In this document: positions 1 through 44,041 of the stretch, one piece after another
Layout: each line of letters opens with the position of its first letter
How positions within the stretch are numbered: position 1 is the first letter of the stretch
Assembly (NCBI GenBank): GCA_009903775.1
Contig: WYEM01000018.1
Span: 1-44,041, forward strand
Length of the DNA stretch: 44,041 bases
Reading direction: 5' to 3'
From: Nitrososphaerota archaeon
GTDB lineage: Archaea > Thermoproteota > Nitrososphaeria > Conexivisphaerales > Conexivisphaeraceae
Notes under the pieces: generated by a model
The model's input: the letters and a program-made list of their open reading frames with translations, nothing else
What the model was told of the DNA's origin: nothing
The model's database searches: none
Made by a program: the position numbers and the translations under genes

Positions 1-291
1 TACTATCATCCGGGCGGGAGCTCATCGGGCATCCAGGGGATCTACGTCTTCGCGACGACCGCCGCGCCGGGCGATCGCTGGTACGTCGCCACCGTCTCCG
101 CGTACACCAACGACACGGTCACCGTGTACAACGTGCCCCCCGGGGGCACCGTCGAGATAATCGGGAGGGACGCCATCGGCAGGCCCGTGTTCCTCGAGGG
201 GGTGAACTCGCTCAGCTACCCCTCGGCCGTCTCGATAAACATCGACAACTACTACGCGCCGATAACGGGGGAGCTCGTGGTCACCCCGTAG
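1..291 (+). CDS. C-terminal 96 residues of an unrecognised beta-rich protein (partial)
   Basis: The frame is open from base 1 to the TAG at 289-291, so only the C-terminal end is in the window. The residues are rich in Thr, Val, Tyr, Gly and Pro, in short alternating runs typical of extracellular beta-sandwich domains. No membrane segment, cysteine motif or catalytic signature is visible. A surface or secreted protein is possible but unproven. The stop codon lies inside the last 11 bases of the convergent thiolase gene. I do not recognise a family. Confidence 0.6.
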   Translation, partial: YYHPGGSSSGIQGIYVFATTAAPGDRWYVATVSAYTNDTVTVYNVPPGGTVEIIGRDAIGRPVFLEGVNSLSYPSAVSINIDNYYAPITGELVVTP

Positions 292-1246
292 CGCCGGGCG
301 CGACTCCCGTCCCCAGGGCCCTCGCCCTTATCGCGCAGAAAGAGCAGATCTCCCTCCCCTTCGAGGTCGGCCTCCCGCAGATCCTGCAGGTCCCGACATC
401 CTCCTCCCTCAGGTACCTCTCCGCCAGGGCCGGCTGCACGCCGTCCGCGAACTCCTGGACGAGCCTCAGCATGAACCCCGGCATCCCCTCCTCAATCTCC
501 AGGAGCTTCCTCCTGATGAACCCCTGGGAGGTCCTGTCCCTCAGCGGGCACTCGGCGCCCGCTACGGGGAGCCCCCTGATCCGCGCGTACTCCGCCAGGT
601 CCCTCTCGTAGATGAGGAAGAGCGGCTTCACGCTCCTCACCCCGTAGTGGCGGCCGGCCGGGATCACCGGCCTGAGCCTGGCGAGCCCCTCGAGGTCCCC
701 GGACTGGTAGCCCATCATGACGAACTGCGCCGCGTCGTCCAGGTTGTGCCCCGTCGCCAGGGCGTCCGCCCCCGCGTCCTCCGCGGCCTCCTCCAGCGCG
801 TAGCGCTTCACCACGCCGCACGTGGAGCACGCCGGCCTCCTCACGGCCCTGACCGCCTCCGGGACCGAGAAGCCGTACCTCGCCCTCAGGTCCACGATCC
901 TGCCCTCCACTCCCAGCATCTCGAAGTTCCTCCTGGCGGCCTCGGCGCTCGCGCGCGAGTACTCCCCGATCCCCAGGTCCAGGTGGATCCCCACGATCTC
1001 GAAGCCGTAATCGCCCCTCAGCCCCGCCAGCGCGTGGAGCAGCGACACGCTGTCCTTCCCCCCGGACACCGCCACCGCCACCCTCCTCACGCCGTCGAAC
1101 ATCCCGTACCTGTCGGCCACCCTCCTGATCCTCCTCTCCAGCCACTGGGGGTAGTGCTCCTCGCAGAAGGACGCGTTGGCGTATGGAACCCTCACGGCGG
1201 CAGGCCTGCCGCAGATCGCGCACCTCCCTGGGGATCCGGCTGGCAC
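281..1246 (-). CDS. TtuA/Ncs6-family tRNA 2-thiolation protein
   Basis: This 321-residue protein belongs to the TtuA/CTU1 group of ATP pyrophosphatases, which activate a tRNA uridine by adenylation and replace oxygen with sulfur. Numbered in the full ORF from 1648, the sequence shows an N-terminal zinc site (C143, C146, C162, H165), the PP-loop SGGKDS (195-200), catalytic or Fe-S cysteines in CSTCG (274-278) with a third at C367, the GHNLDD motif (300-305) and a C-terminal zinc ribbon (C421, C424, C435, C438). That is the complete family set. The GTG at 1244-1246 is proposed as its own start because a TATA-like box is centred 26 bases upstream, matching the leaderless spacing elsewhere in the window. 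Whether it modifies U54 (TtuA) or U34 (Ncs6) cannot be decided here. Confidence 0.85.
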   Translation of the reverse strand: MPAGSPGRCAICGRPAAVRVPYANASFCEEHYPQWLERRIRRVADRYGMFDGVRRVAVAVSGGKDSVSLLHALAGLRGDYGFEIVGIHLDLGIGEYSRASAEAARRNFEMLGVEGRIVDLRARYGFSVPEAVRAVRRPACSTCGVVKRYALEEAAEDAGADALATGHNLDDAAQFVMMGYQSGDLEGLARLRPVIPAGRHYGVRSVKPLFLIYERDLAEYARIRGLPVAGAECPLRDRTSQGFIRRKLLEIEEGMPGFMLRLVQEFADGVQPALAERYLREEDVGTCRICGRPTSKGREICSFCAIRARALGTGVAPGATG

Positions 1247-1648
1247 GGCGCATCGGGCCCCCCGGCGCCAATAAGTTTGGCGCCGGCCTCGATCCCCGCG
1301 CGCCGATTCGCCGCCCCTCCCCTCCAGGAACCTGGTGAGCTCCTCTATCGCCCTCCTGCCCGCCTCCACGGCGCCCCTGTGCCGGAGCAGGAAGTCCATC
1401 CCGCTGTCCGTTATCCGGTAGTACACGACCCTCCTCCCGTTCCTCGAGCCCTCCCTGGCGTCCAGCAGCCCCCTCCCCCTGAGGGACTTCAGGATCACGT
1501 AGATGTAGCCGGGCGGGAGCGCCTCCCCCAGCACCCCGGATATCCTCCTCCTGAGGCCGTAGCCGCACTCCTCCCCCTCGGCCAGGTACCTCAGCACGAG
1601 CAGCGAGACTATTCCGCGCAGCAGGCGGTACCTCCTGCCCCCCCTCAA
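281..1648 (-). CDS. PadR-type winged-helix regulator whose frame runs on into a TtuA-like thiolase
   Basis: Residues 1 to about 110 of this 455-codon ORF form a PadR-family DNA-binding domain. There is an N-terminal helix-turn-helix (GIVSLLVLRYLAEGEECGYG), a wing (RRVVYYRITDSGMDFL) and a C-terminal dimerisation helix. Residues 111-134 are a basic, low-complexity stretch, and from residue 135 the frame is the thiolase described in the next entry. No stop codon occurs in any frame across the junction. The ORF is therefore either a real fusion or two genes whose upstream member lost its stop. A TATA-like box inside a perfect dyad sits exactly in the 'linker' DNA, which favours two transcription units. 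The start is an ATG at 1648. PadR proteins usually repress neighbouring genes and often their own; autoregulation or control of the thiolase is inference. Confidence 0.7.
   Translation of the reverse strand: MRGGRRYRLLRGIVSLLVLRYLAEGEECGYGLRRRISGVLGEALPPGYIYVILKSLRGRGLLDAREGSRNGRRVVYYRITDSGMDFLLRHRGAVEAGRRAIEELTRFLEGRGGESARGDRGRRQTYWRRGARCAVPAGSPGRCAICGRPAAVRVPYANASFCEEHYPQWLERRIRRVADRYGMFDGVRRVAVAVSGGKDSVSLLHALAGLRGDYGFEIVGIHLDLGIGEYSRASAEAARRNFEMLGVEGRIVDLRARYGFSVPEAVRAVRRPACSTCGVVKRYALEEAAEDAGADALATGHNLDDAAQFVMMGYQSGDLEGLARLRPVIPAGRHYGVRSVKPLFLIYERDLAEYARIRGLPVAGAECPLRDRTSQGFIRRKLLEIEEGMPGFMLRLVQEFADGVQPALAERYLREEDVGTCRICGRPTSKGREICSFCAIRARALGTGVAPGATG
1262..1286 (-). promoter_or_regulatory. 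TATA-like box inside a perfect 10-bp dyad, upstream of the thiolase
   Basis: Two perfect 10-base inverted arms (1262-1271 and 1277-1286) flank a 5-base spacer. On the minus strand the AT-rich core CTTATT (1270-1275) lies 26 bases before the GTG at 1246. A dyad covering a TATA box is a classical archaeal repressor site. The gene just upstream encodes a PadR regulator, so it is the obvious candidate ligand (inference). The site lies within the open frame linking the two domains. Confidence 0.55.
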
Positions 1649-1740
1649 CGCGGCGCGTCGGGCGCTCCTTCCTAATTTGGGTTGTCGGGCCCCCGGGATC
1701 CCCCGGAAAGGAAAAATCCGGCGCCGCCGGCCCGTCGGCG

Positions 1741-2751
1741 TTGAGGATCAGGGCCCTGGCGATCCTCGGGGATCCCCCGTCCTGGGAGGCGGCCCGGCTC
1801 AGGGACGCGATGGAGGACTGGGCCGCCGAGCTCTCCGGGAGGGCCAGGGAGGCGTCCTCCGCGGGGGTCGAGGTCTGGACCAGGCGCATATCGCTCCCCG
1901 GCCTCCCCGGCGACGACCCCTCGCTGGTGGCGAGGGTATCCTCGGCCTCCCCCGATGGCGTGCTGGTCTCGATAGGCCACACGCGCAGGCCCGAGGTCCT
2001 CGAGGAGGCGGCGCTGCAGGGGCTGCACGCGTACATGCCCATCCAGGGGCCGGGCGACGCGGCCGCGGCCGCGTCCGCCATCGTCAGGATCGCCGGCAGG
2101 GACCCCGAGCTGGCCACGCGCGTCGCGGTCAGCGCGGGCGGCCACATAATAGCCACGCCCTACTTCCCCGTCTCGTCGGCCCCGCCGGGGAGGAGGATCC
2201 TCGCCGCCTCCATCCTCTACGCGTCCGACGTCGATGCCTCGTCCGTGGCCGGCTCCGTGGCGAGCATCTTCAGGCGCGCGGAGGGCGCGGTCCCCGGGGC
2301 GGCGTTCGACTACTCCCTGAGCCCGTGGATGGAGGACAGCGTCGCCGCGCTCGTGGAGCGCGCCTACGGCGCGCGCGTGGGGTCGCCGGGCTCCATGCAC
2401 GCGGTCCACGAGCTCAACCGCGCCATCAGGAGGGGCGCGGGCCCCGGGGCGCTGGGGTTCAACGAGGTCATGCTCCCCGTGGAGGAGGACTCCGCGCTCA
2501 AGGCCATGGCGCGCGAGGGCTCGATACGCGCCTCGGACCTGCTCCGCCTATCCTCGGTGTGCGTGGCCGGCGTCGACATGGCGGTGGTCTCCGCGGGCCC
2601 CGAGGAGGTCCGCCGCTTCCTCCTGGACGCTCGCGCCCTCTCGGCCTCCGCGGGGAAGCCGATAGGGGTCAGACTCATACCGGTCGGCGACCCGCCGGGA
2701 ACCCGGGTGGACCTGGGGAGGTTCGGGCGGGCGACCGCGATAGCACTATAG
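1741..2751 (+). CDS. DUF711 / UPF0210 family protein
   Basis: This 336-residue protein matches the DUF711 family (COG2848). Supporting segments are DYSLSPWMEDSVAALVERA about two thirds along, a GFNEVMLPVEEDSALKAMA stretch, LLRLSSVCVAGVDM near the end, and a C-terminal GKPIGVRLIPVGDPPGTRVD. The biochemical role of the family is not established, so no function is assigned. The start is taken as TTG at 1741, with an AT-rich GAAAAATCC about 29 bases upstream. It stands alone, divergent from the PadR/TtuA unit and followed by a strong palindrome at 2775-2810 that may help end its transcript. Confidence 0.75.
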   Translation: MRIRALAILGDPPSWEAARLRDAMEDWAAELSGRAREASSAGVEVWTRRISLPGLPGDDPSLVARVSSASPDGVLVSIGHTRRPEVLEEAALQGLHAYMPIQGPGDAAAAASAIVRIAGRDPELATRVAVSAGGHIIATPYFPVSSAPPGRRILAASILYASDVDASSVAGSVASIFRRAEGAVPGAAFDYSLSPWMEDSVAALVERAYGARVGSPGSMHAVHELNRAIRRGAGPGALGFNEVMLPVEEDSALKAMAREGSIRASDLLRLSSVCVAGVDMAVVSAGPEEVRRFLLDARALSASAGKPIGVRLIPVGDPPGTRVDLGRFGRATAIAL

Positions 2752-4087
2752 CGCGCGAAACCGATATTACGGTGGGCCGCCGCGCCCCCGCATGCGGGGG
2801 CGCGGCGGCCGGGGCGCGGCTGCCGCGCTCTACGCGGCCGCGCTCGCGCTGGGGGGCGCGGCTGCCGCGCTCTACGCGGCCGCGCTCGCGCTGGGGCTGG
2901 CCGAGGAGCTCTCCCCCGGGCTGCGCTCCGCCATCCCGGCGCTGGCCGCCTACCGGCCGGCGCTCTACGCCCTCGGGCTGGTGGGCAGCGTCGAGGTGGT
3001 GTGGGCGGCCGTCCTCGCCTACTCGGCGTACGTGTACCTCAGGCGCCGGGGGCTGCCGGTCGCGCTGCTGGCTTCCCTGCTGCTGGCCGAGGTCGTCGAC
3101 GGCGTCCTCAAGGTCTCCTTCTCGATATGCCGCCCCCTGGAGGCCTCCTGCCCCCTCCACGAGCCGCTCCTCGTGGACAGCTACTCCTACCCCTCGGGCC
3201 ACGCTTCCAGGACCTTCTCGCTGCCCCTCAACCTCAGGGGGATCTACAGGTGGCTCCTCCTCGCGCTGGCCGCGGCCATAGCCGTGAGCCGCGTGCTGAT
3301 CGAGGCGCACTACCCCCTCGACGTCATCGGAGGGGCCGCCCTCGGGCTGGCGTCGTCGCTCGTCGCCGGCCCCCTGGTCGAGCGCCTCGGGCTGAAGGAG
3401 CTCGAACCCGGACTCCGCCAGCGAGTCGAGCAGCGCCCTGGCTATCCTGAGCTTGAGCCTCTTCCTAGCGAGCCAGCGCTCCCCGCCCTTCCCCTTCATC
3501 GAGTAGCGCCCGACCTCGCCCTCGAGGTCCATCCCCACGAGGACCGCGCGCTCCGCCCCCATGGCGGCCGCCAGGTAGGCCGCCCTGTCGCCGTCCGTGA
3601 AACCGCCGTGGACCGCCGAGTTGGGCAGCGGGATCACCTGGCCCGTCGGGAGGAGCCTGCGCAGCGCCCTCGCGGCCCACAGCGCCCTCGCCACGTTGTC
3701 CCCGTGGGCGAGCACGACGACGGCCGAGCCCCTCCTCGCCGCCCTGAGCACCGTCCCCGGGTCGCCGTCCAGGTCCGTCACTAGGACGTCGGGCACCACC
3801 CCCCTCTCCAGGAGGGCCGCGGCGGCGTCGTCCGCCGCGATCAGGGAGTGCGGGAACGGCGGCCACCCCCGGGCGATGCGGTCGGCCCACAGGTCGAGCG
3901 ACGGGCCCGCCCCCACGATGACCGCCGTCCTGCAGCACACGCGGGCCCTCAGCTCGTCCTCCCTCATGGTCCTCGGGAGGGCGGCAATCCCCAGGGCCAG
4001 GGCCGCGGCCAGGTCGGCCAGGGGGTTCAGCCGCAGGATCCTGGCTATGGCCGCGTACGCCGGCAGCCACCTGGAGACGGGGACCAC
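2675..4087 (-). CDS. mptE: 6-hydroxymethylpterin diphosphokinase, MptE type
   Basis: The first roughly 230 residues match the archaeal DUF115/COG1634 enzyme that transfers pyrophosphate from ATP to 6-hydroxymethyl-7,8-dihydropterin. Visible motifs are GAGPSLD (59-65), TDLDGDPG (104-111), HGDN (128-131), GFTDGDRA (162-169) and GMDLEG (185-190), in the family order. The gene diverges from folP, which acts next in the pathway. GTG at 4087 is preceded by a TATA-like GATTT about 25 bases upstream. Past residue 231 the ORF continues for about 240 codons that are antisense to the PAP2 gene, rich in Arg, Gly and Glu and without family character. The true end is probably near 3394. Confidence 0.8.
   Translation of the reverse strand: MVPVSRWLPAYAAIARILRLNPLADLAAALALGIAALPRTMREDELRARVCCRTAVIVGAGPSLDLWADRIARGWPPFPHSLIAADDAAAALLERGVVPDVLVTDLDGDPGTVLRAARRGSAVVVLAHGDNVARALWAARALRRLLPTGQVIPLPNSAVHGGFTDGDRAAYLAAAMGAERAVLVGMDLEGEVGRYSMKGKGGERWLARKRLKLRIARALLDSLAESGFELLQPEALDQGAGDERRRQPEGGPSDDVEGVVRLDQHAAHGYGRGQREEEPPVDPPEVEGQREGPGSVARGVGVAVHEERLVEGAGGLQGAAYREGDLEDAVDDLGQQQGSQQRDRQPPAPEVHVRRVGEDGRPHHLDAAHQPEGVERRPVGGQRRDGGAQPGGELLGQPQRERGRVERGSRAPQRERGRVERGSRAPAAAPPHAGARRPTVISVSRAIVLSRSPARTSPGPPGFPAGRRPV
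2775..2810. repeat. Perfect 36-bp palindrome centred on the PAP2 start codon
   Basis: Every base from 2775 to 2792 pairs with its partner in 2793 to 2810, giving an uninterrupted 18-bp stem with no loop; the centre is the GCATGC that contains the ATG at 2792. It begins 24 bases after the DUF711 stop. It could be a terminator for DUF711, an operator, or a structure affecting translation start of the PAP2 gene. Confidence 0.9.
2792..3784 (+). CDS. PAP2-family membrane phosphatase with an implausible C-terminal tail
   Basis: Residues 1 to about 205 are a PAP2 (type 2 phosphatidic acid phosphatase) protein, an integral membrane hydrolase of lipid or polyprenyl phosphates. The three signature motifs are present: KVSFSICRP, PSGHASR and SRVLIEAHYPLDVIGG, set among hydrophobic helices. 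The ATG at 2792 has a TATA-like GATATTA about 27 bases upstream and lies at the centre of a perfect palindrome. After about base 3405 the ORF has no stop and continues to 3784 as a charged, Pro/Arg-rich tail that is simply the antisense of mptE. The functional protein probably ends near 3400, so either the stop was lost or a base is missing; a TGA occurs in the +1 frame at about 3391. Confidence 0.75.
   Translation: MRGRGGRGAAAALYAAALALGGAAAALYAAALALGLAEELSPGLRSAIPALAAYRPALYALGLVGSVEVVWAAVLAYSAYVYLRRRGLPVALLASLLLAEVVDGVLKVSFSICRPLEASCPLHEPLLVDSYSYPSGHASRTFSLPLNLRGIYRWLLLALAAAIAVSRVLIEAHYPLDVIGGAALGLASSLVAGPLVERLGLKELEPGLRQRVEQRPGYPELEPLPSEPALPALPLHRVAPDLALEVHPHEDRALRPHGGRQVGRPVAVRETAVDRRVGQRDHLARREEPAQRPRGPQRPRHVVPVGEHDDGRAPPRRPEHRPRVAVQVRH
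2811..2894. repeat. Perfect tandem duplication of a 42-bp unit
   Basis: Bases 2811-2852 and 2853-2894 are identical. Because 42 is a multiple of three, the PAP2 frame is kept and 14 hydrophobic residues (GAAAALYAAALALG) occur twice, lengthening the N-terminal membrane helix. Exact identity suggests a recent slippage or unequal exchange event, or an assembly artefact in a GC-rich tract. Confidence 0.9.
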
Positions 4088-4104
4088 GCGGGGGATCGGC
4101 GGCC

Positions 4105-4140
4105 CCCCGCGAAATCGGTTGCGATCGATTTAACTAGGCG
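4105..4140. promoter_or_regulatory. Bidirectional promoter region between mptE and folP
   Basis: The 68-base gap holds two AT-rich cores in an otherwise GC-rich stretch. GATTTAAC on the plus strand (about 4127-4134) is centred about 25 bases before the folP GTG. GATTTCGC on the minus strand (about 4107-4114) is about 25 bases before the mptE GTG. Both spacings fit leaderless archaeal transcripts. Confidence 0.55.
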
Positions 4141-4155
4141 CCGCCTGGGGCCCGC

Positions 4156-5247
4156 GTGCTCCGCGCGCGCCTCGGCCGGGTCGAGGTGGGCCTCGGCCTG
4201 CCCGTGAGGATAATCGGCGCGATCAACGTGAGCCCGGAGTCCTTCTACGGGGGGTCCGTGGCGGCCTCGCCCGAGGACGCCGTGAGGATGGCGTCGAGGA
4301 TGCTCGAGGAGGGGGCCGACGTCATCGACGTGGGCGGGATGTCGACCGCCCCCTACGTGGACTCCAGGCTCGTGCCGCCCGAGGTGGAGGCCTCCAGGGT
4401 CGTGCCCGCTGTGCGGGCGATAAGCCGCGAGCTGGGGGCCGTGGTCTCAGTGGACACTATCAGGGCGCGGGTGGCCGAGGTGGCGATCGGCGCCGGCGCC
4501 GAGGTGGTGAACGACGTCTCCGGCTGCAAGGCCGACCCCGAGATGGCGCGCGTCGTGGGATCCAGCGGCGCCTCGGCGATACTGGGGGAGCGCGAGGAGG
4601 AGACGCCGGCGGCCGGATCCCCGATCGAGTCAATTCGGCGCGGGCTGTCGGACGCCCTCCGCATATGCGAGTCGGCGGGCGTGGACCCCTCGCGCGTGGC
4701 CGTGGACCCCGGGATCGGCTTCTTCCGCCGGACCGGGATGGAGTGGCACGAGTGGGACGCCGCGGTCCTGAGGGGGCTCGGCCGGCTCCTCGCCCTCCTG
4801 CGGCCAATCGTGATAGGCGTCTCCAGGAAGTCGTTCATAGGGAAAATCCTGGGGCTCCCGGATCCGCGCGACCGCCTGATAGGCACGGTCGCCGCGGAGG
4901 CGATAGCGGTGTTCGCCGGGGCCCACGCCGTAAGGGCGCACGACGTGCGCGAGGCCGTGCAGGCGGCCAGGATCGGCGAGGCCCTGAGGGCTCCGCCCCG
5001 GTCCTCCGGGGCGGTCCTGGACCTCACCCGCCTGCTGGGGCCGGAGGACGGCGTGGCGCCCGGCGAGGCGGCCTTCGCCGTCCCAGCCCGCGCCGAGGAG
5101 CTGGCCGGGCCCCTGGGCGGGATCGGCGGCCGCGCGATCGAGGTGGCGCCCGGCGCGACCCTCGCGATCGTGCCGATCGCCTCCTGCGGGAGGCTCCGCG
5201 GGTCCGGAAATCCCGCCCTGGAATCGATGGCCGAGCTCTGCGCCTAG
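4156..5247 (+). CDS. folP: Dihydropteroate synthase-like protein with a C-terminal extension
   Basis: Residues 1 to about 275 form the dihydropteroate synthase TIM barrel, which joins the pterin diphosphate to an aminobenzoate-type acceptor. Motifs in order: INVSPESF (23-30, pterin/pyrophosphate loop), DVGGMSTAP (58-66), SVDT (98-101), NDVSGC (119-124), VDPGIGFFR (183-191), GVSRKSFIGKILG (221-233) and VRAHDV (259-264). In archaea this step serves folate or methanopterin-like cofactors. Residues 281-363 are an extra segment, hydrophobic and Gly/Ala-rich, that bacterial enzymes lack; I do not recognise it. The start is GTG at 4156, 25 bases after a TATA-like core. The gene is divergent from mptE, the preceding pathway step, so co-regulation is likely. 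Confidence 0.8.
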   Translation: MLRARLGRVEVGLGLPVRIIGAINVSPESFYGGSVAASPEDAVRMASRMLEEGADVIDVGGMSTAPYVDSRLVPPEVEASRVVPAVRAISRELGAVVSVDTIRARVAEVAIGAGAEVVNDVSGCKADPEMARVVGSSGASAILGEREEETPAAGSPIESIRRGLSDALRICESAGVDPSRVAVDPGIGFFRRTGMEWHEWDAAVLRGLGRLLALLRPIVIGVSRKSFIGKILGLPDPRDRLIGTVAAEAIAVFAGAHAVRAHDVREAVQAARIGEALRAPPRSSGAVLDLTRLLGPEDGVAPGEAAFAVPARAEELAGPLGGIGGRAIEVAPGATLAIVPIASCGRLRGSGNPALESMAELCA

Positions 5248-5291
5248 CGCGGCCGCCAGCCTTTAAATCGCGGCCGCCGATGCTCGCGGCC

Positions 5292-5666
5292 GTGAGCGAC
5301 CGCCCGGCGTACTCGATAGTCCTCTCCACCTTCCCCGACGCCGAGGCCGCCGGGAGGGTTGCCAGGGCCCTCGTCGAGGAGGGGCTCGCGGCCTGCGTCA
5401 GCGTGGTCCCGGGGGTCAGGTCCTTCTACCGCTGGAGGGGATCGATCGAGGAGTCGGAGGAGGTCCTGATCATCGCGAAGACCACGTCGGCGGCGCTCGG
5501 CGAGCTGATCAGGAGGGTCCGCGAGCTCCACCCATACGAGCTGCCGGAGATAATATCCGTGGACGCGTCGGGGGGCCTGCCGGAGTACCTGTCGTGGATA
5601 TCCGAGTCGGTGCGCCCCGACCTGCGCGGCGGCCGCGCGCCCGATCGCGCCCGAGAAGCCTTCTGA
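5292..5666 (+). CDS. cutA: CutA1-family protein
   Basis: This 124-residue protein matches the CutA1 family, small trimeric ferredoxin-like proteins linked in bacteria to divalent metal tolerance. Family segments are IVLSTFPDAEAAGRVARALV at the N-terminus, GLAACVSVVPGVRSFYRWRG in the middle, the EEVLIIAKTT strand, and HPYELPEIISVDASGGLPEY near the end. A TATA box (TTTAAAT at 5262-5268) is centred 27 bases before the GTG at 5292, so that start is chosen over the ATG at 5280, which would lie only 15 bases away. The gene follows folP by 44 bases but has its own promoter. Its physiological role in archaea is not established. Confidence 0.85.
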   Translation: MSDRPAYSIVLSTFPDAEAAGRVARALVEEGLAACVSVVPGVRSFYRWRGSIEESEEVLIIAKTTSAALGELIRRVRELHPYELPEIISVDASGGLPEYLSWISESVRPDLRGGRAPDRAREAF

Positions 5667-5800
5667 TTCCTCCCCGCCCTGAAGGGCGAGGATCCGAGGT
5701 CTCAGGGGTCGCGCCCCTTCACGGTTGCTGCTCACCGTGATCCACGAGGAGAGGCCTCCTCACCCTTGAACCATAGCGTCAGCCGCTTCCTTCGAGGCGT
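5667..5800 (-). mobile_element. Relic of the right end of a TnpB element (minus orientation)
   Basis: A GC-rich hairpin (stem CGCCCT/AGGGCG, 5675-5688) resembles, in reverse complement, the hairpin that ends the TnpB element at 39.2 kb: both read CTCGCCC or CCCGCCC, a short turn, then GGCGGGGAGG. Upstream on the minus strand (about 5800-5749) a short frame ending in TGA looks like the C-terminal tail of a tnpB. No transposase core remains. Identification rests on eye comparison with the other copies in this window. Confidence 0.45.
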
Positions 5801-5958
5801 CCAGTGGGCCTTTTAAATCACCGCGGAGTCCGCGTCCCCCTGCCGGGATGTCGGGCTGACCTCCCGAGCCTCGCTCCGCGAGGGGCGACCGGATGCATGA
5901 AAAGTCCCTCGGGGGGCAAGCTTAATATCATAATCTCCCGGATCGCAAAGGCGACGAG

Positions 5959-8952
5959 ATGTCAGTGGCTGGTCCCTACAAGTACACGGTCTCGTTCCGC
6001 GAGGGCGACTGGAGGGACAAGAAGCTCCTAGGGGGCAAGGGCTCATCCCTGGCCCAGATGACCCAGATGGGCCTGCCCGTGCCCCCCGGCTTCACGATAA
6101 CCACCGCCGCCTGCAGGGACTTCTTCGCGCCTAGGAGGGCTGAGATGGACGAGCTCGTGAGGGAGATAGAGAGGAGCGCATCCCCGTCGGCGCGCGACGA
6201 GCTCGTGTCCAGGATATGGTCCATCATAGACTCGCTCGAGCTCCCGGGCGGCCTCATGGACGAGGTCCGCGCCCGCATGCGCGAGCTCGAGTCTGAGACC
6301 GGGAAGGGGTTCGGGGACCCCGGCAACCCGCTGCTGGTCTCGGTGCGCTCCGGGGCCGCAATATCAATGCCCGGCATGATGGACACCGTGCTCAACCTGG
6401 GGCTCAACGACTCGACGGTGGGCGGCCTCGCGTCCCTCACCGGGAACGAGTGGTTCGCCTACGATGCCTACAGGAGGTTCCTCCAGATGTTCGGGAGGAT
6501 AGTCCTGGGGATCGACGACTCCGCCTTCGGCGAGGTGCTGGCCCGGCACGAGGAGAGGATCAGGGACCTCGCGCGCTCGAGGCACGCTGATGAGCTCTCC
6601 AGGCTCTCGTCGGAGCTGCCGGGTTACTCGCCGAGGGTGGACGCGCAGCCACCCAGGGAGCTGGCCCCCGGGCTCTGGGCCGACGCCGTCGCGGAGCTCA
6701 AGTCCGCGGTGGAGGAGCTCAAGTCCGTCATAGCCTCCAAGTGGGGCGAGTTCCCCCAGGACCCCTGGAGGCAGCTCGAGCTGGCGATCAGGGCGGTCTT
6801 CAGGTCCTGGATGAACCCCAGGGCGATATACTACAGGATGGCCAACGGGGTGACGCCCGAGGTGGCCGACTGCACCGCAGTCAACGTGGTGACGATGGTC
6901 TTCGGCAACATCGGCTGGGACTCGGGCACCGGCGTGTACTTCACGAGGAACCCGTCCACCGGGAGGGATGAGCCATACGGCGAGTTCCTGCCGAACGCGC
7001 AGGGCGAGGACGTGGTGGCCGGCGTCAGGACGCCAATGGACCTCGAGGAGCTGCGCAGGAGGATGCCATCCCTCTACGAGCAGCTCATAGAGGCTGGGAA
7101 GAGGCTGGAGCGCATGAACGGCGACGTGATGGACATCGAGTTCACGGTGGAGAGGGGGAGGCTCTACTTCCTCCAGAACAGGGTGGCCAAGATGACGCCC
7201 GCCGCCAGGGTGAAGACGGCGGTCGACCTGGCGAACGAGGGCGTAATCACCAGGGAGGAGGCCGTGATGAAGGTCGAGCCCTCCACCGTCCAGAACCTTC
7301 TGTACCCGAGGGTGGATCCGAGGGCCAAGGCGACCCCCATAGCGACGGGGCTGCCCGCCTCGCCCGGGGCCGTGAGCGGCCAGGTCGTCTTCCACCCGGA
7401 CGACGCCGTGGCCTGGGCCAGGTCCGGGAAGGACGTGATACTCGTGAGGGTGGAGACGAAGCCCGACGACGTCCACGGGTTCTACGCGGCCAAGGGGATA
7501 CTCACGTCCAGGGGAGGGATGACGTCCCACGCGGCGGTGGTGGCCAGGGCCATAGGGAAGCCCGCCGTCGTGGGCGCCGAGGCCATAACTGTGGACTACG
7601 ACGCCAAGGAGATACGCGTGGGCGGCAACGTCATAAGGGAGGGGGACTGGATAACGATCGACGGGAGCAGCGGGGGCCTGTACGCGGGCAGGGTCCCCAC
7701 GGTGGAGCCCGAGATAATACCCGAGCTGGAGGTCCTCCTCTCATGGGCGGACGGCTTCAGGAGGCTCGGCGTGAGGGCTAACGCCGACGTCCCGGAGGAC
7801 GCCGAGATCGCCAGGAAGTTCGGCGCGCAGGGCATAGGGCTCCTCAGGATAGAGAGGATGTTCCGCAGGGCAGATCGCCTCGAGCTCCTGAGGAAGGTGA
7901 TACTGACCGGGAGGTCCGAGGAGAGGCGCGAGCTGCTGCGCAGGCTCTCCGACATGATCAGGCCGGACTTCAAGGAGATACTGAAGATAATGGACGGGCT
8001 CCCCGTCGTGATAAGGCTGATAGACCCGCCGCTGCACGAGTTCCTGCCGTCGCAGGTCGAGGTGCTCAGGCAGCTCCAGGACGCGAGGGCGGTCTACGCG
8101 GCCCTCAGGAACTCGGAGCTGGCGCGCTCCTCATCGCCGGAGGTCCTGAGGCAGTACGAGGCGAAGCTCGCCGAGCTGGAGGAGCTGTACTCGAGGATCA
8201 GCGCTCTGGCGGAGCACAACCCGATGATGGGGCACAGGGGGGTCAGGGTGGGCGTGACCGACCCGGACTTCTACTACTACCTCACGAGGGCAATAGTGGA
8301 GGCCGCGCTCGACCTGGTGGAGGAGGGCCGGAACCCGGTCGTCGAGATAATGATACCCCAGGTGATGGACGTCGAGGAGATCAGGTACGTGAAGTCGAGC
8401 GCTCTGGTGCCCGCGATGTCGGATGCCGCGGCGGAGAGGGGATACAGGCTGGAGGCGGACCCGTCCAGCGCGGCGCGCTACACGATCTCGGGGAACGGGC
8501 GGAGGCTCGGCATCCTGGTGGGCACGATGGTGGAGACGGTGAGGGCGGCCCTCACGGCGTCCGAGATAGCGAGGGAGGTGGCGTTCTTCAGCTTCGGCAC
8601 CAACGACCTGACGCAGGCGACGCTGAGCTTCAGCAGGGACGACGTGGAGAACAAGTTCCTTCCCAAGTACCTGGAGCTCCAGATACTGAGCGACAACCCG
8701 TTCCAGACGCTCGACGTGAAGGGGGTGGGGAGGCTCGTGAGGATCGCCACCTCCGAGGGCAAGGCCTCGAACCCGTCCCTGGAGGTCGGGGTGTGCGGCG
8801 AGCACGGCGGGGACCCGAGGTCGATAGAGTTCTTCCACTCGGCCGGCCTGGACTACGTGAGCGCTTCGCCCTACCGCGTGATGGTGGCCAGGCTCGCCGC
8901 CGCCAGGGCGGCGCTGAGGGAGAGGATGGGCTCGCGGCCCCAGGCGGATTAG
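5959..8952 (+). CDS. ppdK: Pyruvate, phosphate dikinase
   Basis: The protein has 997 residues and interconverts pyruvate, ATP and phosphate with phosphoenolpyruvate, AMP and pyrophosphate, linking pyruvate to gluconeogenesis or glycolysis in the cytoplasm. The order is an N-terminal ATP-grasp domain (GGKGSSLAQMTQMGLPVPPG at the start, VSVRSGAAISMPGMMDTVLN, FTRNPSTG, FLQNR), the swivelling phosphohistidine domain with GGMTSHAAVVAR (catalytic His about 524), and the C-terminal TIM barrel (GHRGVRVG, EIMIPQV, FSFGTNDLTQ, VGVCGEHGGDP with catalytic Cys about 946). It is about 100 residues longer than typical members. The extra length includes an inserted helical stretch near 230-260 and one before GHRGVRV. 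The ATG at 5959 follows an AT-rich TTAATATCATAATC about 33 bases upstream. It is a single-gene unit. Confidence 0.95.
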   Translation: MSVAGPYKYTVSFREGDWRDKKLLGGKGSSLAQMTQMGLPVPPGFTITTAACRDFFAPRRAEMDELVREIERSASPSARDELVSRIWSIIDSLELPGGLMDEVRARMRELESETGKGFGDPGNPLLVSVRSGAAISMPGMMDTVLNLGLNDSTVGGLASLTGNEWFAYDAYRRFLQMFGRIVLGIDDSAFGEVLARHEERIRDLARSRHADELSRLSSELPGYSPRVDAQPPRELAPGLWADAVAELKSAVEELKSVIASKWGEFPQDPWRQLELAIRAVFRSWMNPRAIYYRMANGVTPEVADCTAVNVVTMVFGNIGWDSGTGVYFTRNPSTGRDEPYGEFLPNAQGEDVVAGVRTPMDLEELRRRMPSLYEQLIEAGKRLERMNGDVMDIEFTVERGRLYFLQNRVAKMTPAARVKTAVDLANEGVITREEAVMKVEPSTVQNLLYPRVDPRAKATPIATGLPASPGAVSGQVVFHPDDAVAWARSGKDVILVRVETKPDDVHGFYAAKGILTSRGGMTSHAAVVARAIGKPAVVGAEAITVDYDAKEIRVGGNVIREGDWITIDGSSGGLYAGRVPTVEPEIIPELEVLLSWADGFRRLGVRANADVPEDAEIARKFGAQGIGLLRIERMFRRADRLELLRKVILTGRSEERRELLRRLSDMIRPDFKEILKIMDGLPVVIRLIDPPLHEFLPSQVEVLRQLQDARAVYAALRNSELARSSSPEVLRQYEAKLAELEELYSRISALAEHNPMMGHRGVRVGVTDPDFYYYLTRAIVEAALDLVEEGRNPVVEIMIPQVMDVEEIRYVKSSALVPAMSDAAAERGYRLEADPSSAARYTISGNGRRLGILVGTMVETVRAALTASEIAREVAFFSFGTNDLTQATLSFSRDDVENKFLPKYLELQILSDNPFQTLDVKGVGRLVRIATSEGKASNPSLEVGVCGEHGGDPRSIEFFHSAGLDYVSASPYRVMVARLAAARAALRERMGSRPQAD

Positions 8953-9085
8953 GCGGGGTTTCCGCTGCGCGTGCTAAAGCGGAAGGTTTCGAGCGGGTCA
9001 AGTCGGGATGTTCAGCAGCCCGTGCCGAGGCCGGGTAACTTCCAAGATCCCAGCTGAACCCCCGCCCCTAGGGGCGGGGAACCCG
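8953..9085 (+). mobile_element. Solo right-end relic of a TnpB element
   Basis: Bases 9004-9038 read SGCSAARAEAG then stop, resembling the last codons of the tnpB at 39.1 kb (GVAPVKGA then stop) and of the relic at 40.4 kb (LGCSAAPVKGA then stop). They are followed by a perfect 20-bp palindrome at 9060-9079 in the place of the element-end hairpin. The rest of the 396-base gap between ppdK and the MFS gene (9086-9300) holds no convincing gene, only an imperfect hairpin near 9227-9245. Confidence 0.5.
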
Positions 9086-9302
9086 GGGGAAGGGGTAGGT
9101 TTCGAATCAGCTCCGGCGCCTCCTCGCGGGTCGTCGCGGCGGTCCGAACCGCGTGCCCCCTGCTTGGGAATCGATCCAGCTCCGCGCGCCGCTCCGGGCG
9201 TCGGACTCCTCAAACACCATGGTCCCTCCATCGTGCGATCGAGGGAGCGGCGGGACATAGCGTCCCCATTGATGCCGCAAGGGCCATGCGGGGCACCTCA
9301 AA

Positions 9303-9345
9303 CCATATTATAAAAAAACAATAAACAGGTAATTAACGAGGGGGT
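9303..9345 (+). promoter_or_regulatory. AT-rich promoter of the MFS gene
   Basis: A TATA-like run (ATATTATAAAAAAACAATAA, 9305-9324) stands out from the GC-rich background about 38 bases before the GTG at 9349. A purine-rich GAGGGGG at 9338-9344 could act as a ribosome binding site, so this gene probably has a short leader, unlike most here. Confidence 0.5.
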
Positions 9346-9348
9346 GCC

Positions 9349-11493
9349 GTGAACGCGGACGCCTGGCGGCCCGTTCACTGGGCTCTGTTCGCGATGATCG
9401 CCTCCAGCTTCCTGATGGATGGGATCCTGTTCAGCCTGGTCCCGGCCACCCTGTACCTCGTGGAGCCGCTGAGCGGCCACGCGACCGCGATCCTTGCGGC
9501 TGACTCCATATCCTTCGTGGCGGGCGCGCTCGTCCTCGGCCGGCTGGGGGACCGCATGGGGCGCAGGTCCACCCTGGTGACATCCCTGCTGATCTACACG
9601 GCGGGGGCGGCCGCGTTCGCCGCGGCATTCCAGCTGGGCCGGTTGGACCTCGCGGTGGCGATAGCGACCACCTCGCTGGTGAACTTCGGGGTGGGCGGCG
9701 AGACCGGGCCGGCCTACGCCGCGCTGGCGGAGTACGCCCCGGCGAGGCGCAGGGGCTGGGTGATGGTGCTGGCGCCTAACTTCTGGAACGTCGGCGCGGC
9801 CCTCATAGCAGCGCTCTCCCTCCGCTACGCCGAGCTGACCGGCGACCCGCGCGCGGCGACCGCCTACACGTTCGCCACGGCCGTTGTGCTGGCCCTCCTC
9901 CTGCTGATCATCAGGTATCACATACCGGAGTCCCCCAGGTGGCTGTTGGCCAGGGGCAGGGCTAGGGAGGCGGAGGAGGTCTCGAGGCGCTACGGCGTCC
10001 GGGTCCCCGCCGGGAACCCCGCGGGCGCCGGAGGGGGCCTCGGCCGGTACGCCTGGCGGCTCCTCCTGCTGACGGCGTCCTTCACCATACAGCTGCTCGC
10101 CTACAACGTGGCGTCGTACTACCTGCCCTACGCCCCTGGGTTCGCGTATGGATACGCCGCGGCCCTCAACGTGGCCGTGGCGAACGTGGGGGCTTCCGTG
10201 GGGGCGTTTCTCCTGTTGCCGCTCATCGACAGGTCCCGCCGCTCCTCGTTCCTCCTGTCGATGGCCGGAGGGCTCGCCACAGCGCTGGTGCTGATGGCCG
10301 CGCACGGGGGACCCCCGGCGATCTACATGGTGGCTCTGTTCGCCAACATGATCTTCGTCGAGTGGGCGTGGGCGGTCGTCAGCGCCCTCGAGAGCGAGCT
10401 CTTCCCCACGGCCCACAGGTCGACCGCCGTGGGGCTCGTCACAGCCCTCTCGTGGCTCGTGAACACCGCAGCGATAATCTGGGGCGGCGAGGCCGGCGCC
10501 TGGTCGCTCCTCTGGTTGCTCGCGGCTCTGTGGGGCTCGGGAGTGGCGATCGCTGCCCTGTGGCGCGCCCTGGGCATCGAGAGCTCGGGCAGGGAGCTGG
10601 AGGAGCTCGGCCGAGAGGGCTCCTCCCCCCGATCGCTCCCGGCGCGGCGGCCCCCGTTCCTCCACAATCTCTGCAGGAATCGGCGGAAGGCTCCGGCAAG
10701 CTCGGCCCTGGCGCATCCCCGCAGCCGCTTTTACATCATCGAGTCAAAATTACAGCAGTCTATGCAATATTGTTTAAATATATCAGTCTTCCCCCCGTAC
10801 CCGAGGATGCCATCGGAGCAGGAGCGCGAGTATCCCTGGTCCCATTACACGCTGGCGTGCTGCAGGAGGGGACCGGCGCCTCCGACCCTCTACGTTCTCT
10901 ACGCCGTCCAGATAGCCGTCGTGATAGTACTGTCCTACCTGAGCGTCGTCCTGCTGGGCCCGCTGAGCTACTCCGGGATCTCCCTCTTCTACTTCGCCTA
11001 CCCGTTCATAATAGTATTCACCCTGTGGTGGGGCTTCTGGGGGGCCCTCGCCGGCTACATAGGATGCGTCGTGGGCGCCGGCCTCATGGTCGGGTTGCCG
11101 CTGCTACCCTCGATCGCGTACGCGCTGAGCGACCTAGTGCCTTTCCTGGTGATGTTCGCCCTCTACAGGGGCGTGCTGGCCAGGCTGGGCGTGGATCCCC
11201 TGATGAGGGACCTCGTCGAGCGCGAGATAAGGGGCTACAGGGCGAGGAGGAGCGCCGCGTGGTTCTGGTTCATCCTCCTGAACGGGCTCGTGCTCAACGC
11301 CCTTAGCGCGGAGATCGGGGTCGGGATTCAGTACGCCATGGGGCTGGTGCCGCCCGACGCCTACTGGTTCTGGTGGATAGGCTGGTTCGTGGGCGACCTC
11401 CTGGCGATGGTGATCCTGACGCCGATCCTGGTGAAGGGGCTGACGAGCATGGTGGAGAGGTACGGCCTGATCAATCACGGCTGGTTCACATGA
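9349..11493 (+). CDS. MFS permease whose frame runs on into the next membrane protein
   Basis: Residues 1 to about 425 form a 12-helix major facilitator of the sugar-porter/metabolite type. Motifs are GRLGDRMGRRST after helix 2-3, PESPRWLLARGRAREAEEV before the central loop, and ELFPTAHRSTAVG in the second half. The substrate is unknown. The domain ends near base 10640, but the frame has no stop. It continues through a basic linker of about 55 residues, encoded by AT-rich promoter-like DNA, into the membrane protein starting at 10807. That linker is unlikely to be a designed joint, because a TATA box sits in it at the right distance from the next ATG. Either the MFS stop was lost or both proteins can also be made as a fusion. 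Confidence 0.75.
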   Translation: MNADAWRPVHWALFAMIASSFLMDGILFSLVPATLYLVEPLSGHATAILAADSISFVAGALVLGRLGDRMGRRSTLVTSLLIYTAGAAAFAAAFQLGRLDLAVAIATTSLVNFGVGGETGPAYAALAEYAPARRRGWVMVLAPNFWNVGAALIAALSLRYAELTGDPRAATAYTFATAVVLALLLLIIRYHIPESPRWLLARGRAREAEEVSRRYGVRVPAGNPAGAGGGLGRYAWRLLLLTASFTIQLLAYNVASYYLPYAPGFAYGYAAALNVAVANVGASVGAFLLLPLIDRSRRSSFLLSMAGGLATALVLMAAHGGPPAIYMVALFANMIFVEWAWAVVSALESELFPTAHRSTAVGLVTALSWLVNTAAIIWGGEAGAWSLLWLLAALWGSGVAIAALWRALGIESSGRELEELGREGSSPRSLPARRPPFLHNLCRNRRKAPASSALAHPRSRFYIIESKLQQSMQYCLNISVFPPYPRMPSEQEREYPWSHYTLACCRRGPAPPTLYVLYAVQIAVVIVLSYLSVVLLGPLSYSGISLFYFAYPFIIVFTLWWGFWGALAGYIGCVVGAGLMVGLPLLPSIAYALSDLVPFLVMFALYRGVLARLGVDPLMRDLVEREIRGYRARRSAAWFWFILLNGLVLNALSAEIGVGIQYAMGLVPPDAYWFWWIGWFVGDLLAMVILTPILVKGLTSMVERYGLINHGWFT
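10772..10788 (+). promoter_or_regulatory. TATA box of the candidate ECF S-component gene
   Basis: GTTTAAATATATCAG is the most AT-rich run in this part of the window and is centred about 28 bases before the ATG at 10807. It lies inside the open frame that joins the MFS gene to the downstream gene. Just upstream, CAATATTG (10765-10772) is a small palindrome. Confidence 0.6.
10807..11493 (+). CDS. Integral membrane protein, candidate ECF transporter substrate-binding (S) component
   Basis: This 228-residue protein has about six hydrophobic segments, starting with LYVLYAVQIAVVIVLSYLSV and including an aromatic-rich stretch (FYFAYPFIIVFTLWWGFW). It is followed on the same strand by EcfT (74 bases later) and a fused EcfA protein, and S-components usually sit with these. 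No vitamin-specific motif (BioY, ThiT, CbiM and so on) is recognisable, so the substrate is unknown. A MASE1-like or generic membrane protein is an alternative. The start at ATG 10807 is supported by a TATA box 28 bases upstream, although the same frame is open far upstream into the MFS gene. Confidence 0.6.
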   Translation: MPSEQEREYPWSHYTLACCRRGPAPPTLYVLYAVQIAVVIVLSYLSVVLLGPLSYSGISLFYFAYPFIIVFTLWWGFWGALAGYIGCVVGAGLMVGLPLLPSIAYALSDLVPFLVMFALYRGVLARLGVDPLMRDLVEREIRGYRARRSAAWFWFILLNGLVLNALSAEIGVGIQYAMGLVPPDAYWFWWIGWFVGDLLAMVILTPILVKGLTSMVERYGLINHGWFT

Positions 11494-11566
11494 TAGTTCA
11501 CCATAATTCTATTTTTATGGATTTTCAATTCTAAAGCCTTAAGCGGGGAGGCGGGGGATCGCTGGC

Positions 11567-12646
11567 ATGGGGGCCGGGATCTCCGAGGCGGGGCGTCGCC
11601 TGGAGAAGACGCGCGTGCGCACGTTCCTCTACTCGATGCGCATCGGCACCCCGGTGGAGAGGCTCCATGTGATAACGAAGGTGGTGCTGATGCTCACCCT
11701 GTCCACCCTCGCGCTCCACATGTTCAACATACCTGTGGAGAGGGGCGGCCCGGACCTCGTGGGGCTCGCGCTCCTGCTGCTGATAGTCGTGGCGCTCCTG
11801 GGGGCGGCGCGCGTCGCGAGGTATCTGGTCACCTCGTATCTGGTGCTGGCCCTGCCGGTGCTCCTGGGAATCTTCGTCTGGTGGCTCTACTTCAACCGGG
11901 GCCTGCCCGGCCCCAGGATGCAACTGTACCTATGGCCCGGGTACGTGCCCCTGGGACTGTCCACGGTGGTCCTCGCGGCCGCCCTCGCGGCCCTGTACCT
12001 CAGGGCGCGCAGCGTCCCGGGCCCCCTCGCGGCCGCCCTCATACTCTGGTGGCTCTCGCTCATGCCCCCGGCGCTCGACGAGAGCCCGATGACTTCGTGG
12101 GCCAGGATCCCGCTCGGCGCCGCGGTGGCCGTCGATGTCCCGCGGTGGGCGCTCGTGGTCGCCGTGGCCAAGGTGCTCGGCTTCGCCGTCATGATCTACT
12201 CGACGTTCCTCCTCCTGCTCACCACCAGGGACGCCGAGGTGGCCGGGGCGCTGAGGCAGCTCGGGGTGCCCTACAGGGCATCGTTCTACGCTAGCCTCGT
12301 GTTCAGGAACCTGGACACGGTCATGGCGGACTACACGAACATAAGGAACGCGCAGGTGGCGCGGGGAGCCATGGTCGCGAGGAGGGGCCCGCTCGCCAGG
12401 CTCGCGGACCTGGCGCGCATCTCGGTGCCGCTGGTGGCCTCGATGATAAGGAGGTCGGTCGAGATGGGCATAGCCCTCTACGCCAGGGGCTTCTACTCGG
12501 CCACGAGGATAACCGAGTACAGGGAGAGGAGGCCGTTCACCTACGTCGATTGGGCGGTGGTGGCCTTGCTCGCAGCGCTCGCAGTGTTCGACGTGGTCCT
12601 CGGGTACAGGTTCGACTCGATGCTGCGCCTTGCCGGATACGGGTGA
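11567..12646 (+). CDS. ecfT: ECF transporter transmembrane component EcfT
   Basis: A 359-residue membrane protein that couples ATP hydrolysis by EcfA to substrate uptake. The C-terminal half carries the two conserved Ala-Arg-Gly coupling motifs in cytoplasmic helices (QVARGAMVARRG and ALYARGFYSATR), preceded by TFLLLLTTRDAEVAGALRQL. It is longer than the usual 250-270 residues because of an N-terminal region with extra hydrophobic helices. TATA-like CCTTAAG is centred about 28 bases before the ATG at 11567, and a second AT-rich run (CTATTTTTATGG) lies further upstream. The stop TGA at 12644-12646 is 4 bases before the ATPase start, so the two genes are one operon. Confidence 0.85.
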   Translation: MGAGISEAGRRLEKTRVRTFLYSMRIGTPVERLHVITKVVLMLTLSTLALHMFNIPVERGGPDLVGLALLLLIVVALLGAARVARYLVTSYLVLALPVLLGIFVWWLYFNRGLPGPRMQLYLWPGYVPLGLSTVVLAAALAALYLRARSVPGPLAAALILWWLSLMPPALDESPMTSWARIPLGAAVAVDVPRWALVVAVAKVLGFAVMIYSTFLLLLTTRDAEVAGALRQLGVPYRASFYASLVFRNLDTVMADYTNIRNAQVARGAMVARRGPLARLADLARISVPLVASMIRRSVEMGIALYARGFYSATRITEYRERRPFTYVDWAVVALLAALAVFDVVLGYRFDSMLRLAGYG

Positions 12647-12650
12647 TGGC

Positions 12651-14717
12651 ATGCCCCCCGCCGTGGAGCTCATCGACCTGTGGTGGAGGTACCCATCCTA
12701 CGGGGGCGAGGGCCATCAGTACGCCCTCAGGGGGATCAACCTGAGGGTGGACGAGGGCGAGTTCCTCGCGATCGTGGGACCGAGCGGCGCCGGGAAGTCG
12801 ACCCTCTGCTACGCGATGGCGGGCGTGATACCCCACATGTTCAGCCCGCCCTACGGGGAGGAGCCCGAGCACTTCAGGGGCGAGGTCCGCATCGAGGGGG
12901 AGACCCTGACGAAGCTCGAGATGGTTGAGGACCCCTCGGGAGCCCGGCGCCCGGCCTTCACCGGCAGGAAGTACGCGGCGCCGACGGCCGGCCTGCTGCT
13001 CCAGGACCCGGAGAACCAGTTCCTCAGGATGGACCTGCTGCACGAGGTCGCCTTCGGCGCCGAGCTCTTGGGGCTGCCCGAGGACGAGATAGAGAGGCGC
13101 GTCAGGGAGGCGATGGAGATCGTCGGGCTGGGCTCCCTGTTCCCGATAGCCCACCTAGTGCACCCATCGGAGCTCTCGGGGGGCCAGAAGCAGCGCGCGG
13201 CCATAGCCTCCTTCCTCGCAATGAGGCCTAGGATACTCATCCTGGACGAGCCGACCTCCGACCTGGATCCCATGGGGAAGCTGGAGGTGATGGGCGCGAT
13301 AGACCGCCTGAGGAGGGAGCACGACCTCACGATAATTCTCGTGGAGCACAATCCCGAGGTCATAATGAGGCACGCCGACCGCGTCGCTGTCATGGATAAC
13401 GGCGAGGTAGTCGCGGTGGGGGGCGTGGAGGAGATCTACTCGGACCCGGATCTCCTGCGCGGCCACGGGCTGTACCCCTCCGACGTGTCCAGAATAGGGC
13501 AGGAGGCCGGGCTCAGGTACGGGGGGCGCATACCCATCAGCGTGGAGGAGGGCCTCGAGGCCCTCAGGCGCGAGAGGCCGGACTTCTCGCGCGTGGAGCC
13601 GGACGGCGAGCCGGCGCGCGGCGAGCCGGTGATCGAGGTCGAGGGCGTGCACTATTGGTATGAGGACGGGACTTACGCCCTGAGGGGCGTCGACTTCAGG
13701 ATCCACGATGGCGAGTTCGTCGGCCTCATAGGGCAGAACGGGTCGGGCAAGACCACCATCTCTAAGCTGATCGCCGGAGTATATGGGAGGTTCAAGGGCA
13801 GGGGGGACATCAGGGTGATGGGGGCGAGCCTCAGGGACAGGAGGGTCGCCGAGAGGGTGCCGCTCCACGTGGGCTACGTGTTCCAGAACCCTGACCACCA
13901 GATATTCATGAGGAGGGTCTACGACGAGGTGGCGTACGGGCTCCGCAACCTGAGGCTCCCCTCCGGGGAGGTGGACGCGCGCGTCAGGGAGGCCCTAGAG
14001 AGGGTGGGGCTCTCGCACAAGGTGGACGAGGACCCGGTGTTCCTGAGCAGGGGTGAGAGGAGGAGGCTCACGGTGGCGTCCATAATCGCGATGAGGCCGA
14101 GGGTGCTCATAGTGGACGAGCCGACGACCGGCCAGGACTTCAGGATGACCGAGGACATAATGTCCCTGCTCAGCCAGCTCAACAGGGAGGGCTCGACGGT
14201 GATAGTGATCACCCACGACATGTCCATGGTCGCGGAGCACCTGAGGAGGGTGATAGTCATGCACTTCGGCGTCGTCGTGTACGACGGCCCGACCAGGGGC
14301 TTCTTCAGCGACGAGGGGCTCCTGAGGTCCCTCTCGATGAGTCCGCCCATGGCTGTGAAGCTCAGCCACGCCTACAGGAGGTCCGTGGACCCAAGCGCGC
14401 CCGTCCTGATCAGCGTGAGGGAGTGGGTGGCCGCACTGAAGGGCGGCGCCCGTGCCTCCCCGGGCCGCCCGGGCGCAGCGGCCCGCGGTCCGGCCGGGGG
14501 CCGACGGGGATATGGGGCCTCGCCCGATCGATCCGGGTACACCTTCACGTTCAGTCCGTGCCCCGCGAGCACCTCGGCGAACTCCTCCATGGCATCCCGG
14601 GGCGCGCGCTCGACGTCTGGCAGCCTGGGCGCCCTATATACCGTGTACAGGTGGACCTCGTCCGGCCCCACGCGGGAGAGGGCCTCGGCCATGGCCCTGG
14701 CGTCCTCTATCCCGTAG
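12651..14717 (+). CDS. Fused two-domain ECF transporter ATPase (EcfA-EcfA')
   Basis: Two ABC ATPase domains lie in one chain. Domain 1 has Walker A GPSGAGKST, signature LSGGQKQR and Walker B ILILDEPTSDLD. Domain 2 has Walker A GQNGSGKTT, a variant signature LSRGERRR and Walker B VLIVDEPTTGQD. Both Q-loops (LLLQDPENQFL and VFQNPDHQIF) carry the DPENQ or NPDHQ form typical of ECF/cobalt-type importers. EcfA1 and EcfA2 are often separate genes; here they are fused. The ATG at 12651 follows ecfT by 4 bases. Conserved sequence ends near 14450. The frame then runs to 14717 through a Ser/Pro/Arg-rich tail that is antisense to the radical SAM gene and probably not meaningful. Confidence 0.88.
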   Translation: MPPAVELIDLWWRYPSYGGEGHQYALRGINLRVDEGEFLAIVGPSGAGKSTLCYAMAGVIPHMFSPPYGEEPEHFRGEVRIEGETLTKLEMVEDPSGARRPAFTGRKYAAPTAGLLLQDPENQFLRMDLLHEVAFGAELLGLPEDEIERRVREAMEIVGLGSLFPIAHLVHPSELSGGQKQRAAIASFLAMRPRILILDEPTSDLDPMGKLEVMGAIDRLRREHDLTIILVEHNPEVIMRHADRVAVMDNGEVVAVGGVEEIYSDPDLLRGHGLYPSDVSRIGQEAGLRYGGRIPISVEEGLEALRRERPDFSRVEPDGEPARGEPVIEVEGVHYWYEDGTYALRGVDFRIHDGEFVGLIGQNGSGKTTISKLIAGVYGRFKGRGDIRVMGASLRDRRVAERVPLHVGYVFQNPDHQIFMRRVYDEVAYGLRNLRLPSGEVDARVREALERVGLSHKVDEDPVFLSRGERRRLTVASIIAMRPRVLIVDEPTTGQDFRMTEDIMSLLSQLNREGSTVIVITHDMSMVAEHLRRVIVMHFGVVVYDGPTRGFFSDEGLLRSLSMSPPMAVKLSHAYRRSVDPSAPVLISVREWVAALKGGARASPGRPGAAARGPAGGRRGYGASPDRSGYTFTFSPCPASTSANSSMASRGARSTSGSLGALYTVYRWTSSGPTRERASAMALASSIP

Positions 14718-15349
14718 TTGACTAGGCTGCGGTGCCGCAGGAGCATCACTTGGATCGCGAGCGTGCCGCCGAACCGCCTCCTGAGCTCCCCGAGGCCGCC
14801 GATTATCCGATCGAGGCTCAGCGCGCCGTGGGGCGCGTTTATCGCGAGGAACTTCTCCCGCGAGGCGGCGTCCAGCTTCGCCTCGACGTAGTCGACCCTC
14901 CCGAGCGCGCCGATCACGGGCTCGGCGCCGAGCGTCGATGAGTTGGTGAAGACGCCCAGGCTGGCGTCCAGGCCGCGTTCCCTGAGGAACGACCTGGCCA
15001 CCTCCACCAGCTCGGGGAACCTGGGGTGCAGCGTGGGCTCGCCGTTGCCGGAGAAGTCCAGGGACTCCACGCCCTCCATGCCCCCGGTGGCCTCGTGGGC
15101 CGCCTCCAGCGCCTCCAAGAGGAGCCGCCCATCGATCCCGGAGCCGTCGTCGCGGGGCTCCGCGGTCAGGATCCTCGTGGGCCCCCTGAAGCAGTAGACG
15201 CAGTTGAAGCTGCAGACCTGGGCCAGGGGGAACAGGTTAATGCCTATGGACCTTCCCCTCCTCCGGGACCTCAGCGCGTAGGTCACGGCCCCGCACGGGC
15301 CGCTCGGCGGGCACCTACCGTGCAGCGCTAAGGGGCCGCCTCTCCCCAT
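14372..15349 (-). CDS. Radical SAM protein
   Basis: A 325-residue radical S-adenosylmethionine enzyme. The cluster motif CSFNCVYC is near residue 48, followed by SLDFSGNGEPTLHPRF (the GGEP-like SAM-binding region), FTNSSTL and a later DYVEAKLDA strand. It resembles the archaeal wyosine/AmmeMemo-like radical SAM group (COG0731 or relatives), but the reaction cannot be told from sequence alone. It overlaps the end of the AIR-synthase-like gene by 35 bases, so the two form an operon. The last 50 or so residues are Pro/Arg/Ala-rich and antisense to the EcfA tail; real sequence probably ends near 14530. Confidence 0.8.
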   Translation of the reverse strand: MGRGGPLALHGRCPPSGPCGAVTYALRSRRRGRSIGINLFPLAQVCSFNCVYCFRGPTRILTAEPRDDGSGIDGRLLLEALEAAHEATGGMEGVESLDFSGNGEPTLHPRFPELVEVARSFLRERGLDASLGVFTNSSTLGAEPVIGALGRVDYVEAKLDAASREKFLAINAPHGALSLDRIIGGLGELRRRFGGTLAIQVMLLRHRSLVNYGIEDARAMAEALSRVGPDEVHLYTVYRAPRLPDVERAPRDAMEEFAEVLAGHGLNVKVYPDRSGEAPYPRRPPAGPRAAAPGRPGEARAPPFSAATHSLTLIRTGALGSTDLL

Positions 15350-16358
15350 ATCTCTCCCACACCCTGTTCAGCTCGTCCCTCACGTAGATGTCGTCCACGA
15401 ACTCCGTTGCCCCGCCCCTCCTGTGCACCACTAGGCGATGTCCCGAGTATTCATGGACCTTCCCTATCACGGACGCCCTTATCCCGAGATCGCCGAGCAG
15501 CTCTAGGGCCCTGTCCGCCCCGCCCCGCGGCACGGTAGCTATCAGCGCCCCCGAGCCTATCAGCCTGAGCGGGTCCAGCCCCAGGGCCCTGGCGATGATC
15601 CGCGTCTCCTCGGCCACGGGCACCTCGTCCTCCCACACCTCCAACGTCCTCCCCGAGGCGTGGGCCACCTCCGCCAGCCCCCCGATCAGCCCTCCCTCGG
15701 TCGGGTCGTGCATCGAGGTGGCGAGGCCCGCCTCCCCCAGCGCCACGCCCTCCCTGAGGACGCTGATCATTCCTATGAACGATCTTCCCCTCTCGATGAC
15801 GTCGCGGGGCACCCCCGCCTCCAGCAGCGCCCCCCCGAAGTCCGCCGAGAGTATCGCGGTGCCCTCTATGGCGGCGGACTTCGTCATTAGGATCAGGTCG
15901 CCCGCGCGGGCCCCCGAAGTGGTCACGTACCTGCCCCCCTCCCCTATCCCGATCGCGGTCATCGATATCATGGGCCTGGGGAGGCCGGGCGTCACCTCCG
16001 AGTGGCCCCCGACGATCGCGGCGCCCACCTCCCTGGCGGCCTCGTCCAGCTGGGAAGTCACGTCCCCGATCAGGTCCGGCCCGGCGCCCTCCGGGAACTG
16101 GAGGACCGGCAGCAGCCACCTGGGCCTGACCCCCCTCGCGGCTACGTCGTTGCTGGCAACGTGGACGGCCAGGCGGCCTATGTACTCCACCGCGCCGGTT
16201 ATCGGGTCCGCGTGGGCCACGAGCACCCTGCCTCCCCCCAGATCCACCACGGCCGCGTCCTCGCCGATGCCCGGGCCCACCAGCACCGCGGGATCCCGGG
16301 CGCCCGTCCTGCTCAGCACGAGCTCCCTCAGCAAGTCCGGGGGCAGCTTGCCCACCAT
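15315..16358 (-). CDS. HypE/AIR-synthase-related protein
   Basis: This 347-residue protein has the AIR synthase/HypE/selenophosphate synthetase fold. It shows PGIGEDAAVVD near residue 30, VASNDVAARGVRPRWLL, VGGHSEVTPGL, a central GDLILMTKSAAIEGTAILSA and SMHDPTEGGLIGGLAEVA. HypE makes the cyanide ligand of [NiFe]-hydrogenase. No hyp or hydrogenase genes are visible here, and many archaea have HypE-like paralogues of unknown role, so the function stays open. The ATG at 16358 has a TATA-like CTTTATCC about 27 bases upstream. The radical SAM gene starts inside its 3' end. Confidence 0.8.
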   Translation of the reverse strand: MVGKLPPDLLRELVLSRTGARDPAVLVGPGIGEDAAVVDLGGGRVLVAHADPITGAVEYIGRLAVHVASNDVAARGVRPRWLLPVLQFPEGAGPDLIGDVTSQLDEAAREVGAAIVGGHSEVTPGLPRPMISMTAIGIGEGGRYVTTSGARAGDLILMTKSAAIEGTAILSADFGGALLEAGVPRDVIERGRSFIGMISVLREGVALGEAGLATSMHDPTEGGLIGGLAEVAHASGRTLEVWEDEVPVAEETRIIARALGLDPLRLIGSGALIATVPRGGADRALELLGDLGIRASVIGKVHEYSGHRLVVHRRGGATEFVDDIYVRDELNRVWERYGERRPLSAAR

Positions 16359-16640
16359 GGGGCACGCCGCGCGCCGCCCCGGGATAAAGTTACCGCGCCG
16401 GCCCCCGCGCCGATTCCACCTCGACCCGGCGAGGGAGCTGGGGAGCGATCGGGCCCCCGGATGTTCGGGCGTGAGATCGCGGCTGGCCGGCGCGGCGGGG
16501 ATAGCGAGGGGGCGCCCCCTCGCGCGGGGCGCTCGGGGCCCGGCTGGCGATTTCGCTCGTCGCGGACGGAGGGCAGCATCGGTGGGCCCTGGCCAGGGCG
16601 CCCCTCCGGGGAGCCCGGGGACGGCCGAGGGCCTACTCGG

Positions 16641-17228
16641 TCAGGTCCCCGAGCCGCCGCGTTCGGGCCCCTCCCGGGGATCGGCCGGCCCCATCGGGTG
16701 GCGGCCCGGAAGTATCCCCGTGCCCCTGAGCTTCGCCTCCAGCCTCGGCCAGAACTCCGGGAAGTCCGAGTAGGACCTCGTGGAGATCACGTTGCCGTCC
16801 TCGACGTAGGGCTCGTCCACCACGACGCCGCCCGCGTTCCTTATGTCGTCCCAGACCCCGCGGGACCCGGTCAGCCTCCTCCCCCTGGCCAGGCCGGCGC
16901 TTATCACCACCCAGGCCGCGTGGCATATCGACACGAGGACTCCCCCCTGCTCGACGGCGCGCCTGGCCAGCTCCTTCACCTCATCGTACCTGCGCAGCCT
17001 GTCGGGCGCGTATCCGCCGGGTATGGCCACGACGTCCCAGCGCTCGGACAGCGCCTCCCTGACCGTGAGGTCCGGCCTCAGGGTCGCCGCCCAGTTCTTG
17101 CCCCTGAACTCCCTCAGCTCGGTGCTCGCTACCCTGACGTCCATCCCCATCTCCCTCAGGCGATATATCGTGTAGAAGGCCTCTATCTCATCGAAGAGGT
17201 CGTGGACCAGGACGAGGGCCCTGGGCAC
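16641..17228 (-). CDS. DJ-1/PfpI-family protein
   Basis: A 195-residue protein of the DJ-1/PfpI (class I glutamine amidotransferase-like) superfamily, which includes cysteine peptidases, deglycases and chaperones. The nucleophile elbow is SICHAAWVVISAGLARGRRL, with the reactive Cys near residue 107. VVAIPGGYAPDRLR upstream holds the conserved glycines and SRGVWDDIRNAGG follows. Most PfpI proteins have CHGP where this has CHAA. GTG at 17228 is chosen because CTTTTATTT is centred 27 bases upstream; an ATG at 17276 is in frame but would place the TATA box inside the gene. It diverges from aconitase. Between this gene and the HypE-like gene (16359-16640) no gene is seen apart from the latter's promoter. 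Confidence 0.8.
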   Translation of the reverse strand: MPRALVLVHDLFDEIEAFYTIYRLREMGMDVRVASTELREFRGKNWAATLRPDLTVREALSERWDVVAIPGGYAPDRLRRYDEVKELARRAVEQGGVLVSICHAAWVVISAGLARGRRLTGSRGVWDDIRNAGGVVVDEPYVEDGNVISTRSYSDFPEFWPRLEAKLRGTGILPGRHPMGPADPREGPERGGSGT

Positions 17229-17303
17229 GCCGGCGATCGCGCCGGCCCCCGAAATAAAAGCGTCGCGCAAATGCATTTTAACATGTGCCGGGGAGCCCGC
17301 GCG

Positions 17304-20015
17304 ATGTCCCTGGATCCGACGCGCACGATGGAGCAGATGGACAGCTACAGGGGCAAGGTCAACGTGTGGAACCCGAGGAAGCTCTCGGAGCAGGGCTACG
17401 ACGTCTCCAGGCTCCCCTACTCGATTAGGGTGCTCCTCGAGAACATGCTCAGGAACTACGACGGATACGCGGTGAGGGCGGAGGACGCCGAGGCGGTCGC
17501 CAGGTGGAGGGAGAACGTGGGCAGGGAGATACCCTACATGCCCTCCAGGGTCGTCCTCCAGGACTTCACCGGCGTCCCCGCGGTCGCGGACATCGCCGCG
17601 ATGAGGGAGGCCCTCAGGGACCTCGGCGGGGACCCGGCAGCCGCGAACCCCACGATACCGGCCGACCTGATAATAGACCACTCGGTCCAGGTGGACTACT
17701 TCGGCACCGCCGACGCGCTGGCCCAGAACATGAGGCTCGAGATGGAGAGGAACAGGGAGCGCTACACGTTCCTGCGCTGGGCTCAGGGGGCCCTCCGCAA
17801 CTTCCGCGTGGTGCCGCCGGGCAGGGGCATAATACACCAGGTCAACATCGAGTACCTGGCGCAGGTGGTCCACATCAGGAGGCAGGGGAGGGGCCTCGCG
17901 GCCTTCCCCGACACCGTGATAGGGACGGACTCCCACACCACAATGGCGGCGGGCGTCGGCGTCCTGGCGTGGGGCGTGGGCGGGATAGAGGCGGAGGCGG
18001 CCATGCTGGGCCAGCCATACTACATACCCATCCCGGAGGTCGTGGGCGTGAGGCTGGTCGGGGAGCCGCCGGAGGGGGTCACCGCCACGGACATCGTGCT
18101 CACGATAACCGAGATCCTGAGGAAGAGCGACGTCGTCGGCAGGATAGTCGAGTTCTTCGGCCCCGGCGTGGAGAAGCTCCCCGTGCCCGACAGGGCCACC
18201 ATAGCCAACATGGCCCCCGAGTACGGCGCCACCACCGGCTTCTTCCCGATAGACGAGGCCACGCTCTCCTACCTCAGGCTGACCGGGAAGAGCGAGAAGC
18301 ACGTGAAGTTCGTCGAGGATTACGCGAGGCGCACCGGCCTCCTCCGCGAGCCGGGGGCGCCCGACCCGGAGTACTCCAGGGTCATCGAGGTGGACCTCTC
18401 CAAGGTGGAGCCGTCCATAGCCGGGCCCGCCAACCCCGAGGACAGGATATCCCTGAGGTCCGTGAAGCAGAAGTTCCCCGAGATCCTGGGGAAGTACCTC
18501 GAGGTCGCCAAGGACGCCCGGCCGAGGGACGCGCGCGTCAGGGTGGAGATAGGCGGCGTGAGCGCCGAGCTGGGCCACGGCTTCGTGGCCCTCGCCGCCA
18601 TAACCAGCTGCACCAACACCTCCAACCCCTACCTCATGGTGGGGGCGGCGCTTCTGGCCAAGAAGGCCGTCGAGAGGGGGCTGGCCGTCAAGCCCTGGGT
18701 CAAGACGAGCTTCGCCCCGGGCAGCAGGGTGGTCGTCGAGTACCTGAGGAGGGCCGGCCTCATGCCGTACCTGGAGGCGCTGCGCTTCCACCTCACCGGC
18801 TTCGGCTGCACGGTCTGCATAGGGAACAGCGGCCCCCTGATCAGGGAGGTCGAGGGCGCCATAAAGGCGAACGGCCTCTACGCTGTGAGCGTCCTGAGCG
18901 GCAACAGGAACTTCGAGGGCAGGATAAACCCGCTGACCAGGGGCAGCTTCCTGGCGTCGCCGCCCCTCGTGGTCGCGTACGCGCTCGCCGGGAGGATAGA
19001 CATAGACTTCTACAGCGAGCCCATAGGCTACGATCCCAACGGGAGGCCCGTTTACCTGAGGGACATATGGCCCTCCCCCGCCGAGATAAGGGAGGTGGTC
19101 GAGCGCTACCTGGACCCGAGGGAGTTCAAGGAGGTGTACTCCGAGGTCTTCGAGGGCGAGGAGGACTGGAGGAGCCTGCCCGCCCCGAGCTCCGCAATTT
19201 ACCAGTGGGATCCCAGCTCCACGTACCTGAAGCGCCCGCCCTTCTTCGAGGGGATGTCGCTGGAGCCCGGGAAGCCCAGGGACATAGTGGGCGCGCGCGT
19301 CCTCGTGCTCCTGGGCGACAGGGTGACCACGGACCACATATCGCCCGCCGGGTCCATACCGCCGGACAGCCCGGCCGGCCGCTACCTTATAGAGCATGGG
19401 GTGAAGCCGGAGGACTTCAACACCTACGGGTCCAGGAGGGGCAACCACGAGGTGATGGTGCGCGGCACGTTCGCGAACGTCAGGCTGAGGAACATGCTGG
19501 TGCCCGACAGGGAGGGCTGGTGGACGGTGCACCTGCCGGACGGGCAGCTGATGAGCATCTACGACGCCGCGATGAGGTACAAGCAGGAGGGGGTCCCGGT
19601 CATAGTCATCGGCGGGAAGCAGTACGGCGCGGGGAGCTCCCGCGACTGGGCCGCGAAGGGGCCCTACCTGCTGGGCGTGCGCGCTGTAATAGCGGAGAGC
19701 TTCGAGAGGATCCACAGGAGCAACCTGGTCGGCATGGGCATACTCCCGCTCCAGTTCATGGAAGGGCAGGGCTGGAGGAGCCTCGGGCTGACCGGGAGGG
19801 AGACCTACTACATAGAGGGGATAGAGGAGGGCCTGAGGCCGAAGAAGGTGCTGAGGGTCAGGGCCAGGAGGGACGATGGAACCGAGGTCACCTTCAACGT
19901 GCTGGCGAGGCTGGACACCGAGGTGGAGGTCGAGTACTACCAGAACGGCGGGATACTGCAGACGGTCCTCAGGAAGCTCCTCCGCAAGTCCACGAGGGCC
20001 AGGGCGCCGGCCTGA
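17304..20015 (+). CDS. acnA: Aconitate hydratase (AcnA type)
   Basis: A 903-residue enzyme of the citric acid cycle that isomerises citrate and isocitrate. It has the full AcnA/IRP1 set: IGTDSHTTMAAGVGVL, the three cluster cysteines C436 (TSCTNTSNP), C502 and C505 (GFGCTVCIGNSG), then the swivelling domain with GDRVTTDHISPAGSIP and YGAGSSRDWAAKGPYLLGV. Its length matches bacterial AcnA. The ATG at 17304 is 26 bases after a TATA-like ATTTTAAC that overlaps a small palindrome (AAATGCATTT, 17269-17278). It is a single-gene unit, divergent from the DJ-1-like gene. Confidence 0.95.
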   Translation: MSLDPTRTMEQMDSYRGKVNVWNPRKLSEQGYDVSRLPYSIRVLLENMLRNYDGYAVRAEDAEAVARWRENVGREIPYMPSRVVLQDFTGVPAVADIAAMREALRDLGGDPAAANPTIPADLIIDHSVQVDYFGTADALAQNMRLEMERNRERYTFLRWAQGALRNFRVVPPGRGIIHQVNIEYLAQVVHIRRQGRGLAAFPDTVIGTDSHTTMAAGVGVLAWGVGGIEAEAAMLGQPYYIPIPEVVGVRLVGEPPEGVTATDIVLTITEILRKSDVVGRIVEFFGPGVEKLPVPDRATIANMAPEYGATTGFFPIDEATLSYLRLTGKSEKHVKFVEDYARRTGLLREPGAPDPEYSRVIEVDLSKVEPSIAGPANPEDRISLRSVKQKFPEILGKYLEVAKDARPRDARVRVEIGGVSAELGHGFVALAAITSCTNTSNPYLMVGAALLAKKAVERGLAVKPWVKTSFAPGSRVVVEYLRRAGLMPYLEALRFHLTGFGCTVCIGNSGPLIREVEGAIKANGLYAVSVLSGNRNFEGRINPLTRGSFLASPPLVVAYALAGRIDIDFYSEPIGYDPNGRPVYLRDIWPSPAEIREVVERYLDPREFKEVYSEVFEGEEDWRSLPAPSSAIYQWDPSSTYLKRPPFFEGMSLEPGKPRDIVGARVLVLLGDRVTTDHISPAGSIPPDSPAGRYLIEHGVKPEDFNTYGSRRGNHEVMVRGTFANVRLRNMLVPDREGWWTVHLPDGQLMSIYDAAMRYKQEGVPVIVIGGKQYGAGSSRDWAAKGPYLLGVRAVIAESFERIHRSNLVGMGILPLQFMEGQGWRSLGLTGRETYYIEGIEEGLRPKKVLRVRARRDDGTEVTFNVLARLDTEVEVEYYQNGGILQTVLRKLLRKSTRARAPA

Positions 20016-20074
20016 AGTGGCGCGCCCTCAGCCTTAATATTCCACGCCGCGGTCGGCGCACGCGAGGGGACGCA

Positions 20075-20497
20075 ATGGACCCCGAGGCGGTCCTCGACGT
20101 CCGCGGGAAGCCCGTGGTGATCAGGCTCCACGAGGGATCGCGCGAGCGGCCTCCGAGGATGCCGCAGGAATTCGGCGCGGCGCTGTCGTCCGCCATAGAC
20201 GGCATGTACAGGACGGTGATAGTGGAGGTGAGGGGGCTGAGGGGCGACGCGGGCCGCGCCTCCGCGCTCGCCTCCGCGCTCGCCGCGGCGAGCGACTCCC
20301 TCGGGTGCGAGAGGCCCCTCTGCATGCCGCCGTCCGCTGCATCCGGCACCATGACCTGCTCCTTCAGGGCTTACTACGAGGATTTCCAGGAGTTCGCGGC
20401 GGGATTCCTGGCCGAGCTGGAGGCCGCGCTGGTCCACGCCCCCAATCCGGGCATCCGGAGGCGGCTGGGCGGCCTGTTCCGGCGCGGTGGTCGGTGA
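20075..20497 (+). CDS. Conserved-looking hypothetical protein, first gene of a small operon
   Basis: A 140-residue protein not recognised by family. It is mostly helical, with an Ala/Ser-rich central region and a clustered set of cysteines (GCERPLCMPP, then TMTCSFRAYYEDFQEF). It has no signal peptide or membrane helix, and the C-terminus is basic. The ATG at 20075 follows a GAGGGG at about 20064 and a TATA-like CTTAATATT about 38 bases upstream, so this transcript probably has a short leader. Its TGA (20495-20497) directly abuts the ATG of the DUF2250 gene, so the two are probably co-transcribed. Confidence 0.6.
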   Translation: MDPEAVLDVRGKPVVIRLHEGSRERPPRMPQEFGAALSSAIDGMYRTVIVEVRGLRGDAGRASALASALAAASDSLGCERPLCMPPSAASGTMTCSFRAYYEDFQEFAAGFLAELEAALVHAPNPGIRRRLGGLFRRGGR

Positions 20498-21154
20498 ATG
20501 TCGGATGGCCGGCCTCCCCCGCTGGCCAGCGTGCTGGCGATCCCGGGCGCGCTGCGCGTGCTCGCCCATCTGAGGAGGGCGCGCGTGGACTACGGGGTGT
20601 CGATCGCGATCTCCACCGGGATCCCGCTCGAGGATGTTCTGGGGGTGCTGGACGAGCTCGAATCCATGGGACTCATAAGGAGGGTCCCCGGGTCATCCGT
20701 GAAGAGGTCTGAGGCCAAGCTGAAGCTCAGCGACGAGGTCCACAGGCATCACATGCACTATGAGCTCAGCGATGCCGGGGATCTGCTCCTGAGGTCGCTC
20801 GATTGGGATTCATTCATCGAGGGCTGCAGGCTCGCGCTGCGGGACGATCCTCTGGCCGTGAAGATCCTCGAAGCAGCCCGCAGGATCGGGGTGGACAACG
20901 CGCTGACCTACGCGAAGCTCGTCGGGAGGCCGCTCGAGGAGGTGGAGTCCGAGCTCGAGCGCCTGGTCGGCATGGGCCTCATGGAGGTCTCGAGATCGAG
21001 GATAATAAAGCGCCATGAGCGGAGGGCGAAGCCGAAGGCCGAGACCCGCGTCCATCACAGGTACTATGAGCTCAGCGACGCCGGGGAAGCGCTGCTCAGG
21101 CGGATGGGCGATCGTCAAGGCCTTAAGCGCGATCCGCCCATGAGCGGCCGATGA
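20498..21154 (+). CDS. Tandem DUF2250 winged-helix protein
   Basis: A 218-residue protein made of two similar halves, each a winged-helix domain ending in the DUF2250 signature. The first half ends HHMHYELSDAGDLLLR and the second HHRYYELSDAGEALLRRM, with matching upstream helices (ELESMGLIRRV and ELERLVGMGLMEV). This is an internal duplication. DUF2250 proteins are archaeal and presumed DNA-binding; no target is known. The gene starts at the base after the upstream stop and its TGA overlaps the ATG of the MBL gene, so it lies in a tight operon. Confidence 0.75.
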   Translation: MSDGRPPPLASVLAIPGALRVLAHLRRARVDYGVSIAISTGIPLEDVLGVLDELESMGLIRRVPGSSVKRSEAKLKLSDEVHRHHMHYELSDAGDLLLRSLDWDSFIEGCRLALRDDPLAVKILEAARRIGVDNALTYAKLVGRPLEEVESELERLVGMGLMEVSRSRIIKRHERRAKPKAETRVHHRYYELSDAGEALLRRMGDRQGLKRDPPMSGR

Positions 21155-21870
21155 GGATCGTGGTCCTCGTGGACGACAGCGCGGGGCCGGGGCTCAGGGC
21201 CGATCATGGCCTCAGCATCTACGTGGACTCGGGGCGCTGGCGCGCGCTCTTCGACGCGGACTCCGATCCCGCGGTCCTCGAGTTCAACGCCCGCGCCCTG
21301 GGGGTGGACCTCTCATCGCTCGACTTCGCCGTGCTGAGCCACCATCACCTGGGCCACGTCGGCGGGTTCCTGGGCTGGGGCCTGTTCCGCCGGGGCCTCA
21401 GGGTCTACGCTCCGCCGGGGCCCGTCGAGAGGCTGGAGGCGGCCGGCCTGGAGCCGGTGGTCATCGAGTCCACGTCGGAGGTGGCCCCGGGGGCCCACGC
21501 GGTGGGGCCGCTCGAGTCCCGGGGCTTCAGCGAGCTCGCCCTGGCGCTCGACGTAGGCCCCGGGGAGCGCGCCCTGCTCGTGGGGTGCGGCCATCCCGGC
21601 GTCGGCGAGCTTGCGTCCAGGGCGGTGTCAGACGTCGGCGGCAGGATCTCCCTGATCGCGGGGGGATTCCACGCGCCGCCGCGCCCCGCGCTGGACCGGC
21701 TGGCCGGGGTCGCGGGGCGCCTGTGCCCGGGGCACTGCAGCGGCGACGAGGCCAGGGAGTACCTGAGGGCGAGATATCCCGAGAGGTACTGCGAGTTCAG
21801 GAGCGGGCTGGTGATGGAGCTCCGATGGCCGGCGGCGCGTGCGGCGAGCCCGCGAGCCTCGCGCCCATAG
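21151..21870 (+). CDS. Metallo-beta-lactamase-fold protein (COG1237-like)
   Basis: A 239-residue MBL-fold hydrolase. The family's metal motif appears as SHHHLGHVGG (about residues 62-71), where the usual Asp of HxHxDH is Gly. GCGHPGVGELA about residue 147 and GGFHAPP plus CPGHCSGDEA later supply the other conserved His and Cys regions of the COG1237 group, whose members include pterin-related enzymes. The missing Asp could change or weaken the second metal site. The ATG at 21151 overlaps the DUF2250 stop (ATGA). The TrmO-like gene begins inside its last codons. Confidence 0.75.
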   Translation: MRIVVLVDDSAGPGLRADHGLSIYVDSGRWRALFDADSDPAVLEFNARALGVDLSSLDFAVLSHHHLGHVGGFLGWGLFRRGLRVYAPPGPVERLEAAGLEPVVIESTSEVAPGAHAVGPLESRGFSELALALDVGPGERALLVGCGHPGVGELASRAVSDVGGRISLIAGGFHAPPRPALDRLAGVAGRLCPGHCSGDEAREYLRARYPERYCEFRSGLVMELRWPAARAASPRASRP

Positions 21871-22457
21871 GCTGCGTGGAGTCCGTCGAGGGCGGGCCCA
21901 GGTGGTCCAGGAGGTCCACCCTGAGGATCCTGGGCGCCTACGCGCGGGGGCTCGAGGGGCTGGAGGAATACAGCCACGCCTTCATAATATATCTGCTGAG
22001 CGGATCGAGGTGGAGCGGCAGCCTGAAGGCCCGGCCGCGCTGGGCGCCCCGCCCCCTCGGCGTCTTCGCCACCAGGAGCCCCGACCGCCCGAACCCGATA
22101 GGGATATCGGTGGTCGCGCTGGAGCTCGTGGATCCGGGCGCCGGCCTGCTCGTGGTCCGCGGCCTGGACGCCCTCCCAGGGTCCCCTGTGCTCGACGTGA
22201 AGCCCTACGATCACTGGGACTCGGTGCTCTCGCCCCGCGTGCCCCGCTGGTGGCTGGAGCGCCCGGAGGACTGGCCGGACTGGTCGCCCAGGCCCCCTAG
22301 CGCAGCACGGCCACGACCTTCTCGGCGGCGCCCGCCGAGTAAAGGGTCCTCGTCCCCCCGCCCTCGGCTATTATCCTGGAGGCGAGGTCCGCGTCCAGGA
22401 CCCGCGTGCCGGCCAGCAGGTCCACGCCGTGCCTCGAGAACGTGCCGGGGGCCATGA
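21825..22457 (+). CDS. TrmO/TsaA-family (UPF0066) protein, probable tRNA methyltransferase
   Basis: A beta-barrel SAM-dependent methyltransferase of the UPF0066 family; bacterial TrmO methylates t6A37 of tRNA. Family landmarks are LAPIGCVES at the N-terminus, LEEYSHAFIIYLL, FATRSPDRPNPIGISVVALE (nucleotide and SAM binding) and LDVKPYDHWDS. The gene starts at ATG 21825, inside the end of the MBL gene. Conserved sequence ends around residue 155 (near 22290). The frame then lacks a stop until 22457, giving an Arg/Pro-rich tail antisense to the DUF364 gene. Confidence 0.75.
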   Translation: MAGGACGEPASLAPIGCVESVEGGPRWSRRSTLRILGAYARGLEGLEEYSHAFIIYLLSGSRWSGSLKARPRWAPRPLGVFATRSPDRPNPIGISVVALELVDPGAGLLVVRGLDALPGSPVLDVKPYDHWDSVLSPRVPRWWLERPEDWPDWSPRPPSAARPRPSRRRPPSKGSSSPRPRLLSWRRGPRPGPACRPAGPRRASRTCRGP

Positions 22458-23046
22458 CGGTGGTCGGCCCCACTATCGCCCTGATCCTTGCGCGGGACGA
22501 GAGCTCCAGGAGCCTGTCGAGCGTCTTGTTCACCAGGGTGGCGCCGCTCAGCACGGCCACGTCGCACCTCCCCATCAGGACCTCGGAGGCCCACCAGGGC
22601 CTGTATCCGGGGTCATCGACGGGCCTGAACTCGAACACCGTGACCTCCGCGCCCGCCTCCCTAGCGCCCCTCGCTATGGCCGGCACGTACCCGACCATGC
22701 AGACCCTGTCGCCCCTCCTCACCCTCAGGTGATCCATCAGGTCGCCGCGCGCGTAGCCGGCGGCGAGCCTGGACGCCGCCGCGTTGAGGGCGGCCACGCC
22801 CAGCGCGGACAGCACCGGGTGGTCGCTCATGGCGAGGCGGGCCACGTCCTCCCAGGCCGCGCCCGCCACCCTGCCCGCCATGGGGTTGTTCTCGCACTCG
22901 TGGGCGGCGTCCTCCGTGGGCGTGTGAGAGAGCCCCGCGCTGCCGTCCTCCATGACGACTATCGTGTACCCCAGGCCGACCACCGCCCTGGCCACCCTGC
23001 CGCCGCCGGCCCCCCTGAGCTCCTCCAGGACCTCCTCCAGGATCAC
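22297..23046 (-). CDS. DUF364/DUF4213 putative heavy-metal chelation protein
   Basis: A 249-residue protein of the COG2014 family. It has an enolase N-domain-like region (VVGLGYTIVVMEDGSAGLSH) followed by a Rossmann-like domain (VCMVGYVPAIARGAREAGAE, CDVAVLSGATLVNKTLDRLL, VGPTTVMAPGTFSRHGVDLL). The family has been proposed to bind heavy metals and often sits near metal-cofactor enzymes; its activity is not proven. The GTG at 23046 has a TATA-like GAAATACG about 26 bases upstream, and it lies 32 bases after the torD-like gene on the same strand. The neighbourhood hints at a role in molybdenum or tungsten enzyme maturation (inference). Confidence 0.75.
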   Translation of the reverse strand: MILEEVLEELRGAGGGRVARAVVGLGYTIVVMEDGSAGLSHTPTEDAAHECENNPMAGRVAGAAWEDVARLAMSDHPVLSALGVAALNAAASRLAAGYARGDLMDHLRVRRGDRVCMVGYVPAIARGAREAGAEVTVFEFRPVDDPGYRPWWASEVLMGRCDVAVLSGATLVNKTLDRLLELSSRARIRAIVGPTTVMAPGTFSRHGVDLLAGTRVLDADLASRIIAEGGGTRTLYSAGAAEKVVAVLR

Positions 23047-23078
23047 GCTGCGGCCGCGCCCCGGCGGCGTATTTCAAC

Positions 23079-23786
23079 CTAGCCCCGCGCGGACTCCTCC
23101 AGGAGTGATATCAGCTCGCCCATGGACGCCTCGTCCAGGCTGAGGAACCCGTCCGTGAGGTACCCGAGCCCCTTGTAGAAGTCCACCTCGGAGCTCGACT
23201 CGACGTCGCGCGCGAAAGCGCCCGACCACTTGAGGAGGTGCTCCCTCAGGAACTCCCTCTGGACCTTCATCATCCTCCTGGCCTCGCCCAGGTTGCCCTT
23301 GCCGACCTCCTCCAGGGTCCTCCCTATCAGGTAGGACATGAAGCTGAGCTCCAGGGCTATGTGGTCCTCCGGCTCCCTGAAGCTCTCGACCTTATCGACC
23401 CCCATGTCCCTGTATATGGAGAGCACCTCGTCCCTCTGCTCCTGGTAGATCAGGTGGCCGGCCGACATGTACGCCGACTCCGATGGGTGGGGGGGCGTCC
23501 CCTTGAGGCCCAGGAATAGGCTGGCGTACTCGGCCGCGAGCTCCAGGAGGACCTCCCTCCTGTCGCGGCCGGCCGCGCCGCGCAGGTACCCCAGGATCAG
23601 GTCCAGCCCCCTGCCCACGCGCTCGTCGAGCTGCGAGAGCGCCTCGAAGCGCGCGGCCAGCTCCCCGCTCTCGGCCGCCCTCACGAGCTCCTCCAGGAGC
23701 TCCGCGTCAACCTCCTTCGCGTAGAGCCTGGAGAGCAGATTGTACACGTAGCGCCTGCCCTCGTTGGCCTCCTCGAACCTGCCCAT
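23079..23786 (-). CDS. TorD/DmsD/NarJ-type molybdoenzyme chaperone
   Basis: A 235-residue all-helical protein of the TorD/NarJ family, cytoplasmic chaperones that load the molybdenum cofactor into DMSO-reductase-family enzymes. Visible are an N-terminal RRYVYNLLSRLYAKEVDAEL, the central EYASLFLGLKGTPPHPSESA (the family's Y-x2-LF-x9-P-x-ESVY-like signature), DHIALELSFMSYLI and a C-terminal FYKGLGYLTDGFL. The ATG at 23786 is chosen because GCTTAAATC is centred 28 bases upstream; an upstream in-frame start at 23843 would lie before that box. It diverges from the molybdenum enzyme at 23958, its probable client. Confidence 0.85.
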   Translation of the reverse strand: MGRFEEANEGRRYVYNLLSRLYAKEVDAELLEELVRAAESGELAARFEALSQLDERVGRGLDLILGYLRGAAGRDRREVLLELAAEYASLFLGLKGTPPHPSESAYMSAGHLIYQEQRDEVLSIYRDMGVDKVESFREPEDHIALELSFMSYLIGRTLEEVGKGNLGEARRMMKVQREFLREHLLKWSGAFARDVESSSEVDFYKGLGYLTDGFLSLDEASMGELISLLEESARG

Positions 23787-23804
23787 GACGGTCGTTGGCG
23801 ACCC

Positions 23805-23945
23805 GCGCGATTTAAGCGCGAGGCGCACCGTCCATCGGGTCAATAATTATAGTAATTATATAATTTACCGTAATTAGCTGCGCGTGGCCGGATTATATAT
23901 CGGGTTGGCCCCCGGGACCGAAAACTATATTTCACGTAGGGGCCT
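23805..23945. promoter_or_regulatory. Divergent control region between the chaperone and the molybdenum enzyme
   Basis: This is one of the most AT-rich stretches in the window. TAATTA-like units occur at about 23844, 23853, 23861 (TAATTT) and 23871, spaced 8-10 bases apart and thus on roughly one face of the helix. Two plus-strand TATA candidates follow: ATTATATATC (23892-23901) and CTATATTTC (23925-23933), the second about 30 bases before the ATG at 23958. The minus-strand box TTAAATC serves the chaperone. The regular repeats look like a multi-site operator, but the binding protein is unknown. Confidence 0.55.
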
Positions 23946-23957
23946 GTGGCCCATGAG

Positions 23958-26771
23958 ATGGTTGTGAGCTATGTCGACGCCGTGAGCGCTCTCTCGAGGC
24001 AGTCGGGCGCCGCCGGGCTCGATCCGCAGCTCCTCAGGAGGCTCAGCCCGGAGGAGGCGGAGGCCCTGAAGAGCAGCGGGTACAGGGTCAGCTACGTGAC
24101 GGCGTCCCTCAACGGGCACTCAGTGCTGGCGAACTTCCCACTGGTCGCCTACTGCAAGGACAACAGGATAATCAGGCAGCTCCCGTTCTACATACCCGAC
24201 GGCGTCAGGCGCTGGAAGATAGTGACGGGCCGCGGCGTCTTCGAGAGGCCCAAGAAGGCTCCCAACTACCCGGTGTCCTTCGCCTGGAGGCAGAGGGTCT
24301 ACTCGCCCACCAGGGTCAGGTACCCGCTCAAGAGGGTGGACTGGAGCCCGGAGAACAGGAACACCCAGAACAGGGGCAAGTCGAAGTTCGTCAGGATAAG
24401 CTGGGACGAGGCCATAGAGATAATCGCGAGCGAGATAGAGAGGATAAGGAAGGTCTACGGCGGCACCCACGTGGTGCTCGTGCAGGCGGACGGCCACGGC
24501 CAGAGCGGCTTCCTGCACAGCGTGCACTTCTGGGGGCACCACCTGTTCAACGCTCTCGGGACTGGGTGGATACATCAGAACAGGAACCCCGACAGCTGGG
24601 AGGGGTACTACTGGGGCGCCAAGCACGTCTGGGGGTTCGACCAGCCCATAGGCAGGCCGCCGAACGACACCACCTGGGACGACGTGTTCAAGAACGCCGA
24701 GATGATCGTGCTGACGGGCGGCGATCCCCTGACCACCACCGACGCCTGGAACAACTTCCTGGGCACCCACTTCATGCGCTGGATAAAGCAGGCCGGGATC
24801 AAGGTCGTGGCGATATCGCCGGACGTCAACTACACGAACGCGGTCTTCGCGGACAAGTGGATCCCGATAAGGCCCAACACCGACGCCGCGCTCTACTTCG
24901 CCATAGCCTACCTCTGGATACAGTGGGGGACCTACGACAAGAAGTTCATAGAGACGCACACGGTCGGGTTCGAGGAGTTCAGGAGGTACATCCTGGGCGA
25001 GGAGGACGGCGTCCCGAAGACCCCGGAGTGGGCGGAGAGGATAACCGGGGTCCCCGTGGAGACGATAAAGGCGCTCGCCAGGGCGTGGGCCAAGAAGAGG
25101 ACGACCCTGGCGATCCACTACGGGGGGCCCAAGATAAGGGGGATACTCTCGCACCTGCCGGCCAGGGCCGAGGCCTACGTGATGATGATGCAGGGGCTCG
25201 GCGCCCCCGGCAGGCAGTTCGCCAGGTTCCAGCTGCCGGCCTTCACGCTGACCGGGAACGAGAAGGCGCCCACCCTGCCGACCTACATGGAGGTCGTCAA
25301 GGAGGGCGCCCCGGTGAACCCCGTGATGGCCTACTCCTACGAGCTGGTGCCCGGCAGGCCCATATACCCGCCGCCGCCGGGCGCGATACCGCTGATAAAG
25401 ACGCTCGTGCCGGACGCCATCCTGAACCCGCCGGTCGAGTGGTACGGCTCCGGGTCCATCATAGCCCCCACTCAGGACCAGTTCAACAAGTACAGGTTCC
25501 CGCCGACCGACGACCACCCCGGGATACGCATGATATGGAACGAGAACTCGAGCGTCATGACCTGCTGGAACGACTCCTGGAGGTGGGCCCAGGCCTTCAG
25601 GCACCCGAGCGTCGAGTTCATAGTCACGATACACCCATGGCTGGAGAACGACGCGTACTTCTCCGACCTGATCCTCCCCGCCCAGACCGTCTACGAGCAC
25701 GACGACCTGGTGAGCGCCATGTGGGCGGACATGAGGGCGATCTACTACCAGGACAGGTGCGTGGAGCCCATCGGGGAATCCAAGAGCGACTACGAGATCC
25801 ACAAGATGGTGGCTGACAGGCTGGGGGTGGGGAAGGTCAGGCCGGACTTCAGGGACAGCTGGCCGACCGAGGAGTGGTTCCCCGAGCCCGAGAAGTTCCT
25901 AAGGGTCATGTACGAGAAGACGCTGGCCTACAAGAAGTACGGGATAAGCTGGGAAGAGTTCAAGACCAAGAGGAAGATAGTGGTGTACGACGCCCCGACG
26001 CCGGAGGAGTGGGAGCGGATAAAGAACACGGTCGAGAGGCTGCCCGGCGTCCCCGTCAAGGAGGGCCTCAGATGGTACTACGAGCTGCCGGAGGGCAGGG
26101 GGCTGAACACCAAGAGCGGCAAGATGGAGTTCGTCTCGGGATGGCTGAAGGACCACTTCCCGGACGATAAGCTGAGGCCGCCGCTCGCCAAGTGGATAGA
26201 TCACGAGGAGCTGCCCACCTCGCCGAAGGCCAAGAAGTACCCGCTCCAGATGATGTCGAACCACCCGAGGTGGAGGCACCACGCCCAGGGCGACGACATG
26301 CCCTGGATAAGGGAGATACCGACCGCCAAGATAAAGGGGCCGGACGGCTACTACTACGAGCCGCTCTGGATAAACCCGGCCGACGCCGCCAAGAGGGGCA
26401 TAAAGCACGGTGATATAGTGAAGGTGTACAACGACTACGGGGCGGTGCTCGGCGCCGCGTACGTGACTGAGAGGGTGAGGCCGGGGGTCGTGTACATGGA
26501 CCACGGCTCCAAGTTCGACCCCATATCGATAGAGGACAGGATAGACAGGGGAGGCGCGATAGACACGATCGCGCCCCCGACCAGGTGGGTGTACGACAAA
26601 TACCAGCCGGGCCCGATAATAGTCCCCGAGATGCCGGTCAGCGGGTACCTGGTGGAGGTCGAGAAGGTGGACATCGAGGAGCTCAGGAGGAAGTACCCGG
26701 AGGCCTTCAAGAGGGTCGAGAAGATGAACGCGGCCTACGGGCCGGGCTACGAGTCGTGGGTGATGGGGTGA
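23958..26771 (+). CDS. Large subunit of a transhydroxylase-like molybdopterin enzyme (DMSO reductase family)
   Basis: A 937-residue catalytic subunit of the Mo-bisMGD superfamily, probably cytoplasmic: there is no twin-arginine signal and no N-terminal Fe-S cysteine motif. Closest in architecture, by recall, is Pelobacter pyrogallol-phloroglucinol transhydroxylase (AthL/BthL). The shared stretch NPDSWEG..WG..H.WGF carries its Asp174-Ser175-Trp176, the Ser being the Mo ligand; here these are 216-218 counted from the GTG at 23946. Its His144 matches His184. Other shared blocks are RISWDEA, VADKW/FADKW, SFAIAYTW/YFAIAYLW, CIEPVGES/CVEPIGES, SDYEI, KYPLxMxSxHPR and RGIKxGD. Pocket residues Tyr152 and Arg153 are Ser192 and Val193 here, so the substrate may differ. 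An extra N-terminus of about 45 residues is unexplained. ATG 23958 fits the TATA spacing; GTG 23946 is the alternative. The Fe-S subunit follows by 4 bases. Confidence 0.8.
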   Translation: MVVSYVDAVSALSRQSGAAGLDPQLLRRLSPEEAEALKSSGYRVSYVTASLNGHSVLANFPLVAYCKDNRIIRQLPFYIPDGVRRWKIVTGRGVFERPKKAPNYPVSFAWRQRVYSPTRVRYPLKRVDWSPENRNTQNRGKSKFVRISWDEAIEIIASEIERIRKVYGGTHVVLVQADGHGQSGFLHSVHFWGHHLFNALGTGWIHQNRNPDSWEGYYWGAKHVWGFDQPIGRPPNDTTWDDVFKNAEMIVLTGGDPLTTTDAWNNFLGTHFMRWIKQAGIKVVAISPDVNYTNAVFADKWIPIRPNTDAALYFAIAYLWIQWGTYDKKFIETHTVGFEEFRRYILGEEDGVPKTPEWAERITGVPVETIKALARAWAKKRTTLAIHYGGPKIRGILSHLPARAEAYVMMMQGLGAPGRQFARFQLPAFTLTGNEKAPTLPTYMEVVKEGAPVNPVMAYSYELVPGRPIYPPPPGAIPLIKTLVPDAILNPPVEWYGSGSIIAPTQDQFNKYRFPPTDDHPGIRMIWNENSSVMTCWNDSWRWAQAFRHPSVEFIVTIHPWLENDAYFSDLILPAQTVYEHDDLVSAMWADMRAIYYQDRCVEPIGESKSDYEIHKMVADRLGVGKVRPDFRDSWPTEEWFPEPEKFLRVMYEKTLAYKKYGISWEEFKTKRKIVVYDAPTPEEWERIKNTVERLPGVPVKEGLRWYYELPEGRGLNTKSGKMEFVSGWLKDHFPDDKLRPPLAKWIDHEELPTSPKAKKYPLQMMSNHPRWRHHAQGDDMPWIREIPTAKIKGPDGYYYEPLWINPADAAKRGIKHGDIVKVYNDYGAVLGAAYVTERVRPGVVYMDHGSKFDPISIEDRIDRGGAIDTIAPPTRWVYDKYQPGPIIVPEMPVSGYLVEVEKVDIEELRRKYPEAFKRVEKMNAAYGPGYESWVMG

Positions 26772-26775
26772 GAGC

Positions 26776-27624
26776 ATGGGCAAGGTGATGGTAATAGACG
26801 TGGCCGAGTGCATCGGGTGCTACCTGTGCCAGCTCGCGTGCAAGGACGAGCACGTGGGGAACGACTGGAGCCCATACGCGAAGCCGCAGCCCGAGGTCGG
26901 CCACTTCTGGATGAAGCTCAACGACATGGAGAGGGGCGGCGGATCCTTCACGAGGGTCAGCTACGTGCCGACGCTCTGCGCGCACTGCGAGAACGCGCCG
27001 TGCATGAACGTGTGCCCCGTGAACGCGATCTACAGGAGCGACGACGGCGCAGTCATAATAGACCCGGAGAAGTGCAACGGGTGCGCCGACTACGGCTACG
27101 AGCCGCTGTGCCAGAGGGCGTGCCCCTACGGCGCCATATACTTCAACGAGGAGCTCAAGATAGCCCAGAAGTGCACCTTCTGCGAGCACCTGCTGAAGAG
27201 CGGGTGGAAGCAGCCGAGGTGCGCCGACGTGTGCCCCACCGACGCGATAAAGTTCGGCGACGAGGACGACCCGGAGATGAGGAAGCTCATGGAGGGCGCG
27301 GAGCCGCTCCACCCGGAGGTCGACGTGAAGCCGAGGGTCCTCTACCGCAACCTCCCCAGGCCCTACATAGCCGGCACCATAATAGATCCCGCGGCCAGGG
27401 AGGTGGTGGAGGGCGCGTCCGTGACGGCGATAGACGTCGTGAGCAGGAAGGAGTACAGGACCCTCACTGACGAGTTCGGCGACTTCTGGCTGAGGGGCCT
27501 CGAGTGGAACCACAAGTACCTGGTGAAGGTGGAGAAGGACGGCTACTCCCCCAAGGTCCTCGGCGTGCTGTCCACCGAGAAGGACGTGGTCCTGGAGCGC
27601 GTGGAGCTCTATAGGAAGGCCTGA
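26776..27624 (+). CDS. Fe-S small subunit of the transhydroxylase-like enzyme, with a C-terminal transthyretin-like domain
   Basis: A 282-residue partner of the upstream catalytic subunit. Residues 1 to about 180 are a DmsB-type ferredoxin with cysteine groups CIGCYLCQLAC (from residue 12), CAHCENAPCMNVCP, CNGC with CQRACP, and CTFC with CADVCP, enough for three or more [4Fe-4S] clusters. HFWMKLNDMERG, then VPTLCAHCENAPC and KPRVLYRNL align in order with the small subunit of Pelobacter transhydroxylase as I recall it. Residues about 195-282 (RPYIAGTIIDP, EGASVTAIDV, FGDFWLRGL, YLVKVEKDGYS) form a carboxypeptidase-regulatory/transthyretin-like beta domain. That C-terminal domain is characteristic of the transhydroxylase and absent from ordinary DmsB or PsrB. 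There is no membrane-anchor gene next door. ATG at 26776, 4 bases after the large subunit. Confidence 0.85.
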   Translation: MGKVMVIDVAECIGCYLCQLACKDEHVGNDWSPYAKPQPEVGHFWMKLNDMERGGGSFTRVSYVPTLCAHCENAPCMNVCPVNAIYRSDDGAVIIDPEKCNGCADYGYEPLCQRACPYGAIYFNEELKIAQKCTFCEHLLKSGWKQPRCADVCPTDAIKFGDEDDPEMRKLMEGAEPLHPEVDVKPRVLYRNLPRPYIAGTIIDPAAREVVEGASVTAIDVVSRKEYRTLTDEFGDFWLRGLEWNHKYLVKVEKDGYSPKVLGVLSTEKDVVLERVELYRKA

Positions 27625-27677
27625 GGCCGCGAGGGATATCCCTCCGCTCTTCGTTCTTTCCCCACTCATCCGCAGGT

Positions 27678-27722
27678 CTCCCTAGCGCCGCCTCCGCGCC
27701 CCGCGGAGGCGGCGCTAGGGGG
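27678..27722. terminator. Strong GC hairpin after the molybdenum-enzyme operon
   Basis: Arms 27680-27697 and 27703-27720 are perfectly complementary over 18 bases around a 5-base GCCCC loop, extended by one wobble and one GC pair. It lies 55 bases after the small-subunit stop and before the TATA box of the next gene. It is probably a transcript end or mRNA-stability structure, though archaeal terminators are usually T-rich rather than hairpins. Confidence 0.55.
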
Positions 27723-27777
27723 AGCCGGGCGGCCGATCGGAAATCTTTTATCAGGGAATGGCCCCCTCGGGCAGCCA

Positions 27778-28959
27778 ATGAGGCGCGCTCTCTGGGTGCT
27801 CGCCGTCCCGCTGCTCCTGGCCATGCTCGCGGTGCCCGCTCAGGCGTCTGCCGCCCAGGCCGGCGGGATACTGCTCACGACGTACTTCACCGGGGTCTCG
27901 GTCCAGGCCGGGCAGCAGATAGTCACGGGGGTGAACGTGACGAACTACATGGGGCAGCCGGCCAGCATCAGCGTGTCGGCGTCCGCGCCGCCCGGGTGGA
28001 CGGCGGTGCTGACGTATGGCGGCTACAACGTCACCGCGGTCTACGCGCCCCCGGGCGGCACCAGGTCCCTCCAGCTCGACATATATGTGCCCCCGTCGGC
28101 CTCCCCCGGGACGTACGAGGTGAACGTGACGGCCCGGAGCGGCCCCGTCGAGTCCAACGAGCTGACGTTCCAGGTCCAGGTGTCGCCCGCCCCCAGGAGC
28201 TCGCGGCCCATCACGGTGAGCGTGCCCTACCCGAGCCTCAGCGGGGGTTCCGGGTCCGTGCTCAGCTACATGTTCGAGGTCGACAACAACCTCGGCACCA
28301 GCGCCATAGCCACCTTCAGCATGGACGCGCCCCCCGGCTGGACCGTCACCTTCCTCCCCAGCTCTTACAGCACCACAGTGATATCCGGGATCTCCATGGG
28401 CCCGTACTCCGTGAACCCGGGGCTGGTCGCCGACGTGTACGTGCCGTCCAACGCGAGGCCGGGGATATACAACCTGACGCTGACGGTCACGTCGTCCGGG
28501 TACAGCGTGTCCGTGCCGCTCAGCGCCACGGTGACCGGCACCTACAGCTACTCCCTGTCCACGCCCGGCGGCCTCCTGAGCATGGACGTCCAAGCGGGGC
28601 ACACCGCGACCACCTCGATAATAGTCTCGAACACGGGGACGGAGCCCCTGACGGGCATAACGCTGGTCGCGGTCCAGCCGTCCAGCGACTGGACCGTGGG
28701 GCTCTCCCCCTCGACCATACAGGTCCTCCAGCCCGGCCAGAACGCCACGGTCACGCTCTCCGTGAGGCCGCCGCCCGACGCGATACCCGGCATCTACTCG
28801 CTGACCGTCAGCGCGTACTCCCAGCAGGCCTCGTCCCAGAACCTCCAGTTCATGGTGACCGTCACGAAGCAGACTTACTGGGGCATAGTGGGCGTCATCG
28901 TCATAGTGGCGGCCGTGGCGGCGCTCGTCGCCGTGTTCTGGAGGTTCGGCAGGCCGTGA
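27778..28959 (+). CDS. Secreted, membrane-anchored NEW3/Ig-like domain protein
   Basis: A 393-residue extracellular protein. Residues 1-26 are a signal peptide (MRR, a hydrophobic Leu/Ala/Val core, then AQASAAQ). The body consists of repeated NEW3/CARDB-type beta domains, each with the NPGT-like tail phrase: ASPGTYEVNVTA, RPGIYNLTLTV and IPGIYSLTVSA, with APPGWTAVL and APPGWTVTF at the matching positions. A single transmembrane helix (about 367-388) and the short basic end RFGRP anchor it in the membrane. Several N-x-T/S sites fit archaeal glycosylation. The ATG at 27778 is 27 bases after TCTTTTATC. Its stop overlaps the start of the ABC ATPase, and NEW3 proteins are often found paired with ABC-2 exporters. 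Confidence 0.8.
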   Translation: MRRALWVLAVPLLLAMLAVPAQASAAQAGGILLTTYFTGVSVQAGQQIVTGVNVTNYMGQPASISVSASAPPGWTAVLTYGGYNVTAVYAPPGGTRSLQLDIYVPPSASPGTYEVNVTARSGPVESNELTFQVQVSPAPRSSRPITVSVPYPSLSGGSGSVLSYMFEVDNNLGTSAIATFSMDAPPGWTVTFLPSSYSTTVISGISMGPYSVNPGLVADVYVPSNARPGIYNLTLTVTSSGYSVSVPLSATVTGTYSYSLSTPGGLLSMDVQAGHTATTSIIVSNTGTEPLTGITLVAVQPSSDWTVGLSPSTIQVLQPGQNATVTLSVRPPPDAIPGIYSLTVSAYSQQASSQNLQFMVTVTKQTYWGIVGVIVIVAAVAALVAVFWRFGRP

Positions 28960-29864
28960 GCTCCGGGCCCGCGCTCAGGGCCGTCTCCCTCAGGAAGGTC
29001 TACGGCGACTTCGTCGCGGTGGACCGCGTGGACCTGGAGGTCGGCAGGGGGGAGGTCGTGGGGCTCCTGGGCCCGAACGGCGCGGGGAAGACGACAACGA
29101 TATCGATGATGGTGGGGCTCGTGCCGCCCACCGAGGGGGACGTGCTCGTCGACGGCTACAGCGTCAGGAGGAACCCGGTCGAGGTGAGGGCCAGGGTGGG
29201 CCTGGTCCCGGACAACCCGGGCTTCTACGAGGGCATGACCGCCTGGGAGAACCTGGCTATAACCGCGAGGCTGAACGGGGTGAGGGACCCATCGAGGATA
29301 GACGAGGCGATATCCAGGGTGGGCCTCTCCGGCTGGGCGGACGTCGAGGTGGGGAAGTTCTCCAAGGGCATGAAGCAGAGGCTCGGCATAGCCGACGCGC
29401 TGCTCAAGTCCCCGTCGGTGCTGCTCCTGGACGAGCCGACGGCGGGCCTGGACCCGGGCGGGTCCGAGGAGATGCTCAGGCTCATCAGGTCGCTCGCCGA
29501 CGGCGGCATGGCGGTGCTGATGAGCAGCCACCTGCTCCACCAGGTGGAGTGGATCTGCGACCGGGTCGCAGTGATGGACAGGGGCAGGATAATCGCCCAG
29601 GGGACGCTGGACCAGCTCGCGGGCCGCAAGTACTACATAGAGATGGAGCTCGAGGGCAACGTCGACGCGGCCGTGAGGGCGCTCCTCCCGGTGGGCAGGG
29701 TGAGCGTGAGCGGCAGGAGGGTCACCATCGAGGTGGGCGAGGACGCCAGGAGGAGGGCCGTGGAGGCCGCCCTCAGGGCGGGCGCGATACCGCTGGAGGT
29801 CCGCCTCAGGAGGGCCAGCCTGGCCGAGGCGTACAGGAGCCTGCTGGAGGCCGGATCCCGATGA
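28956..29864 (+). CDS. ABC-2-type exporter ATPase
   Basis: A 302-residue ATP-binding subunit of an ABC-2 transporter. Walker A is GPNGAGKTTT, the signature is FSKGMKQRLGIADALL and Walker B is VLLLDEPTAGLDP, with SSHLLHQVEWICDRV as the switch His region. A C-terminal 80-residue domain follows, as in CcmA/NatA-type exporters. The GTG at 28956 overlaps the TGA of the NEW3 gene, and its own TGA overlaps the ATG of the permease. The three genes form one operon, suggesting an exporter working with a surface-anchored accessory protein. The substrate is unknown. Confidence 0.88.
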   Translation: MSSGPALRAVSLRKVYGDFVAVDRVDLEVGRGEVVGLLGPNGAGKTTTISMMVGLVPPTEGDVLVDGYSVRRNPVEVRARVGLVPDNPGFYEGMTAWENLAITARLNGVRDPSRIDEAISRVGLSGWADVEVGKFSKGMKQRLGIADALLKSPSVLLLDEPTAGLDPGGSEEMLRLIRSLADGGMAVLMSSHLLHQVEWICDRVAVMDRGRIIAQGTLDQLAGRKYYIEMELEGNVDAAVRALLPVGRVSVSGRRVTIEVGEDARRRAVEAALRAGAIPLEVRLRRASLAEAYRSLLEAGSR

Positions 29865-30796
29865 GGGGGAGCCTGACGGTCCTGGAGAAGGAGCTCTCGG
29901 AGAACCTGAAGAGCAGGAGGTTCGCCCTGATATTCCTCCTGGTGTTCCTGTCGGGCGCGGGCGCCGTGCTGACCACTGCCCAGTCCCTCTCCGGCCAGAC
30001 CGCCGCCGAGTTCCTCGAGCTGTTCACGGGCACCGGCTCGCAATTCTACAGCTACGTGTACTTCCTGAGCGTGCTGTCGCCGATACTCGGGATAGCCCTC
30101 GGCTTCGACTCCATAAACCGCGAGCTGTCGTCAGGCAGCATGGTCAGGCTGCTGTCGAACCCGATACACAGGGATGGGGTGATAGCCGGGAAGCTGGCGG
30201 CCGGCGTGGCGCTGATATCGCTGGTCGTGGGGGTCGTCAACGCCATAGACTTCGGGCTGGGCATGCTCCTCATGGGATGGGGGCCGACGCCCTCCGACGC
30301 CCTCAGGTTCTTCTACTTCAGCGTCGTGACCGTGCTTTACGCTTCCGTCTGGTACTCGGCCGCCCTCCTCTTCTCCACGATATTCAGGAGGGCGGCGACG
30401 TCCGCGCTGGTCTCGCTCGGCCTCTGGATCTTCATGACGTTCTTCATCGGGGCATTCTCCACGGCGCTCGCCGGCCTGATATCGCCCCTCCCCTCCTTCC
30501 CTCCCCCCACCCTGGAGCAGGAGGTCGCCTACATAGACACGGCGGTGAGCATAGCCAGGATCAGCCCGGTCTACGTGTACTCCGAGGTGTCGTCCGTGCT
30601 CCTCAATCCCCACGTGATGACGCTCTCCCCGGTCTACGCGTACGCGCCGGGCATGCCCGCGCTGGAGCTGGGCGTCTCCCAGAGCCTGTACCTGGCGCTG
30701 CCGGACGTGTCCGCGCTGATGGCCGCGCTCTCGATATTCTCCATCCTGGCGTACCTCGTCTTCATGAGGATGGAGATCAGGGCCAGGTGGGAGTAG
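29861..30796 (+). CDS. ABC-2-type permease
   Basis: A 311-residue membrane protein with six or so hydrophobic helices. The pattern fits the ABC-2 permease family: an N-terminal cytoplasmic helix TVLEKELSENLKSRRFALIF, then a large extracellular loop after helix 1, DSINRELSSGSMVRLLSNPI (the conserved RE.GT-like segment) and RDGVIAGKLAAGVA. A long loop (about residues 205-280) before the last helix is rich in Tyr, Pro and Val and would face outward, where the NEW3 protein lies. ATG at 29861, overlapping the ATPase stop. Confidence 0.85.
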   Translation: MRGSLTVLEKELSENLKSRRFALIFLLVFLSGAGAVLTTAQSLSGQTAAEFLELFTGTGSQFYSYVYFLSVLSPILGIALGFDSINRELSSGSMVRLLSNPIHRDGVIAGKLAAGVALISLVVGVVNAIDFGLGMLLMGWGPTPSDALRFFYFSVVTVLYASVWYSAALLFSTIFRRAATSALVSLGLWIFMTFFIGAFSTALAGLISPLPSFPPPTLEQEVAYIDTAVSIARISPVYVYSEVSSVLLNPHVMTLSPVYAYAPGMPALELGVSQSLYLALPDVSALMAALSIFSILAYLVFMRMEIRARWE

Positions 30797-30826
30797 GGCG
30801 CGGCGGCTGGGCAACGCGTAAATAGG

Positions 30827-31720
30827 GTGCGCTGGGCGCTGTGCCCGTGCCGCCGGATCCCGCGATCGGCGCCGGGATGGCCGGCGGGGCCCCGGGGTGA
30901 TGGCGCCTCGATAGCCCTCGTCTACTCAACCGGGGACCCGGCCGGGAGCGGCGCGGCCTCCGCGCTCGCCTCCAGCCTCCGCTGGAGGGAGGCCGCGTGC
31001 CCCAGGGCGAGGACGTGCCTATCGTCCGCCGAGCTCGGGGCCTACCTGGCCGGGTTCGAGGAGGACGTCCTGAGCATGGACTTCCTCGAGGGCGCGCTCG
31101 ACGCCGAGGCGTACGTCGTGCTCTCGCGCCACTCCTCGAGGAGCGGCCGCCCGAGCCTGACCGTTCACACGCCGGGGAACCCCGGGGAGGCGGAGTTCGG
31201 CGGCCGCCCCAAGGAGCTCGCCTGGAGCAACCCGAGGCTCGGGGGCGCCCTCCTCCTGAACTACGCCGCGTCGGCGCGCGGGCTGCTGGACAGGTACTGG
31301 TTGGGGCTCGAGGCGACCCACCACGGCCCCACGAGCCTGTCCAGGCCGGTGACGTTCATAGAGATAGGGAGCACCGAGGCCGAGTGGAGGGACCCTGCGG
31401 CGCATGAGGCGATGGCCGCCGCCGTCGTGAGGGCGCTCTCCTCGCCGCTCCCCGACTGCAGGCCGGTGGCCGGGTTCGGGGGGACCCACTATCCAGCGAA
31501 GCACACCAGGATGGCCCTGGAGGGCGGCCTGTGCTACGGCCACGTGCTCGCGAGGCACTCGCTGGAGGGCGCGGACCCCTCGGTGATATCCCAGGCCATG
31601 GACAAGAATTACGGGGGCATCTCGGCGGTCGTCCTGGAGCGCAAATCCCTGGGGTCCGCCGCCAGGGAGGCGATAATGCGCGAGGCCGATGCGAGAGGGT
31701 TGCCGGTAATCACTATATGA
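30827..31720 (+). CDS. dtdA: D-aminoacyl-tRNA deacylase, GEK1/DtdA type
   Basis: This is the archaeal and plant-type enzyme that removes D-amino acids wrongly attached to tRNA. The family motifs are in order: VVLSRHSS, TVHTPGNPG, GLEATHHGPTS, EIGSTEAEW, GFGGTHYPAKHT and YGHVLARHS. Length (297 residues) is close to normal. The start is uncertain. Conserved sequence begins near ASIALVYSTGDP (about residue 27), preceded by an unlikely Cys/Arg/Pro-rich stretch from the GTG at 30827. The TATA-like GTAAATAG is centred only about 5 bases before that GTG, and the GTGs and ATGs at the proper distance (30841, 30847, 30900) are in other frames. A base error or an unusual start codon is possible. Confidence 0.85.
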   Translation: MRWALCPCRRIPRSAPGWPAGPRGDGASIALVYSTGDPAGSGAASALASSLRWREAACPRARTCLSSAELGAYLAGFEEDVLSMDFLEGALDAEAYVVLSRHSSRSGRPSLTVHTPGNPGEAEFGGRPKELAWSNPRLGGALLLNYAASARGLLDRYWLGLEATHHGPTSLSRPVTFIEIGSTEAEWRDPAAHEAMAAAVVRALSSPLPDCRPVAGFGGTHYPAKHTRMALEGGLCYGHVLARHSLEGADPSVISQAMDKNYGGISAVVLERKSLGSAAREAIMREADARGLPVITI

Positions 31721-31838
31721 ATTCTAAAATCTGTTCAAAAAATGCCGGATTAGTGCTAGAAATTACAGCAGAAGGGCCGACGGCTATGGCGCAATTCTTA
31801 TAAGCGCTCGCCTCGGGGGTCCTCAGTTCAGTGCGCCG

Positions 31839-33593
31839 ATGTGCGGGATACTGGGGCTGTACAGCTTGGATGGGCGCGACCTGCCAGCGGAGCTCGTGCT
31901 CAGGGGCCTGGACGCCATGAAGGAGCGCGGGACCCCCCACGGCTCCGGCGTCGCGCTCTACAGGCCGGTCGGCGTGCCGAGGGTGAAGGCCTTCTCCAGG
32001 GAGCCGGCCGAGGACGGGGTGTCGGTGCCGATACCCGGCGGGCTCTACGACCTCACGTTCTTCGGGTCCCCGGCGAACGTGAGGGGCACCGTCTACCTGA
32101 ACAGCAGGTGGCTGGACGTGTACAAGGTCGTGGGCTGGCCGGGCGACCTGGACGAGGTGTACGGCATAAGGTCCCTCTCGAGCCCGGCCTGGCTGGGCCA
32201 CACGCGCTACCCCACGAACAGCCCCGGGAGGTACCCCTATTACTCCCACCCGTTCACGGCGGGTGACTTCGCGATAGTGCACAACGGGGACCTGAGCTCC
32301 TACGGGTCCAACGTCAACCTCCTCACCTACAGGATGGGCTACAGGAGCTTCACCGGGAACGACAGCGAGGCCATAGCCTACCTGCTCAAGGAGCTCTCGG
32401 ACAGGCTGGGCGTGGAGGGCGCGATCAGGGAGCTCATGTACGGCGAGAAGTTCAGGTGGGCGCGCCTCGACGGCCCCTACGCGGTCGCGTTCATAGCCGG
32501 GGGGCCGACGCCGGTGTTCGGGGCTTTCGTGGACCCCCAGCACTTCAGGCCGCTCTACGTCGGGATGAGGGACGGCGTCCTGGCGGTGGCGAGCGAGGCT
32601 GCGGCGGTGAGGGCGGTCCTGGGCGAGGCCGAGTACTGGGCGCTCAGGGGGGGCGAGTACATCCTGGCGGAGGGCGACAGCGTCCGCGGGAACTTCAGGA
32701 GGCGCTACTCGTACGGGAGGCCCGCGCCCGAGCCGGAGGGGCCCTATCTCGACGCGTCGGCCTTCGGGCCTATCGACCTGGCGCCGCGCATACGGTCCAT
32801 GCTCAGGGAGGCGGGGGAGGTCCGCGTCGTCAACGTCCTCGGCCACAGGTACCTGGGGAACGGGATGACCTCCGGCTCGCTGACGATATGGGGGGTGGTG
32901 GGAAACGCGTCGGCCAACGTCATGTCCGGCGGCCTGATGCGCGTCTACGGCGACGTCCAGGACGACTTCGGGGACACGATGAACGGGGGCGTCGTCTTCG
33001 TGCACGGCAACGCCGGCGACACCCTGGGCCAGGCCAAGCGCGGCGGATCGATCTACGTCTACGGGGACGCCGGGAACCGCGCCGGGATCCAGCACAGGGG
33101 AGGTATCCTGATGATCGGCGGGTCCGTCGGCGACTACGCCGGGGAGTACATGGGCGGGGGGGTCCTCGTGGTGCTGAGGGCCACGAGCAGCGACGACGTC
33201 GGCTTCAGGATCGGGTCCGGGATGGTGGGCGGCACTATCTACGTGAGGGGGAGGATCCCCCGCGAGAGGATAGGGCGCCCCCTCAGGCGCGATTCGCTGG
33301 AGAGGTACCTGCGCTCCCTCGTCGAGGACGGCATGCTGGATCCCCAGGCTTACCAGAGGGTCCTGGAGGGCGATCAGTCCCCGCTGACCAAGGCGGCCAG
33401 GAGGGCGCTGTACGGGACCAACCAGCTCAGGGTCGAGTGGAGGAGGCTGAGCGAGGAGGAGCTCCGCGAGCTCTCCCCGCACTTCCGCGCCTTCGAGGAG
33501 GAGTTCGGCGTCGGCGTGGACCCGGGCGAGGAGTTCACGGTCATAAGGCCGCTCAGGGAGGGCGCCGCCGAGGAGCCGTCGCTGGGTGAGTGA
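31839..33593 (+). CDS. Glutamate synthase subunit: glutaminase domain fused to the GXGXG beta-helix domain
   Basis: A 584-residue protein. Residues 1 to about 300 are a class II (Ntn) glutamine amidotransferase: the nucleophile is Cys2 (MCGILGLY), with GHTRYPTNS, VHNGDLSSY and GNDSEAIAYLL as the substrate-binding segments. Residues about 330-470 are the GXGXG right-handed beta-helix of glutamate synthase (GNGMTSGSLTIWGVVGN, MSGGLMRVYGDV, MNGGVVFVHGNAGD, RGGSIYVYGDAGN). In most archaea these are separate short genes; here they are fused, and the FMN synthase domain is the next gene. The ATG is fixed by the catalytic Cys2. TATA-like CTTATAA lies about 38 bases upstream. The TGA overlaps the GTG of the partner, so the pair is one operon. 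Confidence 0.88.
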   Translation: MCGILGLYSLDGRDLPAELVLRGLDAMKERGTPHGSGVALYRPVGVPRVKAFSREPAEDGVSVPIPGGLYDLTFFGSPANVRGTVYLNSRWLDVYKVVGWPGDLDEVYGIRSLSSPAWLGHTRYPTNSPGRYPYYSHPFTAGDFAIVHNGDLSSYGSNVNLLTYRMGYRSFTGNDSEAIAYLLKELSDRLGVEGAIRELMYGEKFRWARLDGPYAVAFIAGGPTPVFGAFVDPQHFRPLYVGMRDGVLAVASEAAAVRAVLGEAEYWALRGGEYILAEGDSVRGNFRRRYSYGRPAPEPEGPYLDASAFGPIDLAPRIRSMLREAGEVRVVNVLGHRYLGNGMTSGSLTIWGVVGNASANVMSGGLMRVYGDVQDDFGDTMNGGVVFVHGNAGDTLGQAKRGGSIYVYGDAGNRAGIQHRGGILMIGGSVGDYAGEYMGGGVLVVLRATSSDDVGFRIGSGMVGGTIYVRGRIPRERIGRPLRRDSLERYLRSLVEDGMLDPQAYQRVLEGDQSPLTKAARRALYGTNQLRVEWRRLSEEELRELSPHFRAFEEEFGVGVDPGEEFTVIRPLREGAAEEPSLGE

Positions 33594-35659
33594 GGTTGGC
33601 CGTCCGCCCCGCCGAGAGGACCAGGCAGCTCCCCCCCGTGAGGCACAGGGTGCCGGAGTTCTGGTCGCCGGAGCGCGTCGAGTACGTCAGGCGCACGGCG
33701 GCCACCGGCACTCCGCCCTACGTGCTCGAGAGGGAGCCCAGCAGGACCGGGAGGCTGCTCGACAGGATCACCTTCAAGGGGCTGAGGCCCGACGACGTGA
33801 ACGCGGAGCTCTCGGGCGGCGGGGACGTCGACGTCGGGCTGGAGCTGTTCGGGGTGAGGCTGGAGGCCCCCATATACGTGGGGGACATGTCCTACGGCGC
33901 GCTCAGCGGGGGGCCCAACGTGGCGGTGGCCAGGGCCGCCACGGAGGCGGGCGTGCTCGCCGGGATAGGGGAGGGCGGCCTTCACCCCGAGGTGGCGAAG
34001 TACAGGAACATAGTGGTGCAGTGGGCCTCCGCCAGGTTCGGCGTTGACCTGGACCTCCTGAGGGCGGGCGTGGCCGTGAACCTGAAGATAGGGCAGGGGG
34101 CCAAGCCGGGCATAGGGGGACACCTGCCGGGCTCCAAGGTCACGGAGGTGATCTCGAAGCTCAGGAAGATACCGGTCGGGAGCGACGCAGTGTCGCCGGC
34201 GCCCCACCACGACATATACTCGATCGAGGACCTGGCCCAGAGGGTGAAGGCGCTGAGGGACCTGTCCGGGAAGCCCGTCCTGGTCAAGGTGGCCGCCGTC
34301 AACAAGATAATGTTCGTCTCGGTCGGGGTGGCCAGGTCCACAGCCGAGGGGATAATAATAGACGGCGCGGGGGCTGGCACCGGCGCCGCGCCCTCAGTGG
34401 TCAGGGACCACGTGGGCATACCCATAGAGTACGCGGTCCCGGTGTCGGACAGGTGGCTCAGGGACAACGGCGCCAGGGATGGATTCACTGTGATAGGGGG
34501 CGGGATGATCTACAGCCCCTCGGACATCGCGAAGCTCATAGCCCTGGGCGCCGACGCCGTGAACATCGGGACGGCGGCGCTCCTGTCCTTCGGGTGCATA
34601 ATGTGCCACTCGTGCAACACCGGCGGGTGCCCGACGTACCTGACGAGCCTGGCGATGCCCGTCGGGCGCTTCGACGTGGACGCGGGGACCAGGGCCCTGG
34701 TCAGGTACCTGCGGGGGCTCAGGCTGGGGCTGGGCGCCATACTCAGGTCGCTCGGCATGAGCAGGATCTCGGAGCTCCGCGGGCGGCGCGACCTGCTGGA
34801 GCTCCACTACGCGGACGAGGACGTAGCCGACGCCCTCGGGCTGGAGCTGGTCGAGGGAGGGGAGATCGCCTGGTACCAGGACTACGAGCCGCTGATCTAC
34901 CGCGAGACCTACGAGGAGGGCTCGGTGCACATAACCGGGATGGGCGGGATCATCCCCGGCTACACGTATCCGGCGAGGAGGCCGCTGGACCTCCTCAGGA
35001 TAGAGGCGGCCCAGGTCACGCACCCGCCGGTCGATCCCTACAGGGAGGACATAGACATCTCGGTCAGGACGCCATGGGGCGTCTTCGACACCCCCGTGGT
35101 CGTCCCGGGGCTGGACCCCGCGGCGGTCGCGGCCGCCGAGGCCCTGGGGGCCCCGGTGGACGGCAGCAGGTGCAGGCGCCCCTCCAGCTGCCTCTGCGGC
35201 GGCGAGTGCCTGAGGGCGGCCCCGGGCGACGACCTGGAGCCCAGGGCGGGCGTGGTAGTGGTCGATGAGAGGCAGGGCGGGTCCAGGTGGCTGGAGGAGT
35301 CGCTCTCCGCCCTCGACAGGGACGCGAACCTCATGGGGCTGAGGGAGGACATGGTAGTGGCGGCGGTCGGGCGCTTCAACAGCGGAGCGGACGTGTACAA
35401 GCTGGCCGCGCTCGGGGCCGACCTCGTGGAGCCGGTGGAGGCCTTCGAGCTCCTCGAGAGGAGGATAAGGGGCATGGGCTACGCCGAGAGGAGGGTGCGC
35501 TACGAGAACATGATAATAACGCTCTCGGAGGAGCTGCGGCTGCTCATGGGGGCGGGCGGGCTCACCAGCTACTACCACATGGTGGGGAACAGGGACCTGG
35601 TGAGGTCCCTGGACGGCTCCGTCGCGAGGTCCCTGGGAGTCCGCGTCGCCGGGACGTAG
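33590..35659 (+). CDS. Glutamate synthase FMN/Fe-S synthase subunit with a long C-terminal extension
   Basis: A 689-residue protein. Residues about 60-390 are the glutamate synthase FMN barrel: GDMSYGALSGGPNVAVARAA, GEGGLHPE, VNLKIGQGAKPGIGGHLPG, SPAPHHDIYSIEDL and IDGAGAGTGAAP. C336, C342 and C347 (within GCIMCHSCNTGGCP) have the spacing of the 3Fe-4S ligands. It makes glutamate from 2-oxoglutarate using ammonia channelled from the partner's glutaminase. The electron donor (ferredoxin or a GltD-like protein) is not encoded nearby. Residues about 460-689 are an extension with a Cys-rich RCRRPSSCLCGGEC and a later YENMIITLSEELRLLMGAGG that resembles the normal end of the domain, so part of the region may be an insertion. 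GTG at 33590 overlaps the upstream TGA. Confidence 0.85.
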   Translation: MRLAVRPAERTRQLPPVRHRVPEFWSPERVEYVRRTAATGTPPYVLEREPSRTGRLLDRITFKGLRPDDVNAELSGGGDVDVGLELFGVRLEAPIYVGDMSYGALSGGPNVAVARAATEAGVLAGIGEGGLHPEVAKYRNIVVQWASARFGVDLDLLRAGVAVNLKIGQGAKPGIGGHLPGSKVTEVISKLRKIPVGSDAVSPAPHHDIYSIEDLAQRVKALRDLSGKPVLVKVAAVNKIMFVSVGVARSTAEGIIIDGAGAGTGAAPSVVRDHVGIPIEYAVPVSDRWLRDNGARDGFTVIGGGMIYSPSDIAKLIALGADAVNIGTAALLSFGCIMCHSCNTGGCPTYLTSLAMPVGRFDVDAGTRALVRYLRGLRLGLGAILRSLGMSRISELRGRRDLLELHYADEDVADALGLELVEGGEIAWYQDYEPLIYRETYEEGSVHITGMGGIIPGYTYPARRPLDLLRIEAAQVTHPPVDPYREDIDISVRTPWGVFDTPVVVPGLDPAAVAAAEALGAPVDGSRCRRPSSCLCGGECLRAAPGDDLEPRAGVVVVDERQGGSRWLEESLSALDRDANLMGLREDMVVAAVGRFNSGADVYKLAALGADLVEPVEAFELLERRIRGMGYAERRVRYENMIITLSEELRLLMGAGGLTSYYHMVGNRDLVRSLDGSVARSLGVRVAGT

Positions 35660-35681
35660 CGACCCGGGCTGATCGGGGCAG

Positions 35682-35748
35682 GATTCCCCCTGAGCAGGAC
35701 GGAATGGATGAGAAATACGAGAGAGGTGCGCGAGGGAAAGGGGGAATC
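35682..35748. repeat. Inverted repeat in the gap after glutamate synthase
   Basis: GATTCCCCC at 35682-35690 is complementary to GGGGGAATC at 35740-35748, with a 49-base purine-rich spacer. It lies between the glutamate synthase stop and the convergent peroxiredoxin end, and may be a transcript-end structure. No gene is seen in the spacer. Confidence 0.4.
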
Positions 35749-35769
35749 GATTGGCGATCCGTGGGATCC

Positions 35770-36093
35770 TCAGAGCTTGCCTATGTCGTTTGGCACCCTT
35801 ATGGTCAGCGCCGGCTGCCCCACCCTCCACCCGGCCGGGATTATGTCGAACTCCTGCGGGGTCCCGGGGTGATCGTGGATGTACCTGAGGCCCTCGAGCG
35901 CGTTGTATATGTGCCCGACGTCCTTGCCCAGCCTGTCGTTGAACACCGATATATACTGGACTATCCCCTCGGGATCCACTATCACGGTGCCGCGCCTCGT
36001 CATGCCGGTCTGGGAGTTCAGGAACCCGTAGGCGGATGAGATGCTCTTGCTGATGTCCTCGACCAGCGGGTATGCCACCTTGCTGACCCTGGG
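35770..36093 (-). pseudogene. Peroxiredoxin C-terminal fragment (107 residues)
   Basis: It runs from PRVSKVAYPLVEDIS to the natural stop and includes RRGTVIVDPEGIVQYI and the C-terminal WRVGQPALTI. An in-frame ATG at 36078 could start a 102-residue peptide, but that would lack the active site. Confidence 0.9.
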
Positions 36094-36156
36094 GCTTCGA
36101 AGCAGTTTCTCTCTAGCGTAAAGTTTATTAACCTAGCATTAACTTCCGTCAATGGA

Positions 36157-36389
36157 ATGCCGGAAAAGCTCTACACGACTGGTGAAGTCGCAAAGACTTT
36201 CGGCGTATCCTACGTAACCGTCAAGAAGTGGGCTTACTCGGGGAAAATCAAGTACACATTAGAACGCCCGGCGGTAAATACAGGTACCCTGAAAGCGAGA
36301 TTAAGAGGCTCCTCGGCGAGCGGGCACTGAAAGGCGAGGTCGCAATTTACGCGAGAGTAAGCTCGGCGGATCAGAGAGGAGGCCGTTGA
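36157..36389 (+). pseudogene. tnpA: IS607 tnpA remnant: HTH, a frameshift, then truncation at the catalytic serine motif
   Basis: From ATG 36157 the frame gives a MerR-type HTH (LYTTGEVAKTFGVSYVTVKK), then shifts near 36256. The expected continuation, RTPGGKYRYPESEIKRLLG followed by VAIYARVSSADQR, is found in another frame (36258-36389). YARVSS is the serine-recombinase active-site motif. The sequence stops right after it, so most of the roughly 130-residue catalytic domain is missing. The product cannot recombine DNA. TATA-like TTTATTAAC lies about 31 bases upstream. Confidence 0.8.
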
Positions 36390-36391
36390 GA

Positions 36392-37561
36392 GTGCCATTA
36401 GAGACTGTTAAGCTCACTGCGAGCTTTAAGCTGGACGGATCTTTCCCAGAGAGCCTCTTCTCGACATATAGGGAGATCCTAGGACAACTGCTCGACCACG
36501 CTTGGGCGAAGGGGGTAACGAGCTTCGAGAGGCTTAAGGCGGAGAAGTACCACGAGCTGAGGGCGAGGTACCCGAGCCTTCCGTCGCACTACATCTATAC
36601 GGCCTGCCAGATGGCCTGCTCCATCTACAAGAGCTCCAGGAAGCTCAAGAGGAGGGGCGTGGCGAAGGCCGAGAAGCCCCTCTTCAAGAAGCAGGTCATG
36701 ATGCTGGACGACCACCTGTTCAGCCTCGACCTTGAAGGCTGGGAGGCCTCGATAGCCGTCGGAGGAGGCAAGGTTAGGGTGAAGTTGCTCCACGGGACGT
36801 ACCACGAGAAGTTCAAGGGCATGAGGGTCGGCCAAGCTTGGCTCGTGAAGAGGGGGAGCGACCTCTACTTGAAAGTCGTCTTCTCCAAGGTCGTCGAGGT
36901 GGTGGAGACGAATGAGAAGGCGGTGGCCGTTGACGTGAACGAGAACAACGTCGCCTTCGGCACTATGGAGCGCGTGGTGAACGTGGAGACAAAGGAGAGG
37001 ATCATAAGGACGGCCTACTTCCTCAAGCGCAGGAGGCTCCAGTCCAAGCCTAGGCTGGACGAAAAGCCCCTGCTGGCGAAGTATAGGGGCAGGGAGCGGA
37101 GGAGGGTTGAGGCCATCTACCACAGGATTGCTAATCAAATAATCGACGAAGCGAATGAGGCAAAAGCCTCGACCATCGTGCTAGAGGATCTCACGAATGT
37201 GAGGAAGAGGATTAAACGCTCAAGGGAGCTGAATGGCAGGCTGAACAGGTGGAGCTTCAGAAAGTTTCAGCGGGTAGTGGAGTACAAGGCGAAGCTCGCT
37301 GGCCTGAACGTCGTCTATGTTGACGCTAAGGGGACTTCTAGCCTGTGCCCGGTATGTGGGGGAAGGCTAAGCCCGAATGGGCACAGGAGATTGAAGTGCA
37401 GGTGCGGATTCGAAGAGGATAGGGATGTCGTGGCCGTGAAGAACCTGCTCCGCAGGTACCAGATGGATGTGGGGGCTTCGCCCGTTCACCCCGAAGGCCC
37501 TCCCATGACGACCGAGAGGGATGAAAAGTGCGAGGAGGGAAGGGATGAAAGTTTATTCTAG
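36392..37561 (+). CDS. tnpB: TnpB RNA-guided nuclease (IS607-associated)
   Basis: A 389-residue TnpB, the transposon-encoded ancestor group of Cas12 nucleases, which cut DNA matching a guide RNA made from the element's right end. The RuvC triad appears complete: D181 in VAVDVNENN, E265 in TIVLEDLTN and D345 in EEDRDVVAVKN. The zinc finger is CPVCGG with a second pair in CRCG. LCPVC is preceded by VDAKGTSS, the family's usual TSS..C context. The start is GTG 36392 (TTG 36386 is also in frame). It follows directly on the tnpA remnant. It is probably still a competent nuclease although the recombinase is gone. Confidence 0.88.
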   Translation: MPLETVKLTASFKLDGSFPESLFSTYREILGQLLDHAWAKGVTSFERLKAEKYHELRARYPSLPSHYIYTACQMACSIYKSSRKLKRRGVAKAEKPLFKKQVMMLDDHLFSLDLEGWEASIAVGGGKVRVKLLHGTYHEKFKGMRVGQAWLVKRGSDLYLKVVFSKVVEVVETNEKAVAVDVNENNVAFGTMERVVNVETKERIIRTAYFLKRRRLQSKPRLDEKPLLAKYRGRERRRVEAIYHRIANQIIDEANEAKASTIVLEDLTNVRKRIKRSRELNGRLNRWSFRKFQRVVEYKAKLAGLNVVYVDAKGTSSLCPVCGGRLSPNGHRRLKCRCGFEEDRDVVAVKNLLRRYQMDVGASPVHPEGPPMTTERDEKCEEGRDESLF

Positions 37562-37570
37562 ACCGGAACG

Positions 37571-37723
37571 GCTGGTCTCCCACCACACCTTGTGGGAGTA
37601 GACGCTGTCCGTGCTTATGGCGAGCACCTCGGCGTTGGCGGCCCTGAACTTGTCGTAGTAGCTCTGGAAAGCCTCGAGGTCCGTGGCGCAGACGAAGGTG
37701 AAGTCGCCCGGGTGGAAAGTCAT
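37571..37723 (-). pseudogene. Peroxiredoxin middle fragment (51 residues, active-site Cys)
   Basis: It starts MTFHPGDFTFVC and ends VYSHKVWWETS. It includes the conserved Pro and the peroxidatic Cys of the PxxxTxxC-like motif (here PGDFTFVC). It is flanked on both sides by transposon ends. Confidence 0.9.
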
Positions 37724-39230
37724 GGCATTAAAATGACAAACCTGTCCTCTCCAAGGATGAGGTGAAAGTTTTTAAACTCAAGACTCTATTTCCCTCCGGA
37801 TGCCCTCCTCCGGTCAACTTCTCGAACATGAGGGGCGGGAGCCGATCCCTCCCGCAATACCGGAGGGGGGCATCCGCGAGGTCAAGCACGAGAGCAGGAG
37901 GACGAACGTGGTCCGCCTCCTGCCGAATGGCTCCCAGGAGAGGAAGCTCGGGAGGTTAGCTAGCATCTCGGCGAAGCTCTGGAACGAGGTCAACTACGAG
38001 AGGAGGCAGCAGTTCTTCCGCGGGGAGGGAGTGGACTTAGAGGGCACATACCGCAAATATTATGAGAATAGAAGCGCGCTCGGCGTCAACGCGCAGCAGG
38101 TGCTCAATAAGAACAACGAGGCATGGAACTCGTTCTTCTCACTGTTGAAGCGGAGGAGGGAGGGGAAGCTGCCGTCCCACATGAAGCGCGTCGGCCCGCC
38201 GAAATATTGGAAGGACAGGGGAGTAAGGAGAGGAAGCTCATACTGGTAGTCAGGCAGGACAGATATATTGTGGACGAGAGGAATCACAGACTGGTCCTGA
38301 GGGACTTCGGCCTCGAAATTAATTTCGCGGGCAGGCTGAGGTGGCACGGCAAGCAGGGCAGGCTGGAGATACGCCACGACGAGGCGAGGGAGGCCTGGTA
38401 CGCCTCCATGCCAGTCGAGGTCGGGGTTGAGACTACGAGGAATGGCAATAGGTCGAAGCACGTGGTCCGCGGGGAGAGGAAATCGATTCGGATGGCGGGG
38501 CCGAGGGGCGATGTTGCCGCGGGGGTGGACCTAGGGATCAACATGCTCGCGAGCGCGGTGACGAGCGATGGCACTTGGCTCCTCTACAGGGGATCGAGGG
38601 CGAAGGAGGACTTCTTCCACCTCACCAGGAGGATAGCCGAGGTACAGTCAGAGGCGGATGAGGCGAGGAAGGGCGGCGACGAGGCTAAGTTCCAGAGGCT
38701 CAACAGGAGGAGGCGGAGGCTCTTCCGGAAGCTCGTGGGGCGCATGGCGCACCTGTACTGGAACCTAGCCAACCATATGGTGAGGGGCCTCTGGGAGCTC
38801 GGGGTGTCCAGGATCTACCTCGGATATCCCCACGACATAGCGCGGGAGAGGGGCAACAAGCTCACGGTGAACATGTGGAGGTATCGCGAACTCATGGACG
38901 CGATCGAGCTGAAGGCGCAGGAGTACGGCATACGCGTGTACGAGGTCGTGGAGTACAGCACCTCTAATCACTGCGCGGTCCACGGGACGAAGGTGGCGAG
39001 GGGCCCGAGGGGAGTGGTCACCTGCCCGCTCGGGCACAGGCTGCACAGCGACCTCAATGGGGCCCTGAACATATTGAGGCGCGGCGCCGGCGCGATCCCG
39101 GCAACGCTCGGGAGGCCGCTCTCCTTCCTCGTGGACCACTGCGGAGTAGCGCCCGTCAAGGGGGCGTAACCGACGAGACCCCGCCCCGGGATCCCCGGGG
39201 AACCCCCGCCCTTCTAGGCGGGGAGGGGGT
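37724..39230 (+). mobile_element. TnpB-only element (about 1.51 kb), IS200/IS605-like
   Basis: Boundaries are set by exact repair of the peroxiredoxin frame: flank ...AAGTCAT, then the element from GGCATTAAAATG, ending ...GGGGAGGGGGT, then flank CAGCACCC. It carries only a tnpB (frameshifted); no Y1 transposase or serine recombinase is present, so it would need one in trans. The right end after the tnpB stop (39170-39230) contains the palindromic CCCCGGGATCCCCGGGG and a terminal hairpin, as expected of a region that also forms the guide RNA scaffold. It has the same orientation as the IS607-like element in the same host gene. Confidence 0.8.
37800..39169 (+). pseudogene. tnpB: tnpB of the second element, interrupted by one frameshift
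   Basis: Frame 1 (37800-38249) gives TnpB residues up to GPPKYWKDRG. The continuation SKERKLILVVRQDRYIVDE is in the next frame (to 39169). Adding one G in the run at about 38218-38221 would join them into a protein of about 456 residues. RuvC-I is AAGVDLGINML and RuvC-III is HSDLNGALNILRR. The RuvC-II strand reads IYLGYPHDIA, where most TnpBs have an acidic VEDL-like motif, and the zinc-ribbon positions are CAVH and CPLGH rather than CxxC pairs. TATA-like GTTTTTAAAC is centred about 29 bases before the ATG. The homopolymer position makes a sequencing error a live alternative to true decay. Confidence 0.8.
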
Positions 39231-39341
39231 CAGCACCCACTTGCCCCTGAGCTCCGAGAGCGACAGCTTCCTTATCGCGTTCTCCCTGGGGAAGAACGCG
39301 TTCGCTGTGAAGTTGGGTGCTGGAGATCCTATCTCTATCAT
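39231..39341 (-). pseudogene. Peroxiredoxin N-terminal fragment (residues 1-37)
   Basis: It encodes the first beta-strands of the thioredoxin-like fold, ending in LSELRGKWVL. The frame then enters the transposon right end. It has an ATG at 39341 and its own TATA box, so a truncated transcript antisense to the inserted tnpB may still be made. Confidence 0.9.
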
Positions 39342-39503
39342 CGGGCAAGGTGGGGAACGCTAGTTAATAATATTTTCGCATAATTCAGCATATCCCCTTT
39401 TCATAATAAACGTTCCGACGAGAAATATCAAGTGATCTAAGCGGCCCTCCCCTCTCCCCGGCGCGGTGCGCGCCTTAAATCGGGGGCCGCCCCGGCGGCT
39501 GGC

Positions 39504-40346
39504 GTGCGCGCCCGAACCGCGCTCGCGCTGGCGGCCTACACGGTGGCGAACTCGCTGGGGTACTTCTTCGCCAAGTACGCCCTGGAGTGGGCCTCCCCAA
39601 TCCTCCTGATGGCCCTGAGGTACGCGGTCGCGGGCGCATTCCTCGCGCTGGCCGGCGGCGGCTTGATCCTGAGGCGCGACGTCCTGGTGCTCGCGGCCCT
39701 CACGGCGTCCTCCAGCGCCCTCTGGGCGCTGGGGCTGGAGTACGTGTCGCCGGCCTCCTCGGCCGTCCTGAGCTACACCATGCCCTTCTTCTCGGTGCCC
39801 CTCGCCTACCTCGTGCTCGGGGAGAGGCACGCCCGCTCGGAGGTCCTGGGGATCTCCCTGGGCTTCCTGGGCGTCTCCATCTACAGCGTCCCGCTCATGC
39901 GCGGCCTGGAGGCTGTGGGAGCCGCCCTCACGCTCGCCAATGCCCTGCTCTGGGCGGCGTACACCGTGTACTACAGGAAGCTGAGGGATCTGGATCCCCT
40001 GTCCGTCAACGCCACCCAGTTCGCGCTGGGCGCCGCCATGCTCGCGCCCATCTCCCCCATCGGCTTCCGCCTCGATCCGACGGTGGGCTTCGCGCTCTGC
40101 CTCCTGCTGCTGGCTATACCCTCGGGGGCGCTGGTCTTCCTCCTCTGGAACCTGATACTGAGGGAGGAGAGCGTGGGGCGCTCCACTGCGCTGGCGTTCT
40201 CCGTCCCGCTGTTCTCCGTGGCCCTGCAATCGGCGCTGGCGCTCAGGCCGCCGTCCGCGCCGGAGATCCTGGGGATGGCGGTCATGCTCTCCGGGATAGC
40301 TATTTCGGGATGGTCCGCCGACGCCCGCGCGGGGCGCCCAACATGA
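39504..40346 (+). CDS. EamA/DMT-family transporter
   Basis: A 280-residue, ten-helix drug/metabolite transporter made of two five-helix EamA repeats. The first half contains LLMALRYAVAGAFLAL and SALWALGLEYVSPASSAVLS; the second contains LLWAAYTVYYRKL and PSGALVFLLWNLILREES. Substrate unknown; family members export amino acids, nucleotides or drugs. GTG at 39504 is 27 bases after CCTTAAATC. It is divergent from the broken peroxiredoxin and followed by transposon relics. Confidence 0.88.
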   Translation: MRARTALALAAYTVANSLGYFFAKYALEWASPILLMALRYAVAGAFLALAGGGLILRRDVLVLAALTASSSALWALGLEYVSPASSAVLSYTMPFFSVPLAYLVLGERHARSEVLGISLGFLGVSIYSVPLMRGLEAVGAALTLANALLWAAYTVYYRKLRDLDPLSVNATQFALGAAMLAPISPIGFRLDPTVGFALCLLLLAIPSGALVFLLWNLILREESVGRSTALAFSVPLFSVALQSALALRPPSAPEILGMAVMLSGIAISGWSADARAGRPT

Positions 40347-40536
40347 TAAAAACGAAAACCCTCGCCCCTTCTGGGGGCGGGGTCGTCCCACCCCGTGGGC
40401 CGGGGCGGAGGGCTTTTAAGCCTTTTAAGCAGGGCCTTGTTAGGATGCTCAGCAGCGCCCGTCAAGGGGGCGTAACCGACGAGACCCCGCCCCGGGATCC
40501 CCGGGGAACCCTCGCCACTCAGGGCGGGGAGGGGGT
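40347..40536 (+). mobile_element. Right-end relic(s) of a TnpB element upstream of a molybdenum enzyme
   Basis: Bases 40455-40536 match 39149-39230, the tnpB tail plus right end of the intact element, at about 77 of 82 positions counted by eye, including the terminal GGGGAGGGGGT. The preceding codons read LGCSAAPVKGA then stop, a tnpB C-terminus. A second hairpin of the same type (CTCGCCCCTTCTGGGGGCGGGG, 40361-40382) lies just upstream. No transposase core remains. Host sequence resumes at CATAGCGTG, which encodes the start of the conserved part of the next gene. Confidence 0.75.
40411..40430 (+). promoter_or_regulatory. Twin CTTTTAAG boxes upstream of the molybdenum enzyme
   Basis: CTTTTAAG occurs at 40413-40420 and again at 40422-40429. 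The first is centred about 28 bases before the ATG at 40445, the leaderless spacing seen elsewhere. Both boxes lie within the transposon-derived patch. Confidence 0.5.
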
Positions 40537-42304
40537 CATAGCGTGCACCAGGGACTGCTACGACGGCTGCATCTTCGACGGCTCGTACGCGCCCATCGGC
40601 CGGTATCCCACGTCCGGATTCACGTGCGCCAGGGGCAGGATGGACCTCGCCAGGAACCGCGTCAACAGGATAGAGTCGGCGCGCGTCGACGGGAGGGAAG
40701 TCGAGATGGGCGAGGCGATACGGCGCGCGGCATCGCTCATAGGCGAGGAGATGAGGCGGGATCCGGGCAGGATCCTGCACGTGGATTACGACGGCAACCA
40801 GGGGCTCCTCACCTGGTACTACCCGGCCAGGCTTTTCACCGCGATCGGCGCCTCCAGGACGGACTACTCGATATGCTCCGCCGAGGGGCACGCCGCGATA
40901 AGGCTGCACTACGGCACGAGCGCGGGGGCGCTTCCGGAGGAATTCCCCGGCTACGGCGCCGCGGTCCTCTGGGCGTTCCCTGCCAGCGTGTCGGCGCCCC
41001 ACATTTGGAGGTCGATATCGGGCGCGACCAAGGTGTCGATCGACGTGCGGCTCAGCGACACCGCCAGGAGGTCGCAGAAACGCATCATCGTTCGCCCGGG
41101 GTCCGACTCCTTCCTGGCCATCGGCGTCATCAAGGTCCTCCTGGAGGAGGGCCTGGCATCCGGCGAGGTCATCCACCGCCGGGAGCTGGAGGAATTCGCG
41201 GCGGGCTACTCGATGGAAACCTTGACCTCGGCCACGGGCGTGCCCGAGCGGGAGCTGAGGTGGCTGGCGGAGTTCTACGCGAGCGAGAAGCCGCTCACGC
41301 TCATAGGCTTCGCCCTGGGGCGCTCCCCGGGCGGAGGGGACGCCATATCGCTGATATCGCTCATACCGGCGCTGGTGGGCCTCAGGAGGGGATTCTACTA
41401 CAGCAATTCGATGGGCCTCGGCATAGACTTCGACTACCTGAGGGGGTACCACATGGGGAGGAACTCGCGCGTGGTGGGGATGGCGCGCCTCAGGGAGGAG
41501 CTGGAGTCCGGCCGCGTCGGGCTCGTGTACGTGTGGAACATGAACCCCGCGGTGACCCTGCCCGGGGGGAGCTCCATACTGGAGGCGGCCCAGGAGGGCC
41601 GCATATCCCTGATAGTGCACGACCCGTTCTGGACCGAGACTGCCAGGGCGGCGGACGTCGTGCTGCCCGCGCCGACGTTCCTGGAGAAGGCGGACGTGGC
41701 CTACAGCTACTGGCACGACTACCTCGTCTACAACTCGCCCGTGGCGGAGCCTCTCGGGATGCGCGAGTCCGACCTCATCCGGGCGATCGCGCGCGAGGCC
41801 GGGATATCGCACCCGCTGCTGGACGAGGATCCCTGGGACGCGGTCGACGCGGCCCTCAGGGGCACGGGCGTGACCCTGGGCGAGCTGAGGTCCTCCGGCA
41901 TGGCCAGGGTCCGGAACTACCCGCCCCCGCGCGTCCCCGACGCGCTCCCCCTGCCGCGCCCATCCCCTCCCCCGAGCCCCGGTCCCGGGGAGCTCCTGCT
42001 GGTGTTCACGTCCCACCCCCTGTACACCAACACGCAGTTTCGCGAGGTCCACGGGCGCCCGGAGCCGGTCATACACACCCGCGAGATGGAGGGGGAGGTC
42101 ATCCTCGAGACGGGCCTCGGGAGGGCCAGGGTGAGGGCGGTGAGGGACCCGGGGGTCCCCCCCGGGGTCGCGTGGATGTACAAGAGCGCGCTCGTCGACC
42201 TGGACGGGAGGCCCATCAACGACCTGCTGGGGGGAGCGGCCGGCCCCTACGCGGGGACCCCCGTGCTCAACGGCGTGCCGGTGCGCGTCCTCCACCTTAA
42301 GTGA
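40445..42304 (+). CDS. Molybdopterin oxidoreductase with N-terminal [4Fe-4S] motif
   Basis: About 619 residues from ATG 40445. The conserved part begins at about residue 31 with ACTRDCYDGC and FTCARGRMDLA, the four-Cys cluster motif of formate dehydrogenase/polysulfide reductase-like enzymes. SICSAEGHAAIRLHYG follows, where a Cys is a possible Mo ligand. Later come LVYVWNMNPAVTLPG, IVHDPFWTETARAADVVLPA and TFLEKADVAYSY, the cofactor-binding blocks of the family. At about 600 residues it is shorter than typical catalytic subunits, and the C-terminal MGD-binding domain is compact. There is no signal peptide and no partner subunit nearby, so the reaction is unknown. The first 30 residues are translated from transposon right-end DNA; the native start has probably been displaced. 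Confidence 0.8.
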   Translation: MLSSARQGGVTDETPPRDPRGTLATQGGEGVIACTRDCYDGCIFDGSYAPIGRYPTSGFTCARGRMDLARNRVNRIESARVDGREVEMGEAIRRAASLIGEEMRRDPGRILHVDYDGNQGLLTWYYPARLFTAIGASRTDYSICSAEGHAAIRLHYGTSAGALPEEFPGYGAAVLWAFPASVSAPHIWRSISGATKVSIDVRLSDTARRSQKRIIVRPGSDSFLAIGVIKVLLEEGLASGEVIHRRELEEFAAGYSMETLTSATGVPERELRWLAEFYASEKPLTLIGFALGRSPGGGDAISLISLIPALVGLRRGFYYSNSMGLGIDFDYLRGYHMGRNSRVVGMARLREELESGRVGLVYVWNMNPAVTLPGGSSILEAAQEGRISLIVHDPFWTETARAADVVLPAPTFLEKADVAYSYWHDYLVYNSPVAEPLGMRESDLIRAIAREAGISHPLLDEDPWDAVDAALRGTGVTLGELRSSGMARVRNYPPPRVPDALPLPRPSPPPSPGPGELLLVFTSHPLYTNTQFREVHGRPEPVIHTREMEGEVILETGLGRARVRAVRDPGVPPGVAWMYKSALVDLDGRPINDLLGGAAGPYAGTPVLNGVPVRVLHLK

Positions 42305-42308
42305 GCTA

Positions 42309-42328
42309 CCCCGCCCTGAAGGGCGAGG
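42309..42328. repeat. Element-end-type hairpin after the molybdenum enzyme
   Basis: CCCCGCCCTGAAGGGCGAGG is the same hairpin as at 5673-5692 and, reversed, resembles the transposon right-end hairpins. It starts 5 bases after the stop codon. It may be a further relic or serve as a transcript-end structure. The sirtuin TATA box follows. Confidence 0.6.
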
Positions 42329-42373
42329 TTTTCCACCACGTCTTATATAACGGCGGCGGCCGAGCGATCCACC

Positions 42374-43129
42374 GTGGGCGGGATAGGGGACCTGGCCGGG
42401 TGGATAGCCGGCTCCAAGTGCACGGTCGCGCTCACAGGGGCCGGCGTCTCGACGGCCAGCGGCCTCCCCGACTTCAGGGGCCCCAGGGGGATCTGGCGCA
42501 CCCTGGATCCCTCGAGGTTCGAGGTGGGCGCGCTGCGGGAGGATCCCGACTGGGTGTGGAGGATGTTCGTGGAGCACTTCATGCCCGACGCCGACCTGAG
42601 GCCCAACCCCGCGCACCTGGCGCTGGCGGAGCTGGAGTCCATGGGGAAGCTCTGCGCCGTGCTGACGCAGAACGTGGACGGGCTTCACCAGATGGCGGGG
42701 AGCAGGAACGTGGTCGAGCTCCACGGGTCCACCAGGGAGGCCGTCTGCACCTCCTGCGGCGCGAGGGTCGACATGCGGTCCGCCGCGGCGCGGGTCAGGT
42801 CCACCGGGAGGGCCCCCAGGTGCCCCGAGTGCGGCGGCCTGCTCCGCCCCGACGTGGTCTTCTTCGGGGAGCCACTGCCCAGGGACGCGCTCCTGAGGGC
42901 GATCGGCTACGCCACCGCGTCCGACGTCTTCCTCGCGGTCGGCACGTCGCTGACGGTCGCCCCTGCGAACTCCCTGCCCCTGAGGGCGAAGCTCAACGGG
43001 GCCAGGCTCGCGATAATAAACGGGGAGCCCACCGAGATGGACGACGAGGCGGACCTGGTGATACGCGGGAGGGTCGAGGAGGTGCTCCCGGAGCTCGTTC
43101 GGGAGGTCAGGCGCCTCCTCGCCGAGTAG
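42374..43129 (+). CDS. Sir2-family NAD-dependent protein deacylase
   Basis: A 251-residue sirtuin that removes acetyl groups (or other acyls) from lysine using NAD. It has GAGVSTASGLPDFRG (22-36), TQNVDGLHQ (98-106), the catalytic H117 (VVELHGS), the zinc cysteines C125, C128, C150 and C153, RPDVVFFGE and GTSLTVAPANSLP. In Sulfolobus the homologue deacetylates the chromatin protein Alba. GTG at 42374 follows CTTATATAAC by about 28 bases. Its 3' end overlaps the convergent endonuclease III-like ORF. Confidence 0.93.
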   Translation: MGGIGDLAGWIAGSKCTVALTGAGVSTASGLPDFRGPRGIWRTLDPSRFEVGALREDPDWVWRMFVEHFMPDADLRPNPAHLALAELESMGKLCAVLTQNVDGLHQMAGSRNVVELHGSTREAVCTSCGARVDMRSAAARVRSTGRAPRCPECGGLLRPDVVFFGEPLPRDALLRAIGYATASDVFLAVGTSLTVAPANSLPLRAKLNGARLAIINGEPTEMDDEADLVIRGRVEEVLPELVREVRRLLAE

Positions 43130-43794
43130 CGGCAGGCGTCGGAGAGGGGGCACCCCTCGCACCTGGGCCTCCCGAGCGCGCAGTAAGCCCTGGCCACGCT
43201 CACCAGCCCCGCGTGGAGCAGCTTGTACGAGTAGAGGTCCCCGGGCAGCGCCCCCTCTACCGATGCGCGCCAGGCCGCGTACCCTCCCCTCACCTCCATC
43301 CCGAACCTCGAGAGGACCCTCACCCCGAGCCTGCTGGCCGGCCACACGGGGCGGTTGCACGCGAAGAGCAGGATGCTGTCGGCGGTCTCCTCCCCTATGC
43401 CCCGCACCGAGAGCAGCCTCTCCCTGTCGCACAGCCCATCCGCGGTCCCCCCGGAGGCCCTCGCCATCCCGATGATCCTCCTCGCCTTCTCGAGCGGCAT
43501 GCCGGACCTCCTTATCAGCGGCGCCACCTCCTCCGGGTCGGCCGCCGCGAGCCTCCCCAGGTCGAGGAGGCCCGCGCTCCGCAGCGCCTCCAGGGACGCG
43601 AGGGCCGAGTCCCAGCGCGAGAGCTGGACGAGCACGGCCGAGACGGCTATCTCGAGCGCGCTCGAGAGCCCTCCCCACCACCTGGGGGACTCCGGGTCCG
43701 ACGGGTACCATCCGTACCTCGGGAGGAGGGAGTCCTTCACCTCCTCTATCCTGCGGAGGACCTCCCGCGGGGCGTCCACGCGCCGGCTGCCCAT
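42907..43794 (-). CDS. Endonuclease III-like (HhH-GPD, MagIII-like) protein lacking the usual catalytic Asp
   Basis: A helix-hairpin-helix glycosylase-fold protein. It has RYGWYPSDPESPRWWGG at the start (COG2231-like), the hairpin LLSVRGIGEETADSILLFA, and the C-terminal [4Fe-4S] loop C-x6-C-x2-C-x5-C (CALGRPRCEGCPLSDAC). Family members have an Asp in a VVDAYTRR-like segment just after the hairpin. Here that segment reads VWPASRLGVR, with Ser at the Asp position by my alignment. The hairpin Lys of bifunctional enzymes is also absent. The start is ATG 43794, with a TATA-like GATTATTGG about 32 bases upstream. Conserved sequence ends near 43105; the frame then runs on, antisense to the sirtuin, to 42907. 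Confidence 0.75.
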   Translation of the reverse strand: MGSRRVDAPREVLRRIEEVKDSLLPRYGWYPSDPESPRWWGGLSSALEIAVSAVLVQLSRWDSALASLEALRSAGLLDLGRLAAADPEEVAPLIRRSGMPLEKARRIIGMARASGGTADGLCDRERLLSVRGIGEETADSILLFACNRPVWPASRLGVRVLSRFGMEVRGGYAAWRASVEGALPGDLYSYKLLHAGLVSVARAYCALGRPRCEGCPLSDACRYSARRRLTSRTSSGSTSSTLPRITRSASSSISVGSPFIIASLAPLSFALRGREFAGATVSDVPTARKTSDAVA

Positions 43795-43976
43795 CGCGCA
43801 TATTTTAGCCCCGGGCTCAGCCAATAATCCGGGCGACGTCCGTGGCCGGTGAATTGATCGGGGACCGGGCGAGTCTCCCAGCGCCGGGACGCCCCTGGGG
43901 CCGCGCCGGCCCCACCCGTCAGGGGCGGCGCGGAATTCCGGGCAACGATAAATGGGAGATCGATCCTCCGGCGCGC

Positions 43977-44041
43977 GTGGATACGCCGCCGGGCCAGAGG
44001 TGGATCAGGGGCTTCATACGGTACTCCGCGCTTCCGCCCCC
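43977..44041 (+). CDS. Start of a gene, possibly a sulfite-oxidase-like molybdopterin protein (partial)
   Basis: Only the first 21 codons are in the window. A GTG at 43977 lies about 26 bases after a TATA-like ACGATAAATG. The encoded TPPGQRWIRGFIRYSALPP resembles the N-terminus of sulfite oxidase-type molybdopterin-binding proteins (PPGQR followed by a short strand and YSxLG/P). This is too short to be sure. The 180-base gap before it holds GC-rich inverted stretches but no gene. Confidence 0.4.
   Translation, partial: MDTPPGQRWIRGFIRYSALPP

Follow-up and report, generated by a model that had tools for sequence, protein, structure and literature searches.

A distant archaeal relative of pyrogallol transhydroxylase with an adjoining TorD-family chaperone

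The Pelobacter enzyme AthLS, which is bacterial, transfers hydroxyl groups on pyrogallol. Its family, RhL/PgtL, also includes the resorcinol hydroxylase RhLS, a cytoplasmic enzyme of the serine type that carries out a net oxidative hydroxylation (PMC10100899). A survey of about 47,000 MopB proteins found 285 members of RhL/PgtL, none of them archaeal, and its authors argued that the functions of this family could date only from the time after land plants appeared (PMC10100899). The gut catechol dehydroxylases are reported to group with acetylene hydratase and apart from pyrogallol hydroxytransferase (PMC7028382).

We analyzed a 44,041-nucleotide stretch of archaeal DNA (the window) that encodes an enzyme of this kind. 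In the literature that we searched, we found no description of archaeal transhydroxylases or of archaeal members of the AthL group. We find that the two clades of the RhL/PgtL family (clade I, which contains AthL, and clade II) are both present in several archaeal lineages, and these archaeal members qualify the picture drawn by the MopB survey. Judging from the sequences, the window enzyme is a distant cousin of AthL, and it belongs to clade II, a large group in which we found, and know of, no characterized member.

The locus and its gene products

A first-pass annotation of the window had described a large subunit, a small subunit, and a divergent chaperone between positions 23079 and 27624, and all three genes are there. 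The large-subunit gene (23946..26771, plus strand) encodes a 941-amino-acid Mo-bisPGD protein that we assign to clade IIa of the RhL/PgtL family. The small-subunit gene follows it (26776..27624, plus strand) and encodes 282 amino acids, with 16 cluster cysteines and a transthyretin-like domain. The chaperone gene (23079..23843, minus strand) diverges from the large-subunit gene. In the divergent promoter region (23787..23957, to which we assign no strand), reading the sequence directly, we noticed two archaeal TATA-like boxes: cgaaaaCTATATTTc at about 23919-23932, upstream of the large-subunit gene, and CTTAAATC on the minus strand at about 23808-23815, on the chaperone side. (Both were found by eye, by comparison with the archaeal consensus.) From the position of the first box and an alignment with locus L042, the large subunit likely starts at the ATG at 23958; from the position of the second box, the chaperone likely starts at 23786. 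The boxes would fit leaderless starts at these two positions.

The closest solved structure to the large subunit is AthL (4v4c_A; 420.7 bits by phmmer over residues 64-889; 32.6% identity). TMAO and DMSO reductases are the runners-up, at 209-234 bits, and acetylene hydratase (2e7z) scores only 52 bits, as compared to 421 for AthL. An AlphaFold model of the large subunit (pLDDT 86.6) also has 4v4c_A as its top PDB match by Foldseek (E = 1.9e-69), with acetylene hydratase at rank 32. As catechol dehydroxylases cluster with acetylene hydratase and the large subunit is far closer to AthL, we rejected the idea that it belongs with them. Pfam identifies Molybdopterin and Molydop_binding domains in the large subunit; the Pfam model for AhtL-like domain 1 gives just 13 bits, which is under its 27-bit cut-off, as compared to 75.6 bits for a paralogue on another contig (C7) of the same genome. 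The small subunit tells the same story: AthS (4v4c_B) is its first match among solved structures (163 bits, residues 5-262) and is also the top Foldseek match of its model (pLDDT 96.3; E = 3.3e-28). So the proposal that the two subunits have a transhydroxylase-type architecture holds for both, by sequence and by structure. The small subunit has Fer4 domains and, at about residues 188-277, a C-terminal CarboxypepD_reg/transthyretin-like domain (Pfam, E = 1e-11), and its model also matches the transthyretin-like domain of carboxypeptidase D by Foldseek; the C-terminal fold that had been predicted is present.

The large subunit was also said to lack an N-terminal Fe-S motif, to carry an NPDSWEG block, and to be cytoplasmic without a membrane anchor, and we agree on each point. 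Read directly, the sequence has no N-terminal CxxCxxxC (FS0) motif (there is a single cysteine in residues 1-130) and no twin-arginine (Tat) leader. NPDSWEG is at residues 214-220 (24585..24605, plus strand). We did not find a gene for an NrfD/DmsC-type membrane anchor among the neighboring genes that we scanned, which speaks against a membrane-anchored respiratory MopB complex.

The chaperone belongs to the TorD/NarJ family (PF02613, E = 1e-31 by Pfam). A TorD-family gene adjoins the large-subunit gene of clade IIa in six archaeal loci: in the window, in its relatives G001 and G003, on contig C106 of the window's own genome (G000), in a member of the Methanomethylicota (L056), and in a locus from the wider phylum (L146). 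Furthermore, in a seventh locus, from G003, a TorD domain and a clade II large subunit form a single 1,103-amino-acid open reading frame, with the chaperone at the N-terminal end (L047 8783..12094, minus strand). By Pfam, this protein has PF02613 at residues 46-178, and then AhtL-like domain 1 and the two molybdopterin domains. The fusion is known from this one assembled genome, and the fused paralogue departs from the catalytic histidine (it has leucine) and from the tryptophan (phenylalanine). We found no TorD-molybdoenzyme fusion described in the titles and abstracts of the literature that we searched. Judged by gene order and gene structure, the adjacency and the fusion are strong evidence that the TorD-type chaperone is dedicated to the large subunits of clade IIa. 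The first-pass annotation had called the chaperone dedicated; conservation in relatives and the fusion in one of them make for a stronger case than was claimed. On the other side of the chaperone is a DUF364/DUF4213 protein ("putative heavy-metal chelation"; 22297-23046 of the window), which is 75% identical to its counterpart in the syntenic G001. It may have a link to the supply of metal.

Family tree, active site, and electron path

We gathered homologues from relatives of the window's genome, from GTDB genomes (80 kept out of at least 582 relatives), from plasmids, and from 300 genomes of the same phylum, 10 of which were positive at E = 1e-60. We built two trees, one with 91 rows and one with 55 rows, bootstrap, and SH-aLRT values, and used TorA and an S/N-oxide reductase as the outgroup. 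Both trees show the same division of the family into clade I, with AthL (support 100/99 in the 55-row tree), and clade II, with the window's large subunit (100/100). In both, the window protein and AthL belong together, and TorA, the S/N-oxide reductase, and DmsA lie outside. This is the tree that had been suggested as a check on the relationship: the DMSO and TMAO reductases are more distant. Neither of the outcomes that the first-pass annotation had named as counting against it was observed (a large subunit placed firmly with arsenate, thiosulfate, or DMSO reductases, and a small subunit whose model has no transthyretin-like fold). On the other hand, placement in clade II rather than in the AthL clade argues strongly against orthology to AthL.

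Within clade II, the window protein lies in subclade IIa (99/98). Most of its members are from archaea (Nitrososphaeria, Nezhaarchaeota, Thermoprotei, Methanomethylicota, and Ca. Terraquivivens), but the subclade has a small proteobacterial group nested in it (L055, L057, L058, L062, and L080), which suggests transfer from archaea to bacteria. The rest of clade II is bacterial (Chloroflexota, Actinomycetota such as Gordonibacter, Adlercreutzia, and Ellagibacter, Sporomusa, and desulfobacteria), except for two archaeal rows near its base. Horizontal transfer could explain part of the occurrence of the family in archaea. We count two copies from clade II and two from clade I in each of three genomes: the window's own, which is incomplete, and those of its two best relatives (G001 and G003). 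Four copies of RhL/PgtL apiece are thus present in this genome and in two others from the same family, both small and one complete. The second clade II large subunit of G001 (L043 9246-11978) is 70% identical to the window protein, and we found no small subunit adjoining it; some stretches of the C-terminal half match the first copy exactly, which suggests gene conversion.

For the roles of residues in AthL we rely on what was reportedly described along with the transhydroxylase structure in 2004, and we checked the residue letters against the sequence of 4v4c as recovered from phmmer output. We take His144 and Asp174 to be the proposed acid/base pair, which is linked to phenol chemistry; Ser175 is presumably the molybdenum ligand, and Tyr152, Arg153, Tyr404, and Phe468 are presumably residues of the phenol pocket. 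Among the alignment rows with a residue at the position, the equivalent of His144 is conserved in 67 of 68 clade II proteins and 19 of 19 from clade I; Asp174 in 68/68 and 18/19; and Ser175 in 68/68 and 19/19. Trp176, Glu177, and Gly178 are also almost invariant across both clades. The His/Asp pair is absent from the outgroup proteins TorA, the S/N-oxide reductase, and DmsA. The window protein retains all three residues, as His184 (codon at 24495..24497, plus strand, by alignment), Asp216, and Ser217, the last two being within the NPDSWEG block; Ser217 is the expected molybdenum ligand. The pocket is another matter. None of the four pocket residues is retained in the alignment of the window protein. 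Across the family, Tyr404 is present in 20/20 members of clade I versus 0/68 of clade II, Tyr152 in 15/19 versus 0/68, and Phe468 is found mostly in clade I, while Trp354 of AthL falls in a segment that is deleted from clade II. These alignments support the view that the window enzyme has the same oxygen-transfer core as AthL but a different substrate pocket.

The 16 cluster cysteines of the small subunit form four groups of four, or four predicted [4Fe-4S] clusters, as in the four-cluster beta subunits of the DMSO reductase family. AthS has just 12. The positions that are absent from AthS and from the small subunits of clade I are cysteines 80, 100, 103, and 112 (AthS keeps the last cysteine of the third group), and together they would make up a single cluster, presumably the terminal one if NarH is taken as a guide. 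Among small subunits for which we could identify the partner large subunit, the terminal-cluster cysteines are absent from all 13 in clade I and are kept in 35 of 47 in clade II; every archaeal IIa small subunit that we examined has all 16 cysteines. The four predicted clusters favor a reaction with a net exchange of electrons over a redox-neutral transhydroxylation. However, on the tree the fourth cluster has been gained or lost at least five times, and the four-cluster form is probably ancestral, so its retention is not proof of electron transfer. Two expectations carried over from AthL are therefore not supported. A reaction that is redox-neutral overall should not be taken for granted, mainly because the small subunit has an intact fourth cluster that AthS lacks. 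And the enzyme should not be expected to do what AthL does, given its separate clade, the loss of Tyr152, Arg153, Tyr404, and Phe468, and the retention of this cluster.

The host genome and the gene neighborhoods

The window is contig C102 of a genome that is 1.45 Mb in size and 79.8% complete. Archaeal amoA was present in 3/3 tested genomes of the same class and is absent from the window's genome and from two relatives. Therefore, the host, which had been recognized as an archaeon from the letters alone, is a non-ammonia-oxidizing member of the class Nitrososphaeria, a placement that the family pattern fits as well. The first-pass description of the host as thermophile-like is plausible.

The locus is syntenic with G001 from aconitase through the small subunit. 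The conserved neighbors are aconitase, DUF2250, DUF364, and a metallo-hydrolase-like open reading frame, with no aromatic-pathway gene among them. Because the synteny extends to aconitase, DUF364 and the other upstream neighbors look like ordinary background, and we rejected them as functional partners. Farther along the window are two OrfB_IS605/TnpB-type (Cas12f1-like TNB) open reading frames, about 0.6 kb apart (36386-37561 and 38123-39169), and a second MopB-type open reading frame (39587-42304, with its real start probably near 40.3 kb), which has an N-terminal cysteine motif (CTRDCYDGC...FTCARG) and is weakly similar to formate dehydrogenases (43 bits).

Elsewhere in the genome there are two closer relatives of AthL (52% and 45% identity, versus 32.6% for the window protein). 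The closer of these, on contig C7, has its 52% identity to AthL along the length of the protein and keeps Tyr152, Arg153, Tyr404, and Phe468. On the basis of its pocket residues and this identity, the C7 paralogue, and not the window protein, is the likely equivalent of AthL in this host. Its cluster (C7:27000-35058, or L040 8708-17057) encodes the paralogue, a small subunit, a fusion of enoyl-CoA hydratase and cyclase, a short-chain dehydrogenase (SDR), and a CoA-transferase; in the complete sister genome, the cluster also includes genes for a thiolase and a ligase-like protein. A gene for an ABC transporter ATPase lies upstream. Judging by gene content, the C7 cluster would be a better candidate for an archaeal pathway of the pyrogallol type than the window genes are. 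The lyase BKACE, which acts on TAL, is absent from all five archaeal genomes that we searched, so the canonical phloroglucinol route of Clostridium is incomplete in the window's relatives. Also, we rejected the SDR of this cluster as a phloroglucinol reductase, as its best matches are gluconate dehydrogenases. Given these two results, any archaeal route would have to be a variant.

A second cluster in the window's genome (C56:587-16000, or L160) includes genes for a benzoate-CoA ligase family protein, BcrABCD-like proteins, a dienoyl-CoA hydratase-like protein, a BadH-like protein, and 2-oxoacid:ferredoxin oxidoreductase. The ligase family protein is above the curated cut-off, and the BcrB-, BcrA-, BcrD-, and BcrC-like proteins are below the equivalog cut-offs. 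The tetranucleotide profile of C56 is similar to that of the rest of the genome, and genes of the BcrB/C type are absent from G001 and G003, which are two more complete sister genomes. This is possibly a class I benzoyl-CoA reductase cluster in an archaeon of the Nitrososphaeria, and its genes would be pointing to anaerobic aromatic metabolism.

Other clade II loci offer clues. A clade I large subunit is also encoded in 11 of 80 clade II loci (which span up to about 22.7 kb). In two loci from Actinomycetota (L093 and L103), enzymes of both clades occur with thiolase, SDRs, IclR regulators, and 3-hydroxyacyl-CoA dehydrogenase. A proteobacterial locus (L088) has two clade II large subunits, then two genes from the "cyclase" family (PF04199), an SDR, and a 3-hydroxyacyl-CoA dehydrogenase. 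The best PDB match of this SDR is 5g4k, which we take to be the phloroglucinol reductase of Clostridium. These gene types match those of the phloroglucinol cluster of Clostridium scatologenes, whose pathway comprises an SDR-type reductase, a cyclase-family cyclohydrolase, a dehydrogenase, a lyase, and a thiolase (PMC10470551). This context supports a tentative link between clade II enzymes and phenolics. The suggestion that the window holds an undescribed pathway has only indirect support: the neighbors of the three genes are not pathway genes, but a pathway-like context is found on other contigs of the same genome and in bacterial clade II loci.

Proposed function and comparison with known systems

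Most likely, in our view, this is a soluble cytoplasmic enzyme of the RhL/PgtL family that either adds a hydroxyl group to a phenolic compound or removes one reductively and that uses a soluble electron carrier, and we would put the probability of this, including the predicted class of substrate, at about one half (0.52). The fold, the clade, the catalytic residues, the altered pocket, the cluster cysteines, and the association and fusion with the chaperone come directly from computation. We infer the phenolic substrate, the direction of the reaction, and the electron partner, and the predicted substrate class of clade II relies on homology and gene neighborhoods. In such an enzyme, the large subunit with its Ser-ligated Mo-bisPGD and the Fe-S small subunit would act together on the phenolic compound, with His184 and Asp216 as an acid-base pair assisting oxygen transfer at the molybdenum, as proposed for AthL. 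Unlike in AthL, net electrons would enter or leave through the four [4Fe-4S] clusters of the small subunit, with ferredoxin or another soluble carrier as the partner. Insertion of the cofactor into the large subunit would be the task of the TorD-type chaperone, as a separate protein acting in trans here and in cis in one relative; because the large subunit has no Tat leader, we expect its role to be maturation and not export.

It is unlikely, in our view, that the enzyme is instead a redox-neutral transhydroxylase that acts like AthL on a different polyphenol (e.g., hydroxyhydroquinone) and needs a tetrahydroxybenzene co-substrate. The AthL fold, the His/Asp/Ser core, the transthyretin-like domain of the small subunit, and the lack of FS0 in the large subunit would all be expected of one, and bacterial clade II genes do adjoin genes of the AthL and phloroglucinol-pathway types. 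Yet the window protein has none of the four pocket residues and is in a separate clade, and AthS has no counterpart to the complete fourth cluster of the small subunit. The altered pocket could also be taken to mean that the substrate is not aromatic at all (an S- or N-oxide, an oxyanion, a quinone, or an aliphatic compound) and that the likeness to AthL reflects shared ancestry only. DMSO and TMAO reductases are the next-nearest characterized families, and no aromatic-pathway genes lie next to the window genes. Against a reductase or hydroxylase of this sort stand the equivalents of His144 and Asp174, which hardly vary within clade II but are missing from TorA, DmsA, and the S/N-oxide reductase, and the phloroglucinol-type genes in bacterial clade II loci, so we consider it quite improbable.

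If the enzyme were an orthologue of AthL, turning pyrogallol into phloroglucinol as part of a tannin-type pathway in archaea, the architecture and the best solved match would be explained, but the same genome encodes two closer relatives of AthL (52% and 45%), one of them with the pocket residues of AthL in place and at the head of a cluster of the ring-degradation type. We think there is very little chance of this. Returning to the phenol hydroxylase or dehydroxylase that we prefer, a broader proposal is that subclade IIa represents a class of soluble molybdenum phenol (de)hydroxylases in archaea, with net electrons passing through a four-cluster small subunit and with a dedicated TorD that can exist as a cis fusion, and that these enzymes would serve, alongside AthL-type enzymes and the products of CoA-dependent ring-degradation genes, in a previously undescribed archaeal polyphenol pathway. 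As a whole, this is doubtful.

The archaeal members of RhL/PgtL open up the metabolism of phenolic compounds in non-ammonia-oxidizing Nitrososphaeria. The family also allows a test of whether the loss or retention of the terminal Fe-S cluster separates redox-neutral from redox-active members. And because bacterial clade II enzymes occur in the gut genera Gordonibacter and Adlercreutzia, a function for any one of them would inform gut polyphenol metabolism.

How does the window enzyme compare to known systems? With AthLS/PgtLS of Pelobacter acidigallici (4v4c), it shares the folds of both subunits, Ser-ligated molybdenum, the equivalents of His144 and Asp174, the lack of FS0, the transthyretin-like domain of the small subunit, and a cytoplasmic location. 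It differs in being just 32.6% identical, in belonging to the sister clade, in its pocket residues, in having 16 rather than 12 cluster cysteines, and in its TorD partner. The DMSO and TMAO reductases DorA and TorA also have Ser-ligated Mo-bisPGD, no FS0, and a TorD-family chaperone; unlike the window enzyme, they have no Fe-S small subunit, are exported by Tat, lack the His/Asp pair, and fall in the outgroup of the tree. The gut catechol dehydroxylases (Dadh, Hcdh, and Cadh) are likewise Mo-bisPGD enzymes that act on phenols and have expanded within genomes. Finally, the resorcinol hydroxylase RhLS of Azoarcus anaerobius is in the same RhL/PgtL family (PMC10100899). Here we compare by description, and its net oxidative hydroxylation is the kind of reaction that we suggest for the window enzyme.
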